A stretch of 47,318 nucleotides of DNA from Myxococcaceae bacterium (GTDB lineage: Bacteria; Myxococcota; Myxococcia; Myxococcales; Myxococcaceae), in the NCBI GenBank assembly GCA_016926755.1, contig JAFGNZ010000077.1:1-47318 (forward strand), given 5' to 3'. Shown in pieces: positions 1-47,318 of this stretch (position 1 is the stretch's first letter; the number at the start of each line of letters is the position of its first letter). The notes under the pieces are model-generated. The model did not search any database. It was not told the DNA's origin and worked only from the letters and a program-made list of their open reading frames with translations. A program made the position numbers and the translations under genes.

Positions 1-1
1 C

Positions 2-106
2 CCCTTCAAGGCGACCGATGACATTTTCGCGCTCGGAGCCGACCTCTACGATGTGCTGACGGACCCGACACCCGACCTCAGCAAGAACGCGTGGGCGAGC
101 GTTTGA
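2..106 (+). CDS. C-terminal end of a Ser/Thr protein kinase-like protein (partial)
   Basis: Only the last 34 codons lie in the window. The peptide contains DIFALGADLYDVLTD, which matches the helix-F region of eukaryotic-type kinases (usually D-x-[WYF]-[SA]-[LF]-G followed by LYxLLTG). A normal kinase lobe continues for some 50-80 residues after this point, but here the stop (TGA, 104-106) comes about 28 residues later. The protein is therefore either a truncated or pseudo-kinase, or has lost its C-lobe end. The next gene starts 33 bp downstream on the same strand, so the kinase may be cotranscribed with the toxin-like lipoprotein. The assignment rests on one motif. Confidence 0.5.
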   Translation, partial: PFKATDDIFALGADLYDVLTDPTPDLSKNAWASV

Positions 107-139
107 CGTAAGCGCCAGGGCCCCCTTTGATTCCCACCC

Positions 140-964
140 ATGCTCCGCTCCCGCCGAACCGTGCGCTGGACGCTCGCACACCTGTGGCTGGCCTGTGCCG
201 TCCTCGCAGCATGTGCCACCCCCCAACGCTCCTCGCGCAGGGACTTGCGCCTCGACTCGGAGACGGCCGCCAAGGTGACCCATGCCTCCGCCGTCATCGA
301 GGGGGGTAGCTCCGCAGCTTCCACCACCACTGCGGCCGTAGCCTCCATCCTCGGCCGGTCCGTCCCCGCACTGCTCGCCTTGCTCGAGAACGACAACGCG
401 GTAGGCGAGCTCGAGGAACAGCTCGTCGAGTGCGCCAGGCTGGCCGAGCGCCAGGTCAACTCCCAGTTCTTCGGCAACCGCTCCCCCACCCGCCAGGAGT
501 GCGGCGAGGAGGTGTTCGTGGACGGCTGCGCCGCCCCCATCTCCCGCGCCATGTACCTGGGAGAGCTGAAACATACCGTTGCCTTCCAATGCGCTCAGCA
601 GGTGCTCGAGCAGCTCTGGCCTGCCCCCTTCAGCATCCAGCAGCGCTACCGCTACTACCCCAACGCGAAGCTCCTCGAGCCCGTTAGCAAGCAAGAGGTG
701 GCGCGCCTGATCGCTCAAGGCTGCACCCGTGAGCTGTGGCGCACCATCGAGCCCGACATCGTCCTTCATGCCGACCGCAGCAGCTTGCTGCGGTCCGTAC
801 TCACCCTGGACTTCAAGTTTCCCTGTCCTGAGACCAATGAGGCGCGATGGACGCGTTATGGAGAGAACAGCGCCTATTCCGGCCGCACCCAGGGTGAAAT
901 CTACAAGGAAGCGCTTGGGGGAGAAGCCTGGATCATCTCGCCACAAGGGGGCATGACTCGATGA
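140..964 (+). CDS. Lipoprotein with PD-(D/E)xK-like nuclease C-terminus, probable effector/toxin
   Basis: 274 aa. The N-terminus is Arg-rich, then hydrophobic, and ends in a lipobox (LAAC, Cys25), so the protein is probably exported and lipidated. The C-terminal third shows EPDIVLH (Pro205-Asp206) and, about 18 residues later, LDFKF (Asp224-Phe-Lys226). This fits the PD...DxK core of the restriction-endonuclease fold. It is followed by a conserved-looking GxTQGxIYKEALGG segment (around 248-261). The stop codon overlaps the ATG of the downstream DUF3396 gene (ATGA), so the two are translationally coupled, as in effector-immunity pairs. Family knowledge: REase-fold C-termini are common among polymorphic and contact-dependent toxins. 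The toxin role is inferred from fold and neighbour. Confidence 0.6.
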   Translation: MLRSRRTVRWTLAHLWLACAVLAACATPQRSSRRDLRLDSETAAKVTHASAVIEGGSSAASTTTAAVASILGRSVPALLALLENDNAVGELEEQLVECARLAERQVNSQFFGNRSPTRQECGEEVFVDGCAAPISRAMYLGELKHTVAFQCAQQVLEQLWPAPFSIQQRYRYYPNAKLLEPVSKQEVARLIAQGCTRELWRTIEPDIVLHADRSSLLRSVLTLDFKFPCPETNEARWTRYGENSAYSGRTQGEIYKEALGGEAWIISPQGGMTR

Positions 965-1881
965 GGGAGAACATTCCCGTCATCCGCCTGCGGAGCAAGT
1001 ACGGCAGGTCGGTGGCCCGCGATGGCGTCGTCCTCTGCTTCTTCATGCGCCGCTCTCACCACGAGGTGGCCCCCGCCGTGTGGCGGGCCCTGCAGGCCTA
1101 CCGCCGTGCCACCCCACCACCGTCGCTGGCCTGGTACGGCTCGGACGATGGTGACACCCTCCCGCTCGATGACAAGGGCTGGGCGCACATCCGCTGGCAA
1201 ATCCTTGAACGCAAGGGGGCTGCCGCCTGCTATGTCGATCTCGAGGAGGATGCGAGCGAAGTGGGCGGTTACCACTTCGAGTACCGGGGCCGGCAGCTCG
1301 ATGACCCGAACTTCTCTCACGACGAGAACTGGACCAGCGGGGTGTCCTTTACCTTTCCCACCGAGTACCTCTTGGAGCGCGGCCCAGGCCATCTGCGCTC
1401 CCTGGCCCTGGAACTCGCACGCGAGTTGCCCTTCAGCTTCGGCTACGCCAGCCTCGCCGTCATCTCTCCCCATGGCATGTGGTACGCCGCCCGCCGGGAG
1501 CTCCTCCCTCTCCTCTCTCGCTACCTGGGCCTGGATCTCTACCACCTCGAAGACACGAGCCGGGTCATCGGCACCCGCGCCCGAGGTGCCTACTGGCTCA
1601 CCTTCCTGGGCCAGCCCCTGCTCGGCCAACTCGGTGGCCCCGAGGCCCTGCACCAGAAGCTCCCCTTCCCGGAGCTCTCCTTCCAACCCCTCGACGGCGA
1701 CCGTCTGCTGATCACCCTCACCGAGTGGCCAGAGACCATCGACACCGAGAAGAAGTCCTACCCGGCCCAATACCGCGAGTTGGCGCTGCTGCTCGAGCCC
1801 TTCTTCTTAGACGAGCGCACCGGCTGGTTCTCTCTCGACAAAGAACCGTTGCGCCGCTGGATGCGCAGGCTCTGCCAGTAA
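961..1881 (+). CDS. DUF3396 / type VI immunity-family protein
   Basis: 306 aa, soluble, no signal peptide. It has the features I associate with DUF3396 (type VI immunity family): an N-terminal VCFFMR strand, the central segment YWLTFLGQPLLGQLGG (around 219-234), and the closing GWFSLDKEPLRRWMRRLC resembling the family's terminal W-x-RRF pattern. The start ATG overlaps the stop of the nuclease-like lipoprotein by 4 bp. It probably neutralises that effector by direct binding in the cytoplasm. The immunity role follows from family and coupling; the family call is from recognition only. Confidence 0.65.
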   Translation: MRENIPVIRLRSKYGRSVARDGVVLCFFMRRSHHEVAPAVWRALQAYRRATPPPSLAWYGSDDGDTLPLDDKGWAHIRWQILERKGAAACYVDLEEDASEVGGYHFEYRGRQLDDPNFSHDENWTSGVSFTFPTEYLLERGPGHLRSLALELARELPFSFGYASLAVISPHGMWYAARRELLPLLSRYLGLDLYHLEDTSRVIGTRARGAYWLTFLGQPLLGQLGGPEALHQKLPFPELSFQPLDGDRLLITLTEWPETIDTEKKSYPAQYRELALLLEPFFLDERTGWFSLDKEPLRRWMRRLCQ

Positions 1882-1899
1882 TCAGTCAGAGCGCGCGTC

Positions 1900-2241
1900 A
1901 CCCTGCCCGCCGGTCTTTCCCATCCGGAACTCATCACGCGGAAGTTCTCGTCGCCGTTGCAGAGGAGCGGAAACTTCCCTTGCGCTGCTGCCTCAGCGAG
2001 CCATGCATCGCGCTGAGGCAATGCGACAGGTCGCCCCCCCTTCAGCAAGCTTCCACTCCAAGCGCAGACCTGGGAGCGCGCGCTCCATTCCATGGACGAC
2101 GGCGAGCGTGCGCCCATCATCACCCACGAGCGCAGGCGCGTAGATGATGATCCCAAGAGAATCCTGAGATACCGGCCGTCGTTTCTCCAGAGCGACTTGA
2201 CTGAACGCAATTTCAGGTTCACCGTGAGCGCGTGAAGCCAC
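1900..2241 (-). pseudogene. Frameshifted, truncated DUF5953-like gene remnant
   Basis: Read leftward from about 2241, one frame encodes SLGIIIYAPALVGDDGRTL and then AVVHGMERALPGLRLEWKL, ending at EGG. The sense then continues in the next frame as RPVALPQRDAWLAEAAAQGK, PLLCNGDENFRV and GWERPAG. The switch falls in a run of seven C (2034-2040; G on the coding strand), where six would keep the frame. After about residue 105 the homologous text stops and the reading runs into the tail of the DUF3396 gene. I recognise the text as the start of the myxobacterial DUF5953 family (my recollection; usual length around 230 aa). The gene is broken by both a homopolymer frameshift and loss of its 3' half. 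It accounts for this otherwise gene-free stretch. Confidence 0.55.
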
Positions 2242-3260
2242 GCGCCGTGTCCAACCCGCCCAACCCCTGGGCGAGCACCGAGGTGGAGTACCTCGAGGAG
2301 ATCCCTCCCGCCCGGCTGGAGGTGCTGGAGGATCACACCCGCGAGGTGCTGTCGCACAACAACAGCCCGGACGTGCCCTTCACCTGGAGCGTCAACGCGT
2401 ACCGCGGCTGCATGCACGCCTGCGCCTACTGCTACGCGCGCCCCACCCACGAGTACCTGAGCATGGGCGCCGGCACGGACTTCGAGACACGCATCGTCGT
2501 CAAACCCCACGCCCCGGAGCTGCTGCGCGAGGCCTTCGAGCGCCCACGCTGGCAGGGCGAGCCCGTCGTCTTCAGCGGCGTCACCGACTGCTACCAGCCG
2601 CTGGAGGCCTCGCTGCGGCTCACCCGCCGGTGCCTGGAGGTCTGCGCCGAGTACCGCAACCCCGTGGGCATCATCACCAAGGCCCCGCTCATCGAGCGCG
2701 ATCTGGACGTGCTGCGGACGCTGGCGCGCGAGGCCCGGCTCTGGGTGAGCGTCAGCGTGCCCTTCCACAACGCGGAGCTGGCCCGCGCCATCGAGCCCTA
2801 CGTCGCCACGCCCCAGCGGCGCCTGCTCACCATCGAGCGGCTCGCGGCGGCGGGCATCTCCGTGGCGGTGTCCGTCGCCCCCATCATCCCGGGCCTCAAC
2901 GACGAGGACATCGCCAAGGTGCTCGCGGCGGCCCGCGAGGCCGGCGCCACCCGGGCCCACTACTCGCTGGTGCACTTGCCCGGCCCGGTGAAGGAGGTCT
3001 TCGAGGAGCGGCTGCGCGCGAAGCTGCCCCTGCGCGCCGAGCGCGTGCTCCACCGCATCCGGGAGACACGCGGCGGCGAGCTCTCCGACGCGCGCTTCCA
3101 TCACCGCATGCGCGGAGAGGGGCTCTACGCGCAGACCATCGCGCGCCTCTTCGACACGGCGGCGCGCAGGGTGGGCATGCGGATGTCCTCGCTCAGTGAA
3201 GAGGCGCCCACCCCCTTCCGGCGGCCCGCGCGCCCCTCCCCCCAGCTCAGCCTCTTCTGA
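2232..3260 (+). CDS. PA0069/SplB-like radical SAM protein
   Basis: 342 aa from a GTG start. The [4Fe-4S]/SAM motif is present as CMHACAYCYA (Cys60, Cys64, Cys67; CxxxCxxC), followed by VVFSGVTDCYQPLE and the barrel segments GIITKAP and VSVAPIIPGLND. Length and motifs fit the PA0069 family (COG1533, related to spore photoproduct lyase), whose substrate is not established. The extreme C-terminus is PQLSLF, matching the QL[SD]LF consensus of the DNA sliding-clamp binding motif, which suggests recruitment to replication or repair sites. The gene starts within the 5' end of the antisense DUF5953-like remnant and is convergent with the chalcone-isomerase-like gene 15 bp away. Function is unproven. 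Confidence 0.8.
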   Translation: MKPRAVSNPPNPWASTEVEYLEEIPPARLEVLEDHTREVLSHNNSPDVPFTWSVNAYRGCMHACAYCYARPTHEYLSMGAGTDFETRIVVKPHAPELLREAFERPRWQGEPVVFSGVTDCYQPLEASLRLTRRCLEVCAEYRNPVGIITKAPLIERDLDVLRTLAREARLWVSVSVPFHNAELARAIEPYVATPQRRLLTIERLAAAGISVAVSVAPIIPGLNDEDIAKVLAAAREAGATRAHYSLVHLPGPVKEVFEERLRAKLPLRAERVLHRIRETRGGELSDARFHHRMRGEGLYAQTIARLFDTAARRVGMRMSSLSEEAPTPFRRPARPSPQLSLF

Positions 3261-3275
3261 AGAACGGCCAGGCGC

Positions 3276-3845
3276 TCAGTCCTCCTTGCCGAGCATCCCC
3301 TCCTTCAGATCGTCGTCCGCGGGCTCCTTGCCCAGCCACACGCCGAAGAGGGCGTCCGCGAAGTCCTTGCCCTCCACGGAGATCTCCTGGCCCGTCTTGC
3401 TCTGCACCTGCGTGCCCTTGCCGGGGATGTAGGTGATGGTCAGCTCGTCCCCCTTCTTGAGATCCGGGATGGCCGCGTTGAAGGTGTCCAGCCGCTGCTT
3501 CAGCGCCGCCAGCTGCGCCTTGCTGTTCCTCTGGACGCCCTCGGTGATGGCGTCGGTGATCTTCGACTTCTCCAGGTCGCGCAGCATCGTCATCCGCACG
3601 CGCTTGATCTGATCGGCGCTGATGAGCTGCGCGGCATCCTGCGAGGGCGTCTCCACGTAGAGGCCCGCGGCGTAGACCTTGAAGACGACCTTGGTGCGCA
3701 GGCCGGCGCCGTTGAGCTTCAGCTCCTTGCCCTCCACGGAGACGGTCTCCGGGAACTTCACCCCGGCCACCTCCTTCTCCTTGGCGAGGGCGGGCAGCGC
3801 GAGGGTAAGGGACAGCACCACGGCGGACAGCGTCGTCGCTTTCAT
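3276..3845 (-). CDS. Chalcone isomerase-like secreted protein
   Basis: 189 aa. The start is set at the ATG at 3845, preceded by GGGAGG at good spacing and followed by a type I signal peptide (MKATTLSAVVLSLTLALPALA, cut near ALA-KE). The mature part has VYAAGLYV (around 58-65), MTMLRD and the closing FADALFGVWLGKEP, the hallmark of bacterial periplasmic chalcone isomerase-like proteins (CHI_3). Members of this group are not enzymes of flavonoid synthesis; a lipid- or heme-linked role has been suggested, and none is shown here. The gene lies 34 bp downstream of serC on the same strand, probably in one transcript. A longer start at 3887 would prepend 14 residues with no export logic and is rejected. 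Confidence 0.75.
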   Translation of the reverse strand: MKATTLSAVVLSLTLALPALAKEKEVAGVKFPETVSVEGKELKLNGAGLRTKVVFKVYAAGLYVETPSQDAAQLISADQIKRVRMTMLRDLEKSKITDAITEGVQRNSKAQLAALKQRLDTFNAAIPDLKKGDELTITYIPGKGTQVQSKTGQEISVEGKDFADALFGVWLGKEPADDDLKEGMLGKED

Positions 3846-3879
3846 GAATCCTCCCAACGGGTAGTCCTGCGGCCCCAGC

Positions 3880-4968
3880 CTACCCATGCTTCTGGATGAA
3901 CTGGTCCATGAAGGAGACCAGCACCTTCACGTTGTCCACCGTCACCGCGTTGTAGAGCGAGACGCGGATGCCGCCGGTGCTGCGGTGGCCCTTGATCCCC
4001 ACCATGCCGGCCTTCTTCGCCTCGGCCACGAAGGCCTCGTCCAGCGCCTCGGTGGGAAGCCGGAACACCACGTTCATGTAGGAGCGCGAGTCCTTCTCCA
4101 CCGGCGCCCGGTAGAAGTCCGGGTGGCGGTCGATGGCGCCGTAGAGCAGCTCGCCCTTCTCCCGGTTCCACTGCTCCAGCTGCTCGAGGCCGCCCACGTC
4201 CTTGATCCACGCCAGCACGTTGCGGCACAGGTAGATCGCGAAGGTGGGCGGCGTGTTGTACAGCGAGTTGTTCTCCGCGTAGGTGCTGTAGCGGAAGATC
4301 TTCGGGATGTCCTGGCGCCCCCGGGCCATGAAGTCCTTGGCCACCACGACGAGCACGATCCCCGAGGGCCCCACGTTCTTCTGCGCGCCCGCGTAGATGA
4401 ACGCGAACTGGCTCACGTCGATCGGCTTCCACAGCAGATCCGAGCTCATGTCCGCCACCAGCGGCACGCCGCCCACCTCCGGGAACGTGTGCCACTGCGT
4501 CCCGAAGAGGGTGTTGTTGCTCGTCATGTGGACGTAGGCGGCCTGGGGATCCAGCTGCAGCTCGGCCTGCTTGGGGATGCGCGTGTAGCGGCCATCCATG
4601 TTCACCGTGGTGCCGGCGACGCGCGGCTTGCCGTAGTACTTCGCCTCGTCGCGGGCCTTCTCGCTCCAGACACCCGTCATCAGGTAGTCCGCGCTGGCGT
4701 CCGGGGTGAGGAAGTTCATCGGCACCTGGGCGAACTGCTGCGAGGCGCCCCCCTGGAGGAAGAGGACCTGGTGCGTGGCCGGAATGCCCAAAAGCTCCGT
4801 GAGCAGCGAGATGGCCTCGTTGTGGACGGCCTCGTACTCCTTGCCCCGGTGGCTGTGCTCCATGATGGACATCCCAGAACCTTGGAAGTCGAGCAACTCC
4901 TCCCTGGCCCGCTCCAGCGCCGGCTGGGGCAGGCCGGCAGGGCCGGCATTGAAGTTGATGACGCGCAT
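3880..4968 (-). CDS. serC: Phosphoserine aminotransferase
   Basis: 362 aa, the usual SerC length. It catalyses PLP-dependent transamination of 3-phosphohydroxypyruvate to phosphoserine in serine biosynthesis, and of the related pyridoxal-pathway intermediate. It begins [14 protein letters not shown], the family N-terminus. It carries [14 protein letters not shown] (phosphate-binding turn), MSSDLLW, and the PLP-lysine motif YAGAQKN with Lys197. The C-terminus [11 protein letters not shown] is also typical. The ATG at 4968 has AAGGA upstream, and the 12-residue extension to 5004 lacks homology. It probably heads a short transcript with the chalcone-isomerase-like gene and is divergent from the ECF sigma operon. 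Confidence 0.95.
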
Positions 4969-5033
4969 GGCTGTGTCCTTTAGGAAGTGAAGCGGCGCCG
5001 GCATTCTCTCCCACGGGCCTGCAAGGGCCAGCG

Positions 5034-5058
5034 GGAAAGCGGCCGGCGTCCGCTACGT
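5034..5058 (+). promoter_or_regulatory. Possible ECF-type autoregulatory promoter
   Basis: Upstream of the ECF sigma gene, GGAAA (5034-5038) is followed after 17 bp by CGT (5056-5058). This resembles the GGAAC...CGT pattern of ECF-sigma promoters, and a start near 5065 would serve the GTG at 5100. The match is partial and found by eye. Confidence 0.2.
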
Positions 5059-5099
5059 GGCGTGTGGCCGACAGGCGGCTGCGGAGGTCTGGAGGACAG

Positions 5100-5675
5100 G
5101 TGGGTTCCTCGGAGGAACTGACACAGTGGGTGCGGCGGGCAGCCCTCGGGGAGGAGCCCGCCTTTGGAGAGCTGTACCGGCGCACAAGGCCCATGGTGGC
5201 CCGGCTGGCCTCCGGGTTCGCCGCGCTGGACCCGGACGAGGTGGAAGACGTGATCCAGGAGACCTATGTCAGAGCGTTCAAGGCGCTCCCCCGGCTGAAG
5301 GAGCCTGGGGCGTTCGAGGCCTGGCTCCTGTCCATCGCCCGCAACCGGGCGCGCACCCGCCTGGAGCGCAAGAGCCTCCACCGCCGCCTGGAGGATGAGC
5401 CCCAGGATCCCGAGCCCGAGGCCGTCCCCCTGCTGCCCGAGGCGCTCCAGGCGGAGCGGGACATCGCCGTGGTGCACCAGCTCATCTCCGAGTTGCCCGA
5501 GGGCGAGGAGAAGAAGACCGTCCAGCTCTTCTACCTCGAGGGGGAGCTGTCCGCGCGCGAGATCGCCGAGAGGCTGGGCGTGGGCAAGAGCGCGGTCACC
5601 ATGCGGCTGGAGCGGTTCCGGGCGCGCATCAAGCGAGAGTTGCTCCGGCGCGTGCTCGCCGGGCGGTGGGAGTGA
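5100..5675 (+). CDS. ECF-family RNA polymerase sigma factor
   Basis: 191 aa from the GTG at 5100, chosen because GGAGG lies 4 bp upstream; an earlier GTG at 5064 would add 12 Arg/Gly-rich residues with no ribosome site. Sigma region 2 is seen in DEVEDVIQETYVRAFKALPR and FEAWLLSIARNRAR. Region 4 is LSAREIAERLGVGKSAVTMR, a helix-turn-helix for the -35 element. There is no region 1.1 or 3, so this is an ECF (group 4) factor. It should direct core polymerase to envelope or stress genes, probably including its own operon. The anti-sigma gene follows after 4 bp, then a caspase-like lipoprotein and a Cys-rich lipoprotein. Confidence 0.9.
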   Translation: MGSSEELTQWVRRAALGEEPAFGELYRRTRPMVARLASGFAALDPDEVEDVIQETYVRAFKALPRLKEPGAFEAWLLSIARNRARTRLERKSLHRRLEDEPQDPEPEAVPLLPEALQAERDIAVVHQLISELPEGEEKKTVQLFYLEGELSAREIAERLGVGKSAVTMRLERFRARIKRELLRRVLAGRWE

Positions 5676-5679
5676 TGTC

Positions 5680-6465
5680 ATGAAGCACCTTGATCCCCAG
5701 GCGCTGCGCGCGCTCGCAGCCCAGGAGCCCGAGGCGGTGGCCTGGTTCCGGGAGCACCTGGCCTCCCCCTGCGACACCTGCGAGGAGTTCCTCGCCCAGC
5801 ACCCCGACACGGACCTGCTCGATGGCCGGGTGGACGCGCTCCTGCTCGGGCTGGCCCCACCCCGGCAGGCGCCCCTGGACGAGGTGGGCTGGATGCGCAT
5901 CAGGCGACAGCTGCGCACCCCTGCGCACCCGAGGCGGTGGCTGGCGGTGGCCGCGGCGGTGGCCGCCTGCCTGCTGGGCGTGGTGCTCGTGCCGCGCCTG
6001 GTCGCGCCCCCGTCCCAGGGGGACATCTGGGATGGGGTGAAGGGCTCGAGGCGCATCACGCTGGAGCTGGCGGCGGTGGCCCGGAGCGCGGATGGGCAGC
6101 TGCGGCGGCTGGATCCGGGGGCCCGGGTCCCCGCGGAGGATGTGCTCCTGCTGCGCTACCACGCCACCGAGGCGGGCACCGCCCTGCTCTTCCAGCAGGC
6201 GGGAGACAGGGCTCCCGAGCTGCTCGGCAGCTTCTCGCTGGAGGCCGGGACGCACGATCTGCGGGATCCTCGCGGGCTCACCGGGGTGAGCCTCGCCGGA
6301 GAGGTGGGCGGGGTGACGCTGTGGCTGGTGGCCGCGCCCACAGGGGAGGAGCTGGTGCCCGAGCAGGTGCGGGAGGCGCTGGTGGGAGGAACGCTCCAGG
6401 AGGACTACCCGCTGTCCGTGGCCCGGTTCGACGTCTCTGTCCAGACAGGCCAGAATCCTCGCTGA
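5680..6465 (+). CDS. Probable membrane-bound anti-sigma factor
   Basis: 261 aa. The N-terminal cytoplasmic part (1-85) contains HLASPCDTC, an H-x4-C-x2-C arrangement close to the zinc-binding anti-sigma (ZAS) H-x3-C-x2-C motif. A single membrane helix follows (WLAVAAAVAACLLGVVLVPRL, about 87-107). The rest, about 150 residues, is predicted periplasmic and has beta-rich text without an obvious domain. Position directly after an ECF sigma gene supports a role in holding the factor at the membrane and releasing it on an envelope signal. The gene starts 4 bp after the sigma stop and ends 3 bp before the next start. No site-2 protease motif is seen in it. Confidence 0.7.
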   Translation: MKHLDPQALRALAAQEPEAVAWFREHLASPCDTCEEFLAQHPDTDLLDGRVDALLLGLAPPRQAPLDEVGWMRIRRQLRTPAHPRRWLAVAAAVAACLLGVVLVPRLVAPPSQGDIWDGVKGSRRITLELAAVARSADGQLRRLDPGARVPAEDVLLLRYHATEAGTALLFQQAGDRAPELLGSFSLEAGTHDLRDPRGLTGVSLAGEVGGVTLWLVAAPTGEELVPEQVREALVGGTLQEDYPLSVARFDVSVQTGQNPR

Positions 6466-6468
6466 CCC

Positions 6469-8109
6469 GTGAAGCGCCTCGTCCCCATGCTGCTGGGAGC
6501 CCTCGCGGCCTGCGCGAGCCCTGCTGCCCTCGAGAAGGGCGGCCTGGTGCCGCTCAGGCTCGATGAGACCGCGCTGTCCGACGCCTATGCGCCGCGGCGC
6601 ATCGCCCTGCTCGTCGGCATCTCCCAGTTCCAGGATCCGCAGTGGAGAGATCTGCGCTACTCGGAGAAGGACGCGCAGGATCTGGCCGCGGCCCTGGGCG
6701 ATCCGGCGCGCGGGCGCTTCGATCAGGTGCGCCTGCTCAGCCTCCCCGAGCAGACGACGCGCGCGGCCATCCTCGCGGCGCTCCGGGAGCTGCAGCGGGA
6801 GGCCCACCGCCCGGATGACGTGGTGGTGGTGTACTTCTCCGCGCACGGCACGCTGGCCCGGGATGGGCAGGGCGAGCTCAAGCGCTACCTCGTCACGCAC
6901 GATGCCTCCTACCGCGCCATCTCGCAGACGGCGCTCTCCATGGACGTGCTGAAGGCGGAGTTCGACAAGCTGCCCAGCCGGCGCCGGCTGCTGGTGCTGG
7001 CCACCTGCCACAGCGGCAGCGGCAAGTCGCTGCTGCCCAAGGAGCTGGAGACGGAGCTTGCGGGCATCAAGTCCGGCTTCTACGCGCGCCCGCTGGAGGA
7101 GTCGAGCCGCGCCTCCATGGTGTTCGCCGCGTGCGACTGGGGCGAGACGGCCCGCGAGGACGAGGGGCTGCGCAACGACATCTACACCCACTTCCTCATC
7201 GAGGGGCTCAGCGGCGCGGCGGATCGCAACGCGGACGGCGCCGTCACCGCCACCGAGGCGCATGATCACGCGCGCCGCCGCACCTTCGCCTTCACCCAGG
7301 GGCGCCAGCGCCCGTCCGCGGAGATCCTCGAGGTGGGCGCCGATCCGGTGGTGCTGTCCGGCAGCATCAACCGCGTGGGCCGCCCGGAGCTGTTCTCGTA
7401 CAACCCGCGGCTGGACGGCTTCACGCTCAAGGTGGACGGCGAGGAGCGCACGGAGCTGCCGGGCGGGGCCGCGGTGGTGCCGGGCCGCCGCACCGTGGAG
7501 CTGACCAAGGGCGCCACGGTGCTGGTGCGGCGCGAGGTGGAGGTGGCCGCGGGCGAGCGGCTGCCGCTGGAGGAGCTCCTGGCGGACACCTTCCCGCGCC
7601 GCTCGCTGTCCCTGCTGGGCGGCATGTTCTCCTTCGTGGACGGGCACAGCCGGGACGAGCTGCTGCCGGCCTCTCCGGAGGTGGCGGTGGTGCTGCGGCT
7701 GGAGGATCGGCCGCTGCGGGACTTCGGGCTGCTGCTGGACGTCAGCGGCAGCAGCGGCCGGCGCAGCCTCCACCTCACGCCCGGCACCGAGGTGCCCTTT
7801 GGTTTCACCCGGCTCTCGCTCGGTGTGGGGATGCCCTACCTGTGGCGCTGGGAGCGGCTGTCCCTCTTCGCGGGGCCCCGCGTGGCCGCTCTCTACCTGC
7901 GGCGGTCTTTCGATGTAGAGGCGTTCGTCGGCGGGCAGGAGTACTTCACCGTGAGCCCGGGGGTGGTGGGAGGCGTGGTGCTGCGCCTGGGCGAGCGGCT
8001 GGAGCTGATCTCGCAGGCGCAGTTGATGCTGACGTACGTCATCGTGGATGGGCAGGGGCAGGCGGTGGGGTTCACCGGCGGCTGGGCCGGCATGGGGTAT
8101 CGCTTCTGA
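6469..8109 (+). CDS. Caspase-like (peptidase C14) lipoprotein with C-terminal outer-membrane beta-barrel
   Basis: 546 aa, GTG start 3 bp after the anti-sigma stop. The signal ends in a lipobox (LAAC, Cys15). Residues about 42-290 form a caspase/metacaspase fold: RIALLVGISQF (first strand), DDVVVVYFSAHGT with catalytic His126, and LLVLATCHSGSGKS with catalytic Cys180. An EF-hand-like loop DRNADGAVTATE (252-263) follows, suggesting calcium control as in metacaspases. From about 375 the protein alternates hydrophobic strands and turns and ends GGWAGMGYRF; a terminal Phe is typical of outer-membrane barrels. One polypeptide thus joins an exported cysteine protease to a barrel. It is probably part of an envelope-stress or signal-cleavage system. 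Substrate unknown. Confidence 0.75.
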   Translation: MKRLVPMLLGALAACASPAALEKGGLVPLRLDETALSDAYAPRRIALLVGISQFQDPQWRDLRYSEKDAQDLAAALGDPARGRFDQVRLLSLPEQTTRAAILAALRELQREAHRPDDVVVVYFSAHGTLARDGQGELKRYLVTHDASYRAISQTALSMDVLKAEFDKLPSRRRLLVLATCHSGSGKSLLPKELETELAGIKSGFYARPLEESSRASMVFAACDWGETAREDEGLRNDIYTHFLIEGLSGAADRNADGAVTATEAHDHARRRTFAFTQGRQRPSAEILEVGADPVVLSGSINRVGRPELFSYNPRLDGFTLKVDGEERTELPGGAAVVPGRRTVELTKGATVLVRREVEVAAGERLPLEELLADTFPRRSLSLLGGMFSFVDGHSRDELLPASPEVAVVLRLEDRPLRDFGLLLDVSGSSGRRSLHLTPGTEVPFGFTRLSLGVGMPYLWRWERLSLFAGPRVAALYLRRSFDVEAFVGGQEYFTVSPGVVGGVVLRLGERLELISQAQLMLTYVIVDGQGQAVGFTGGWAGMGYRF

Positions 8110-9170
8110 TGCGCCAGACACCACACATCGTGATGACGGCCCTCCTGTCCCTGGGCGTGGGCGGCTGCTTCGAGCTGGAGAACGCGCCCTTCCGCGTGGG
8201 CACGGTGCATGGCCAGCTGCGCCAGAGTGATCCGGCCGTGGCGCTCGTGTCCGTGCTGGACCACCCGGAGCTCCTCAGCGCCGTGGCGCCGGACGGCACC
8301 TTCACGCTGGAGCAGGTCCCCTCGGGCGAGGCCGAGCTGTTCATCATCGCCTCGGCGAGCAAGGCGCTGCGCCCGGCCCTCACCGTCCCAGGGGGGCAGT
8401 CCGTCTCGCTGGGCCTGGTGGAGCCCGCGGAGGCCAGCTTCCTGGAGCTGCGCCTGAAGGCTCCCGGCTACCAGGACGTGGACGAGGCGTGGATCGACGT
8501 GGTGGGCACCCCGCTGCAGGGGCTGCGGCCGGACGAGTCGGGGCGCCTGCTCGTGGGCCCCCTCCCGGACGGCTGCTACACGCTGGCCGTCTCCCTGGAG
8601 GGCTTCCCGGAGGTGCGCTCCGAGACGTGCGTGAGCATTGGAGAGACCAAGGACGTGAAGGTGAACCTGCCCGCCCCGAACAGCGGGTGCACGGAGACGG
8701 GGTGCTCGGACGGCTTCCACTGCGCCCCGGATGACCGGTGCGTCGAGTGCCTCGAGGATGCCCACTGCGGCTCCAACCTGGTGTGCCAGAACTCCCGCTG
8801 TGAGGGCCAGGCGCCCTTCTGCACCCCGTGCGCGGGGGACTGGAATTGCCGCTCCGACGCGAGCTGCCAGGAGCTGCCCCAGGGGGGCTCGGCGTGCGTG
8901 GAGCGGTGCGACGACGGCGATGCCTGCGAGGACGGCTTCACCTGCCAGGCAGGCCAGTGCCTGCCCGACACGGCCCGGTTCAACGGGTGCGGCGCGTACC
9001 TGAGTCTGGGCGCGGACTGCGAAGGCGACGAGCGCTGCCGCGCGCTGGGGCTCGTCAACGGGCTCTGCGTCGAGGCGAAGTGCACCCTGCCGTGCACCGA
9101 GGACCGGGAGTGCTCGGACACCTTCAGGTGCAGTGACACCGCCTTCGGCCGCGTGTGCCAGCCGGACTGA
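8109..9170 (+). CDS. Cys-rich lipoprotein with carboxypeptidase-regulatory-like domain
   Basis: 353 aa. The ATG overlaps the caspase gene stop by one base (TGATG). The signal ends GVGGC (Cys20), a lipobox. Residues about 30-190 look like one or two carboxypeptidase-regulatory/Ig-like beta-sandwiches (GTFTLEQVPSGEAELFI, then GRLLVGPLPDGCYTLAVSL). Residues about 195-353 are a run of disulphide-rich modules with C-x-x-D-x-x-C spacing (CVECLEDAHCGSNLVCQNSRC, and further CxxGxxC repeats), as in the Cys-rich repeats of many myxobacterial surface proteins. It is the last gene of the sigma-caspase operon and a candidate for the caspase's partner or substrate at the cell surface. No enzymatic motif is visible. 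Confidence 0.65.
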   Translation: MRQTPHIVMTALLSLGVGGCFELENAPFRVGTVHGQLRQSDPAVALVSVLDHPELLSAVAPDGTFTLEQVPSGEAELFIIASASKALRPALTVPGGQSVSLGLVEPAEASFLELRLKAPGYQDVDEAWIDVVGTPLQGLRPDESGRLLVGPLPDGCYTLAVSLEGFPEVRSETCVSIGETKDVKVNLPAPNSGCTETGCSDGFHCAPDDRCVECLEDAHCGSNLVCQNSRCEGQAPFCTPCAGDWNCRSDASCQELPQGGSACVERCDDGDACEDGFTCQAGQCLPDTARFNGCGAYLSLGADCEGDERCRALGLVNGLCVEAKCTLPCTEDRECSDTFRCSDTAFGRVCQPD

Positions 9171-9884
9171 CTACGGCGCGAGGATGAGGCCGTCGCGGGC
9201 GCACTGCCGCACCGCCCGCCGCACCTGCTCCTCCGCCAGGCCCGTCGCCGCCGCGACGTCAGCCACGGAGAGCCCCTCCACCGCCATCTTCAGCACCAGC
9301 AGCATGCGCTCGTTGGCCGCGGCGAACCAGGTGTTGAGCTGGCTCGGGTGCCGCCACAGCAGCGCCATCTCCTCGCCGGGCGCGGGCACCGGAGCCGCGC
9401 CCTTCGCGCGGACCCAGGCGCAGAGCTGGTACGGGTGCTGGAGCACCGTGAGCGTCGGGTTCACCGTGAGCCGCTCCGCGCGCTCCGGCACCTGCTCCTC
9501 CGAGGCGTATACCGCCCAGTCCGCCCACTCGAAGCGCGTGAGCGCCGGGATGAACTCCGGCAGCTGGCGCGCGGCCGCCACGTCCGCCGCGAAGGCAGGG
9601 AAGGCCTCGCCCAGCCGGTTCATCTCGTAGTGACGCGCGGGGCGCGTGGCGGTGTAGCCCTCCATGAGCGCCGCCCACTGCTCGCCGCCGACGCTCGCCT
9701 GGGTGAGCGGGTAGAGCTTCTCCAGCGCCGAGCGCACGTGGAAGCGCACGAACTCCCCGTAGAGCGCCACGCGCGAGGGCGGCGAGTCCCAGCCCGGGTG
9801 GGATGCGCGCAGGCGCTCCAGCCCGGAAGGATCGGCGAGGAAGTCCGCCATCGAGTCGAAGAAGTGCCGCAGCCCGGGCTTCAT
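9171..9884 (-). CDS. bufC: HvfC/BufC-like protein (DUF2063), RiPP maturation partner
   Basis: 237 aa. Start ATG at 9884, overlapping the bufB stop by 4 bp (ATGA). The N-terminus LRHFFDSMADFLADPSG and the segment FVRFHVRSALEKLYPLTQASVGGEQW fit the DUF2063 N-terminal domain. The central ALTRFEWADWAVYASEE is also typical. The C-terminal 40 residues (LSVADVAAATGLAEEQVRRA) read as a winged-helix-like module. Family knowledge: this protein partners the DUF692 oxygenase and recruits the precursor peptide. Neighbours (DUF692 gene, EGKCG precursor) make the assignment firm. The stop abuts the convergent lipoprotein gene with no gap. Confidence 0.85.
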   Translation of the reverse strand: MKPGLRHFFDSMADFLADPSGLERLRASHPGWDSPPSRVALYGEFVRFHVRSALEKLYPLTQASVGGEQWAALMEGYTATRPARHYEMNRLGEAFPAFAADVAAARQLPEFIPALTRFEWADWAVYASEEQVPERAERLTVNPTLTVLQHPYQLCAWVRAKGAAPVPAPGEEMALLWRHPSQLNTWFAAANERMLLVLKMAVEGLSVADVAAATGLAEEQVRRAVRQCARDGLILAP

Positions 9885-10726
9885 CGCGCCACCTCCTGGA
9901 GCACGGCGCGCGCCTGGTCCGCCTGGTCCAGCACCGCCTCCATCGAGGGGATGGACTGATCCCACTCGATCAGCGTGGACACCGGGCCGGTGCGCTCCAG
10001 CACGTAGCGGTAGAGCGACCAGACGTCGTCACACACCGGCGCGCCGTGCGTGTCGATGATCACGTCCGGGTAGCGATCGTGCCCGGCCAGGTGGATCTGC
10101 ACCACGCGCTCCAGCGGCAGTGCGTCCACGAAGGCGCGCGGCTCATACCCGTGGTTCTGGGAGTTCACGTAGATGTTGTTCACGTCCAGCAGCAGGCCAC
10201 AGTCGGCCTGCTCGACCACGTGCCGCAGGAAGGTGGCCTCGGCCAGCGTCCCGCCCGGCATGCGGGCGTAGTAGCTGGGGTTCTCCAGCAGGAAGGGCCG
10301 GCCCACCCGCGCCATCACCTCGCGCACGCGGGGCACCACGTGCTCCACCGCCTCCTCGTTGAAGGGCAGCGGGAGCAGATCGTGGAGGTACACCCCACCC
10401 AGCCGCGAGTACGACAGGTGATCCGAGAAGAACGGCGCGTCCACCCGCTTCACGAGCGCCGCCAGCCGGGTGACGTAGTCCTCGTCCATCGGATCCGGCC
10501 CGCCGATGTTCAGCCCCACGCCGTGCGGCAGCACCGGCCAGCGCTCGACGCACGCGTCCAGGGCCCGCTGCGAGCGGCCCCCCAGGCTGAGGAAGTTCTC
10601 GGGGATGATCTCCACCCAGTCGAGCGCTCGCTCGGTGCGGGGCAGCGTCTCGTAGAAGCCACGCCGGAGCCCGATGCCGGCCCCCAGTGGTCTCAACCCA
10701 TGCCTCTGCGCGTAGCTCTCGGACAC
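9881..10726 (-). CDS. bufB: DUF692 multinuclear iron oxygenase (BufB/HvfB/MbnB family)
   Basis: 281 aa. TIM-barrel DUF692 enzyme that oxidatively modifies cysteines of a ribosomal peptide. Metal-ligand motifs seen in order: FFSDHLSYS (His), LLENPSYY (Glu), LLDVNNIYVNSQNHG (Asp/Asn), VVQIHLAGHD (His, Asp), IIDTHGAPV (Asp, His) and LIEWDQSIP (Glu). All expected ligands appear present. It is translationally coupled to bufC and separated from the upstream precursor gene by an 82-bp gap holding a strong hairpin followed by a T-rich stretch. By analogy with Hvf and bufferin systems it should convert cysteines of the EGKCG motifs to a copper-binding form. The precise product is inferred. Confidence 0.9.
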   Translation of the reverse strand: MSESYAQRHGLRPLGAGIGLRRGFYETLPRTERALDWVEIIPENFLSLGGRSQRALDACVERWPVLPHGVGLNIGGPDPMDEDYVTRLAALVKRVDAPFFSDHLSYSRLGGVYLHDLLPLPFNEEAVEHVVPRVREVMARVGRPFLLENPSYYARMPGGTLAEATFLRHVVEQADCGLLLDVNNIYVNSQNHGYEPRAFVDALPLERVVQIHLAGHDRYPDVIIDTHGAPVCDDVWSLYRYVLERTGPVSTLIEWDQSIPSMEAVLDQADQARAVLQEVAR

Positions 10727-10753
10727 GTGGAAGCTCCTCGGCGGAAAACAACA

Positions 10754-10785
10754 CGGGCGGCAGGAAGTTCCCTTCCCGCCGCCCG
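10754..10785 (-). terminator. Hairpin plus T-rich tract between bufA and bufB (partial terminator)
   Basis: Arms CGGGCGGC (10754-10761) and GCCGCCCG (10778-10785) pair perfectly; inside them GGAAG and CTTCC pair again, giving a 13-bp stem with small bulges. Read leftward it is followed by TGTTGTTTT. It lies just after the bufA stop, so it would cut most transcripts after the precursor gene and let few reach the enzyme genes. Confidence 0.75.
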
Positions 10786-10808
10786 CGCTCAGCTACGGCA
10801 GCAGGCGA

Positions 10809-11057
10809 CTACTTCGCACCGCCGCACTTGCCCTCACCGCACTTGCCCTCACCGCACTTGCCCTCGGCGCCCTTCTCGGCGGCGGGGGCGGCGGCGGCGT
10901 CACCGCCCTCGGTGGCCTTCTCGCCACCGCAGCTGGCCTCGGCGCCCTTGGCGGCGGCCTCGGTGGAGCCCTCCGCGGCCTTGTTGGACGCACAGCCGGT
11001 GGCCAGCGCGCCGAGAGAGAGGGTACCGACGATGGCAGCCAGAGCCTTGACGTTCAT
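10809..11057 (-). CDS. bufA: Bufferin/HvfA-like precursor peptide with three tandem EGKCG motifs
   Basis: 82 aa. Start ATG at 11057 has AAAGGA 7 bp upstream. A signal peptide ends LATGC (Cys22), so the product is exported and may be lipidated. The middle is low-complexity Ala/Glu/Gly/Lys. The C-terminus is three back-to-back EGKCG units (65-79) closing GGAK, the motif of HvfA-type copper-binding RiPPs whose cysteines are modified by DUF692 enzymes. An extra Cys43 (SCGGEK) lies outside the motifs. At DNA level the motifs are near-identical 15-bp repeats (10824-10868). It is the first gene of the buf set and the likely copper-sequestering product; the YceI gene lies 48 bp upstream. Confidence 0.85.
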   Translation of the reverse strand: MNVKALAAIVGTLSLGALATGCASNKAAEGSTEAAAKGAEASCGGEKATEGGDAAAAPAAEKGAEGKCGEGKCGEGKCGGAK

Positions 11058-11105
11058 GGATGATTCCTTTCGGGACTGCTTGGGAGTTACTGCGTTGGGG
11101 GGTGA

Positions 11106-11741
11106 TTACAGCTTGAACTGCGTGGAGCCCCAGGCGTCGACGGACACATCCGCGGTCTCGCCAACCTTGAGGATCAACGCCTCCGTCCGCCTGATGCCGT
11201 AGGCCTCCAGCGGAATGCGGAACTTCGCGCGCACGCGCAGCAGATCGCCCGGAGCGCGGTTCTTCGTCTCGGCGCTCTCCTTGAAGTAGGAGGCGGTGAC
11301 CTCCACCGGCTCCTCACGCGTGACGCCATGGACGGTGAACCTGCCCCGGGCCTGCACCTTCAGGGGCTTGCCCGGCTCGAGCGCCGCGGGCAGCGCCACG
11401 TCCTTGAACTCGAGGATGATCTCCGGGAACTTCGCCGCGTCCAGCCAGCGGTCGTTCTGCAGGTGGCCGTCGCGCGTCTCGTTGCCCGTCTTGATGGACT
11501 TCACCGGCAGCGTGAACTTCCCGCTGGCCTTGCCCTCCTTCACCACCACCGTGCCCTTCACCTCGTTGGACAGGCCGTTGATGACCTCCAGCGGCGCATC
11601 CAGCACGAAGGCGATCGTGTCGCGGTGGCTGTGATCATTGAAGACGAACGTGTAGGCGGAGCTGGAAGCGGGCGTGGCCTGCGCGCCAACGGTCAGCGGC
11701 AGAAGGGCAGCGAGCATCAGGACTGCGCGACGTACGGACAT
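11106..11741 (-). CDS. YceI-family periplasmic lipid-binding-like protein
   Basis: 211 aa. Start ATG at 11741 with GAGG 5 bp upstream; a 17-residue upstream extension is rejected. A signal peptide MSVRRAVLMLAALLPLTVGAQA precedes a beta-barrel with YceI features: GNETRDGHLQNDRWLDAAKF (the usual RDxHLRS-x-xFLDV-x-x-[FY]P element) and GRFTVHGVTREEPVEV. Family members are lipocalin-like, bind isoprenoid-type lipids and sit in the periplasm. It is followed by bufA after 48 bp, so the two may share a promoter; a link between a YceI protein and copper buffering is possible but not shown. Confidence 0.8.
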   Translation of the reverse strand: MSVRRAVLMLAALLPLTVGAQATPASSSAYTFVFNDHSHRDTIAFVLDAPLEVINGLSNEVKGTVVVKEGKASGKFTLPVKSIKTGNETRDGHLQNDRWLDAAKFPEIILEFKDVALPAALEPGKPLKVQARGRFTVHGVTREEPVEVTASYFKESAETKNRAPGDLLRVRAKFRIPLEAYGIRRTEALILKVGETADVSVDAWGSTQFKL

Positions 11742-11836
11742 GTCGACCTCATTTACGGAAGGAACCGCGCGGTGGATGCATGCTCTACGCACGGCTGGCC
11801 CCGGCGGTTACGCGCCGAATTCCTCCCCAGCGTGCA

Positions 11837-13255
11837 CTACTGAGCGCTGCTATCACTCTGCCCGTCCAGTGCCTCACGCAACAGACTGTCCCGAGCCCGT
11901 TGGAGCTTGACGCCGCTCGGGGTGGGCGTCACGCCAAGGCCTTCTAGCAAACCTTCCAGTCCTGCAAAAGCAGGGAGGCGCAGCTCCTCTGCCAGCAGGG
12001 CGTCGAAGAGGGGACGTCCGGCGACCGCGTCCACCGCGGCGCCATACGCGCCTACAGTGGAGGTGGATCCTTGGAGTGCCAACAGCTCCAGCACATCCGG
12101 CAGCCCGCGCTGGTTGCCGGTGGCCCGTCGCAGCTCCACGTCGAGGCGCAGGGCGAAGAATGCCCCCACCCAGTAGATGCCGGGTGGCCGGTTCTCCTCC
12201 ACCATCTGCTGCATCGTCCGCCCGCGGGCCTGGCGCCTGCCACGCTCGAAGCCCGTGAGCAGCTCCTGCCACGAGCGCTCGGGCGCCTGCCTGCCGGAGC
12301 GCGACCGCGCCAACTCCGTGAAGTAGGTGGCCAGCCCTTCTGAGATCCAGGGCGTTCGCGGGATGATGGTGGGGTGGGTCAGGTGCAGCAGCTCGTGCAG
12401 GGCCACCCAGTCCTCGTCGAGTTGGGCGCGCGTGGTGTCCTGGCCCACCAGCAGAGAGATGCTCGGCGGCGAGCTCCACAGCACCATGCCGAAGACGTTG
12501 GCCTCCGAGCGCCTGGGCACGGGGAAGACGAGCACGGTGATGCGCGGGTGCGGGAAGGAGCGGCGCACCGTGCGCACCTCCTCGGCAGTCTGGCGCAGCC
12601 ACTCGCAGACCTCGGCGTCCCGCAGGTGCGTCATCTTCCCGAGGATGGCCACCTCGATCACCGCGTCCGGCAGCCGGGCCTGACAGCGCCGCCCGCCGAA
12701 GCCGTGAAAGCCCGAGTCGATCAGATCCTCGGCACTGAGGCGGTACAGGCCGTCCGGCCCCGGCTCCCACGGCAGCAGCGCGTCCACCCCATTCACCGAG
12801 AGCTCCACGCGCAGGCTCGGATCCAGCGCGCGCGGGCGCAGCAGCCAGGCCCGCCCCGCGAGGTGCCGCGCCTCCCCCTGCGCCATGCCGCCGAAGAGCT
12901 GCGGCCCCCGCTCGCGGATGAGCGCGTCCACCGGGTAGCGGTAGCGCAGGAAGCGCGTGCCCCTGGGTGCGCTCACGCCTCCTTCACGCACGGGGAGCAC
13001 GCGCACGTCCCCCGCCCCGCCGTAGGCCTGCACGGCGTCCACGCCCCAGTCCTGGGTGAAGTGGAACTCCCGAGGCGCGCCACGAACGAGCACGATCTCC
13101 ACGTCGATCGCGTGCTCGGGCTCGCGCACGTAGGTGACGTTGTAGCGCAGGGCCGCGGGCTCCGCCGCGGGCCGGGGCTCGCGGACGGCCTCCGTCCGGC
13201 AGGTGCACAGCCCCACGGCGAGGGCCACGAGCCACAGGCGAGGGACGGCGGACAT
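11837..13255 (-). CDS. HExxH metallopeptidase-like lipoprotein
   Basis: 472 aa. Start ATG at 13255, 10 bp after the DUF1015 stop. The N-terminus MSAVPRLWLVALAVGLCTC ends in a lipobox-like CTC. Residues about 30-190 are a beta-rich domain. The zinc site is WVALHELLHLTHP (HELLH) followed by WISEGLATYFTELA, whose Glu is the third ligand of gluzincins (M1/M61-like). The C-terminal region (GAFFALRLDVELRRATGNQRGLPDVLELL) matches helical segments that follow the active site in M61-type peptidases. It is probably an exported, membrane-anchored aminopeptidase-like enzyme. Substrate unknown. The longer reading to 13492 overlaps DUF1015 and is rejected. Confidence 0.7.
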   Translation of the reverse strand: MSAVPRLWLVALAVGLCTCRTEAVREPRPAAEPAALRYNVTYVREPEHAIDVEIVLVRGAPREFHFTQDWGVDAVQAYGGAGDVRVLPVREGGVSAPRGTRFLRYRYPVDALIRERGPQLFGGMAQGEARHLAGRAWLLRPRALDPSLRVELSVNGVDALLPWEPGPDGLYRLSAEDLIDSGFHGFGGRRCQARLPDAVIEVAILGKMTHLRDAEVCEWLRQTAEEVRTVRRSFPHPRITVLVFPVPRRSEANVFGMVLWSSPPSISLLVGQDTTRAQLDEDWVALHELLHLTHPTIIPRTPWISEGLATYFTELARSRSGRQAPERSWQELLTGFERGRRQARGRTMQQMVEENRPPGIYWVGAFFALRLDVELRRATGNQRGLPDVLELLALQGSTSTVGAYGAAVDAVAGRPLFDALLAEELRLPAFAGLEGLLEGLGVTPTPSGVKLQRARDSLLREALDGQSDSSAQ

Positions 13256-13265
13256 ACGGGCGGCT

Positions 13266-14483
13266 TCAGAACAGGTGCAGCACCAGCCCGCTGCGCAGCT
13301 TGGGCTCGAACCAGGTGGACTTGGGCGGCATGATCTCCCCCGCGTCCGCGATGGCCATGAGCTGCTCCAGGCTCGTCGGGAAGAGCGAGAAGGCCACCTT
13401 CCACGCCCCGCCATCCACCAGCCGCTCCAGTTCCTCCATGCCGCGGATGCCGCCGACGAAGTGGATGCGCGCGTCCTTGCGCGGATCGCCAATGCCCAGC
13501 AGCGGCTCCAGCACGGTGCGCTGGAGGATCGTCACGTCCAACACGCCCGTGGGCGTCTGCTCGAAGGTCCCCGGCTTCGCGGTGAGCTGGTACCATGCCC
13601 CGCCCAGGTACATCCCAAAGCGGTGCACCTGATCCGGCTTCTTCTGGGCGCCCTGCTTCACCTCGAAGCGCTCGCCCAGCCGCCGCAGCAGCTCCTCCGG
13701 CGACATGCCATGGAGATCCTTCACCACGCGGTTGTAGTCGAGGATCTGCATCTGATCGTGCGGGAAGACCACCGCGAGGAACTGATCGTGCCCGCCGCCC
13801 TCGCCTCGCTTTCGGCGCAGCGCGTGGACGCGCGAGGCCGCCGCGGAGCGGTGGTGCCCGTCCGCGATGTAGAGCGCCGGCACCGCGCGGAACGCCTCCT
13901 GCAGCCGGGCGTTGAGCCCGCCGCGCACCCCCCAGAAGGTGTGGCCGATGCCATCCTCGGTGGTGAAGTCGTAGTCAGGCGCGCCGCGGGTGCCCTCCTC
14001 CACCAGCGCGCCGATGGCGGGCGCCGCTCGGTACGTGAGGAACACCGGCTCGTCATTGCCGCCGAGCTCGTCCACGTGCCGCGTCCGATCGTCCTCCTTG
14101 TCCGCGCGCGTCAGCTCGTGCTTCTTGATGCGCCCGGCGTCGTACTCCTCCACGCTCGCGGCGGCCACCACGCCCGTCTGCACGTGCGCGCCCATCCGCT
14201 GCCGGTACAGGTAGAAGCACGGCTCCGCGTCCTGCTTCAGCCAACCCTCCCGCTGGAAGAGCGCCAGGTTCTCCCGGCCCTTCGCGTACACCGCGTCCGC
14301 GTGCTCATCCGTGCCCGGCGGCAGATCGATCTCCGGCCGCGAGATGCGGAAGAAGCTGCGCGTGTTGCCCTTCGCGTACGCGCGCGCCTCCTCTGCGTTC
14401 ACCACGTCATAGGGCGGTGCCACGAGCTGCTGTGCCAGCTCCTTCGGAGGGCGCAGGCCACGGAAGGGGCGCAGTTCGGCCAA
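13266..14483 (-). CDS. DUF1015 protein
   Basis: 405 aa from TTG at 14483, chosen because GGAGTGA stands just upstream and the protein then begins LAELRPFRGLRPPKE, the family N-terminus (RPFRGLRY...VAPPYDVV). Other family text: VAPPYDVVNAEEA, GNTRSFFRISRPE, ALYIADGHHRSAAA (the conserved DGHHR signature, about residue 210), FPHDQMQILDYNRVV and MPPKSTWFEPKLRSGLVLH. Function is not established; the family occurs widely, often near serine-biosynthesis genes, and serC lies 8 kb away here. It is cytoplasmic with no signal peptide. The start lies 362 bp from the divergent ScfR-like regulator. Confidence 0.85.
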   Translation of the reverse strand: MAELRPFRGLRPPKELAQQLVAPPYDVVNAEEARAYAKGNTRSFFRISRPEIDLPPGTDEHADAVYAKGRENLALFQREGWLKQDAEPCFYLYRQRMGAHVQTGVVAAASVEEYDAGRIKKHELTRADKEDDRTRHVDELGGNDEPVFLTYRAAPAIGALVEEGTRGAPDYDFTTEDGIGHTFWGVRGGLNARLQEAFRAVPALYIADGHHRSAAASRVHALRRKRGEGGGHDQFLAVVFPHDQMQILDYNRVVKDLHGMSPEELLRRLGERFEVKQGAQKKPDQVHRFGMYLGGAWYQLTAKPGTFEQTPTGVLDVTILQRTVLEPLLGIGDPRKDARIHFVGGIRGMEELERLVDGGAWKVAFSLFPTSLEQLMAIADAGEIMPPKSTWFEPKLRSGLVLHLF

Positions 14484-14845
14484 GGAGTCACTCCAGGTCA
14501 GGGTTGCGGGGCCCAGAGGCTGGCCCAAAGCCCCGGGGGATGCGAGCGGCTTCTTCCCCCCGCGCCGCCCACGCGACACTCGCCCCTCCCTTTTTCATGG
14601 CGCACCGTGTCAGTAAAACGTTGACAAGGGTGGCGAAGGACAGCGGCGGGGCCACCCAGCAATTCATGTAACACACTGTAAATACTGTACTTTTCTCTAT
14701 ACTGAAGGTCCCGGGAGTGCCAGGGGGCGGCCTGTCCGTTGCCCCACCAACAGGGCTGCGCCGAGGGAGAAACGCTGATTGCAAATCGGTAAATCGGTTT
14801 GCAGAGTGGCCCGGAGCATGGCGGGCGCCGCCCTGGAGCGCCGTC
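14484..14845. other. Divergent regulatory region between DUF1015 and ScfR-like genes
   Basis: No gene is seen. The stretch holds an AT-rich patch (about 14665-14705, with repeated ACTGTA-like words and a TATACT at 14698-14703 that could be a -10 box), an imperfect dyad TGTCA...TGACA around 14608-14626 that includes AACGTTGAC, and the operator-like dyad described separately at 14779-14803. Confidence 0.5.
14779..14803. promoter_or_regulatory. Operator-like dyad TTGCAAA...TTTGCA with an internal direct repeat
   Basis: The arms TTGCAAA (14779-14785) and TTTGCA (14798-14803) face each other around a direct repeat of AAATCGGT (14783-14790 and 14791-14798). It lies 43 bp before the regulator ATG. 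Regulators of the RamB/ScfR type are known to bind TTTGCAAA-like sites, so this is a likely autoregulatory operator. Confidence 0.45.
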
Positions 14846-16444
14846 ATGCAGGACAAGGTGATGAACGAGAACGCACTCAACGCGAACGTGGGCCTGAAGC
14901 TGCGGGGCCTGCGGCTGGCGCGCAACATCAAGCAGACGGATGCGGCGAAGGAGCTGGGCGTCTCCCCGGCGTACCTGAACCTCATCGAGAAGGGGAAGCG
15001 CGTGATGCCCTTCCCGCTGCTGTGGAAGGCGCTGCGCTACTTCGATCAGGATCCGGAGCAGTTCATGTCCTCGCTGGGCGAGGGCCGGGTGGACGAGGCG
15101 CTGGCGAAGCTGCTGGACGAGCCGCTGCTGAAGAGCCTGGACATCGACTCCGAGTCGCTCCAGAGCCTGTCGGCGGAGCCGAAGCTGGCGGGCACGGTGG
15201 CCGCGCTCTTCAACCTCTACAAGAACACGCGCACGCAGCTGGAGAACGTGCTGGCGCAGCTGTCCTCCGAGGAGCGGGCGCGCGCCCAGCGCAGCGACGG
15301 CCCGGGCCTGCGCTACGACTACTCGCCCTATGACGAGGTGAGCGACTTCCTGGAGTCCCACCGCAACTACTTCCCGGAGCTGGAGGAGCAAGCGGACGCC
15401 CTGCGCCGGGACTTCAAGCTGGAGCGCCTGCTCACCAGCACCCAGCTCATCCGGGTGCTGGAGGAGCGCTTCGGCTTCCGGGTGAGCTTCGAGCGGGCCC
15501 CCAGCGGCTCCTCCGTGGTGCGGCGCCTGGACGTGGCCGAGCAGTCCCTCACGCTCTCGCCGGACCTGACGGAGCAGGCGCTGAAGTTCCAGGTGGCCAC
15601 CTCGCTGGGGCTGCTGCTGATGGATCGGGCGAAGCTGGTGGAGCGCATCGTCGGCGGCGGCCGCACGCGCCACGCGGAGACGGTGCGCCTCATCAAGGTG
15701 AACCTCTCCAACTACTTCGCCGGCGCGCTCATGCTGCCCTACGGGGACTTCTTCAAGGAGGTGGAGCGCACGCGCTACGACGTGGAGCTGCTGTCCAGCA
15801 TCTTCGGCACCACCTACGAGACGGTGGCCCACCGGCTGTGCAACCTGTCGGATCCGCAGCGCCGGGGCCTGCCCTTCCACTTCCTGCGGGCGGACATCGC
15901 CGGCAACATCTCCAAGCGCTACAGCGGCACGGGGCTGAAGTTCGCCAGCGGCGGCGGCTCGTGCGGCAAGTGGGCCGTGCACCTGGCCTTCCTCAACCCG
16001 GGCCAGCTCACCCGGCAGTACTCGATGATGCCGGACGGCACCGCGTTCTTCTGCTTCGCCAAGGTGCAGCTGCAGCCCATCGAGGGCTCCATCGTCAAGG
16101 GCACCGCCTACTCGATCGGCCTGGGCACCCACGCGGAGAACGCGAAGTACCTGGCCTACGGGCTGCCCACCAACGATCTGCGCAAGGACGCGGTGGCCAG
16201 CGGCATCACCTGCCGCTTCTGCGAGCGCACCGACTGCAACCAACGCTCGGCGCCCAGCTACCGCTTCGCCTTCGCCTTCGACGAGTACACCAAGAAGGAC
16301 TGCTTCTTCTCCCCGCTGCTCGTCCACGAGCAGGGGGACAAGGGCGAGCGCGCCGACAACGGCGAACGGAATGGGGCCGATAAGGGCAGCCGTCAGGAAC
16401 TGCTGGACAAGCAGGCCCGGCGCCGCAACAAGGGCGAGCCATGA
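14846..16444 (+). CDS. ScfR/RamB-like HTH transcriptional regulator (short-chain acyl/glyoxylate type)
   Basis: 532 aa. ATG at 14846 with GGAG 7 bp upstream. An XRE helix-turn-helix is at 17-71 (LGVSPAYLNLIEKGKR). Then comes an IrrE/ImmA-like domain (about 190-330) without the HExxH zinc motif, since ATSLGLLLMDR stands in its place; this loss is usual in the group. The C-terminal ScfR domain has the Cys cluster CRFCERTDC (Cys456, 459, 464). Relatives (RamB, MccR) sense short-chain acyl-CoA or glyoxylate state and control acetate or propionate use. The stop overlaps the next ATG by 4 bp, coupling it to a TPR protein. The metabolic target is inferred from family; no glyoxylate gene is in the window. 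Confidence 0.85.
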   Translation: MQDKVMNENALNANVGLKLRGLRLARNIKQTDAAKELGVSPAYLNLIEKGKRVMPFPLLWKALRYFDQDPEQFMSSLGEGRVDEALAKLLDEPLLKSLDIDSESLQSLSAEPKLAGTVAALFNLYKNTRTQLENVLAQLSSEERARAQRSDGPGLRYDYSPYDEVSDFLESHRNYFPELEEQADALRRDFKLERLLTSTQLIRVLEERFGFRVSFERAPSGSSVVRRLDVAEQSLTLSPDLTEQALKFQVATSLGLLLMDRAKLVERIVGGGRTRHAETVRLIKVNLSNYFAGALMLPYGDFFKEVERTRYDVELLSSIFGTTYETVAHRLCNLSDPQRRGLPFHFLRADIAGNISKRYSGTGLKFASGGGSCGKWAVHLAFLNPGQLTRQYSMMPDGTAFFCFAKVQLQPIEGSIVKGTAYSIGLGTHAENAKYLAYGLPTNDLRKDAVASGITCRFCERTDCNQRSAPSYRFAFAFDEYTKKDCFFSPLLVHEQGDKGERADNGERNGADKGSRQELLDKQARRRNKGEP

Positions 16445-17310
16445 GCCTGACGGACTCTGAACGCGCCCACATCCAAGCCGCCCTCCAGAGGCAGCGTGAC
16501 GCCCTGGCCGCGCTGCGCATCACCGGCAGCCCGGAGGAGATAGGCCAGGGGCTGATCCAGCTGGCCGAGCTGTACGGCCTGCTCGAGGATCATGCCGCCA
16601 GCCGCCAGCAGTACGAGGAGGCGCTGGGCTCCTTCCAGAAGGCGCACAGCAAGGCGGGCCAGGCCCAGGCGCTCTACGGGCTGGGCGTGGCGCGGGCGCA
16701 GTTCGAGGACCACAAGGGCTCCATCGAGCGCATGGCCCAGGCCGCCGCCCTCTACAACGAGATCAAGGACAAGGAGGGCGAGGCCCTCTGCCGCGCCTGC
16801 ATCGGCGAGTCCCTGCGCGCGCTGGGGCACACGGACGGCGCGGAGGAGAAGTACCAGGAGGCGCTGATCCTCTTCCGCTCCATGCGCAACCACGAGCGCG
16901 TGGCCGCGCTGCTGATGGACCTGGGCGACATCCGCATGGAGGCCGGGGACTACCAGCGCGCCCGCGAGCGCTTCCTGGAGGCGCTCACGCTGCTGGAGAA
17001 GAGCGAGGAGCCGGAGCCGCGGGCGCTGTGCCAGCTGCTGCTGGGCGAGGCGGAGGGGCTGCTGGGCAACCACGAGGCGGCGCGGCCCCACCTGCTGGAG
17101 GCGGTGCAGCTGTACGGGCACCTCCACGAGCACACCTTCGAGGCCCGGGCCCGGTGGGATCTCGGGCTGGCCTGCTACTACCAGCAGGACTGGCCGGCGG
17201 CGCGCGCCCAGTTCGAGGCCGTGCTGCCGCTCTACGAGGAGCAGGGCCGCCCGGAGGAGGCGGCCAAGGTGCGCAACGTGCTGGCGCACTTCGCCGCGCG
17301 CGGCGTGTGA
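16441..17310 (+). CDS. Tetratricopeptide-repeat protein
   Basis: 289 aa, cytoplasmic. At least six TPR-like helix pairs can be read, e.g. GLIQLAELYGLLEDHAASRQ, AQALYGLGVARAQFEDHKGS, GEALCRACIGESLRALGHTD, AALLMDLGDIRMEAGDYQRA and ARARWDLGLACYYQQDWPAA, each with the A/G/Y/A spacing of the repeat. It has no signal peptide and no catalytic domain. The start overlaps the ScfR-like gene (ATGA), implying fixed stoichiometry, so it may scaffold or modulate the regulator. It ends 1 bp from the convergent DUF1634 gene. Confidence 0.8.
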   Translation: MSLTDSERAHIQAALQRQRDALAALRITGSPEEIGQGLIQLAELYGLLEDHAASRQQYEEALGSFQKAHSKAGQAQALYGLGVARAQFEDHKGSIERMAQAAALYNEIKDKEGEALCRACIGESLRALGHTDGAEEKYQEALILFRSMRNHERVAALLMDLGDIRMEAGDYQRARERFLEALTLLEKSEEPEPRALCQLLLGEAEGLLGNHEAARPHLLEAVQLYGHLHEHTFEARARWDLGLACYYQQDWPAARAQFEAVLPLYEEQGRPEEAAKVRNVLAHFAARGV

Positions 17311-17311
17311 C

Positions 17312-17746
17312 TCAGGCGTGGAGGCCGGCGCTCACCGCGAGCGCCAGCAGCGCGAGCACTCCGGCGGCGGCGAGGGTGTAGCGCCACTCGCCGCGCAGCC
17401 CCAGCATGGCGCCGGACAGCACCAGCCGCGCCACCGGCGTCACCAGCAGCAGCGAGGCCGCGCTCTTGCGCAGGGCGTCGATCGCCACGTGCACCGACTG
17501 GCTCTGCGGCAGCGCCTCCAGGGCCAGCGAGCCGAGGAACATCGCGCCGCTGATCAGCGCTCCGCCTCGAAGGACGCGCGCCACCCACCGCTCTCCCGCC
17601 ACCGAGCGGCCGATCCGCGCGGGGCGCTGCGCGGGCGCTGCTCCAGGGGCCTCCGCCTCCACCGCCACCGCGTTCGCCTTGTCCACCGCCGCTCTCGGCG
17701 GAGGCGGCGGTGACGCGGCCTCACCTACTTCCACACGCTCGGCCAC
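17312..17746 (-). CDS. DUF1634 membrane protein
   Basis: 144 aa from a GTG preceded by GGGAGGGGACT. The N-terminal 50 residues are Pro/Ala-rich and cytoplasmic. Three membrane helices follow: LRGGALISGAMFLGSLAL, LRKSAASLLLVTPVARLVL and YTLAAAGVLALLALAVSAG. The arrangement and the LLLVTPVARL motif fit DUF1634, which usually accompanies a TauE/SafE transporter. Here it overlaps the transporter gene by 22 bp on the same strand, so the two are cotranslated and probably form one complex. Confidence 0.8.
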   Translation of the reverse strand: MAERVEVGEAASPPPPPRAAVDKANAVAVEAEAPGAAPAQRPARIGRSVAGERWVARVLRGGALISGAMFLGSLALEALPQSQSVHVAIDALRKSAASLLLVTPVARLVLSGAMLGLRGEWRYTLAAAGVLALLALAVSAGLHA

Positions 17747-18504
17747 AGTCCCTCCCCTCCCTTCCAGAACATCTGCACCGCGACCAGCAGCAGTACGATC
17801 GCGAAGAGCCTCTTGAGCACCGCCGTGGGCACGCGCGGCATGAGCTGGCTGCCGAGGTACGCCCCCGCGAGCACGCCCACCACCAGGGGAGACACGAGCT
17901 GCAGCTTGACGTGCCCGCGCCAGGCATAGGACGCCACGCTCGCGGCGCCCGTGATGCCGATCATCAGGTTGCTGGTGGCGCTGGCCACCTTGAAGGGCAC
18001 CCGCATCCCATAGCTCATCAGCGGCACCTTCAGGGGCCCGCCGCCCACGCCCAGCAGCGCGGACAGCCCGCCCGCCACCAGCGAGCCGGAGATGCCCAGC
18101 GGGTAGTTCGTCGGCACGTAGCCGGTGGCCACCGGCTCCCGCCCGCGCGAGCCCACCACGAGGATCTGCAGGGCGACATAGAGGGTGAAGAGGCCGAACA
18201 CGACGGCGACCATCGCCGGGGCGAGGTAGGCCGCCGCCAGCCCGCCGATGATGGCGCCGATCACCGTGGCCAGCTCCAGCGTGAGCCCCAGCCGGATGTC
18301 ACTCAGGCGATTGTCCACGTAGCTGGCCGCCGCGGCGCACGAGCTGGCCACCACGCACATGAGGCTCGCGGGCACTGCCTCCTCCAGCGGGACGCCGAAG
18401 CCGAGCACCAGCAGCGGCACCAGCACCACCCCACCGCCGATCCCGAGCAGCGCGCCCGTGAGACCTCCGAAGCCGCCCGCGGCAATGAGGAGAAGGACCG
18501 TCAT
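17725..18504 (-). CDS. TauE/SafE-family anion exporter
   Basis: 259 aa, about eight membrane helices in two internally similar halves. Signature text: GGLTGALLGIGGGVVLVPLL in the first half and GGLSALLGVGGGPLKVPLM in the second, the two glycine-rich GxGGGxxxxPxL motifs of the TauE/SafE (formerly DUF81) family. Members move sulfite, sulfoacetate or related organic anions across the inner membrane. Substrate cannot be told from sequence. It overlaps the DUF1634 gene downstream; 147 bp of intergenic DNA separate it from the upstream phospholipase-like gene. Confidence 0.85.
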   Translation of the reverse strand: MTVLLLIAAGGFGGLTGALLGIGGGVVLVPLLVLGFGVPLEEAVPASLMCVVASSCAAAASYVDNRLSDIRLGLTLELATVIGAIIGGLAAAYLAPAMVAVVFGLFTLYVALQILVVGSRGREPVATGYVPTNYPLGISGSLVAGGLSALLGVGGGPLKVPLMSYGMRVPFKVASATSNLMIGITGAASVASYAWRGHVKLQLVSPLVVGVLAGAYLGSQLMPRVPTAVLKRLFAIVLLLVAVQMFWKGGEGLWPSVWK

Positions 18505-18651
18505 TGCCAGAGAGAATAGGGGCGCGATCCCGCTTCGGATAGCGGCATTCCCCCCTTCACCAGGGCTCGATTGGCTGCCTGCCCGGCGGAGGCTCCCCGC
18601 GCAGCGCGAGGGCCGCGCGACCGTCCAGAACCCGGCAGCGCATCCCTCGGA

Positions 18652-19545
18652 TCAGGCGGCGAAGGCGCCGATGGTGCCCTCGGGGAACTCCTCCAGGAAG
18701 CGCGCGCGCGTACGCGGCGTGAACGTGCCGCGCGTCATGTACACCAGCAGGCGCCGGAGGATGCCTCGCGTCTGCTCCAGCGCGGCTTCGACTTCAGCGG
18801 CGAAGTCGAAGCCATCATGCCGGTACAGCTCGTGGAAGCTCAGCTGCGAGTAGGCCGGCAAGGCCCGCGTCCTCCCCAGCGGACTGGAGAGCATCAGCCC
18901 CATCAGGTAGAGCCCCCTCACCCACCCATCGACCTGGGACTTGGTGGGAGCCAGCCCCACCCGCTCCTGCGAGGCCAGCCGGACGAGCTCGTAGATGCCC
19001 CGGCCGATGCCCCGGTACGGGAAGCCGGTGCTCTTCACCACCTGGAAGTGCTCGCGCAGCCGCGGGGTGCCCAGCGTCTCCATGCCGTGCAGCTCGCGCA
19101 GGTAGAAGAGCGTCTGCGACCACTCGATCTCCCGGTGCGCGCCCAGCGCGCGCTGATCCTTGCGGCGGTGGCGCGCCACCAGCCGATCCACCTCGGGGTG
19201 CAGCCGCCGATCCAGGCACAGGTGCGTGAAGTAGCCGGCCAGCACCGCCAGGCCGGCCTCGGTGCCCACCAGGGCGCCCGTGGCCACCAGCTCCCCCATC
19301 TTCAGCCCCAGCCCCACCGGCGCGCGCTCATGGTACAGCCGCGCGAAGGCTGGCAGCTCCCGCTCCGGCAGCAGCGCGGAGAGGCCGCCCCGCAGGCCCT
19401 CGCACACCGGCAGATCCGGCAGCGCCGCCCCGAAGCGCGCGTAGGGGAGATCCTCGGCCAGCGCTCGCGCGATGTCCGCTGGCAGGCTGCCTGGGTGGGC
19501 AGCGAGCTGCTCGATGGCTGTCAGGTGAAGCAGCAGCGTAGGCAT
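18652..19545 (-). CDS. Zinc-dependent phospholipase C-like protein
   Basis: 297 aa from ATG at 19545; a TTG three codons earlier is possible. It starts MPTLLLHLTAIEQLA and has FGAALPDLP (around 41-49), GYFTHLCLDRRLHPEVDRLV (His/Asp cluster) and HREIEWSQTLFYLREL, with the spaced His and Asp residues expected of the zinc-dependent phospholipase C/P1-nuclease-like helical fold. It has no signal peptide, unlike secreted phospholipases, so a cytoplasmic role is likely. It is divergent from pepA; the 127-bp intergenic region holds AACGTTGAC (19582-19590). Confidence 0.6.
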   Translation of the reverse strand: MPTLLLHLTAIEQLAAHPGSLPADIARALAEDLPYARFGAALPDLPVCEGLRGGLSALLPERELPAFARLYHERAPVGLGLKMGELVATGALVGTEAGLAVLAGYFTHLCLDRRLHPEVDRLVARHRRKDQRALGAHREIEWSQTLFYLRELHGMETLGTPRLREHFQVVKSTGFPYRGIGRGIYELVRLASQERVGLAPTKSQVDGWVRGLYLMGLMLSSPLGRTRALPAYSQLSFHELYRHDGFDFAAEVEAALEQTRGILRRLLVYMTRGTFTPRTRARFLEEFPEGTIGAFAA

Positions 19546-19672
19546 GCAGATCAACAGCTACCCAGCGCGACGCGTCATTGCAACGTTGACGTGAAGCCGA
19601 AGCTTTGCGCGTATGTGGGGGGGCGCTACAGTCCGCGCCGTTTTTTCCACCCCCCAGGAGCGCTTCCTCATC

Positions 19673-21274
<1,602 letters not shown>

Positions 21275-21280
21275 GCCGCG

Positions 21281-21874
21281 CTACCCGGGCTCCGGGATGG
21301 GGTGCACCGCGCCGAAGAGGGCCTCCACGCTGCGGGAGACGTCCTCCGGCGCGTTCGCCGGCCAGGTGGCGAGCATCATGAACACCCGGCCCGGGCTGCC
21401 CTCCGTCACGGCCACCCGGCCGCGCACGCCCTCCCCCACCGTGAAGTTGAAGCCCACGGCGTTGTCGGACAGCGGGAGGGGCTCCGGATCCGAGGCGATG
21501 AAGCCCGGCTGCTCGCGCAGGCCCTGGTTCAGCCGCTCGGCGAACTGGATGGGCGTGGCCACGGCCGGGGCCACCTGCAGCACCACCTGGGCACCGCTCG
21601 TCCGGTGCCGGAGGATGACGGGGATGGCCATCCCCTCGGGCGAGCTCTGATCCTCCGTCTCGTCGAGCTGCCACTCCGCGGTGGGCCGGATGATCTCGAA
21701 GCCCAGATCCTCATCCACGTAGCGGCGCGCCGAGGAGGAAGACCCTTCAGCGGCCTGAGCGCCCCGCGGGGCCTGCGCGCCCCCGGAGGACTGCGCCTTC
21801 ACCGCGGGCCGCGAGCCCCCGCACGCGGTGCACAGCAACGCCAGCCCCCACCCCAGCATCCCCATCCGTCGCAT
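21281..21874 (-). CDS. Putative lipoprotein of unknown function
   Basis: 197 aa. ATG at 21874 with GGGAG 7 bp upstream. The signal ends LLCTAC, a lipobox-like site at Cys18. A low-complexity Ser/Ala/Gly linker follows, then from about 50 a compact alpha/beta domain beginning YVDEDLGFEIIRPTAEWQLD and containing FAERLNQGLREQPGFI and GFNFTVGEGVRGRVAVTEG. This resembles the small PsbP/DUF1795-like fold found in many lipoproteins, but the match is weak. It lies 90 bp downstream of pyrF and could share its transcript. No active site is seen. Confidence 0.6.
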   Translation of the reverse strand: MRRMGMLGWGLALLCTACGGSRPAVKAQSSGGAQAPRGAQAAEGSSSSARRYVDEDLGFEIIRPTAEWQLDETEDQSSPEGMAIPVILRHRTSGAQVVLQVAPAVATPIQFAERLNQGLREQPGFIASDPEPLPLSDNAVGFNFTVGEGVRGRVAVTEGSPGRVFMMLATWPANAPEDVSRSVEALFGAVHPIPEPG

Positions 21875-21964
21875 ATGCGCTCCCCCGCCCCAAGGGCTGA
21901 ACGCAACGGTGGACACGAGGCGCCAGGGCGACCAGTCGTGCTGGGGTACGAGGCGCCGCGGGTG

Positions 21965-22690
21965 TCAGGCGGAGGAAACTTCCTCGGCGATGGCGCGGGC
22001 GGCGGCGACGGGATCCGCGGCGGTATGCACCGGCCGGCCCACCACGAGCAGATCCGCGCCGGCGCGGATCGCGAAGGCCGGCGTCTCGGCGCGGGCCTGA
22101 TCGCCCCGCTCCGCGCCCGCGGGCCGGATGCCGGGCGTGCACAGGAAGGGCGAGGAGCCGAGCGTGCGGCGCAGCCCCTGCGCCTCATGGGGCGAGCACA
22201 CCAGGCCATCCACGCCCGCGCTGATGGCGAGCCGTGCCAGCCGCTGCGCCGCCACCTCGGGTGTTCCATTCAGCCCCACCGCCGCCACGTCCTCGGCGCT
22301 CAGCGAGGTGAGGACCGTCACCGCGAGCACCCGGGGCGGCGCATGCCCCTGGCCCCTGGCCCCCTCGCGAGCGCCCCGCACCGCGGCCTTCAGCATCGCC
22401 TCGCCCCCGGCGGCGTGGACGGTCAGCAGCGCGACACCGAGCGCTCCGGCGCGCGCGGCGGCCAGCTCCACGGTGTTGGGGATGTCATGCAGCTTCAGAT
22501 CGAGGAACACCCGCGCCCCCAGCTTCTGGAAGGCCGTCACCGCCGCCGGGCCATGCTCGACGAAGAGGGACAGGCCCACCTTGGCGTAGGCCACGTGGGG
22601 AGCCACCCGCGAGTACAGGGAGAGCCCCTGCTCCAGTGGCAGATCCGCGGCGAGGGCGAGCCGCTCGCGCGCCGGGGTGGAGTCACTCAC
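21965..22690 (-). CDS. pyrF: Orotidine 5'-phosphate decarboxylase
   Basis: 241 aa, TIM barrel, class I short bacterial type. It removes CO2 from OMP to give UMP in pyrimidine synthesis. Signatures: [15 protein letters not shown] (first strand), AKVGLSLF (Lys of the K...DxKxxD set), [15 protein letters not shown] (the catalytic D-x-K-x-x-D), [32 protein letters not shown] (phosphate loop) and [11 protein letters not shown] start overlaps the DUF4388 gene stop (GTGA, 4 bp), so its translation is coupled to that gene. Confidence 0.95.
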
Positions 22691-23928
22691 GTCAGTCCCT
22701 CCTGGAGAGCGCGGTAGGTCAGGGCCAGCTGATCGGCGAGATCCTGGGGCAGCACGTTCTGCGCGGAGAAGAGCGCGTAGGAGACGAACGCATCCAGCGC
22801 CTCCAGCGTCAGCGCGCGGGAGAGCGCCTCATCCCCACACGCCACGTTGCGGCGGATCTGGTCCACGTCCACGCGCCCGTCCGGGCCGAGCTCCACCCCG
22901 GAGTAGGCCTCCTCCAGCCCTGGAGGGGGCGACTTGAGGAAGCCGCGGAGCATGTCCGGATCCCGGCCCAGCTCGTCCACGGCGCGGTACACCAGCGAGA
23001 GCAGCAGGTTGTAGCGCTCCTCGGGGGCCAGCATCTCCGCGCCCACCATCTCCACCGCGGGCTGGGTGCGCGGCGTGGGCGGCGCCACGGGCTCGACGAC
23101 GAGCGAGCCGCCGCGCACCCGCTCCTCCACCCAGGTGAGGAAGGCGTGCAGGCTGCCCTCGTAGACGGAGCGCAGCTCCTTGATCGTCGCGCCTGGCTGC
23201 ACCCGGGCGGCCAGCGCCTCCTCGCCCGGAGGGAAGCGCTCCGCCCCGGCGCCCAGCCGCAGATCGTCCGGGAAGTGGCGGCGCAGCCGGTTCGTCGCCT
23301 CGCCGCGCTTGATGGCCTGGATGACGAGATCCCTCGTGCGCTCGGGCAGCTTGACGACGTCGCTCAGCGGCGCCTGCGCCTCCAGGAAGATGAAGCTGCC
23401 CTCCATCATCTCGAAGAGGTTCAGCACCACCTCGCGCACCAGGAACGTCATCGCGTTGTAGAGGTCCGCCTCGGCGACCGTCCCCTCGGTGGTGAGCACC
23501 TGGCCGATCCGCCGCGAGGGCGTCACCAGGCTGACGGCGTGGTGGAGCTGCTCGGGGGTGAGCAGCCCGATCTGGACGAGGACGGCGCCCAGCCGCTCAT
23601 AGCGCTCGGTGGAGGTGGCGAAGACGACCTGCCCATCCCGGAACGTCACCGTGCGGCGCAGCGGGCCGTGCTGGACGATCAGCTGGCCGCTGCGGATGCC
23701 GGACAGGACGTAGGAGAACACGTCCTCCATGAAGAGCGAGCCCAGGTTCCCGGCGAAGAAGCCGATCAGATCCGGGGGCTCTCGCAGGAGGATCATCCCC
23801 TCCGGCGCATGGAAGTGCGCCAGGAGGGGGCGGCTCGGGGACAAGCCCTGGGCGAGCGGCCGCTCGAGCTCGAGAGTGGCCGTCTCACCGGTGACGCGGG
23901 GAGTGGCTTTGGGACGTGGAGGTGCCAC
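22687..23928 (-). CDS. DUF4388 (PATAN-like) signalling-associated protein
   Basis: 413 aa, no membrane segment. Residues about 58-170 carry the DUF4388 pattern: [60 protein letters not shown] and the segment [20 protein letters not shown] with the trailing GSFIFLE. The domain is frequent in myxobacteria next to response regulators and GTPases and is thought to mediate protein contacts in signalling. The C-terminal 200 residues are helical and not recognised. It is 9 bp downstream of the DsbA-like gene and overlaps pyrF, so it sits inside a housekeeping operon. Confidence 0.75.
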
Positions 23929-23937
23929 GCGCCCAGT

Positions 23938-25026
23938 CTACTTCTTCTTCTTCAGCTCGGCGTCGATGATGCTCTTGAATTCCGACGCCGGCACGGCGCC
24001 CGAGAGCGCGACGCCGTTGATGAAGAAGGCTGGGGTGCCCGTGACACCGGCCTTCTCGCCGTCGGCCATGTCCTTCTTGACGAGCTCGGCCTTCTTGCCG
24101 GAGTCCAGGCACTCGTTGAAGCGCGCGGCGTCCAGGCCCAGGTCCGCGGCGTGCTTCTTGAGCTCCTCCACCTTGAGCGCCCCCTGATTGGCGAAGAGCT
24201 TGTCGTGGTACTCCCAGAACTTGTTCTGGTCCGCGGCGCACAGGGAGGCCTCGGCGGCCTTGGGCGCCTCCGGGTGGAAGCTCAGCGGGAAGTGGCGGAA
24301 CACCAGCTTCACCTTGCCCTCGTAGTTCTTCATCACCTCGTCCACGCTCGCGATGGCCTTGCTGCAGTACGGGCACTGGAAGTCGCTGAACTCCACGATG
24401 GTGATGGGGGCGTTGTCCGGGCCCTTCGAGGGGCCGGTGGCCGCCACCTCCACGCGCTTCTCGGGCAGCAGCACCGTCATGTCCGCCTTCGACTTCAGCT
24501 CGGTGAACAGGGCCTGGGCCTTCTCGCGCTTGGTCTGCTCGGTGAGCATCCGGACGATCTCCGGCTTCACCTGCTCCACCGTCACCTCCGGGGGCAGCTG
24601 ACCGCCGGCCTTGGCCTGATCGTAGACCTTCTGGATCTCGGCGTCGGACGGCGGCGGGACCTTGTCCTCGACCTCGGCCTTGAGGAGCGCGTCCTCGTTG
24701 GGCAGGCCGCGCTTCTTGGCCTCGGCCTGGACGAGCTTCTCGATCACATAGCCGTCGAGGCCGCGCTTGAGCAGATCCTGCTTGCGCTTCTCGAGATCCG
24801 CCATCGGCGCGCCGATGCGGGCGGTGAGCTCACCGTAGGTGACCTTCTGCTCGGCCCCGTCCAGCTTGTACGTGGCGACGACCATGTCGGCCGCCGGCTC
24901 GCACTGGCCGCCCGAAGCGGTGGTGGTGGTGGGAGAGGCCGCGGGCGTCGTCTGCTTGTTGCAGCCGGCAGCGAAAGACGCCGCGAGCAGCGCGGCAAGG
25001 ACGAGTCGGGAGGGGCGCATGGACAT
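23938..25026 (-). CDS. DsbA-like thioredoxin lipoprotein with SurA-like N-terminal helices
   Basis: 362 aa. Lipoprotein signal ends ASFAAGC (Cys22). Residues about 50-185 are helical with ELTARIGAPMADLEKRKQDL and VEDKVPPPSDAEIQKVYD, resembling the N-terminal part of SurA/parvulin-type chaperones but without the isomerase domain. The C-terminal thioredoxin fold starts APITIVEFSDFQCPYCSKA with active-site CPYC, has VFRHFPLSFHPEA, and ends with the cis-proline motif VTGTPAFFING. It is probably a periplasmic disulphide oxidase or isomerase with its own substrate-holding domain. Lies 52 bp downstream of lpxC, 9 bp upstream of the DUF4388 gene. Confidence 0.82.
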   Translation of the reverse strand: MSMRPSRLVLAALLAASFAAGCNKQTTPAASPTTTTASGGQCEPAADMVVATYKLDGAEQKVTYGELTARIGAPMADLEKRKQDLLKRGLDGYVIEKLVQAEAKKRGLPNEDALLKAEVEDKVPPPSDAEIQKVYDQAKAGGQLPPEVTVEQVKPEIVRMLTEQTKREKAQALFTELKSKADMTVLLPEKRVEVAATGPSKGPDNAPITIVEFSDFQCPYCSKAIASVDEVMKNYEGKVKLVFRHFPLSFHPEAPKAAEASLCAADQNKFWEYHDKLFANQGALKVEELKKHAADLGLDAARFNECLDSGKKAELVKKDMADGEKAGVTGTPAFFINGVALSGAVPASEFKSIIDAELKKKK

Positions 25027-25078
25027 GGGTCCGGCGTCTTAGCCGACTCTTCCCGCGCCTCGCAAAAGAAACTTCGGC

Positions 25079-26023
25079 TCAGGCGAGCAGCGGCTCCAGA
25101 TCCAGCCCGCTCGCCAGCTCGGGCAGCGGCAGCTCGGCCCGCTCGGTGTCCAGCGGCCGCCCCTGGACCAGCTCGTAGCAGCTGGGGTCCGCCAGCACCT
25201 TCTGCACCAGCTTGTGGTTGAGCGCGTGGCCCGTCTTGAAGGCCTTCAGGTGGCCGATCACCGGCCGCCCGAAGAGGGACACGTCCCCCACGGCGTCCAG
25301 GATCTTGTGCCGCACGAACTCGTCCGGGAAGCGCAGCCCGTCCGGGTTGAGGATGGAGGACTCGTCCACGACGATGGCGTTCTCCAGCGAGCCGCCGCGG
25401 GCCAGCCCCAGCTTCTTGAGCTTCTCCACGTCCCGCACGAAGCCGAAGGTGCGCGCGGTGGAGATCTCCCGGGAGAAGCCCCGGTCGCTCAGCTCCAGCT
25501 CGAAGGCCTGGCTGGAGATGAGCGGGTGCTGGAAGTCGATGGAGCAGCTCACCCGGAAGCGGCGCGCGGGGACCAGCGAGGCCTCCTTGTCACCGTCCGT
25601 CACGGTGACGGGCTTCTTGATGACCAGGTAGCTGCGCCGCTCCTCGAGCTCGCGCACGCCCACGCGGGTCACCATCTCCACGAAGTGCGCGGCGCTGCCG
25701 TCCATCACGGGCACCTCGGGGCCGTCCAGCTCCGCGCGGACGTTGTCGATGCCCAGCCCGGCCAGCGCCGACAGCAGGTGCTCCACCGTGCCCACCTTCA
25801 CCCCGTCCTTGCCCAGGGTGGTGGCCAGCGCCGTGTCCACCACGTACTCGGAGAGCGCGGGGATGGCCACCGGGCACGGCGTGTCCGTGCGAACGAAGAC
25901 AATGCCGTGGTTCGCCGGAGCCGGCCAGAGGGTGAGGGTGACGGGCGCCCCCGAGTGAAGGCCAATGCCCTTGCAGGAGACAGGCTCGGAGAGGGTGCGC
26001 TGGGGATCGAAGAACAAAGGCAT
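25079..26023 (-). CDS. lpxC: UDP-3-O-acyl-N-acetylglucosamine deacetylase
   Basis: 314 aa from ATG at 26023 (a GTG seven codons earlier is possible). Zinc deacetylase, the committed step of lipid A synthesis. Motifs: QRTLSEPVSCKGIGLHSG (N-terminus), VGTVEHLLSALAGLGIDN (zinc His), VPVMDGSAAHFVEM (catalytic Glu-region equivalents), SREISTARTFGFVRDVEKL, and PDEFVRHKILDAVGDVSLFG holding the His and Asp zinc ligands. KTGHALNHKLV near the end contains the last conserved His. The 414-bp upstream region has hairpins described separately. Confidence 0.95.
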   Translation of the reverse strand: MPLFFDPQRTLSEPVSCKGIGLHSGAPVTLTLWPAPANHGIVFVRTDTPCPVAIPALSEYVVDTALATTLGKDGVKVGTVEHLLSALAGLGIDNVRAELDGPEVPVMDGSAAHFVEMVTRVGVRELEERRSYLVIKKPVTVTDGDKEASLVPARRFRVSCSIDFQHPLISSQAFELELSDRGFSREISTARTFGFVRDVEKLKKLGLARGGSLENAIVVDESSILNPDGLRFPDEFVRHKILDAVGDVSLFGRPVIGHLKAFKTGHALNHKLVQKVLADPSCYELVQGRPLDTERAELPLPELASGLDLEPLLA

Positions 26024-26437
26024 TGCGGGTTCGCCTCTCTTCACTGCTCGGTGCGGCCGTCTCGCCGCGCGGGCCCTCCGGAGTGGGGCCGAAACGTTGA
26101 CTGGTGATCTGATACGACGCGCTCAGGCCAGCAAACCACGTGCCACCCTCGCGGTACCCCACCCCTCTCGTAGGGTGGGCGTAATTTTCCGTAAGCCCTT
26201 GGACTCCCTGGGCTTTTTCCTCCTGGCGGCGCTGCGCCCCGCCCCCGCTGGGGGCTCTGCCCCTCAACTGGCTGGGTCCGCTCCCCTTCACCGTGACATG
26301 GATGTCCGAGATCCATTGCTCCCCTGCCCCAGACTTGTGACCTGCTGGACACACGGCCTTTGGTGCAGCGCGTCGCGTCCATAGCGCAAGGGACCGCCTG
26401 GAGGCAATCCTTCACTGGCCGTGTAACCGGTAGGAGC
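26024..26437. other. Gene-free region upstream of lpxC with two hairpins
   Basis: No credible coding sequence. Hairpin 1: CCCACCC (26158-26164) with GGGTGGG (26173-26179). Hairpin 2: AAGCCC (26193-26198) with GGGCTT (26210-26215), followed on the + strand by a T-run, the form of an intrinsic terminator for + transcription although no + gene precedes it. AACGTTGAC occurs at 26093-26101. This may be a small + strand RNA or a structured lpxC leader. Confidence 0.4.
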
Positions 26438-27928
26438 TCAGCGGCTGGTGGGGGCCAGGAAGCGGTCCCGCAGGGCCTCGGCGTCCTTGCGATCGAGGCT
26501 GCGCCCCTGGAGGAGCACGCGACGGCTGACGGCGACGAAGGTGCTCTCCAGGGTGGGGGTGAACTGATGCACATCCTCGGCGAGCCGGAGGCGGATGCTG
26601 GAGCCCTCCGGGGGCCAGGGCAGCTCCACGAGCAGCGCGGTGAAGCGATCGAAGGGCTCGTAGTCCGAGTAGCGCAGCAGCTGGTAGCTCACGTCCTGGA
26701 AGTAGCCGAGGAAGGACTTGAGGCCGGAGAGCGCGGCCTCCGCGGCCGGCACGTCCTCCGCGCGCAGCGCCGTCTCCGTGGCGCGGCAGAGCTGGCCGAG
26801 GACCCACAGATCCTTGCGCAGGCGGGTGGCCATGGCCTCCTGGGACACGAGCTGCTGGAAGGCGTCCTCGCCGGTGGCGGCCCCGGGCTCGAGCGCCTCC
26901 ACGAGCGCCACCACCTGGGCGCGGAAGAGGGCGGTGAAGGCGCTGGCCGCCTTCATGGGCACGTCCGAAGCGCTCTCCTGGCCCGCCATCACCTCGCGGG
27001 CGATGCGCTGGGACTCCCGGGCGATGTCGCGCGCGGCGCGCAGGCCCGCGGCCTTGAGGCGCTTGGGGCCGGCCTGGGTGGCCAGATCCTCACGCAGGAA
27101 GCCCACCAGGCTCACCGCCTCGCTGCGCACCAGCGCGAGCACCACGCGCGCCCGCGGCGGGGGGGACTCCTCGCCCTCCTGGCCCACATAGGAGAGGTAG
27201 CGCAGCAGGCGGAAGAGCGCGAGCAGGGCGGTGGTGAAGACGGGGCGCACGTCCGAGGGCTGCCCGGCGAGCAGCTCGAGGATCCGCACCGAGCGGATGC
27301 GGTCGTACTCGATGCGGAACTCCAGCGGCCGGAAGGGCCGGAAGTAGCGGTTGAGGGCGATCTCTCGCAGCGCCAGGTTGCCCACGTCGGTGAAGAGGCC
27401 GAGGCTGCACACGGGCAGCTTGAGCAGGTGATCGATCAGGTTGCGCAGGGCCTCGAAGGACTCGCGCAGCACGAAGAGGCTCTCCTGGGGCGTCTCCTGG
27501 TGCAGTTCCTGCTCGAGGAAGGCGTGGCGGACGCGGTCGTCGGCCAGCTGCGTCTCCACGTACTTGCGGAAGACCATCTTCGAGTCCGAGTCCGGATCCA
27601 GCAGGCGGCGGGCGAGGCGGATGGCGCGGTGGATGGCGTCGCGGACGTCCTCCAGCTCCTCGTGGAAGTCCCGGGTGACCAGGGGGCGCTCGGAGGCGTC
27701 CACCACCACGCTGTGGAGGTTGAAGTAGCGCTCCACGCCGCGCAGGAGCATCTCGAACTCGAAGAGCTGCTCCTCGCGGCCCTCCACGCTCAGGCCACGC
27801 AGCCACCGCTCGCGCTCGGCGAGCACGCCGATCCGCGAGGCCTGGGTGGTGCGCATCAGGTCCGAGTAGAAGTCCCGGGAACTCCGGGGCACCGTCGGGA
27901 CCGGCTCCTTCGCGCCTGCCGGGCTCAT
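26438..27928 (-). CDS. Uncharacterised 496-aa protein
   Basis: 496 aa, no signal peptide and no membrane helix. It is helical throughout with many Arg/Leu/Glu-rich amphipathic stretches (SRIGVLAERERWLRGLSVEG; EDVRDAIHRAIRLARRLLD; FTTALLALFRLLRYLSYVGQ; AARDIARESQRIAREVMAGQ). I recognise no family. The base composition matches the host core, so it is a resident gene. The start lies 16 bp after the ruvB stop on the same strand, so it is probably cotranscribed with ruvB; a role in DNA metabolism or in a scaffold is possible but nothing in the sequence proves it. Confidence 0.7.
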   Translation of the reverse strand: MSPAGAKEPVPTVPRSSRDFYSDLMRTTQASRIGVLAERERWLRGLSVEGREEQLFEFEMLLRGVERYFNLHSVVVDASERPLVTRDFHEELEDVRDAIHRAIRLARRLLDPDSDSKMVFRKYVETQLADDRVRHAFLEQELHQETPQESLFVLRESFEALRNLIDHLLKLPVCSLGLFTDVGNLALREIALNRYFRPFRPLEFRIEYDRIRSVRILELLAGQPSDVRPVFTTALLALFRLLRYLSYVGQEGEESPPPRARVVLALVRSEAVSLVGFLREDLATQAGPKRLKAAGLRAARDIARESQRIAREVMAGQESASDVPMKAASAFTALFRAQVVALVEALEPGAATGEDAFQQLVSQEAMATRLRKDLWVLGQLCRATETALRAEDVPAAEAALSGLKSFLGYFQDVSYQLLRYSDYEPFDRFTALLVELPWPPEGSSIRLRLAEDVHQFTPTLESTFVAVSRRVLLQGRSLDRKDAEALRDRFLAPTSR

Positions 27929-27944
27929 CGTGGGTGGCTTCCTA

Positions 27945-28979
27945 TCAGAAGAGGCTGCCTTGGGGTGAGGCGGGAGGAGGCGCCTTCTTGAAATAGCCGT
28001 AGGCGCGGTGGGTGGCCATGCGGCCGCGGGGGGTGCGCTGCAGGAAGCCCTCCTGGAGGAGGAAGGGCTCGTACACGTCCTCGAGGGTGTCGCGCTGCTC
28101 GCCCACGCTGGCGGCGATGGTCTCCACCCCCACCGGACCGCCGCCGAACTTGTCGATGATGGTCAGGAGGATCTTCCGGTCCATGGCGTCCAGGCCGCTG
28201 GCGTCCACCCCGAGCCGATCCAGCGAGGTGCGGGCCAGCGCCAGGGTGATGCGGCCCTCGCCCTCCACCTGGGCGAAGTCGCGCAGCCGGCGCAGCAGCC
28301 GGTTGGCGATGCGGGGCGTGCCACGCGAGCGGGTGGAGATCTCCTTGCTGGCGTCGCGGTCCAGGGGGATGCCGAGGATGCGGCCCGAGCGGTTGAGGAT
28401 CAGCTCCAGGTGCCTGGGCTCGTAGTACTCGAGGCGCTCCTGGATCTGGAACCGGTCTCGCAGGGGCGAGGTGAGCAGGCCCGTGCGGGTGGTGGCGCCG
28501 ATGAGGGTGAAGGGCGGCAGATCGATCTTCATCGCCCGGGCGGCGGGCCCGGTGTCGATGGTGATGTCCAGCCGGAAGTCCTCCATGGCGGGGTAGAGGT
28601 ACTCCTCGACGGCGGCGTTGAGGCGGTGGATCTCGTCGATGAAGAGGACGTCGCGCTCGTTGAGGTTGGTGAGCAGGCCGGCGAGATCGCCCTTGCGCTC
28701 GAGGGCGGGGCCGCTGGTGACGTGGATGCCCACGCCGAGCTCGGCGGCGATGATGTGGGCCAGGGAGGTCTTCCCCAGGCCCGGGGGCCCGGAGAAGAGG
28801 CAGTGGTCGAGCGCGTCCCGGCGGTTGCCCGCCGCGCGCACATAGACCTTGAGCTTCTCGACGACGGTGTCCTGCCCGACGTACTCCTCGAAGGTGCGAG
28901 GCCGGAGGGAGGCCTCCAGGCGGACTTCCTCCGCCAGCGGCTCTTCGGACAGCGTCTCGGACTTCCGCTTCGTAGCCAT
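27945..28979 (-). CDS. ruvB: Holliday junction branch-migration ATPase
   Basis: 344 aa, usual RuvB length. AAA+ motor that drives branch migration with RuvA. N-terminus [20 protein letters not shown]; Walker [10 protein letters not shown] (64-72); Walker B LFIDEIHR (112-119); sensor 1 LIGATTRTG; arginine-finger region LRDRFQI; the C-terminal winged helix has [20 protein letters not shown] and [14 protein letters not shown] at 28979 fits the family start; the 15-residue extension is rejected. ruvA and ruvC are not in the window. It ends PQGSLF, loosely like a clamp-binding end but lacking the second consensus residue. Confidence 0.96.
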
Positions 28980-29079
28980 TTCAGGGTTCACCCTAGCAAG
29001 AACGGCGCGCGTGTCGCCGACCATCTCCCAGGGCTAGACTCGCGCGCCACACCGGCTGGTTGGCCAGGGAGCGCACGAC

Positions 29080-30318
29080 GTGAAGGGTCTCGTCTTCGAT
29101 CTGTCCATCCCCAAGTACGTGCTCGCCAAGGGCATCGGCGGGCTGTATCCGAAGGTCCACTACGGCCCGGGCAGCTGCCTGTCCCTGCGAGAGCTCCCCT
29201 CCCCCACCCCGCCGGGCCCCGAGTGGGTGAGGCTGAAGCCCTTGCTGACAGGCCTGTGCGGCTCGGACATGGCGACGTTCTTCTTCAAGGCCAGCCCGCA
29301 GCTGGAGCCCTTCAATAGCTTCCCGGCGGTGCTGGGGCACGAGATCCTCGCCGAGGTGACGGCGCTGGGCGCTCAGACGCGGGGAGTGGAGGTGGGACAG
29401 CGCGTGGTGGTGAACCCGCTGCTGCCCTGCCGCCTGAGGGGCATCCAGCCGCCCTGCAAGCCGTGCTCGGCGGGCCTGGAGAACGGGTGCGAGCGGACGG
29501 CGGATGGGTGCCTGGCGGCCGGGCAGATGCTCGGCTACCAGAAGGATCTGCCGGGCGGCATGGGCACGGAGATGGTGGCCCACCCGTCCCAGCTCCACCC
29601 GGTGCCGGCGGAGGTATCGAACAAGGGAGGCGTGCTGGTGGAGCCGCTGGCGGTGAGCCTGCACGCGGTCCTCAAGGCGTCGCTGAAGGACGAGGACCGG
29701 GTGCTCGTCATCGGCGGCGGGCCGGTGGCCTTCGCGGCGCTGTGGGCCATCCGAGCGCTGGGGCACCGCTGCCACGTGACGCTGCTGGCCACGGAGGAGT
29801 ACCAGCTGAAGCTCGCCCGGCAGCTCGGCGCGGATGACGCCTTCCGGGTGCGGGAGGACGTGAAGGAGGCCGAGGAGGTGGCGCGGCTGACGGGGGCGCG
29901 GGTGTACAGGCCGGTCATCGGGCCACCCGCGATGACGGGGGGCTTCGAGGTGACGATCGACTGCATCGGCAGCGCCACGTCCGTGCAGGACTCGCTGCGC
30001 TACACCCGGGCGCTGGGCCGGGTGGTGCTGGTGGGGGCCGCGGGCATCCTGGAGCGGGTGGACTGGACCACGGTGTGGCGTAATGAACTGACGCTGCTCG
30101 GTTCCTACGTCTACGGGCCAGAGCGCTTCCGCGGGGAGCGCAAGCACACGTTTGATCTGGTACTGGAGCTGCTTGCCCGCCGGGAGGGCCCGGATCCCTC
30201 CATGCTCGTGACACATACCTTCCCGCTCTCGAGGTACCGAGAGGCCATTGAGGCAAACCTGGCGCGAGGGCGCTACCAGTCCGTGAAGACGGCTTTTGAC
30301 CTGACGGTGACCGCATGA
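29080..30318 (+). CDS. Zinc-binding MDR alcohol dehydrogenase-family protein
   Basis: 412 aa from GTG with GGGAG upstream. Medium-chain dehydrogenase: catalytic zinc site LLTGLCGSDMATF and AVLGHEILAEV (GHE), structural zinc cysteines in PPCKPCSAGLENGCERTADG, and the Rossmann motif RVLVIGGGPVAFAALWAIRALG. The family oxidises alcohols or polyols with NAD(P). Substrate not determined. The stop overlaps the start of the metallo-beta-lactamase gene by 4 bp, so the two act together, perhaps oxidising and hydrolysing successive intermediates. It is divergent from ruvB with 100 bp between. Confidence 0.85.
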   Translation: MKGLVFDLSIPKYVLAKGIGGLYPKVHYGPGSCLSLRELPSPTPPGPEWVRLKPLLTGLCGSDMATFFFKASPQLEPFNSFPAVLGHEILAEVTALGAQTRGVEVGQRVVVNPLLPCRLRGIQPPCKPCSAGLENGCERTADGCLAAGQMLGYQKDLPGGMGTEMVAHPSQLHPVPAEVSNKGGVLVEPLAVSLHAVLKASLKDEDRVLVIGGGPVAFAALWAIRALGHRCHVTLLATEEYQLKLARQLGADDAFRVREDVKEAEEVARLTGARVYRPVIGPPAMTGGFEVTIDCIGSATSVQDSLRYTRALGRVVLVGAAGILERVDWTTVWRNELTLLGSYVYGPERFRGERKHTFDLVLELLARREGPDPSMLVTHTFPLSRYREAIEANLARGRYQSVKTAFDLTVTA

Positions 30319-31388
30319 GCACGACCTTCCGCTCCCTGCCCTTCCTCGCCGAGGCGCGCGCCGAGCGCGTCCCCGGCCTCCGCCTGCAGCAGCTCCGCCG
30401 CGCCACGCTGGAGGCGCGAGAGGCGTTCATGGCCGGCGGGCCGGTGGCCGCGGTGGCCACGTGCGATCTGATCACGTTCCCCTACCCGGCCCAGTTCGCG
30501 TTCAGCGGGGCGGCGCTGTCTCCGGCGCCATACGTGATGATGAAGAACCGGATGCAGGTGGTTCAGTTCCTGGAGGACGGGGAGCGACGCACGCTGCTCT
30601 TCAACCCCAGCGACTACGAGCGTGGGCAGGCGGCTCCTTTCTTCCGGAGCCTGCGCGAGCGGTACGGCAGCTTCGTCTCGGACAAGGTGATGTCCACGCG
30701 CCATGGCACGGTGCAGAGCCACCTGTCGGCGCTGGGGCTGACGCCCGAGGACGTGGACTACATCGCGTTCGATCACCTGCACGTCCAGGACGTGCGCGGC
30801 TGGCTGGGTGGGGAGGGCGCGTCTGCGTACTTCCCTCGGGCGAAGCTGCTGGTGCAGCGCGCCGAGTGGGAGGGCGCGAAGAACCTGCACCCGATGCAGG
30901 CGGTCTGGTACGTGCCGAGCGGCACGGCGGGGGTGCCCGAGGAGCGGGTGGTGCTGCTGGACGGGGATCTCTGGCTGGGGCCCGGGGCGGCGATCCTGTC
31001 CACACCGGGGCACACGCTGGGGAACATGTCGCTGGCGGTGGCAACGGACCGCGAGGTGTTCGTGGTGAGCGAGAACGGGGTGGCGACGGAGAGCTACACG
31101 CCGCTGCAGTCGAGCATCCCGGGCTTGAGGAGCTTCGCCGAGCACATGGGGCTGGAGGTGGTGCTCAACGGCAACACGCGCGAGCACTCGCTGGACCAGT
31201 ACTCGTCGATGGTGGTGGAGAAGCTGTTCGCGGGTCCGTCACAGGTGGACGGGGCCTACGCGAACTTCCACCCTTCCTCGCAGCTGACGGCGTCGATGCT
31301 GGCACCGGGCCTGGCACCCACGGCGGTGTTGCCCGCACCGAACTTCGGAGACGTGCGCCCATCCGCCACGACCCGCCGTGCGGCATAA
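30315..31388 (+). CDS. Metallo-beta-lactamase-fold hydrolase
   Basis: 357 aa. ATGA overlap with the dehydrogenase gene. Metal motifs: FDHLHVQD (HxHxxD, around 156-163), ILSTPGHTLGNMSLAV (the third His) and later NGNTREHSLDQY. There is no signal peptide, so it is a cytoplasmic hydrolase of the glyoxalase II/lactonase class rather than an antibiotic-resistance enzyme. Start is set by the coupling overlap. Downstream is a 513-bp gene-free stretch at the edge of the low-GC island. Confidence 0.8.
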   Translation: MSTTFRSLPFLAEARAERVPGLRLQQLRRATLEAREAFMAGGPVAAVATCDLITFPYPAQFAFSGAALSPAPYVMMKNRMQVVQFLEDGERRTLLFNPSDYERGQAAPFFRSLRERYGSFVSDKVMSTRHGTVQSHLSALGLTPEDVDYIAFDHLHVQDVRGWLGGEGASAYFPRAKLLVQRAEWEGAKNLHPMQAVWYVPSGTAGVPEERVVLLDGDLWLGPGAAILSTPGHTLGNMSLAVATDREVFVVSENGVATESYTPLQSSIPGLRSFAEHMGLEVVLNGNTREHSLDQYSSMVVEKLFAGPSQVDGAYANFHPSSQLTASMLAPGLAPTAVLPAPNFGDVRPSATTRRAA

Positions 31389-31901
31389 CGCGCCTCTCAC
31401 CATCTCACCCCGTCAAGAAATCTCGGCTCCTCAGCAGGATCCGTGGGCGCTTCAGCCCCCCGGAGTGGGGATTTCTCCGAGGGGGAGGGTGGGCGTGGGG
31501 CTGCCGCGCAACTGAGCCCCGGAGCCAGAGCCCCTGCGGAACACCCGTCCGCCGTCGCCAGGGACAGAAGTGCTCCGCGCACCGCGGGTGCCATGGCCGC
31601 CGAAGGCGCCCCAGCGAAGCGGGTCGGAGGATGCAAAGCGGCCGGAGAGCCTTGGCGCCAGCGAGCACGGAGCCATGCTGCCCGAGTTGCAGAGGCGGAG
31701 CGCTTCCCGCGATTGGTCGAGACGCGCCCTCCCTTGGCGGCGACGCGCATGACTCGGCCCCACCACCGAGGGACTTGGCCGATCATCCCTTCGAGCACCC
31801 ACAGGTTCCGCTGAGGAACCGAAATATCTCCACATCGAATTCATTATCTCTGAATCCGCAATTCACAATTAAACGTCCCACGAATTGATCAAAACAGCCC
31901 C
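31389..31901. other. Gene-free border of the accessory island
   Basis: No convincing gene. 31389-31800 is GC-rich and reads in every frame as low-value text, as mobile-element debris often does. GAAATC (about 31412) and GATTTC (about 31468) face each other some 50 bp apart. Near 31800 composition changes sharply to AT-richer DNA that runs into the AlbA_2 gene, so I place the island border here. Confidence 0.4.
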
Positions 31902-32528
31902 ATGATGACTGCAAGCCAGTTTCTCGAACTCCTCGAAAGAAGCGAGAGCGACATTCTCGACTTCAAGGGTCGCGCATATGATCTCACGCAAGAATACTCC
32001 AGGGCCGCGCTGGTTAAAGACGTCTTGTGCATGTCCAACACACCTAGAGAAGAGCCAGCACACATAATCCTAATAGGCGTATCAAAGAACGCAGACGGTA
32101 CCTTTACCCTGCCAGGGCTAGACAAGCCTCTCGACGACGCCGACCTGCAATCTCAATTTCGCGAACGAGTCTTTCCCATTCCAGAGTTCACATACGAAGT
32201 CCTGAAACACGAAGGAAAGCCCTTCGGCATCATCACTATACCGCCACGACGCATCGGCCCAAGCGCCGTACTCAAAGACCATGGCGATCAATTACAGCAA
32301 GGGCTCATCTATTTCCGCAGAAACACCCAGAACGACTATGCCAGGACAGACGATCTGCGAAAAATCATCTCCTGGTTCGACACTCAAGCAGCCCCCTCAC
32401 CAGTGTTACCGAGCACGGTGATTGAGGGATCGAGGCCCTCCAGCGATCCAGCTTTTTGCCGGGTAGCGGTTTTGCAGGAGAGCGCGCTTCCCGCAGCCAG
32501 CCAGATCCTGGCGGTGCAGGCTGGGTGA
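31902..32528 (+). CDS. AlbA_2 (Schlafen-type) DNA-binding domain protein, C-terminus probably replaced
   Basis: 208 aa. Residues 1-165 form an AlbA_2 domain: LLERSESDILDFKGRAYDL (the E..DLDFK element), SRAALVKDVLCMSN, HIILIGVSKNADGTF (the GV strand), and IPPRRIGPSAVLKD and GLIYFRRNTQNDYA (the YxRRG.....A element). Codons are AT-richer than neighbours, as elsewhere in the island. After about residue 168 the composition jumps to that of the host and the text (SRPSSDPAFCRVAVLQESAL) looks like frame-through of mobile-element DNA. The original protein was probably longer, with an effector domain lost. AlbA_2 proteins occur in defence and regulation; the role here is unknown. Confidence 0.65.
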   Translation: MMTASQFLELLERSESDILDFKGRAYDLTQEYSRAALVKDVLCMSNTPREEPAHIILIGVSKNADGTFTLPGLDKPLDDADLQSQFRERVFPIPEFTYEVLKHEGKPFGIITIPPRRIGPSAVLKDHGDQLQQGLIYFRRNTQNDYARTDDLRKIISWFDTQAAPSPVLPSTVIEGSRPSSDPAFCRVAVLQESALPAASQILAVQAG

Positions 32529-32573
32529 GGTAACCCGGAAGGCGAAAGGACGGAGCACGGGGCGCAGGGCGCC

Positions 32574-32632
32574 CACCGCCGCAGGCGGGCGGTGAAAGTG
32601 CTCTGGAGCGTGAGTGCAGCACGCTCCAGAGC
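32574..32632. repeat. Two adjacent perfect hairpins
   Basis: CACCGCC (32574-32580) pairs with GGCGGTG (32588-32594) across a 7-nt loop. Six bases after the second hairpin's neighbour begins, GCTCTGGAGCGTG (32600-32612) pairs perfectly with CACGCTCCAGAGC (32620-32632), 13 bp with a 7-nt loop. They lie 60 bp upstream of the zinc-ribbon gene. Confidence 0.8.
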
Positions 32633-32691
32633 GGGGCTCCGCAAGCTCATCGGTGAAAGAGCGGAGCCAGCAAGGAATCATCCGAAGCCAG

Positions 32692-33324
32692 GTGGACGTC
32701 AAGCTCTGGCGCGAGCACATGCCGAGCGTGGAGCAGGTGCGGCCGACGCACTGCCCGTGCTGCGGGGCTGCGAGCCGACCTTTGGGAGGCCCGGTGGTGG
32801 TGCAGGGGCACGGGACCCGAGATCGGCAGTTGTGGGGCCCGTTGAGTGTGGGCGCCAGCGCGCAGGTGCACCTCATCCGGGTCAGACGCTACCGGTGCAT
32901 CCGGTGCGGGGCGGTGGTGACGGTGACGCCCTCGCAGGTGTTGCACAAGCGGCTGTACGGGGCGGCGGTGATCGGCTTGGCGCTGGCGCTGTTCGGGCTG
33001 GTGATGCTGACGGCGTGGCAGGTGCGACAGCAGGTGAGCCCCTTTCAGGTGGTAGGAGCCTGCTCGAGCGGCAGGTGGCGCACCCTCAAGCGCTGGTGCG
33101 AGGCGGCCGTGGAGGGGCGGCTGTGGCAGAGCGTACGCGGGCTTGTGGCAGCAGGCCCTGTGCGCCAGGTGGCTGGCAGGTGCGCCTCGACGCTGGCCGG
33201 CTACGTGCTGCCGTCTGCCGAGCTGGAAACGATCCTCGCGAAACGCGGGGTTTCGATCGCGGGGACCGCGGGCAAACCGCGGGATCTATCCCCATGTCCC
33301 TGGATCGGACGTCCAGAGGCTTGA
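32692..33324 (+). CDS. Zinc-ribbon protein of the IS-associated DUF6431-like type, 3' end altered
   Basis: About 210 aa from GTG 32692 (ATG 32719 also possible). It has two zinc-ribbon pairs, CPCCG and YRCIRCGAV, separated by about 40 residues, then HKRLYGAAVIGLALALFG and SSGRWRTLKRWCEAAVEG. This is the layout of small IS-associated zinc-ribbon proteins (DUF6431-like, from memory) that precede a DDE transposase. No transposase follows. The last 36 codons (ETILAKRGVSIAG onward) come from one arm of the 41-bp inverted repeat, so the original C-terminus has been replaced. Probably non-functional or domesticated. Confidence 0.4.
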   Translation: MDVKLWREHMPSVEQVRPTHCPCCGAASRPLGGPVVVQGHGTRDRQLWGPLSVGASAQVHLIRVRRYRCIRCGAVVTVTPSQVLHKRLYGAAVIGLALALFGLVMLTAWQVRQQVSPFQVVGACSSGRWRTLKRWCEAAVEGRLWQSVRGLVAAGPVRQVAGRCASTLAGYVLPSAELETILAKRGVSIAGTAGKPRDLSPCPWIGRPEA

Positions 33325-33457
33325 ACTCTGGGCGGTCCAGCCGCCATCGCGCCGCGCAAAACCTTCGAAATGACTCGGCCTCGCTGCGGCGCGAAGGGGG
33401 AAAACGATCGCGCTGGCCGCGATCGCTACGACGCGCTTTTCGAGGATCGTCTCCACC
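33222..33457. repeat. Facing 41-bp imperfect inverted repeat, MITE-like
   Basis: 33222-33262 (+ strand) and 33417-33457 (- strand) agree at 32 of 41 positions by hand count. They share ACGATCCTCG and CGATCGCGG blocks and enclose about 154 bp. Both arms translate outward to similar peptides (LETILAKRGVSIA and VETILEKRVVAIA). CGATCGCG/CGCGATCG at 33405-33425 is a perfect 8-bp palindrome with a 5-nt loop. Confidence 0.6.
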
Positions 33458-33471
33458 GTAAGCAGCAAGCA

Positions 33472-33638
33472 CGCACCAAACCTCCAGCCAATATTGCCGT
33501 GTGACAATTTTTGCTTCTTGGTTGAAATGCGTTGAACGTTGAATAACTCCCCTCTACACTCGGCGGATCGGGCGCGTCATCCTACTTCTTGGGTCACTCC
33601 TCCTCCTTCTGACGAATAAGGTAGGATAAACTCGCTCA
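33472..33638. other. AT-rich spacer downstream of the protease gene
   Basis: No gene. ATCCTAC (about 33579) faces GTAGGAT (about 33622) across some 36 bp, just beyond the protease stop; this could be a weak terminator. AACGTTGAA occurs near 33534, a variant of the AACGTTGAC word seen in three other intergenic regions. Confidence 0.35.
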
Positions 33639-34856
33639 TCAATCACCAATGCCCAACCCTAGCCTAAGCCCATAAACTGGCTGCCAATCGTAGTTACTGA
33701 GCTCGGCCAGGAATCCACACTCTATGCGCACCCAAAAGGGAGTTTTTATGCTCACTCCCAAATCTGCCCCAGGCCCGAAACCCACGGCTGCATCGACCAC
33801 CAGAGAGACATCAACCGACTCACCCAACCGGAAGCGAGTCCCAACTCCGAGGTGAAGTTTATCATATGCTGGCTGTAGCCCGAATCCATATGAAGCCATA
33901 CCAATGATGTCCCACCTCTGACTCAGCCGAAGCCCCAGCAAAGCTCGAAGGGCCACCAATCGCTCCATCTTCCATCTCGACCCATAACCCGCGTATTCAT
34001 AATTACTCATGTAATCCCAATCAACAATAGGAGTAACTATTGCCCTAGCAGAAAGACGATCAAGCGTCAGCTCTGGCACGCCCCCATCGAGGTGAACTGG
34101 ATACTCCGGATGTGCTTCGAGGATATCGATCAGCGTCTCAACATTGAGCGCAACACCGGCGCCAAGAGCGCTCTGCCCAAAATACATGCCGACCAGCTCC
34201 CAGTTGCTTGTCGTCAGCGCCCCGCCGGAAGCTCCAGCTCCTGGTTGTGCGACCCCATCCAGAAGCAGCAGATCACCTGGGCGCTTCTCCTCAAATGGCA
34301 CCAAGCCAGTGACGGCGACACTCCATCCAACGCCTCCTGGATTTCCTACCACATAGAAAATACCAGAGGCCGGATCAACAAAGTCCAGATCTGCCACACA
34401 GTCGAAGGCTGCCTGTAGAGCGCTGATCCTCTTCGCGGGCAAGGCTACCCTCAGAACAGAGAGCGCATCTGGGACATTCTTCTCAATGACGGCAAGGAGC
34501 CTGTTGGGATCCACATGGCTGATAGCCAATTCTTCGCGATCTATCTGCGCGATATATGTAGTCTTGTCCGAAGTCCCATCAGCCTCCTTGAATCGGACAC
34601 GGATATCACCCCGCATGCTTCGTATGACATGCCGCGGAACAACAAAAAAGGCCTCCCTGTCACGCACCCCGAACACAATACCAGAGCCGAACGTGGGCAA
34701 CTCTGGAGCGAGTTCCGATCCTTTGCCTTCGATCATGACCACGATCTGGCTCAACCGCCTCATCTGATCTTGTGGCCCTGCGAAGGCCAGCGTGCCCCCT
34801 GACAAGATCCCAAACAGGCAAGCGACGACCACAGCTCTGGCAGTCAGTTCGACCAT
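33639..34856 (-). CDS. Trypsin-like serine protease with C-terminal beta-barrel domain
   Basis: 405 aa from ATG at 34856, which opens a signal sequence (VVVACLFGILSGGTLAFAG). The protease part has FVVPRHVI (His76), a DALSVLRVAL segment (Asp130), the GNPGG turn and PGAGASGGAL (Ser210): His-Asp-Ser in the order and spacing of the trypsin/HtrA fold. There is no PDZ domain. From about 290 the text alternates polar and hydrophobic residues (LLGLRLSQRWDIIGMASYGF, LHLGVGTRFRLGESVDVSLV, VYGLRLGLGIG), an eight-strand-like barrel, so the protein is probably held in the outer membrane. The start overlaps the upstream gene by 13 bp. GC and codon use are lower than in the core genome. Confidence 0.7.
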   Translation of the reverse strand: MVELTARAVVVACLFGILSGGTLAFAGPQDQMRRLSQIVVMIEGKGSELAPELPTFGSGIVFGVRDREAFFVVPRHVIRSMRGDIRVRFKEADGTSDKTTYIAQIDREELAISHVDPNRLLAVIEKNVPDALSVLRVALPAKRISALQAAFDCVADLDFVDPASGIFYVVGNPGGVGWSVAVTGLVPFEEKRPGDLLLLDGVAQPGAGASGGALTTSNWELVGMYFGQSALGAGVALNVETLIDILEAHPEYPVHLDGGVPELTLDRLSARAIVTPIVDWDYMSNYEYAGYGSRWKMERLVALRALLGLRLSQRWDIIGMASYGFGLQPAYDKLHLGVGTRFRLGESVDVSLVVDAAVGFGPGADLGVSIKTPFWVRIECGFLAELSNYDWQPVYGLRLGLGIGD

Positions 34857-36229
34857 AGGCGGATACCAAGGAACTTGAGAATAGACACCATCACCGCAAG
34901 CACCAACCCGCCGAATGCCCACGCATCGCTATGATCGCGCCTGGCCATGCGGACTTCCAACCAGCTTGGCATGACGCTCCGAGTGCCAAGCATGGCATCC
35001 CGAACCTTGCCGCGGTACTTCAGTCGCAGTCCATCAGGAGTGAACTGGATCGAGCGCAGATTACTCTGTTCCTGATCCCGTGCGGGTTCGAACTTCAGCT
35101 TGTCGCGTTCGCTGAGCTCATACTTCTTCCCTGTCTCGATGAACTCTATCGTGCCTGACCGAATACTCGAGAGGTCGACAACACGCTCCTGCTGATCATC
35201 CTGGTAGCGGGTCACACTCTGGAAGGACAGCGCGGTCACCCACATGGGCAGAGCCACCATGAAGCCGGTTTCATGAGTGGGACGCAGGCTGACATATACC
35301 TCCTTGTCTGGCTGTAAGAAGATTGCTCTGGGGGGCTCCGCCTGCGTTGTACGAGGCTCGCCTAGCACATGCGGGGAATTCGTCACGCAGTATTGCAGCT
35401 CTCCCTTGAGGCCAATCTCCATTGGCCTGGGCTCTTCGCTCAAGTGAGTGACCGACACATTGATCAAGTCCTTGGTCTCAAAGCTTATTGTCACCGCAGA
35501 CCCAGGCCCCACAATGAAGTCCTTGAGCATGACACCCGCTGCTCTATCGGGTCCAGGCTCCTGAACCTCTGGGACCATCAACTCCGTCGTGAGTAGACCC
35601 TCGCTGGGTATGTCCGTAAGAGGAATAATGTCGGCAGCATCTGGATCGATAGCCCGGAATCGCGTGACAGTCAGGCCGCTCAGCGGAAGACCTGTCGCTA
35701 GATTTGTCTCCATTTGAGCTGTGAACTTCATCTCGTTGGCGGTGATCTCCAGCACTGCGTCTGTCTCAGGACGGACCCTCATCAGCCACAGAGTCGCGGC
35801 CACAATGGAACTGAACAGTATCAGCCACGGCAGACGGCGCGGAGGAAAGAGGAGTTTCTCGATCTCTTCAAGTTCCTGCCTCTGAGCAGTCAACTCAGCC
35901 ATTCTTGCTTTGATAGCTGGGTCATCAATCGAAGCGGACGCCACCAGGTTCGTGGCACTCTTGCTCAGGTTCTTGAACCGACTCTGGAAGTGAAAGAGAA
36001 GCCCCAGCATCCTGAAGGGCCTCGCCAGCGCACTGCTGGTGGGAGGTCCCGCGAGCAAGGGCTGAGCGGGCGGCGGAACTGCCTGGAGTTGGACCGCGTC
36101 CGGGCGCTTCACTGCGCTCCCAGTTGGCTGCGCCGTGCTTACAGAAGTGCCCAAGCCGCTTCCAGCGCTTTGCTGCTTCGGCAAGCTTGAGGCACGTCCG
36201 GCCGCGCGCGCCTTTGATTTTCGTGCCAT
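34844..36229 (-). CDS. Two-pass membrane protein with large extracytoplasmic domain (unknown)
   Basis: 461 aa. N-terminus of 130 residues is basic, Pro/Ser/Ala-rich and cytoplasmic, with a helical stretch (MAELTAQRQELEEIEKLLFP) before helix 1 (LPWLILFSSIVAATLWLM, about 133-150). Residues 152-430 are extracytoplasmic and beta-rich (VLEITANEMKFTAQM, SAVTISFETKDLINVSV, TGFMVALPMWVTALSF). Helix 2 is at the C-terminus (AFGGLVLAVMVSILKFLGIRL). No family is recognised. Middle gene of the triad, 21 bp downstream of the secreted protein gene and overlapping the protease gene. It could anchor or gate the other two. AT-richer than the core. Confidence 0.65.
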   Translation of the reverse strand: MARKSKARAAGRASSLPKQQSAGSGLGTSVSTAQPTGSAVKRPDAVQLQAVPPPAQPLLAGPPTSSALARPFRMLGLLFHFQSRFKNLSKSATNLVASASIDDPAIKARMAELTAQRQELEEIEKLLFPPRRLPWLILFSSIVAATLWLMRVRPETDAVLEITANEMKFTAQMETNLATGLPLSGLTVTRFRAIDPDAADIIPLTDIPSEGLLTTELMVPEVQEPGPDRAAGVMLKDFIVGPGSAVTISFETKDLINVSVTHLSEEPRPMEIGLKGELQYCVTNSPHVLGEPRTTQAEPPRAIFLQPDKEVYVSLRPTHETGFMVALPMWVTALSFQSVTRYQDDQQERVVDLSSIRSGTIEFIETGKKYELSERDKLKFEPARDQEQSNLRSIQFTPDGLRLKYRGKVRDAMLGTRSVMPSWLEVRMARRDHSDAWAFGGLVLAVMVSILKFLGIRLWSN

Positions 36230-36250
36230 GAATAGGCTCGCGGAGTGGGA

Positions 36251-37027
36251 TTACGGTATGTAGATGCGGATTCTTTCTGGGATTGTCAGAATCGAGCTAC
36301 TCAGAGGCTCAGCCTGAACATTGAGTTGATACAGCGTCTTGCTCGTCAGCCCCCTGGTCGGGAGCGCGACCACAAAGGTCTTGAGATTATTGTCGGGCCT
36401 GGAGCACTTGAGTTCACCGGGACCAGCGGTAGCCAGTGGCCTCTTGTCCGCGTAATACAACTGGGCGGAGACCTCCTTCAATGGGACTCCAGACCTGAAG
36501 ATGATTGTGTATATTGGTTCCTGCTCAGCGTTCTTCTTCTCGAAGAAGACTGGTGTGTAGACTCGAGAGTTTGAGGTCACTTGCTCCTTCGAGTCTGTCT
36601 GGTACGCCACAAATCCAAGGTCGCTGACACTGAGCCCGATATTGCTGAGTAGAGCATCATTCCAATCAAAAGTGTTTTCAGATAGCGCAGGGCTCTTGAA
36701 TGTGTCCATCTGATATGGTGGTTGCTTTTTAGTCACCGGCTCTGCCACCAGCGTTGTGGCCGGTTTTTCTTGAGAGCCAGGAAGCCACCAACTCAATGTA
36801 ATAGCTCCTCTGGGGGTTTTTTGGGATTGTGCTACGAACGAGACTGGCCAGATGGCTGTGGTGGCAGAGTGTGGTTGCGCGTACACCCCCTCACAGCGAT
36901 CTCCGCGAGGAGCGTACCCATAAGCCCCCTGAGATAACACCCCTTTGAGTTTGCATTGGACACTCTGTGCAGTCGATCGCGACGAATACAGCGCTAGGAG
37001 CAGGACGAGAAACTTCAGTACTTGCAC
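36251..37027 (-). CDS. Secreted protein of unknown function
   Basis: 258 aa. Signal peptide MQVLKFLVLLLALYSSRSTA, probable cleavage before QSVQC. The mature protein is beta-rich (TIIFRSGVPLKEVSAQLYYA, KTLYQLNVQAEPLSSSI) with only a few cysteines (QCKLKG, DRCEGV, LKCSRP), so a disulphide-bonded periplasmic or secreted domain is likely. No catalytic motif. It is the first gene of the triad and may be a substrate, inhibitor or ligand of the protease two genes on. Upstream 170 bp hold IS-related repeats and no clear promoter. Confidence 0.6.
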   Translation of the reverse strand: MQVLKFLVLLLALYSSRSTAQSVQCKLKGVLSQGAYGYAPRGDRCEGVYAQPHSATTAIWPVSFVAQSQKTPRGAITLSWWLPGSQEKPATTLVAEPVTKKQPPYQMDTFKSPALSENTFDWNDALLSNIGLSVSDLGFVAYQTDSKEQVTSNSRVYTPVFFEKKNAEQEPIYTIIFRSGVPLKEVSAQLYYADKRPLATAGPGELKCSRPDNNLKTFVVALPTRGLTSKTLYQLNVQAEPLSSSILTIPERIRIYIP

Positions 37028-37152
37028 GATTCACCCCCATAGCAGTGAGTGCGCCTTTTCCTTACTTCGATGGGCCAGGAGCGGGGACCGGAGCGGCCTA
37101 GTCAGGTCGAACTCTACACGGAGGAAGCGACCCGGTCCGCGAATTTCCTTCA

Positions 37153-37197
37153 GCGCTCTCCAGAAATGACCCACCTGTGCTCTCGAGAAATGGACCA
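37153..37197 (+). repeat. Two 21-bp tandem repeats, IS-end-like
   Basis: GCTCTCCAGAAATGACCCA (within 37153-37173) recurs as GCTCTCGAGAAATGGACCA (within 37177-37197), 24 bp apart. Spaced short repeats like these are typical of insertion-sequence ends (I recall similar text at IS21-type termini). Confidence 0.5.
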
Positions 37198-37349
37198 TGA
37201 GCATGAGCGCCGGAGCGACGCCGGGCGAAAGTGGCGCAGGTGGCCTTGAGCTGGAGGTGTCGGGCGTGCGCGTTCACGTCCGAGAGGGAGCCAGCCAGGA
37301 GCTGATTACCCGGGTAGTGCGAGCGCTCCAGGAGGGTGCGGCATGCTGA
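37197..37349 (+). pseudogene. IS66 tnpA remnant
   Basis: 50 codons from ATG to TGA. The second half, LELEVSGVRVHVREG then ITRVVRALQEG, is the C-terminal end of the IS66-family accessory protein TnpA; the DNA-binding N-terminal part is missing. The stop overlaps the following tnpB start (ATGCTGA), the native IS66 arrangement. Confidence 0.7.
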
Positions 37350-37507
37350 GGTTGCCGGAGTCGGTGCGCATCTTCGTGGCAAATACGCCTACGGACATGC
37401 GCAAGCAGGCCGACGGGCTGTAGGCGCTGGTGAAGGAAGTGCTGGGAGAAGAGCCGAGAAGCGGCCACCTGTTCGTCTTCTTCATCTTCAATCTCCAGCA
37501 CTACTGA
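37343..37507 (+). pseudogene. IS66 tnpB remnant with an internal stop
   Basis: The text MLRLPESVRIFVANTPTDMR, then KQADGL, an in-frame TAG (around 37421), and ALVKEVLGEEPRSGHLFVF matches the N-terminal half of IS66 TnpB. Homology ends near 37480, where the 3' end of the convergent immunity gene begins. tnpC is absent. Dead insertion-sequence fragment. Confidence 0.75.
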
Positions 37508-38135
37508 TTCGCGAAATCCACTTACGGCTCTCCTCGTCGTCACGCATCAACCTCTTGAAATGCCCCGAAGAGATGGCATCGAGGAGAGAGCGATCTCGTG
37601 CGACCAGATCTGCCACACTCGATGGGAAGTGCAGTCCGATACGGTGCTCCACGGCATATTCCGGAGTCCTGACCGCCCGCTCAAGATACATTGAGAATGT
37701 CGTGAAGAACGCATCGACACTGGAAGCAACAGGCATGACCCGATTGTCCTCGTAAGCATCAATGAAGATGACTGGTTGGATGCCTCTTGCATCCGCTAGC
37801 GGCGGAACCGTCGCAAGATAATACGCCAGCATCGGAATCTGCCCAAAGAGAAGGGAAGACAGATAGGGCTCATCCCCAAAGCGGCGCATCCCCTCGTTGA
37901 GGGTTGAGAGTTGTCCTTCACCGCTTCCCCAGGAATAGAGTTGAAAGTCCCCCAGCATCGCAGCCCCGAACTTCCTGTAGAGTGTTGCCAGGATTGGATC
38001 AAACGGCTGGCCAAGAAACATCTCTCCTGGCGCAGGCGGCATCTCTTCCGGTGGCAAGGTCTTCAAAAACAGACCATGCTTCTCGCATACTTCCATCAAA
38101 CTCTTCAATCCAGGCAGTTCCATCTCCGCTTTCAC
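37488..38135 (-). CDS. SUKH (SMI1/KNR4-like) immunity protein
   Basis: 215 aa from GTG at 38135, chosen because GAGG lies 5 bp upstream; a start at 38171 would overlap the toxin gene. Text LATLYRKFGAAMLGDFQLYSW and VFIDAYEDNRVMPVASSVDA fits the SUKH fold, a frequent immunity protein of polymorphic nuclease toxins. It starts 8 bp after the HNH-toxin stop on the same strand. It is cytoplasmic, and AT-richer than the toxin gene's N-terminal half, consistent with module exchange. Its last codons adjoin the IS66 remnant, so the native 3' end may have been trimmed. Confidence 0.65.
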   Translation of the reverse strand: MKAEMELPGLKSLMEVCEKHGLFLKTLPPEEMPPAPGEMFLGQPFDPILATLYRKFGAAMLGDFQLYSWGSGEGQLSTLNEGMRRFGDEPYLSSLLFGQIPMLAYYLATVPPLADARGIQPVIFIDAYEDNRVMPVASSVDAFFTTFSMYLERAVRTPEYAVEHRIGLHFPSSVADLVARDRSLLDAISSGHFKRLMRDDEESRKWISRISSAGD

Positions 38136-38142
38136 GCTCGCC

Positions 38143-39813
38143 TCACTTCCCAACCCGAACGAGCAATGCATTCAACTCCTGAAGAGCGTCATGGCTCGCA
38201 TGCTGCAACATCTCATTGGACGCTGGAATATGCCGGGTATTGCTGTACCACCGTGCAAAGTGCCTATCGATAATCTTCGCGACAGCCTCGACCTCCGCAA
38301 CCGTAGCTCTTGCACCCGCACGCTCCGCATATCTGCCCCAGAGCGCGTTGATTCCGTAATGCACCTTCGGCTCGACAGCGGTGAGGTTCTCCATTGCATT
38401 GATATTCCTGAAAGGGAAGAGATGCGCGAAGTCGAGAGGGATACGGTGGTGCACGTCGATCTGCCCCCCAACGAGTTCTCTCAGTTGCTCCAGGAGTTCT
38501 GGATGAGCCTTGGCGAAGTCTTCCCGTGCCAGCCTGCGAAGCTCCCTCTTTGCTTCCGTACTCAGTCGCGCAGTCGTGAGCGCCTCCAACCGGCCGCAGA
38601 GGGTCTGCAATTCGGTACGCTCTGCTAAAGAGAGCGCCTCCAGACCTTCGGCCTCTGCCTTGGCTATGAGGCGTGCAAGAGCTTGCTTCTCAGCGGGGGC
38701 TGCCCGAATGAAGATCGAGCGGAACCACCCCACTGCCGCTGTGCCTCCTTTGGCCAGCACCCGGGCGATCGTCGGTGCCGCCGCTTCCACCACCAGTCCC
38801 AGCCCGCGCGCTGCCAATCCTCCCACCACGAAGAGCGCCACCTGCTCCGCGCTGAAGACTCCCATCTGCTGGAAGCCTTCTCGCGTCTGCTCCCTCCACT
38901 CCCGCTGGATCTGCTCGTGCATCGCACGGTACGCCAGCGCCACCTCCGCGTTCTCGGGCGCGGGCGGCGGCGGCCGCACCACCTCCGCCGCCACGATCTT
39001 CCAGCGCGACAACCCGCTCCCCGCGATGTGCGTGCCCTCCCATTCCATCCGCACCTTGCGAGGGCCCAGCCCCTGGGTGAAGGGCGCCAGCACGTTCACC
39101 CACGTGCCCACCGTCTCAGCCGCCGCTCTCACGGACTTGCCTCCCGGCAATGCGCGCGGCGGACGTGTCTCCAGGGCCCCCACACGCTCATCCTCCAGTT
39201 CCACCTCCACCTGCCAGCGCACCTGCGCGCCCTCGGGCGCCCACACCCGGGAGGCCACCTCCCGCCCCGTGGCGACCAGGCGCTCCAGCACCTCCGCACG
39301 TACTCCGACTTGCCGTACCGGCCATGTCTTGGCCTCCAGCGGGAACTCCGCCGCTGTCTCCAACTTGAAGTCCGCACGCCAGCCGCGCTCTTCCCTCCTC
39401 AGCCTCAGGCGCACCCACCCCGCCGCTCCCTCCGCGTAGGTGGGCAGGCTCTTCCACAGCTCGCTCGTGAAGGCCCCCTGACTCACTGCGTCCCCGAGTC
39501 CCTGCCCCCGCTCGCGCCTGCGCAGGCCCACCAGTGTGAAGGCTCCCCCCTCCGTCCAGAAGCTGAACTCCAGCACCGCCCCCACTTCCCTCACCTCGCT
39601 GGCCACTCCCCACATCCCCACCAGCGCCGACTCGAGCTCGGCTCGCCGCGCCTCCTCCAGACCCTCCCACTCCGAACTCCCACGGCTTGGGCCTCGCTGC
39701 TCGGGCCTTCCACTGCCGCCGACTCCCTCCCACTGTGCGGCCGCGCACCCATCCAAGAACATCAGCACCGCGAGCCCCCAGGTCAGCGCTCTCCATCCGG
39801 CCCCCACGCGCAT
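38143..39813 (-). CDS. Lipoprotein polymorphic toxin with C-terminal HNH-like nuclease
   Basis: 556 aa. ATG at 39813 with GGGAGGAG upstream. Lipobox LDGC (Cys23). Residues 40-310 are a beta-rich N-terminal region; 335-385 contain a hydrophobic stretch (SAEQVALFVVGGLAARGLG) followed by a helical linker. The C-terminal toxin has IDVHHRIPLDFAHLFPF (His455-His456) and NINAMENLTAVEP (Asn470/472/476), the DHH/HNH arrangement of GHH/HNH-type toxins. GC falls toward the 3' end, so the toxin domain may have been swapped. The immunity gene follows. The 40-bp repeat (39845-39884) lies about 30 bp upstream of the start. Confidence 0.75.
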   Translation of the reverse strand: MRVGAGWRALTWGLAVLMFLDGCAAAQWEGVGGSGRPEQRGPSRGSSEWEGLEEARRAELESALVGMWGVASEVREVGAVLEFSFWTEGGAFTLVGLRRRERGQGLGDAVSQGAFTSELWKSLPTYAEGAAGWVRLRLRREERGWRADFKLETAAEFPLEAKTWPVRQVGVRAEVLERLVATGREVASRVWAPEGAQVRWQVEVELEDERVGALETRPPRALPGGKSVRAAAETVGTWVNVLAPFTQGLGPRKVRMEWEGTHIAGSGLSRWKIVAAEVVRPPPPAPENAEVALAYRAMHEQIQREWREQTREGFQQMGVFSAEQVALFVVGGLAARGLGLVVEAAAPTIARVLAKGGTAAVGWFRSIFIRAAPAEKQALARLIAKAEAEGLEALSLAERTELQTLCGRLEALTTARLSTEAKRELRRLAREDFAKAHPELLEQLRELVGGQIDVHHRIPLDFAHLFPFRNINAMENLTAVEPKVHYGINALWGRYAERAGARATVAEVEAVAKIIDRHFARWYSNTRHIPASNEMLQHASHDALQELNALLVRVGK

Positions 39814-39844
39814 GCGGCTCCTCCCTTGGCAGTTCCGCAGCACA

Positions 39845-39884
39845 GGCTACACAGGTCACCTGCCCGCTGTCCGGGTGGACAAGC
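39845..39884 (+). repeat. 40-bp direct repeat, copy 1
   Basis: Shares CGCTGTCCGGGTGGACA and flanking GGCT.CACAG and GC with copy 2 (44667-44705), in the same orientation. The core TGTCC-gggt-GGACA is a perfect 5-bp dyad. It lies between the J-domain gene and the HNH-toxin gene, just upstream of the toxin start. Confidence 0.75.
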
Positions 39885-39904
39885 GGTCCTCAGGCCGGCC
39901 TGAC

Positions 39905-40282
39905 TCAGCGCCCTGGGACTTCAGCACAGGCCTGGAGCACCTCGTCCCAGCGCATCCGGGAGCATCGCTCCACGAACTGCGCCACAGATGTCTCTTTTGC
40001 CCGCACGGCCAGCGCTTCTTCAGAGGCCTTCTTGAGCGCTGCATCGAAGCGCTCACGGGCTTCCTCGGCGAGCCTCCGCACATCGAGCGGACTGGAGAGA
40101 TATGCCGCCGCCAACGCCCCCGGGCGGGTGAGCGCCTCGTAGGCAGCGCGCACCCGCTGGAATCCTTCCGGATCCTGATGGGGTGGGTGGCGCGCCAGCG
40201 CGGCGAAGTACGCGCGCTTGAGCGCTGACAGGTCCAGCGTGGGTGCCAATCCCAACACGGCGAACGGATCGTGCGGCGTCAT
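39905..40282 (-). CDS. Short J-domain protein
   Basis: 125 aa. N-terminal J domain: MTPHDPFAVLGLAPTLDLSA, LKRAYFAALARHPPHQDPEG, FQRVRAAYEALTR, then a helical tail. The canonical HPD tripeptide between helices II and III is replaced by HPPHQDP, so stimulation of the partner Hsp70 may be altered or need this variant. It is last in the chaperone operon; ATG overlaps the upstream stop by 4 bp. Cytoplasmic. The J-domain call rests on helix spacing, the KRAYFALA-like helix II and the neighbouring Hsp70. Confidence 0.7.
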   Translation of the reverse strand: MTPHDPFAVLGLAPTLDLSALKRAYFAALARHPPHQDPEGFQRVRAAYEALTRPGALAAAYLSSPLDVRRLAEEARERFDAALKKASEEALAVRAKETSVAQFVERCSRMRWDEVLQACAEVPGR

Positions 40283-42306
40283 GAGCGGCCACTCCTGTCT
40301 CCGTCCTCTTGAGGGGACTCCGTCCCGGGCGCTTGCTCGAACAGGGACTCCTGCCTGGCCGCCGCCTTGGCGCGCTTCGGGCGCGGCGCGCCACCCGCTG
40401 ATGCCTTCGAGCTCTTCTTCTTCCTCGGAGCCCTGCGCTTGCGCAGCCGGTATCCGTGCCTGCGCGCCAGCGCCTGCGCCTGCTTCAGCACCCCGGTGGG
40501 ACTCTCAGCGGGTGGCCGCTCCGCCCATGCTCGCATGAAGGCTTCCAGCATCGGGTGGAGGTACTCGCAAGGGGTGTTCATCCGCTCGGCGGCCATCGCC
40601 GCCTCGGCGAGCGCCTGCACATCGTTCGCGCGCCGCTCCAGCCACCGCGCCAGGGCGCGCCTGGCGAGCTCGCCGCGCCCGAGCACCTCCATCGTGCGCA
40701 GCACCTCGATGTGCCCCGTGTCCCCCGGATGCGCCTCCAGGTAGCGCTCGGCGGCCTCCCACGCCTCGGTGTCCGAGGCGGCCTGACGCACCGCCACCTC
40801 TAGGAACTCCGCCCGGTAGGGGAGCACCCGGGAGGCGAACCGGCGCCAGGTGCGCAGGCCCTCGGGAGGCAGCTTCATCAGCGCCTGCGCCTGCTCCAGC
40901 GCGCCCTCCACCTGCGTCAATATCCGGAACGCCTCCTCCGGATCCTGCGTGCCGCGCAGCAGCTGGTCCATCTCCCGCCCCGCCTTCTTCTCGCGGCTGC
41001 GATCCAGCAGGGTGCTGATGGCTCCGCTCAGCACGCGCCGCAGCTCCTCGTCCGCCCCCTCCCAGCAGGCGTCCACCCATGCCTCCACCAGCTCTGGCGC
41101 ACAGGCGGAGGCCACCCCGTCGATCAGCTCTCCGCGCTCGGAGGGCGATGCCCCCTTCAGCCAGGCCCGGAGGGCCGGCAGCTTCGTCGAGAGCAACCGC
41201 CGCAAGCTCTCCTGGAGCCACCCAGGCGCTGTCGGCGCCTCGGGCTCCCACTCGCTCCAGGACAACATCGCCCGCGCCCACAAGCCCGCATCCGGTGCCA
41301 GCGCCAGCAGCGCCTCATAGAGGCGCAGTGCCCGCGGCACAGCGGGCCCCGAGAAGCGGATCCCAGCCGCGGCCTGCACCACCCAGGGCCGAGCTTCTGG
41401 TTGGAGTGCCGCGGAGTGTGCCAGGGCGCACCACGCCTCGGCCTCCTCGGCGCGCGGGACGCCCTCCCGTGGAAGGCCAGAGCTCACCAGCCGCAGCGCC
41501 TGCAGCGTTGGCTCGGAGAGCCCCTGGGGAGCCTCTCCCTCACGCACTGCCCGGGCCAGCAGCTGGGCCGGCTTCCAGAGCGCCGCGCCCCCTTGCCCCG
41601 CCGTTGCTCGGATCCACAGCTCCCGCGCCGCCAGCTGCCCCGCAAGCTCCCACACTGTCCTGGCCACCTCGGCGGGTGCCTCTCTGGCCCACGTCTCGAC
41701 GCGGCTTGCGAAGACACCGAAGGGCTCCATCGCGCACAAGGCCAGCACCGCCCCCTCCACCTCCGCCACGGAGCGAGGTGCCGGCAGGGCGGCGTGTGCA
41801 CGCACCGGCTCAATACCCAGGCGCGAATCCACGAGAGAAGGCGCCGCGAGCACGGACATCAACGTCTCAGGATCGGGGGCCCCCTGGGTGGAGAGCCAGC
41901 TGTCCAGCGCCGTGGCCAGACGGGGTGCGCGCTCCTGGGCTGCCGAGGCAAGAGGCCGCCACAGCCGCTGTGCTCGAGCCCAGTCGCGGGCACGTCCAGC
42001 AGCCCACAGCAGCGGCCAGTACGTGGCACGCGCCTCCTCCGCCTCCACGCCTCGCTCCACCAGGCCCGGCTCAGCGTCCGCGCGCACGGCCAGGGTGCTC
42101 AGCGGCCCCCAGGCTCCGCGACGGTGCTGCTCCTGCACCACCTGCCGGAAGAGGGCGGCGCTCAGAGGCAGCAGCTCCTCCCGCAGGGGTGGAGGCAACC
42201 GGAGCAGCGCGGAGAGCGTGCCCTCCAGATCTCCCCGCCCCAGGTGCTTTCGAGCGTCCTCCAGCCACCGGCGGTGCTGGCGCTCCTCGCGATCGTGCCG
42301 GGCCAT
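40279..42306 (-). CDS. Large helical-repeat protein of a chaperone operon (unknown)
   Basis: 675 aa, cytoplasmic. Helical throughout with TPR/HEAT-like periodicity: LEDARKHLGRGDLEGTLSAL, ALRLYEALLALAPDAGLWAR, AEFLEVAVRQAASDTEAWEA, AERYLEAHPGD and ARRALARWLERRANDVQALA. The C-terminal 70 residues are basic and Lys/Arg-rich (RLRKRRAPRKKKSSKASAGG). No family is recognised. It starts 3 bp after the Hsp70 stop and overlaps the J-protein gene, so all are made together; a co-chaperone or client adaptor is the likely role. Confidence 0.65.
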   Translation of the reverse strand: MARHDREERQHRRWLEDARKHLGRGDLEGTLSALLRLPPPLREELLPLSAALFRQVVQEQHRRGAWGPLSTLAVRADAEPGLVERGVEAEEARATYWPLLWAAGRARDWARAQRLWRPLASAAQERAPRLATALDSWLSTQGAPDPETLMSVLAAPSLVDSRLGIEPVRAHAALPAPRSVAEVEGAVLALCAMEPFGVFASRVETWAREAPAEVARTVWELAGQLAARELWIRATAGQGGAALWKPAQLLARAVREGEAPQGLSEPTLQALRLVSSGLPREGVPRAEEAEAWCALAHSAALQPEARPWVVQAAAGIRFSGPAVPRALRLYEALLALAPDAGLWARAMLSWSEWEPEAPTAPGWLQESLRRLLSTKLPALRAWLKGASPSERGELIDGVASACAPELVEAWVDACWEGADEELRRVLSGAISTLLDRSREKKAGREMDQLLRGTQDPEEAFRILTQVEGALEQAQALMKLPPEGLRTWRRFASRVLPYRAEFLEVAVRQAASDTEAWEAAERYLEAHPGDTGHIEVLRTMEVLGRGELARRALARWLERRANDVQALAEAAMAAERMNTPCEYLHPMLEAFMRAWAERPPAESPTGVLKQAQALARRHGYRLRKRRAPRKKKSSKASAGGAPRPKRAKAAARQESLFEQAPGTESPQEDGDRSGRS

Positions 42307-42309
42307 GGC

Positions 42310-43983
42310 TCAGGGCTCCCGGGGTTCGGCTTCGTGATCCAGGAAGAAGTCCAGCAGCGCCTCCTCGGCCCGCTCGCGTGCAGAGCCCTCGGCCGCCGCG
42401 TACTGCCCCAGCAGCCGCTCCAGCTCGGCGCGCGGCCCGGGCGCGAGCCGCTCCAGCAGGGCGCGCGCCTTGCGCTCCACCGCGCTCTGCTCTCTCGCGG
42501 CCTGGGCGGCCTTGCCCGCATCCGCCACCGAGAGCGCCACTGTCTTGGCGTTGGTCGTCCCGGGCTGGCTCACGGAGACCTTCACCACCCCGTTGAGATC
42601 GTAGGCGAACTCCACCCGCACCGGAGAGCTCGCCGGCCGAGGCTCGAGCTTGAAGTCGAACGCCCCCACCCGCGTGTTCTCCGAGACGCGGGGCGCCTCG
42701 CCCTGGAACACCTCCACGAGGAGCCGCTCCTGCTGGGGCACCACGGTGTAGAACTCCTCTACCCTCACGGCGGGCAGCACCGTGTTGCGCCGAAGCACTG
42801 GGGCGAAGGTGTCCGGCTCGGCCCCCAGCCGATCCTCCTCTCCGATGACGCGCATGCCCAGGCTGTGGGCGGCCACGTCCACGAGGATGCGCTCCACGGG
42901 CTCACCGGTGAGCAGGCCCGCCTGGATGGCCGCGCCCAACCCCACCGCCAGATCCGGATCCACCTCCTCGTGGATGTCCACCCCGAAGGCCTCCTCGAGC
43001 AGCGCGCGCACTCGGGGGATCCGGGTCGAGCCTCCCACCAGGCACACCCGCGAGAGGGCCTGTCCCTCCAACCGCGCGTCCTCGATCGCCCGGCGCGCCA
43101 GGGCCACGGTGGACTCGAGCAGTGGCTCGATGAGCTCTTCGAAGGTGCGCCGCCGCACCTCCAGATCGAGGTGGATGGGCTTGCCCTCCACTCTCGTGAG
43201 GAACTCCTCGCGCACGCGCACGGCGATGTCCGCGGAGAGGCGGATCTTCGTCTCCTCCGCCAGCCGGCGCAGGCGCGCCATGGCCCGAATGTCCTCGCGT
43301 GGATCCACGCCCTGGCTGGCCTTGAGCTCATCCAGGAAGAGCTGCAGCAGCTTGTCATCGAAGTCATCGCCGCCCAGGTGGGTGTTCCCCGCGGTGGCGC
43401 GGACCTCGCGCACCCCATGGAACACCTCGAGCACCGACACGTCGAAGGTGCCTCCCCCCAGATCGTAGACGAGGAGGATCTCGGGCTCGGCCGTGCTGGG
43501 GGCCTCCGGGGCAAGGATCCGCTCATACACGAGCGAGGCGCTGGTGGGCTCGTTGAGCAAGCGCAGCACGTGCAGCCCCGCGCGCTCGCCGGCCTCCAGG
43601 GTCGCGCGGCGCTGGGCGTCGTCGAAGTAGGCGGGCACGGTGATGACCACGTCCCGCACGGGCTCTCCCGTGGCGCGCTCGGCGCCGTGCTTGAGCGCGG
43701 ACAGGATGTCGGCGGAGACCTGCTCGGGAGTCAGCTCGCGCCCAGCGAGCGCGTAGCGGTGGGAGGTCCCCATCTTGCGCTTCACCGAGCGGACGCACCG
43801 CTCGGGCATCTGAAGCTCGAGGTTGCGCGCCTCGCGCCCCACCACGGCGCCCCCGTCCGTGTAGAGCACCACCGAGGGCACGATGGGGCTGCCCTCGATG
43901 GGTAGCGCCACCGGACGGCCCTCGACGAGGTGGGCGATGACAGAGTTGGTGGTGCCCAGATCGATCCCAAAAGCGCGACTCAT
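42310..43983 (-). CDS. Hsp70-family chaperone (DnaK-like)
   Basis: 557 aa. Nucleotide-binding domain with FGIDLGTTNSVIAHL (phosphate 1), VVITVPAYFDDAQRRAT, LLVYDLGGGTFDVSVLEVF (phosphate 2) and CLVGGSTRIPRVRALLEE (adenosine). Substrate-binding beta domain present, but the C-terminal lid is short; DnaK is about 640 aa. This is a specialised paralogue, not the housekeeping DnaK. The ATG overlaps the GrpE-like stop (ATGA) and the stop is 3 bp before the helical-repeat gene. The operon also supplies a nucleotide-exchange factor and J protein, so it forms a complete private Hsp70 cycle. Confidence 0.92.
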   Translation of the reverse strand: MSRAFGIDLGTTNSVIAHLVEGRPVALPIEGSPIVPSVVLYTDGGAVVGREARNLELQMPERCVRSVKRKMGTSHRYALAGRELTPEQVSADILSALKHGAERATGEPVRDVVITVPAYFDDAQRRATLEAGERAGLHVLRLLNEPTSASLVYERILAPEAPSTAEPEILLVYDLGGGTFDVSVLEVFHGVREVRATAGNTHLGGDDFDDKLLQLFLDELKASQGVDPREDIRAMARLRRLAEETKIRLSADIAVRVREEFLTRVEGKPIHLDLEVRRRTFEELIEPLLESTVALARRAIEDARLEGQALSRVCLVGGSTRIPRVRALLEEAFGVDIHEEVDPDLAVGLGAAIQAGLLTGEPVERILVDVAAHSLGMRVIGEEDRLGAEPDTFAPVLRRNTVLPAVRVEEFYTVVPQQERLLVEVFQGEAPRVSENTRVGAFDFKLEPRPASSPVRVEFAYDLNGVVKVSVSQPGTTNAKTVALSVADAGKAAQAAREQSAVERKARALLERLAPGPRAELERLLGQYAAAEGSARERAEEALLDFFLDHEAEPREP

Positions 43984-44546
43984 GGTTGATTCCTCACGGT
44001 GATGGCCTCCCCTTCGCGGACCAGGTGCTCGCCGCAGAGGACGGCAGCGCGGACCACGCGGGAGATGGCTCCCTCGGGCAGGCTCGGATGGGACTGCGTG
44101 CCCACGACGCGAAACAGGCGCCCGTCGGGCGGATGCCCCAGCGGCGCCAGGCGCGTGAGCCCCGCGTGGGCCAGGAAGCGGTCGATACGGTCTGTCACCC
44201 CCACGAGGCCTGGCGCGAGCGCCAGGTCCGCCATGTGGGCGGCCTCTTCCAGCAGATCCCGCGCGTCCAACAGTTCGTCCCAGGACAGCTCCGTCCTCCA
44301 GGACACACCGGACGCGGCCCCCTGCTGAGAGGAGAGCGTGCCCCTCCACTCGGCGAGCCCCCCTTCCAACTTGCGCTCCAGATCCTCGACTTGAAGGCTC
44401 AGCCGGGCCTGGGCGCGGGAGGACTTCCGCACGGCCTCGAGCAGCTCGGTCGCCCAGGCGGGAGGTGACTCAGACGGGAGGGTCTCCCCAGGGAGACTGG
44501 GAGAAGGCGGGCGTGCCGCGAAGAGACGACGGAACCACAGGAACAT
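43980..44546 (-). CDS. GrpE-like nucleotide exchange factor
   Basis: 188 aa. Helical N-terminal part (LEAVRKSSRAQARLSLQVED, LERKLEGGLAEW) as in the GrpE coiled coil, then LLDARDLLEEAAHMADLA, DRIDRFLAHAGLTRLAPLGH (the DxxxxxL-x-x-x-G-[IV]-x-x element) and a beta C-terminus with HLVREGEAITVRNQP. It is divergent from standard GrpE but its place directly before Hsp70 supports the call. It overlaps the Hsp70 start by 4 bp. First gene of the chaperone operon; upstream are two CCTGATA-type direct repeats. Confidence 0.75.
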   Translation of the reverse strand: MFLWFRRLFAARPPSPSLPGETLPSESPPAWATELLEAVRKSSRAQARLSLQVEDLERKLEGGLAEWRGTLSSQQGAASGVSWRTELSWDELLDARDLLEEAAHMADLALAPGLVGVTDRIDRFLAHAGLTRLAPLGHPPDGRLFRVVGTQSHPSLPEGAISRVVRAAVLCGEHLVREGEAITVRNQP

Positions 44547-44578
44547 GCCCCTCCACTAACACAGGGGCTGACACGATG

Positions 44579-44617
44579 TAACCTGATAAGTAGGCAAGTG
44601 TTCACCCTACCTGATAG
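44579..44617. promoter_or_regulatory. Two CCTGATA direct repeats upstream of the grpE-like gene
   Basis: TAACCTGATAA (44579-44589) and TACCTGATAG (44608-44617) are separated by 18 bp, 33-71 bp before the grpE-like start. On the coding strand both read TATCAGGT. Candidate regulator sites for the chaperone operon. Confidence 0.4.
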
Positions 44618-44666
44618 ACCCGGTGGGTCATACCGAGTCCCAGGTCAGCTGCCTCCACCCGAGGGA

Positions 44667-44705
44667 GGCTCCACAGCCCCCTGCTCGCTGTCCGGGTGGA
44701 CATGC
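44667..44705 (+). repeat. 40-bp direct repeat, copy 2
   Basis: Partner of 39845-39884 in the same orientation, here about 120 bp beyond the start of the chaperone operon and 90 bp before the Cys-repeat gene. The two copies thus bracket the 4.6-kb operon almost exactly. Confidence 0.75.
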
Positions 44706-44794
44706 GCGCCTCCGCCCCCCGCGCTCGGGGCACCTCAGGGGACACGCCCACACTGAAGGAAGCGCGCACCTAGATTGCCTGCAGGAGGTGCGTG

Positions 44795-45178
44795 ATGCGG
44801 CTCTGTGGAGTTGTGCCCCCCTGGGTGCTTGCGGCCACCCTGCTCTTCGCAACGTCGGGCACCGGTCAGCCCGAGCAGGCCTCGGCGCCGCTCTCCTGCT
44901 TCGTGATGCTCCAGCAGAGCGGGGAGGTGGATGACAACCTGGCCACCCAGCTCTGCCAGGGAGCTCAATCCACCGCGCCCGCCCAGTGCTTCCTGCTGAT
45001 CGAGCAAGCGGGCGACCTGTCACTGCCCCAGGCCGTCCAGCTCTGCCAGTACGCCAGCCCCTCGGACGACCCGGCCGGCTGCTACCTCCAGGCGAGGGAC
45101 CAGACCTTCCTGGAGCCCTCGCGCATCATCCGACTCTGCCAACCCGCCGTGAGCTTGTACTGCCCCCGCGGCCTCTGA
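44795..45178 (+). CDS. Small secreted protein with three Cys-bounded repeats
   Basis: 127 aa. ATG at 44795, AGGAGG 6 bp upstream (an in-frame GTG directly before it is disfavoured). Signal peptide WVLAATLLFATSGTG. The mature part is three repeats of about 40 residues, each opening CF/CY and closing QLC or RLC: CFVMLQQSGEVDDN...TQLC, CFLLIEQAGDLSLP...VQLC, CYLQARDQTFLEPS...IRLC. Each cysteine pair probably forms a disulphide. No family recognised. It ends 3 bp from the convergent peptidoglycan-binding gene. Confidence 0.65.
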   Translation: MRLCGVVPPWVLAATLLFATSGTGQPEQASAPLSCFVMLQQSGEVDDNLATQLCQGAQSTAPAQCFLLIEQAGDLSLPQAVQLCQYASPSDDPAGCYLQARDQTFLEPSRIIRLCQPAVSLYCPRGL

Positions 45179-45181
45179 GCG

Positions 45182-46606
45182 CTACGGCTGCGTCGGCGGC
45201 GGGTTGTAGGTGATCTGCAGCACCTCCCCCGTGCTCATGTTCGTGTCTTCCATGTACGCGGCCATCTCCGCGGAGCTCACCTCGATGGGCTGCGTCGCCA
45301 TGGGATCCAGCACGAGGAAGCTGTCCGTCTCCGGGTTGTAGCCCACCACCGACACGAAGTGTCCGCCGTCGAAGACTTCGCCGCCCCGGTACTGCTCGTC
45401 CATCCCAGCCCGCTCCCCCCAGCCCGTGTCCGGGTTGCCTCCCACCACGAAGGCGACGTTGCTCTCTCCGTTCATGAAGGCCAGCCGCATCTTCGCCACG
45501 TCCGACTCTCGCGAGCCGTTCCACTCGTTCTCCCATACCTCCACCTGGACGCCCGCCGCCTGCATCTCCGGCGTGTTGAGCGCCCGGAAGATCCCCGGGG
45601 CCTTGCTTTCATCCGTGTCCACGCTCCCAGGCTGCCCCGCCTCGCGCAGCCGCAGGGTGGACTCGAAGCCGCCTCCCGGCTCGATCCCCTCCAGGCTCCA
45701 GCCCTCCACCCCCAGGTAGCTCAGGCTCATGTTCGCGGACGCGTAGCCACAGTTCTGGTTGCCGTCCCCATCGTTGTCCCCCTCCATCTGGTTGATGTGG
45801 TGGTTGGCCGCCTCCGCCTGCACCGCCGCGTAGTCCGGTGGAGGGAACATGTCGTTGCCCTCCGCGTTCAGGATGCGGATCCCACCGTTCTGATCCATCA
45901 CCACGCTGCCGTTGTCGAACGTCTGCACCGTTGAGCCATCCGGCTGCGTGATCGCGGCCGACGTGGGCAGCCCGAGCTGCTCGCCATAGAAGCGGGCCGC
46001 CTCCTGGATGAGCGGCTGTGCGAGCGTCGCCTCACCATTCGGAGCGTACCGGCCATCCGTCATCGGCGGGCCAAAGCCCGCCCGGGGCCGGGGGTTCATC
46101 ATCGCGTCCAGCGTGGCGTTGTCCACGATGCCCGTCACCTCCAGCCCGTTGTCGCGCTGGAACTGCTCGACGGCCGCTCGCGTCTCCGTGCCGTAGGTGC
46201 CGTGGTCCCGCCCTGCCATGTCCATGTAGCCCAGGCGATCCAGGAAGCGCTGGACGATCTCCACGCCATGGGGCGCGCTGTTCTCCGGCCCCACCGGATC
46301 CTGCGTCTGCCCCTCCACCCCGATGTTGATGTCTCGCAGCGACCTGGCGAAGGGCTCTCCCCCAGGCCCCCAGGGGAAGCGGGTGAACAGCGTCCCCTCC
46401 TGCGCCCGCTGCTGCACGTTCGTGGCGAAGGTGTCCACCGCCTGCCGCACCGTGTTCGCCACGTTCTGCACCGTCCGGACAGGATCTCCCCCGTTCCGAA
46501 CCAGCGCGTTGACTCCCATGCGGATGAGCGACGGAATGATCGAGTTCCCCACAGGGCCCCCTTGGGTATCGGCCCTCGAGCGGAGCCGGTTGGAAGCCCC
46601 CATCAT
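45182..46606 (-). CDS. Peptidoglycan-binding protein with C39-like peptidase domain
   Basis: 474 aa. Start set at 46606 (46603 equally possible); a longer ORF to 46660 has no support. Domains: helical N-terminus; PG_binding_1 at about 113-170 ([47 protein letters not shown]); an LGFP-like stretch (about 190-245); then a C39-like cysteine peptidase with [16 protein letters not shown] (Cys286), [20 protein letters not shown] (His416, Asp434). An acidic DNDGDGNQ loop just before the cysteine may bind calcium. No signal peptide is seen, so export may use another route. Role could be cell-wall attack or lysis. It ends 3 bp from the Cys-repeat gene. Confidence 0.7.
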
Positions 46607-46734
46607 TCCCGGCCGGCCGCAAGTTTTCACGTACCGTATGGGTCTCCCAGACTGCGGCAAACCCCTCAGGCAAGGAGCCTCGCCCGCACGAAAGGCCCGC
46701 CAAGGCTGGCGGCAGGTGCTATCACTCCGACGCC

Positions 46735-47318
46735 ATGTCCCAGTCTCCTGCCCCGCTGTTCGCCACGGTCCCCAACGAGATCGACTTCCCCGCTGACGAG
46801 CGCCGCATCCTCGCCTTCTGGAAGGAGCGACGGATCTTCGAGCAGACGCTCCAGGGCCGGGATCAGGCCCCCACCTTCGTCTTCTACGAGGGCCCGCCCA
46901 CCGCCAACGGCCTGCCCCACAACGGGCACGTCCTCACCCGCGTCATCAAGGACCTGTTCCCCCGCTACAAGACGATGCGCGGCTTCCGCGTCCCCCGCAA
47001 GGCGGGCTGGGACACCCACGGCCTGCCCGTGGAGGTGGAGGTGGAGAAGGAGCTGCGCATCCACGGCAAGGCCGAGATCGAGCGCTACGGCGTCGAGCCC
47101 TTCACCCAGCGCTGCATCGAGTCCGTCTTCCGCTACACCAACGAGTGGGAGCGCCTCACCGAGCGCATCGGCTTCTGGGTGGACCTGCCCGAAGCCTACG
47201 TCACCTATCACCGGAGCTACGTGGAGAGCGTCTGGTGGGCCCTGGCCGAGCTGTTCCGCAAGGGCCTGCTCTACCGCGGCCACAAGATCGTCTGGTGGTG
47301 GCCCCAGGGCGGCACCGC
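46735..47318 (+). CDS. ileS: Isoleucyl-tRNA synthetase (5' part)
   Basis: 194 codons, runs off the window. ATG at 46735. Class I synthetase with [20 protein letters not shown], the HIGH-type motif [15 protein letters not shown], and [30 protein letters not shown], all diagnostic of IleS. It charges tRNA-Ile. Divergent from the peptidoglycan-binding gene with a 128-bp intergenic region. Confidence 0.95.

Follow-up and report, generated by a model that had tools for sequence, protein, structure and literature searches.

What caspase homologues do in bacteria has long been asked, mostly with cell death in mind. Metacaspase operons containing sigma-70 genes have been reported in Myxococcus, Anaeromyxobacter, Haliangium, Sorangium, Ralstonia and Fibrobacter, and in M. 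xanthus DK1622 four out of five metacaspases lie in such operons (Asplund-Samuelsson 2012, PMC3501461). The gene pairing given there is identical to that of the operon analysed here, which lies in a 47,318-nucleotide stretch of Myxococcaceae DNA (the window), and its orthologues are very probably among the operons of the 2012 set. The earlier note knew of no description of such a gene set; this is too broad for the general pairing of a metacaspase operon with sigma-70, published for myxobacteria in 2012. It stands for the anti-sigma factor, the lipoprotein-caspase-barrel architecture, the Lys-Gly site and a cleavage mechanism, none of which is mentioned in the accessible part of PMC3501461, and the Lys-Gly findings below go beyond that part of the paper.

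Other described systems share single elements with this locus. In the type III-E CRISPR system Craspase, also called CASP-sigma, a caspase-family (CHAT) protease, Csx29, cuts the ECF sigma inhibitor Csx30 (PMC10028731), but the protease is a cytoplasmic, RNA-activated TPR-CHAT protein and the inhibitor is soluble, whereas the window encodes an exported C14 caspase with signal peptide and barrel, and a membrane anti-sigma. The DegS-RseA-RseP pathway of sigma-E resembles our system in its single-pass anti-sigma with a periplasmic domain and in the predicted order of a juxtamembrane periplasmic first cut followed by site-2 proteolysis. In contrast to DegS, a PDZ serine protease, the putative site-1 protease here is a caspase-fold cysteine protease ending in an outer-membrane barrel. 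The caspase domain is also common to the EACC1- and EACC2-associated caspases of bacterial conflict systems, and EACC2 neighbourhoods often contain an ECF sigma gene (PMC8195603). Unlike these, the window protein has a signal peptide and a barrel and no EACC domain was seen in it; its score of 101.6 bits with the EACC1-type caspase model (NCBIfam: NF047832) is below the cut-off of 140 and leaves it outside that family. Finally, ECF54 sigma factors have CHAT-domain proteins in their context and are likewise proposed to be controlled by a caspase-fold protease, but without an anti-sigma factor (PMC8999054).

The operon consists of four genes on the + strand, encoding an ECF sigma factor (ending at 5675), an anti-sigma factor (5680-6465), a caspase protein (6469-8109) and a Cys-rich lipoprotein (8109-9170); these coordinates bear out the gaps of 4, 3 and -1 bp given in the earlier note. 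The four genes, with the anti-sigma having one transmembrane (TM) helix and the caspase the lipoprotein-caspase-barrel architecture, occur together in 43 out of the 46 examined family loci, far beyond chance, and the operon is also conserved among Anaeromyxobacter-type relatives and other members of the phylum. It is a genuine unit.

The sigma gene had been placed at 5034, a position without a start codon. Reading in frame, a start is first met at GTG 5064, which gives a protein of 203 aa (5064-5675), while GTG 5100, preceded by GGAGG and corresponding to the first start in many relatives, would give 191 aa; we consider both starts equally probable. With sigma-70 regions 2 and 4 only and a length of about 200 aa, the protein has the composition that defines ECF sigma factors. 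It matches Sigma70_r2 (1.7e-16, residues 37-104) and sigma70-ECF (3.5e-25), and TIGR02937 covers residues 33-193 above its cut-off; the region 4 model scores slightly below its cut-off. A probable autoregulatory ECF promoter, TGGCC (5065-5069)-N16-GGTC (5086-5089), lies at 5065-5089 on the + strand and was recognised by the conservation of its spacing. The pattern TGGCC-N16-[GA][GC]TC with exactly 16 bp is found in 33 of 61 relatives, 25 of them with GGTC, compared with 0-7 of the 61 for any other spacing. In orthologues with a later sigma start the TGGCC-N16 element is outside the coding part; if GTG 5064 is the start in the window, the promoter-like element overlaps the beginning of the sigma open reading frame.

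From its position and topology, the protein encoded at 5680-6465 (+ strand, 261 aa) is inferred to be a single-pass membrane anti-sigma. Its structural model has cytoplasmic helices at residues 6-57, a TM helix of the inner membrane at 84-108, a disordered linker at 109-121 and a beta domain at 128-255. The N-terminal part carries a zinc anti-sigma-like (ZAS) motif, H26-x4-C31-x2-C34 (5755-5781, + strand), which is invariant in 34 sequences, one residue longer than the H-x3-C-x2-C of ZAS domains (zf-HC2) and without a Pfam match, and so falls outside the ZAS definition. Searches for a family for the anti-sigma gave none in Pfam, NCBIfam or PADLOC, nor did a sequence search against solved structures. 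Foldseek returned merely generic immunoglobulin-like matches for the beta domain, and we therefore give it no fold name. In the juxtamembrane periplasmic linker, Lys121-Gly122 (6040-6045, + strand), a putative cleavage site, is invariant in 34 out of 34 aligned sequences, with variable columns on either side. The modelled topology and linker would be compatible with an RseA-like control by regulated intramembrane proteolysis (RIP), and the genome has genes for M50 proteases.

The third gene (6469-8109, + strand, GTG start) encodes a 546 aa lipoprotein-caspase-beta-barrel protein, as assigned by Pfam, alignment, AlphaFold2 and Foldseek. All features which the earlier note had listed for it are present: the lipobox LAAC (residues 12-15) with Cys15 (6511-6513), the catalytic His126 (6844-6846) and Cys180 (7006-7008), the EF-hand-like loop DRNADGAVTATE (residues 252-263, 7222-7257) and the C-terminal YRF, all on the + strand. 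Homologues with as little as about 40-50% identity retain all of them, with the lipobox Cys conserved across family members, His126 and Cys180 invariant, and D252, D256, G257 and E263 invariant in the loop. The signal peptide and lipobox predict a bacterial lipoprotein. Peptidase_C14 (Pfam: PF00656) matches with 2.2e-17 and 64 bits against a cut-off of 21.4, and the AlphaFold2 model aligns with MALT1 (3uo8) over 216 residues with a Z of 23.3 and rmsd of 3.2, so that caspase fold and His-Cys dyad together place the protein in Peptidase C14. The proposed C-terminal barrel also appears in the predicted structure, with eight strands at residues 378-545 (7600-8106, + strand; ending in GYRF) and Foldseek matches to OmpA, NspA (TMt 0.64), Ail and OmpX (TMt 0.70), which suggests an OmpA/OmpX-type barrel. 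Metacaspases and paracaspases cut after K/R, and the S1 acids of MALT1 are D365, D462 and E500 (PMC4357240). In the window caspase, the metacaspase Asp has D68 as its counterpart in the alignment, Ala178 stands in place of the S1 Asp at two positions ahead of the catalytic Cys, and E226 is a tentative counterpart of an S1 acid.

The caspase itself carries two sites which resemble that of the anti-sigma. Lys23-Gly24 (6535-6540, + strand), in the linker that joins the caspase domain to its lipid anchor, is present in 35 out of 35 lipoprotein-type alignment rows covering the region, and the two rows without it are relatives lacking a lipobox. Lys201-Ser202 (7069-7074, + strand), a putative self-processing site, lies in the p20/p10 loop, which has pLDDT<50; K201 is invariant and followed by G, S or A. 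This K-[GSA] is typical of the window family and divergent sigma/anti-sigma/caspase triads mostly have RxK-G nine residues past the Cys, several of these loops having been read by eye.

Lys-Gly is also found in the anti-sigmas of 24 out of 25 further family loci and of nearly all divergent triads, as RTKG, RMKG or RIKG; in L108 and L110, RMKG is common to anti-sigma and caspase. In three genomes, 12 out of 15 caspase-adjacent anti-sigmas have Lys-Gly, versus 2 out of 43 other TM partners of ECF sigma factors (p = 4e-8), and the base rate in 42-aa segments is 5.2%. This control rules out Lys-Gly as a general trait of ECF-adjacent proteins, where it occurs at base-rate frequency without a caspase. 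As a test of prediction, 20 loci were chosen solely by weak anti-sigma profile matches, and 18 of them have an adjoining caspase gene. Three anti-sigmas have Arg-Gly instead of Lys-Gly and all are paired with one caspase subfamily. Covariation of Arg at P3 (20/22 vs 1/7, counts not corrected for phylogeny) would weakly support site sharing. Exceptions are K-A in L100, M-G in L107 and L326/L330, and K-S in L315/L331, and L320/L330 have an orphan Lys-Gly anti-sigma with no caspase close by. The Lys-Gly of the caspase loop is kept also without a detected neighbouring sigma gene (L116, L118-L120, L124); we therefore dropped it as evidence tied to sigma adjacency and use it only in the argument for self-processing.

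We lean towards reading the operon as an envelope signalling switch, in which a Lys-specific periplasmic caspase matures itself, cuts the anti-sigma and frees the sigma factor. The caspase would be a Lys-specific (C14B-like) protease which, upon an envelope stimulus, processes itself at Lys201 in the p20/p10 loop and at Lys23 in the lipid linker. It would also be the enzyme that first cuts the anti-sigma, behind Lys121, taking off the periplasmic domain, and the short stub would become a substrate of an M50 site-2 protease, which would release the sigma factor to raise expression of its own operon via TGGCC-N16-GGTC. The anti-sigma would in effect duplicate the site at which the caspase matures itself. 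Csx29, which cuts the sigma inhibitor Csx30, is a precedent (PMC10028731). For the protease-driven envelope signalling suggested in the earlier note, the shared Lys-Gly and the case-control association are strong circumstantial evidence, with the cut itself putative. Neither of the two outcomes that were to refute that note, a lack of synteny in relatives and a C-terminal part not folding as a barrel, was seen, the barrel being predicted.

One point against the switch is the Ala178 in place of an S1 Asp. Another is that the modelled outer-membrane barrel should keep the caspase distant from a site adjacent to the inner membrane; the cut would therefore need release of the caspase, activity during its transit or another enzyme. 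This separation also favours the alternative that the sigma factor simply drives caspase and lipoprotein as its effector regulon, and that the anti-sigma is cut by another site-1 protease preferring Lys-Gly or is switched by binding a ligand. ECF operons often encode their own targets, and the autoregulatory promoter-like sequence is in line with this. However, such a regulon leaves unexplained why Lys-Gly occurs in caspase-linked but not in other anti-sigmas, and why the same dipeptide is found in the loop and the linker of the caspase itself, and we consider it unlikely.

A further objection is that Lys-Gly might have a structural role, or serve some other recognition, where the beta domain is entered. 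Through Lys-Gly, the linkers of anti-sigma and caspase might both bind one shared partner, such as the active site of the caspase, where they would inhibit without being cut, making the caspase a receptor rather than a protease. The motif is invariant within disordered linkers, and pseudo-proteases occur among caspase homologues elsewhere (PMC8283722), but the catalytic dyad is retained in the examined members and the loop Lys sits at the usual caspase cut position, so we regard docking as quite doubtful. Myxobacteria also show developmental cell death. That the caspase is a developmental execution or autolysis enzyme whose expression is merely timed by the sigma/anti-sigma pair, as proposed on operon grounds for Myxococcus metacaspases (PMC3501461), is very improbable given that conservation extends to Anaeromyxobacter-type relatives and further members of the phylum, and that no sequence link to death effectors was found.

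Extending the signalling switch to Myxococcota as a whole is a tentative step, which we rate at a little under even chances. Exported caspases might be dedicated site-1 proteases for many membrane anti-sigmas, each with a Lys-Gly or Arg-Gly copy of the activation site of its own caspase, such that one activity would both mature the protease and open gene expression, and exchangeable C-terminal modules, often outer-membrane barrels, would be the sensors. A large group of caspases thereby gains a concrete candidate substrate (the anti-sigma), bond (Lys-Gly by the membrane) and reporter (a sigma-dependent promoter). If true, envelope stress signalling also counts a caspase-fold protease among its site-1 proteases, an extracytoplasmic parallel to Craspase, in which a caspase-like protease frees an ECF sigma factor.

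The fourth gene (8109-9170, + strand) encodes a 353 aa lipoprotein with one or more carboxypeptidase-regulatory-like beta domains and a Cys-rich tail, as assigned by domain matches and synteny. CarboxypepD_reg (Pfam: PF13620) matches with 5.5e-6, below the cut-off, and Myxo_Cys_RPT (NCBIfam: TIGR04201) weakly. In paralogous operons a shorter version of this Cys-rich lipoprotein is found.

All four open reading frames of the first reading are on the forward strand at the places it gave, separated by 4, 3 and -1 bp. They encode an ECF sigma factor (ending at 5675), an anti-sigma factor (5680-6465), a lipoprotein with a caspase domain and a C-terminal barrel predicted from the model (6469-8109), and a Cys-rich lipoprotein (8109-9170). 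The proposed operon start at 5034 has no start codon; the sigma gene begins at GTG 5064 or GTG 5100, the latter being about as likely in view of a ribosome-binding-like GGAGG and the relatives. Family searches identified the first gene as an ECF sigma factor and the third as Peptidase_C14, and gave no family match for the second; the fourth had weak hits to a carboxypeptidase-regulatory-like domain and to a myxobacterial Cys repeat. A promoter-like TGGCC-N16-GGTC lies at 5065-5089, ahead of GTG 5100. Among 61 relatives, 33 preserve its 16-bp spacing (second half GGTC or ACTC-like), other spacings being hardly seen. As this is the layout of ECF promoters, the sequence suggests that the sigma factor autoregulates its operon.

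The co-occurrence of the four genes is indeed conserved: of the 46 loci whose caspase is 38% identical or more, window counted, 43 have all of them together. Full-length relatives of the third protein occur in most Myxococcaceae-like genomes, and also in Anaeromyxobacter-like and other families; the named genera include Hyalangium, Myxococcus, Corallococcus, Archangium and Anaeromyxobacter, and the window shares a genus group with the Hyalangium versicolor genome (G082, locus L128). Many genomes carry a second operon, about 53% identical, whose fourth protein is shorter. Sigma/anti-sigma/caspase triads are also present in MAGs labelled Deltaproteobacteria, and Oligoflexus has a partial one (caspase and sigma). 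At locus L044 (G016:C131) the operon is interrupted: the anti-sigma homologue (C131:5190-6020) lies upstream of the caspase (11697) by about 5.7 kb. Loci L048-L051 and G000:C331 hold a second exported caspase-barrel family in a similar triad, lacking a lipobox and about 30% identical over the full length. L126 and L127 have the order caspase-sigma-anti-sigma and caspase C-termini without a barrel-like end.

In the AlphaFold2 model of the third protein (38 sequences, mean pLDDT 83), the caspase domain spans about 43-300 and is followed by a small beta module and then by an eight-stranded barrel (378-545). Structural matches are MALT1 (Z 23.3), caspases and metacaspase 4 for the caspase domain, and OmpA, NspA, Ail and OmpX for the barrel, whose prediction agrees with the earlier note. 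In the anti-sigma model (pLDDT 83), helices on the cytoplasmic side lead into a transmembrane helix (84-108), after which a disordered linker connects to a beta domain (128-255).

Within this otherwise variable linker, Lys121-Gly122 is found in 34 of 34 aligned anti-sigmas. The caspase carries the same dipeptide, Lys23-Gly24, past its lipobox and ahead of the caspase domain; all 35 lipoprotein-type rows that cover the region have it. Caspase self-processing occurs in the loop between the two domain halves; there, in a disordered stretch, stands an invariant Lys201, the next residue being Gly, Ser or Ala. Cleavage by metacaspases and paracaspases falls after Lys or Arg (PMC4357240).

Lys-Gly is kept in 24 of 25 anti-sigmas of further family loci, mostly not among the sequences from which the motif was found (the exception has Lys-Ala). 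The anti-sigmas of divergent triads, which sequence searches detect barely or not at all, have it as well, always shortly after the transmembrane helix (RTKG, RSKG, RIKG, RLKG, RAKG, RPKG, RMKG, TAKG, GVKG and similar), a single one having Met-Gly instead; the caspases of these triads mostly have RxK-G nine residues past the catalytic Cys. Both partners share an identical motif in L108 and L110 (RMKG) and in L048 (RTKG). Arg two residues before the Lys co-occurs in both partners (20/22 vs 1/7, p = 4e-4; p = 0.009 with close pairs removed), p-values that ignore phylogeny. In three genomes, among the membrane partners of ECF genes, Lys-Gly is present in 12 of the 15 next to a caspase vs 2 of 43 others (p = 4e-8), or vs 2 of 26 if the count is limited to partners whose extracytoplasmic part is long (p = 4e-6); the chance rate is 5.2% in 42-residue segments. 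The three caspase-adjacent partners that lack it have Lys-Ser, Met-Gly and Arg-Gly. When loci were selected solely by weak anti-sigma-profile matches, a caspase gene adjoined 18 of 20; of the other two, L354 is cut off by the edge of its contig and L343 is on a short contig. The three Arg-Gly anti-sigmas (L334, L346, L349) all pair with one caspase subfamily (DSCNSFFV..PRK). Together with that of L331, the caspases of these loci form a separate exported subfamily (loop DSCNSFFV..PRK or DACKSYYL) with Arg-Gly or Lys-Ser partners, not Lys-Gly. At L320/L330 (G152:C331, about 18900-20300), no caspase gene is detectable near the ECF sigma gene and its typical RIKG anti-sigma, which a caspase may control in trans.

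The economical reading is that a Lys-specific caspase would mature itself and be the first to cut the anti-sigma, choosing a bond that resembles its own maturation site; an M50 protease, a type encoded in the genome, would then complete sigma release. The gene set, the topology, the conserved site and its association with caspases come from the sequences and models; Lys specificity, self-processing, the cut itself, the sequence of events and the stimulus are inferred. Against caspase cutting, Ala178 replaces one S1 Asp, and the caspase is anchored in the outer membrane, distant from the putative cut site beside the inner membrane. Speculatively, this distance would be overcome if the caspase were active before its own barrel is assembled, and failing assembly would therefore itself be the signal. 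The barrel is not universal among divergent triads, which fits, but does not prove, an exchangeable sensor.

The earlier note knew of no description of this set. The metacaspase/sigma-70 operon pairing was already reported in 2012 for M. xanthus and others, with a suggested role in autolysis (PMC3501461). In the openly searchable literature, neither the Lys-Gly site nor the action of an exported caspase on a membrane anti-sigma was found described. Craspase, a caspase-like protease that cleaves an ECF sigma inhibitor (PMC10028731), is cytoplasmic, whereas the window caspase is exported and would act on a membrane anti-sigma.

Directly downstream, convergent on the reverse strand (9171-11057), lies what looks like a small RiPP cluster: a DUF2063 protein, an MbnB/TglH/ChrH-family RiPP-modifying enzyme (PF05114, 2.4e-102) and, apparently as Cys-repeat precursor, a peptide of 82 aa with the C-terminal sequence GEGKCGEGKCGEGKCGGAK.
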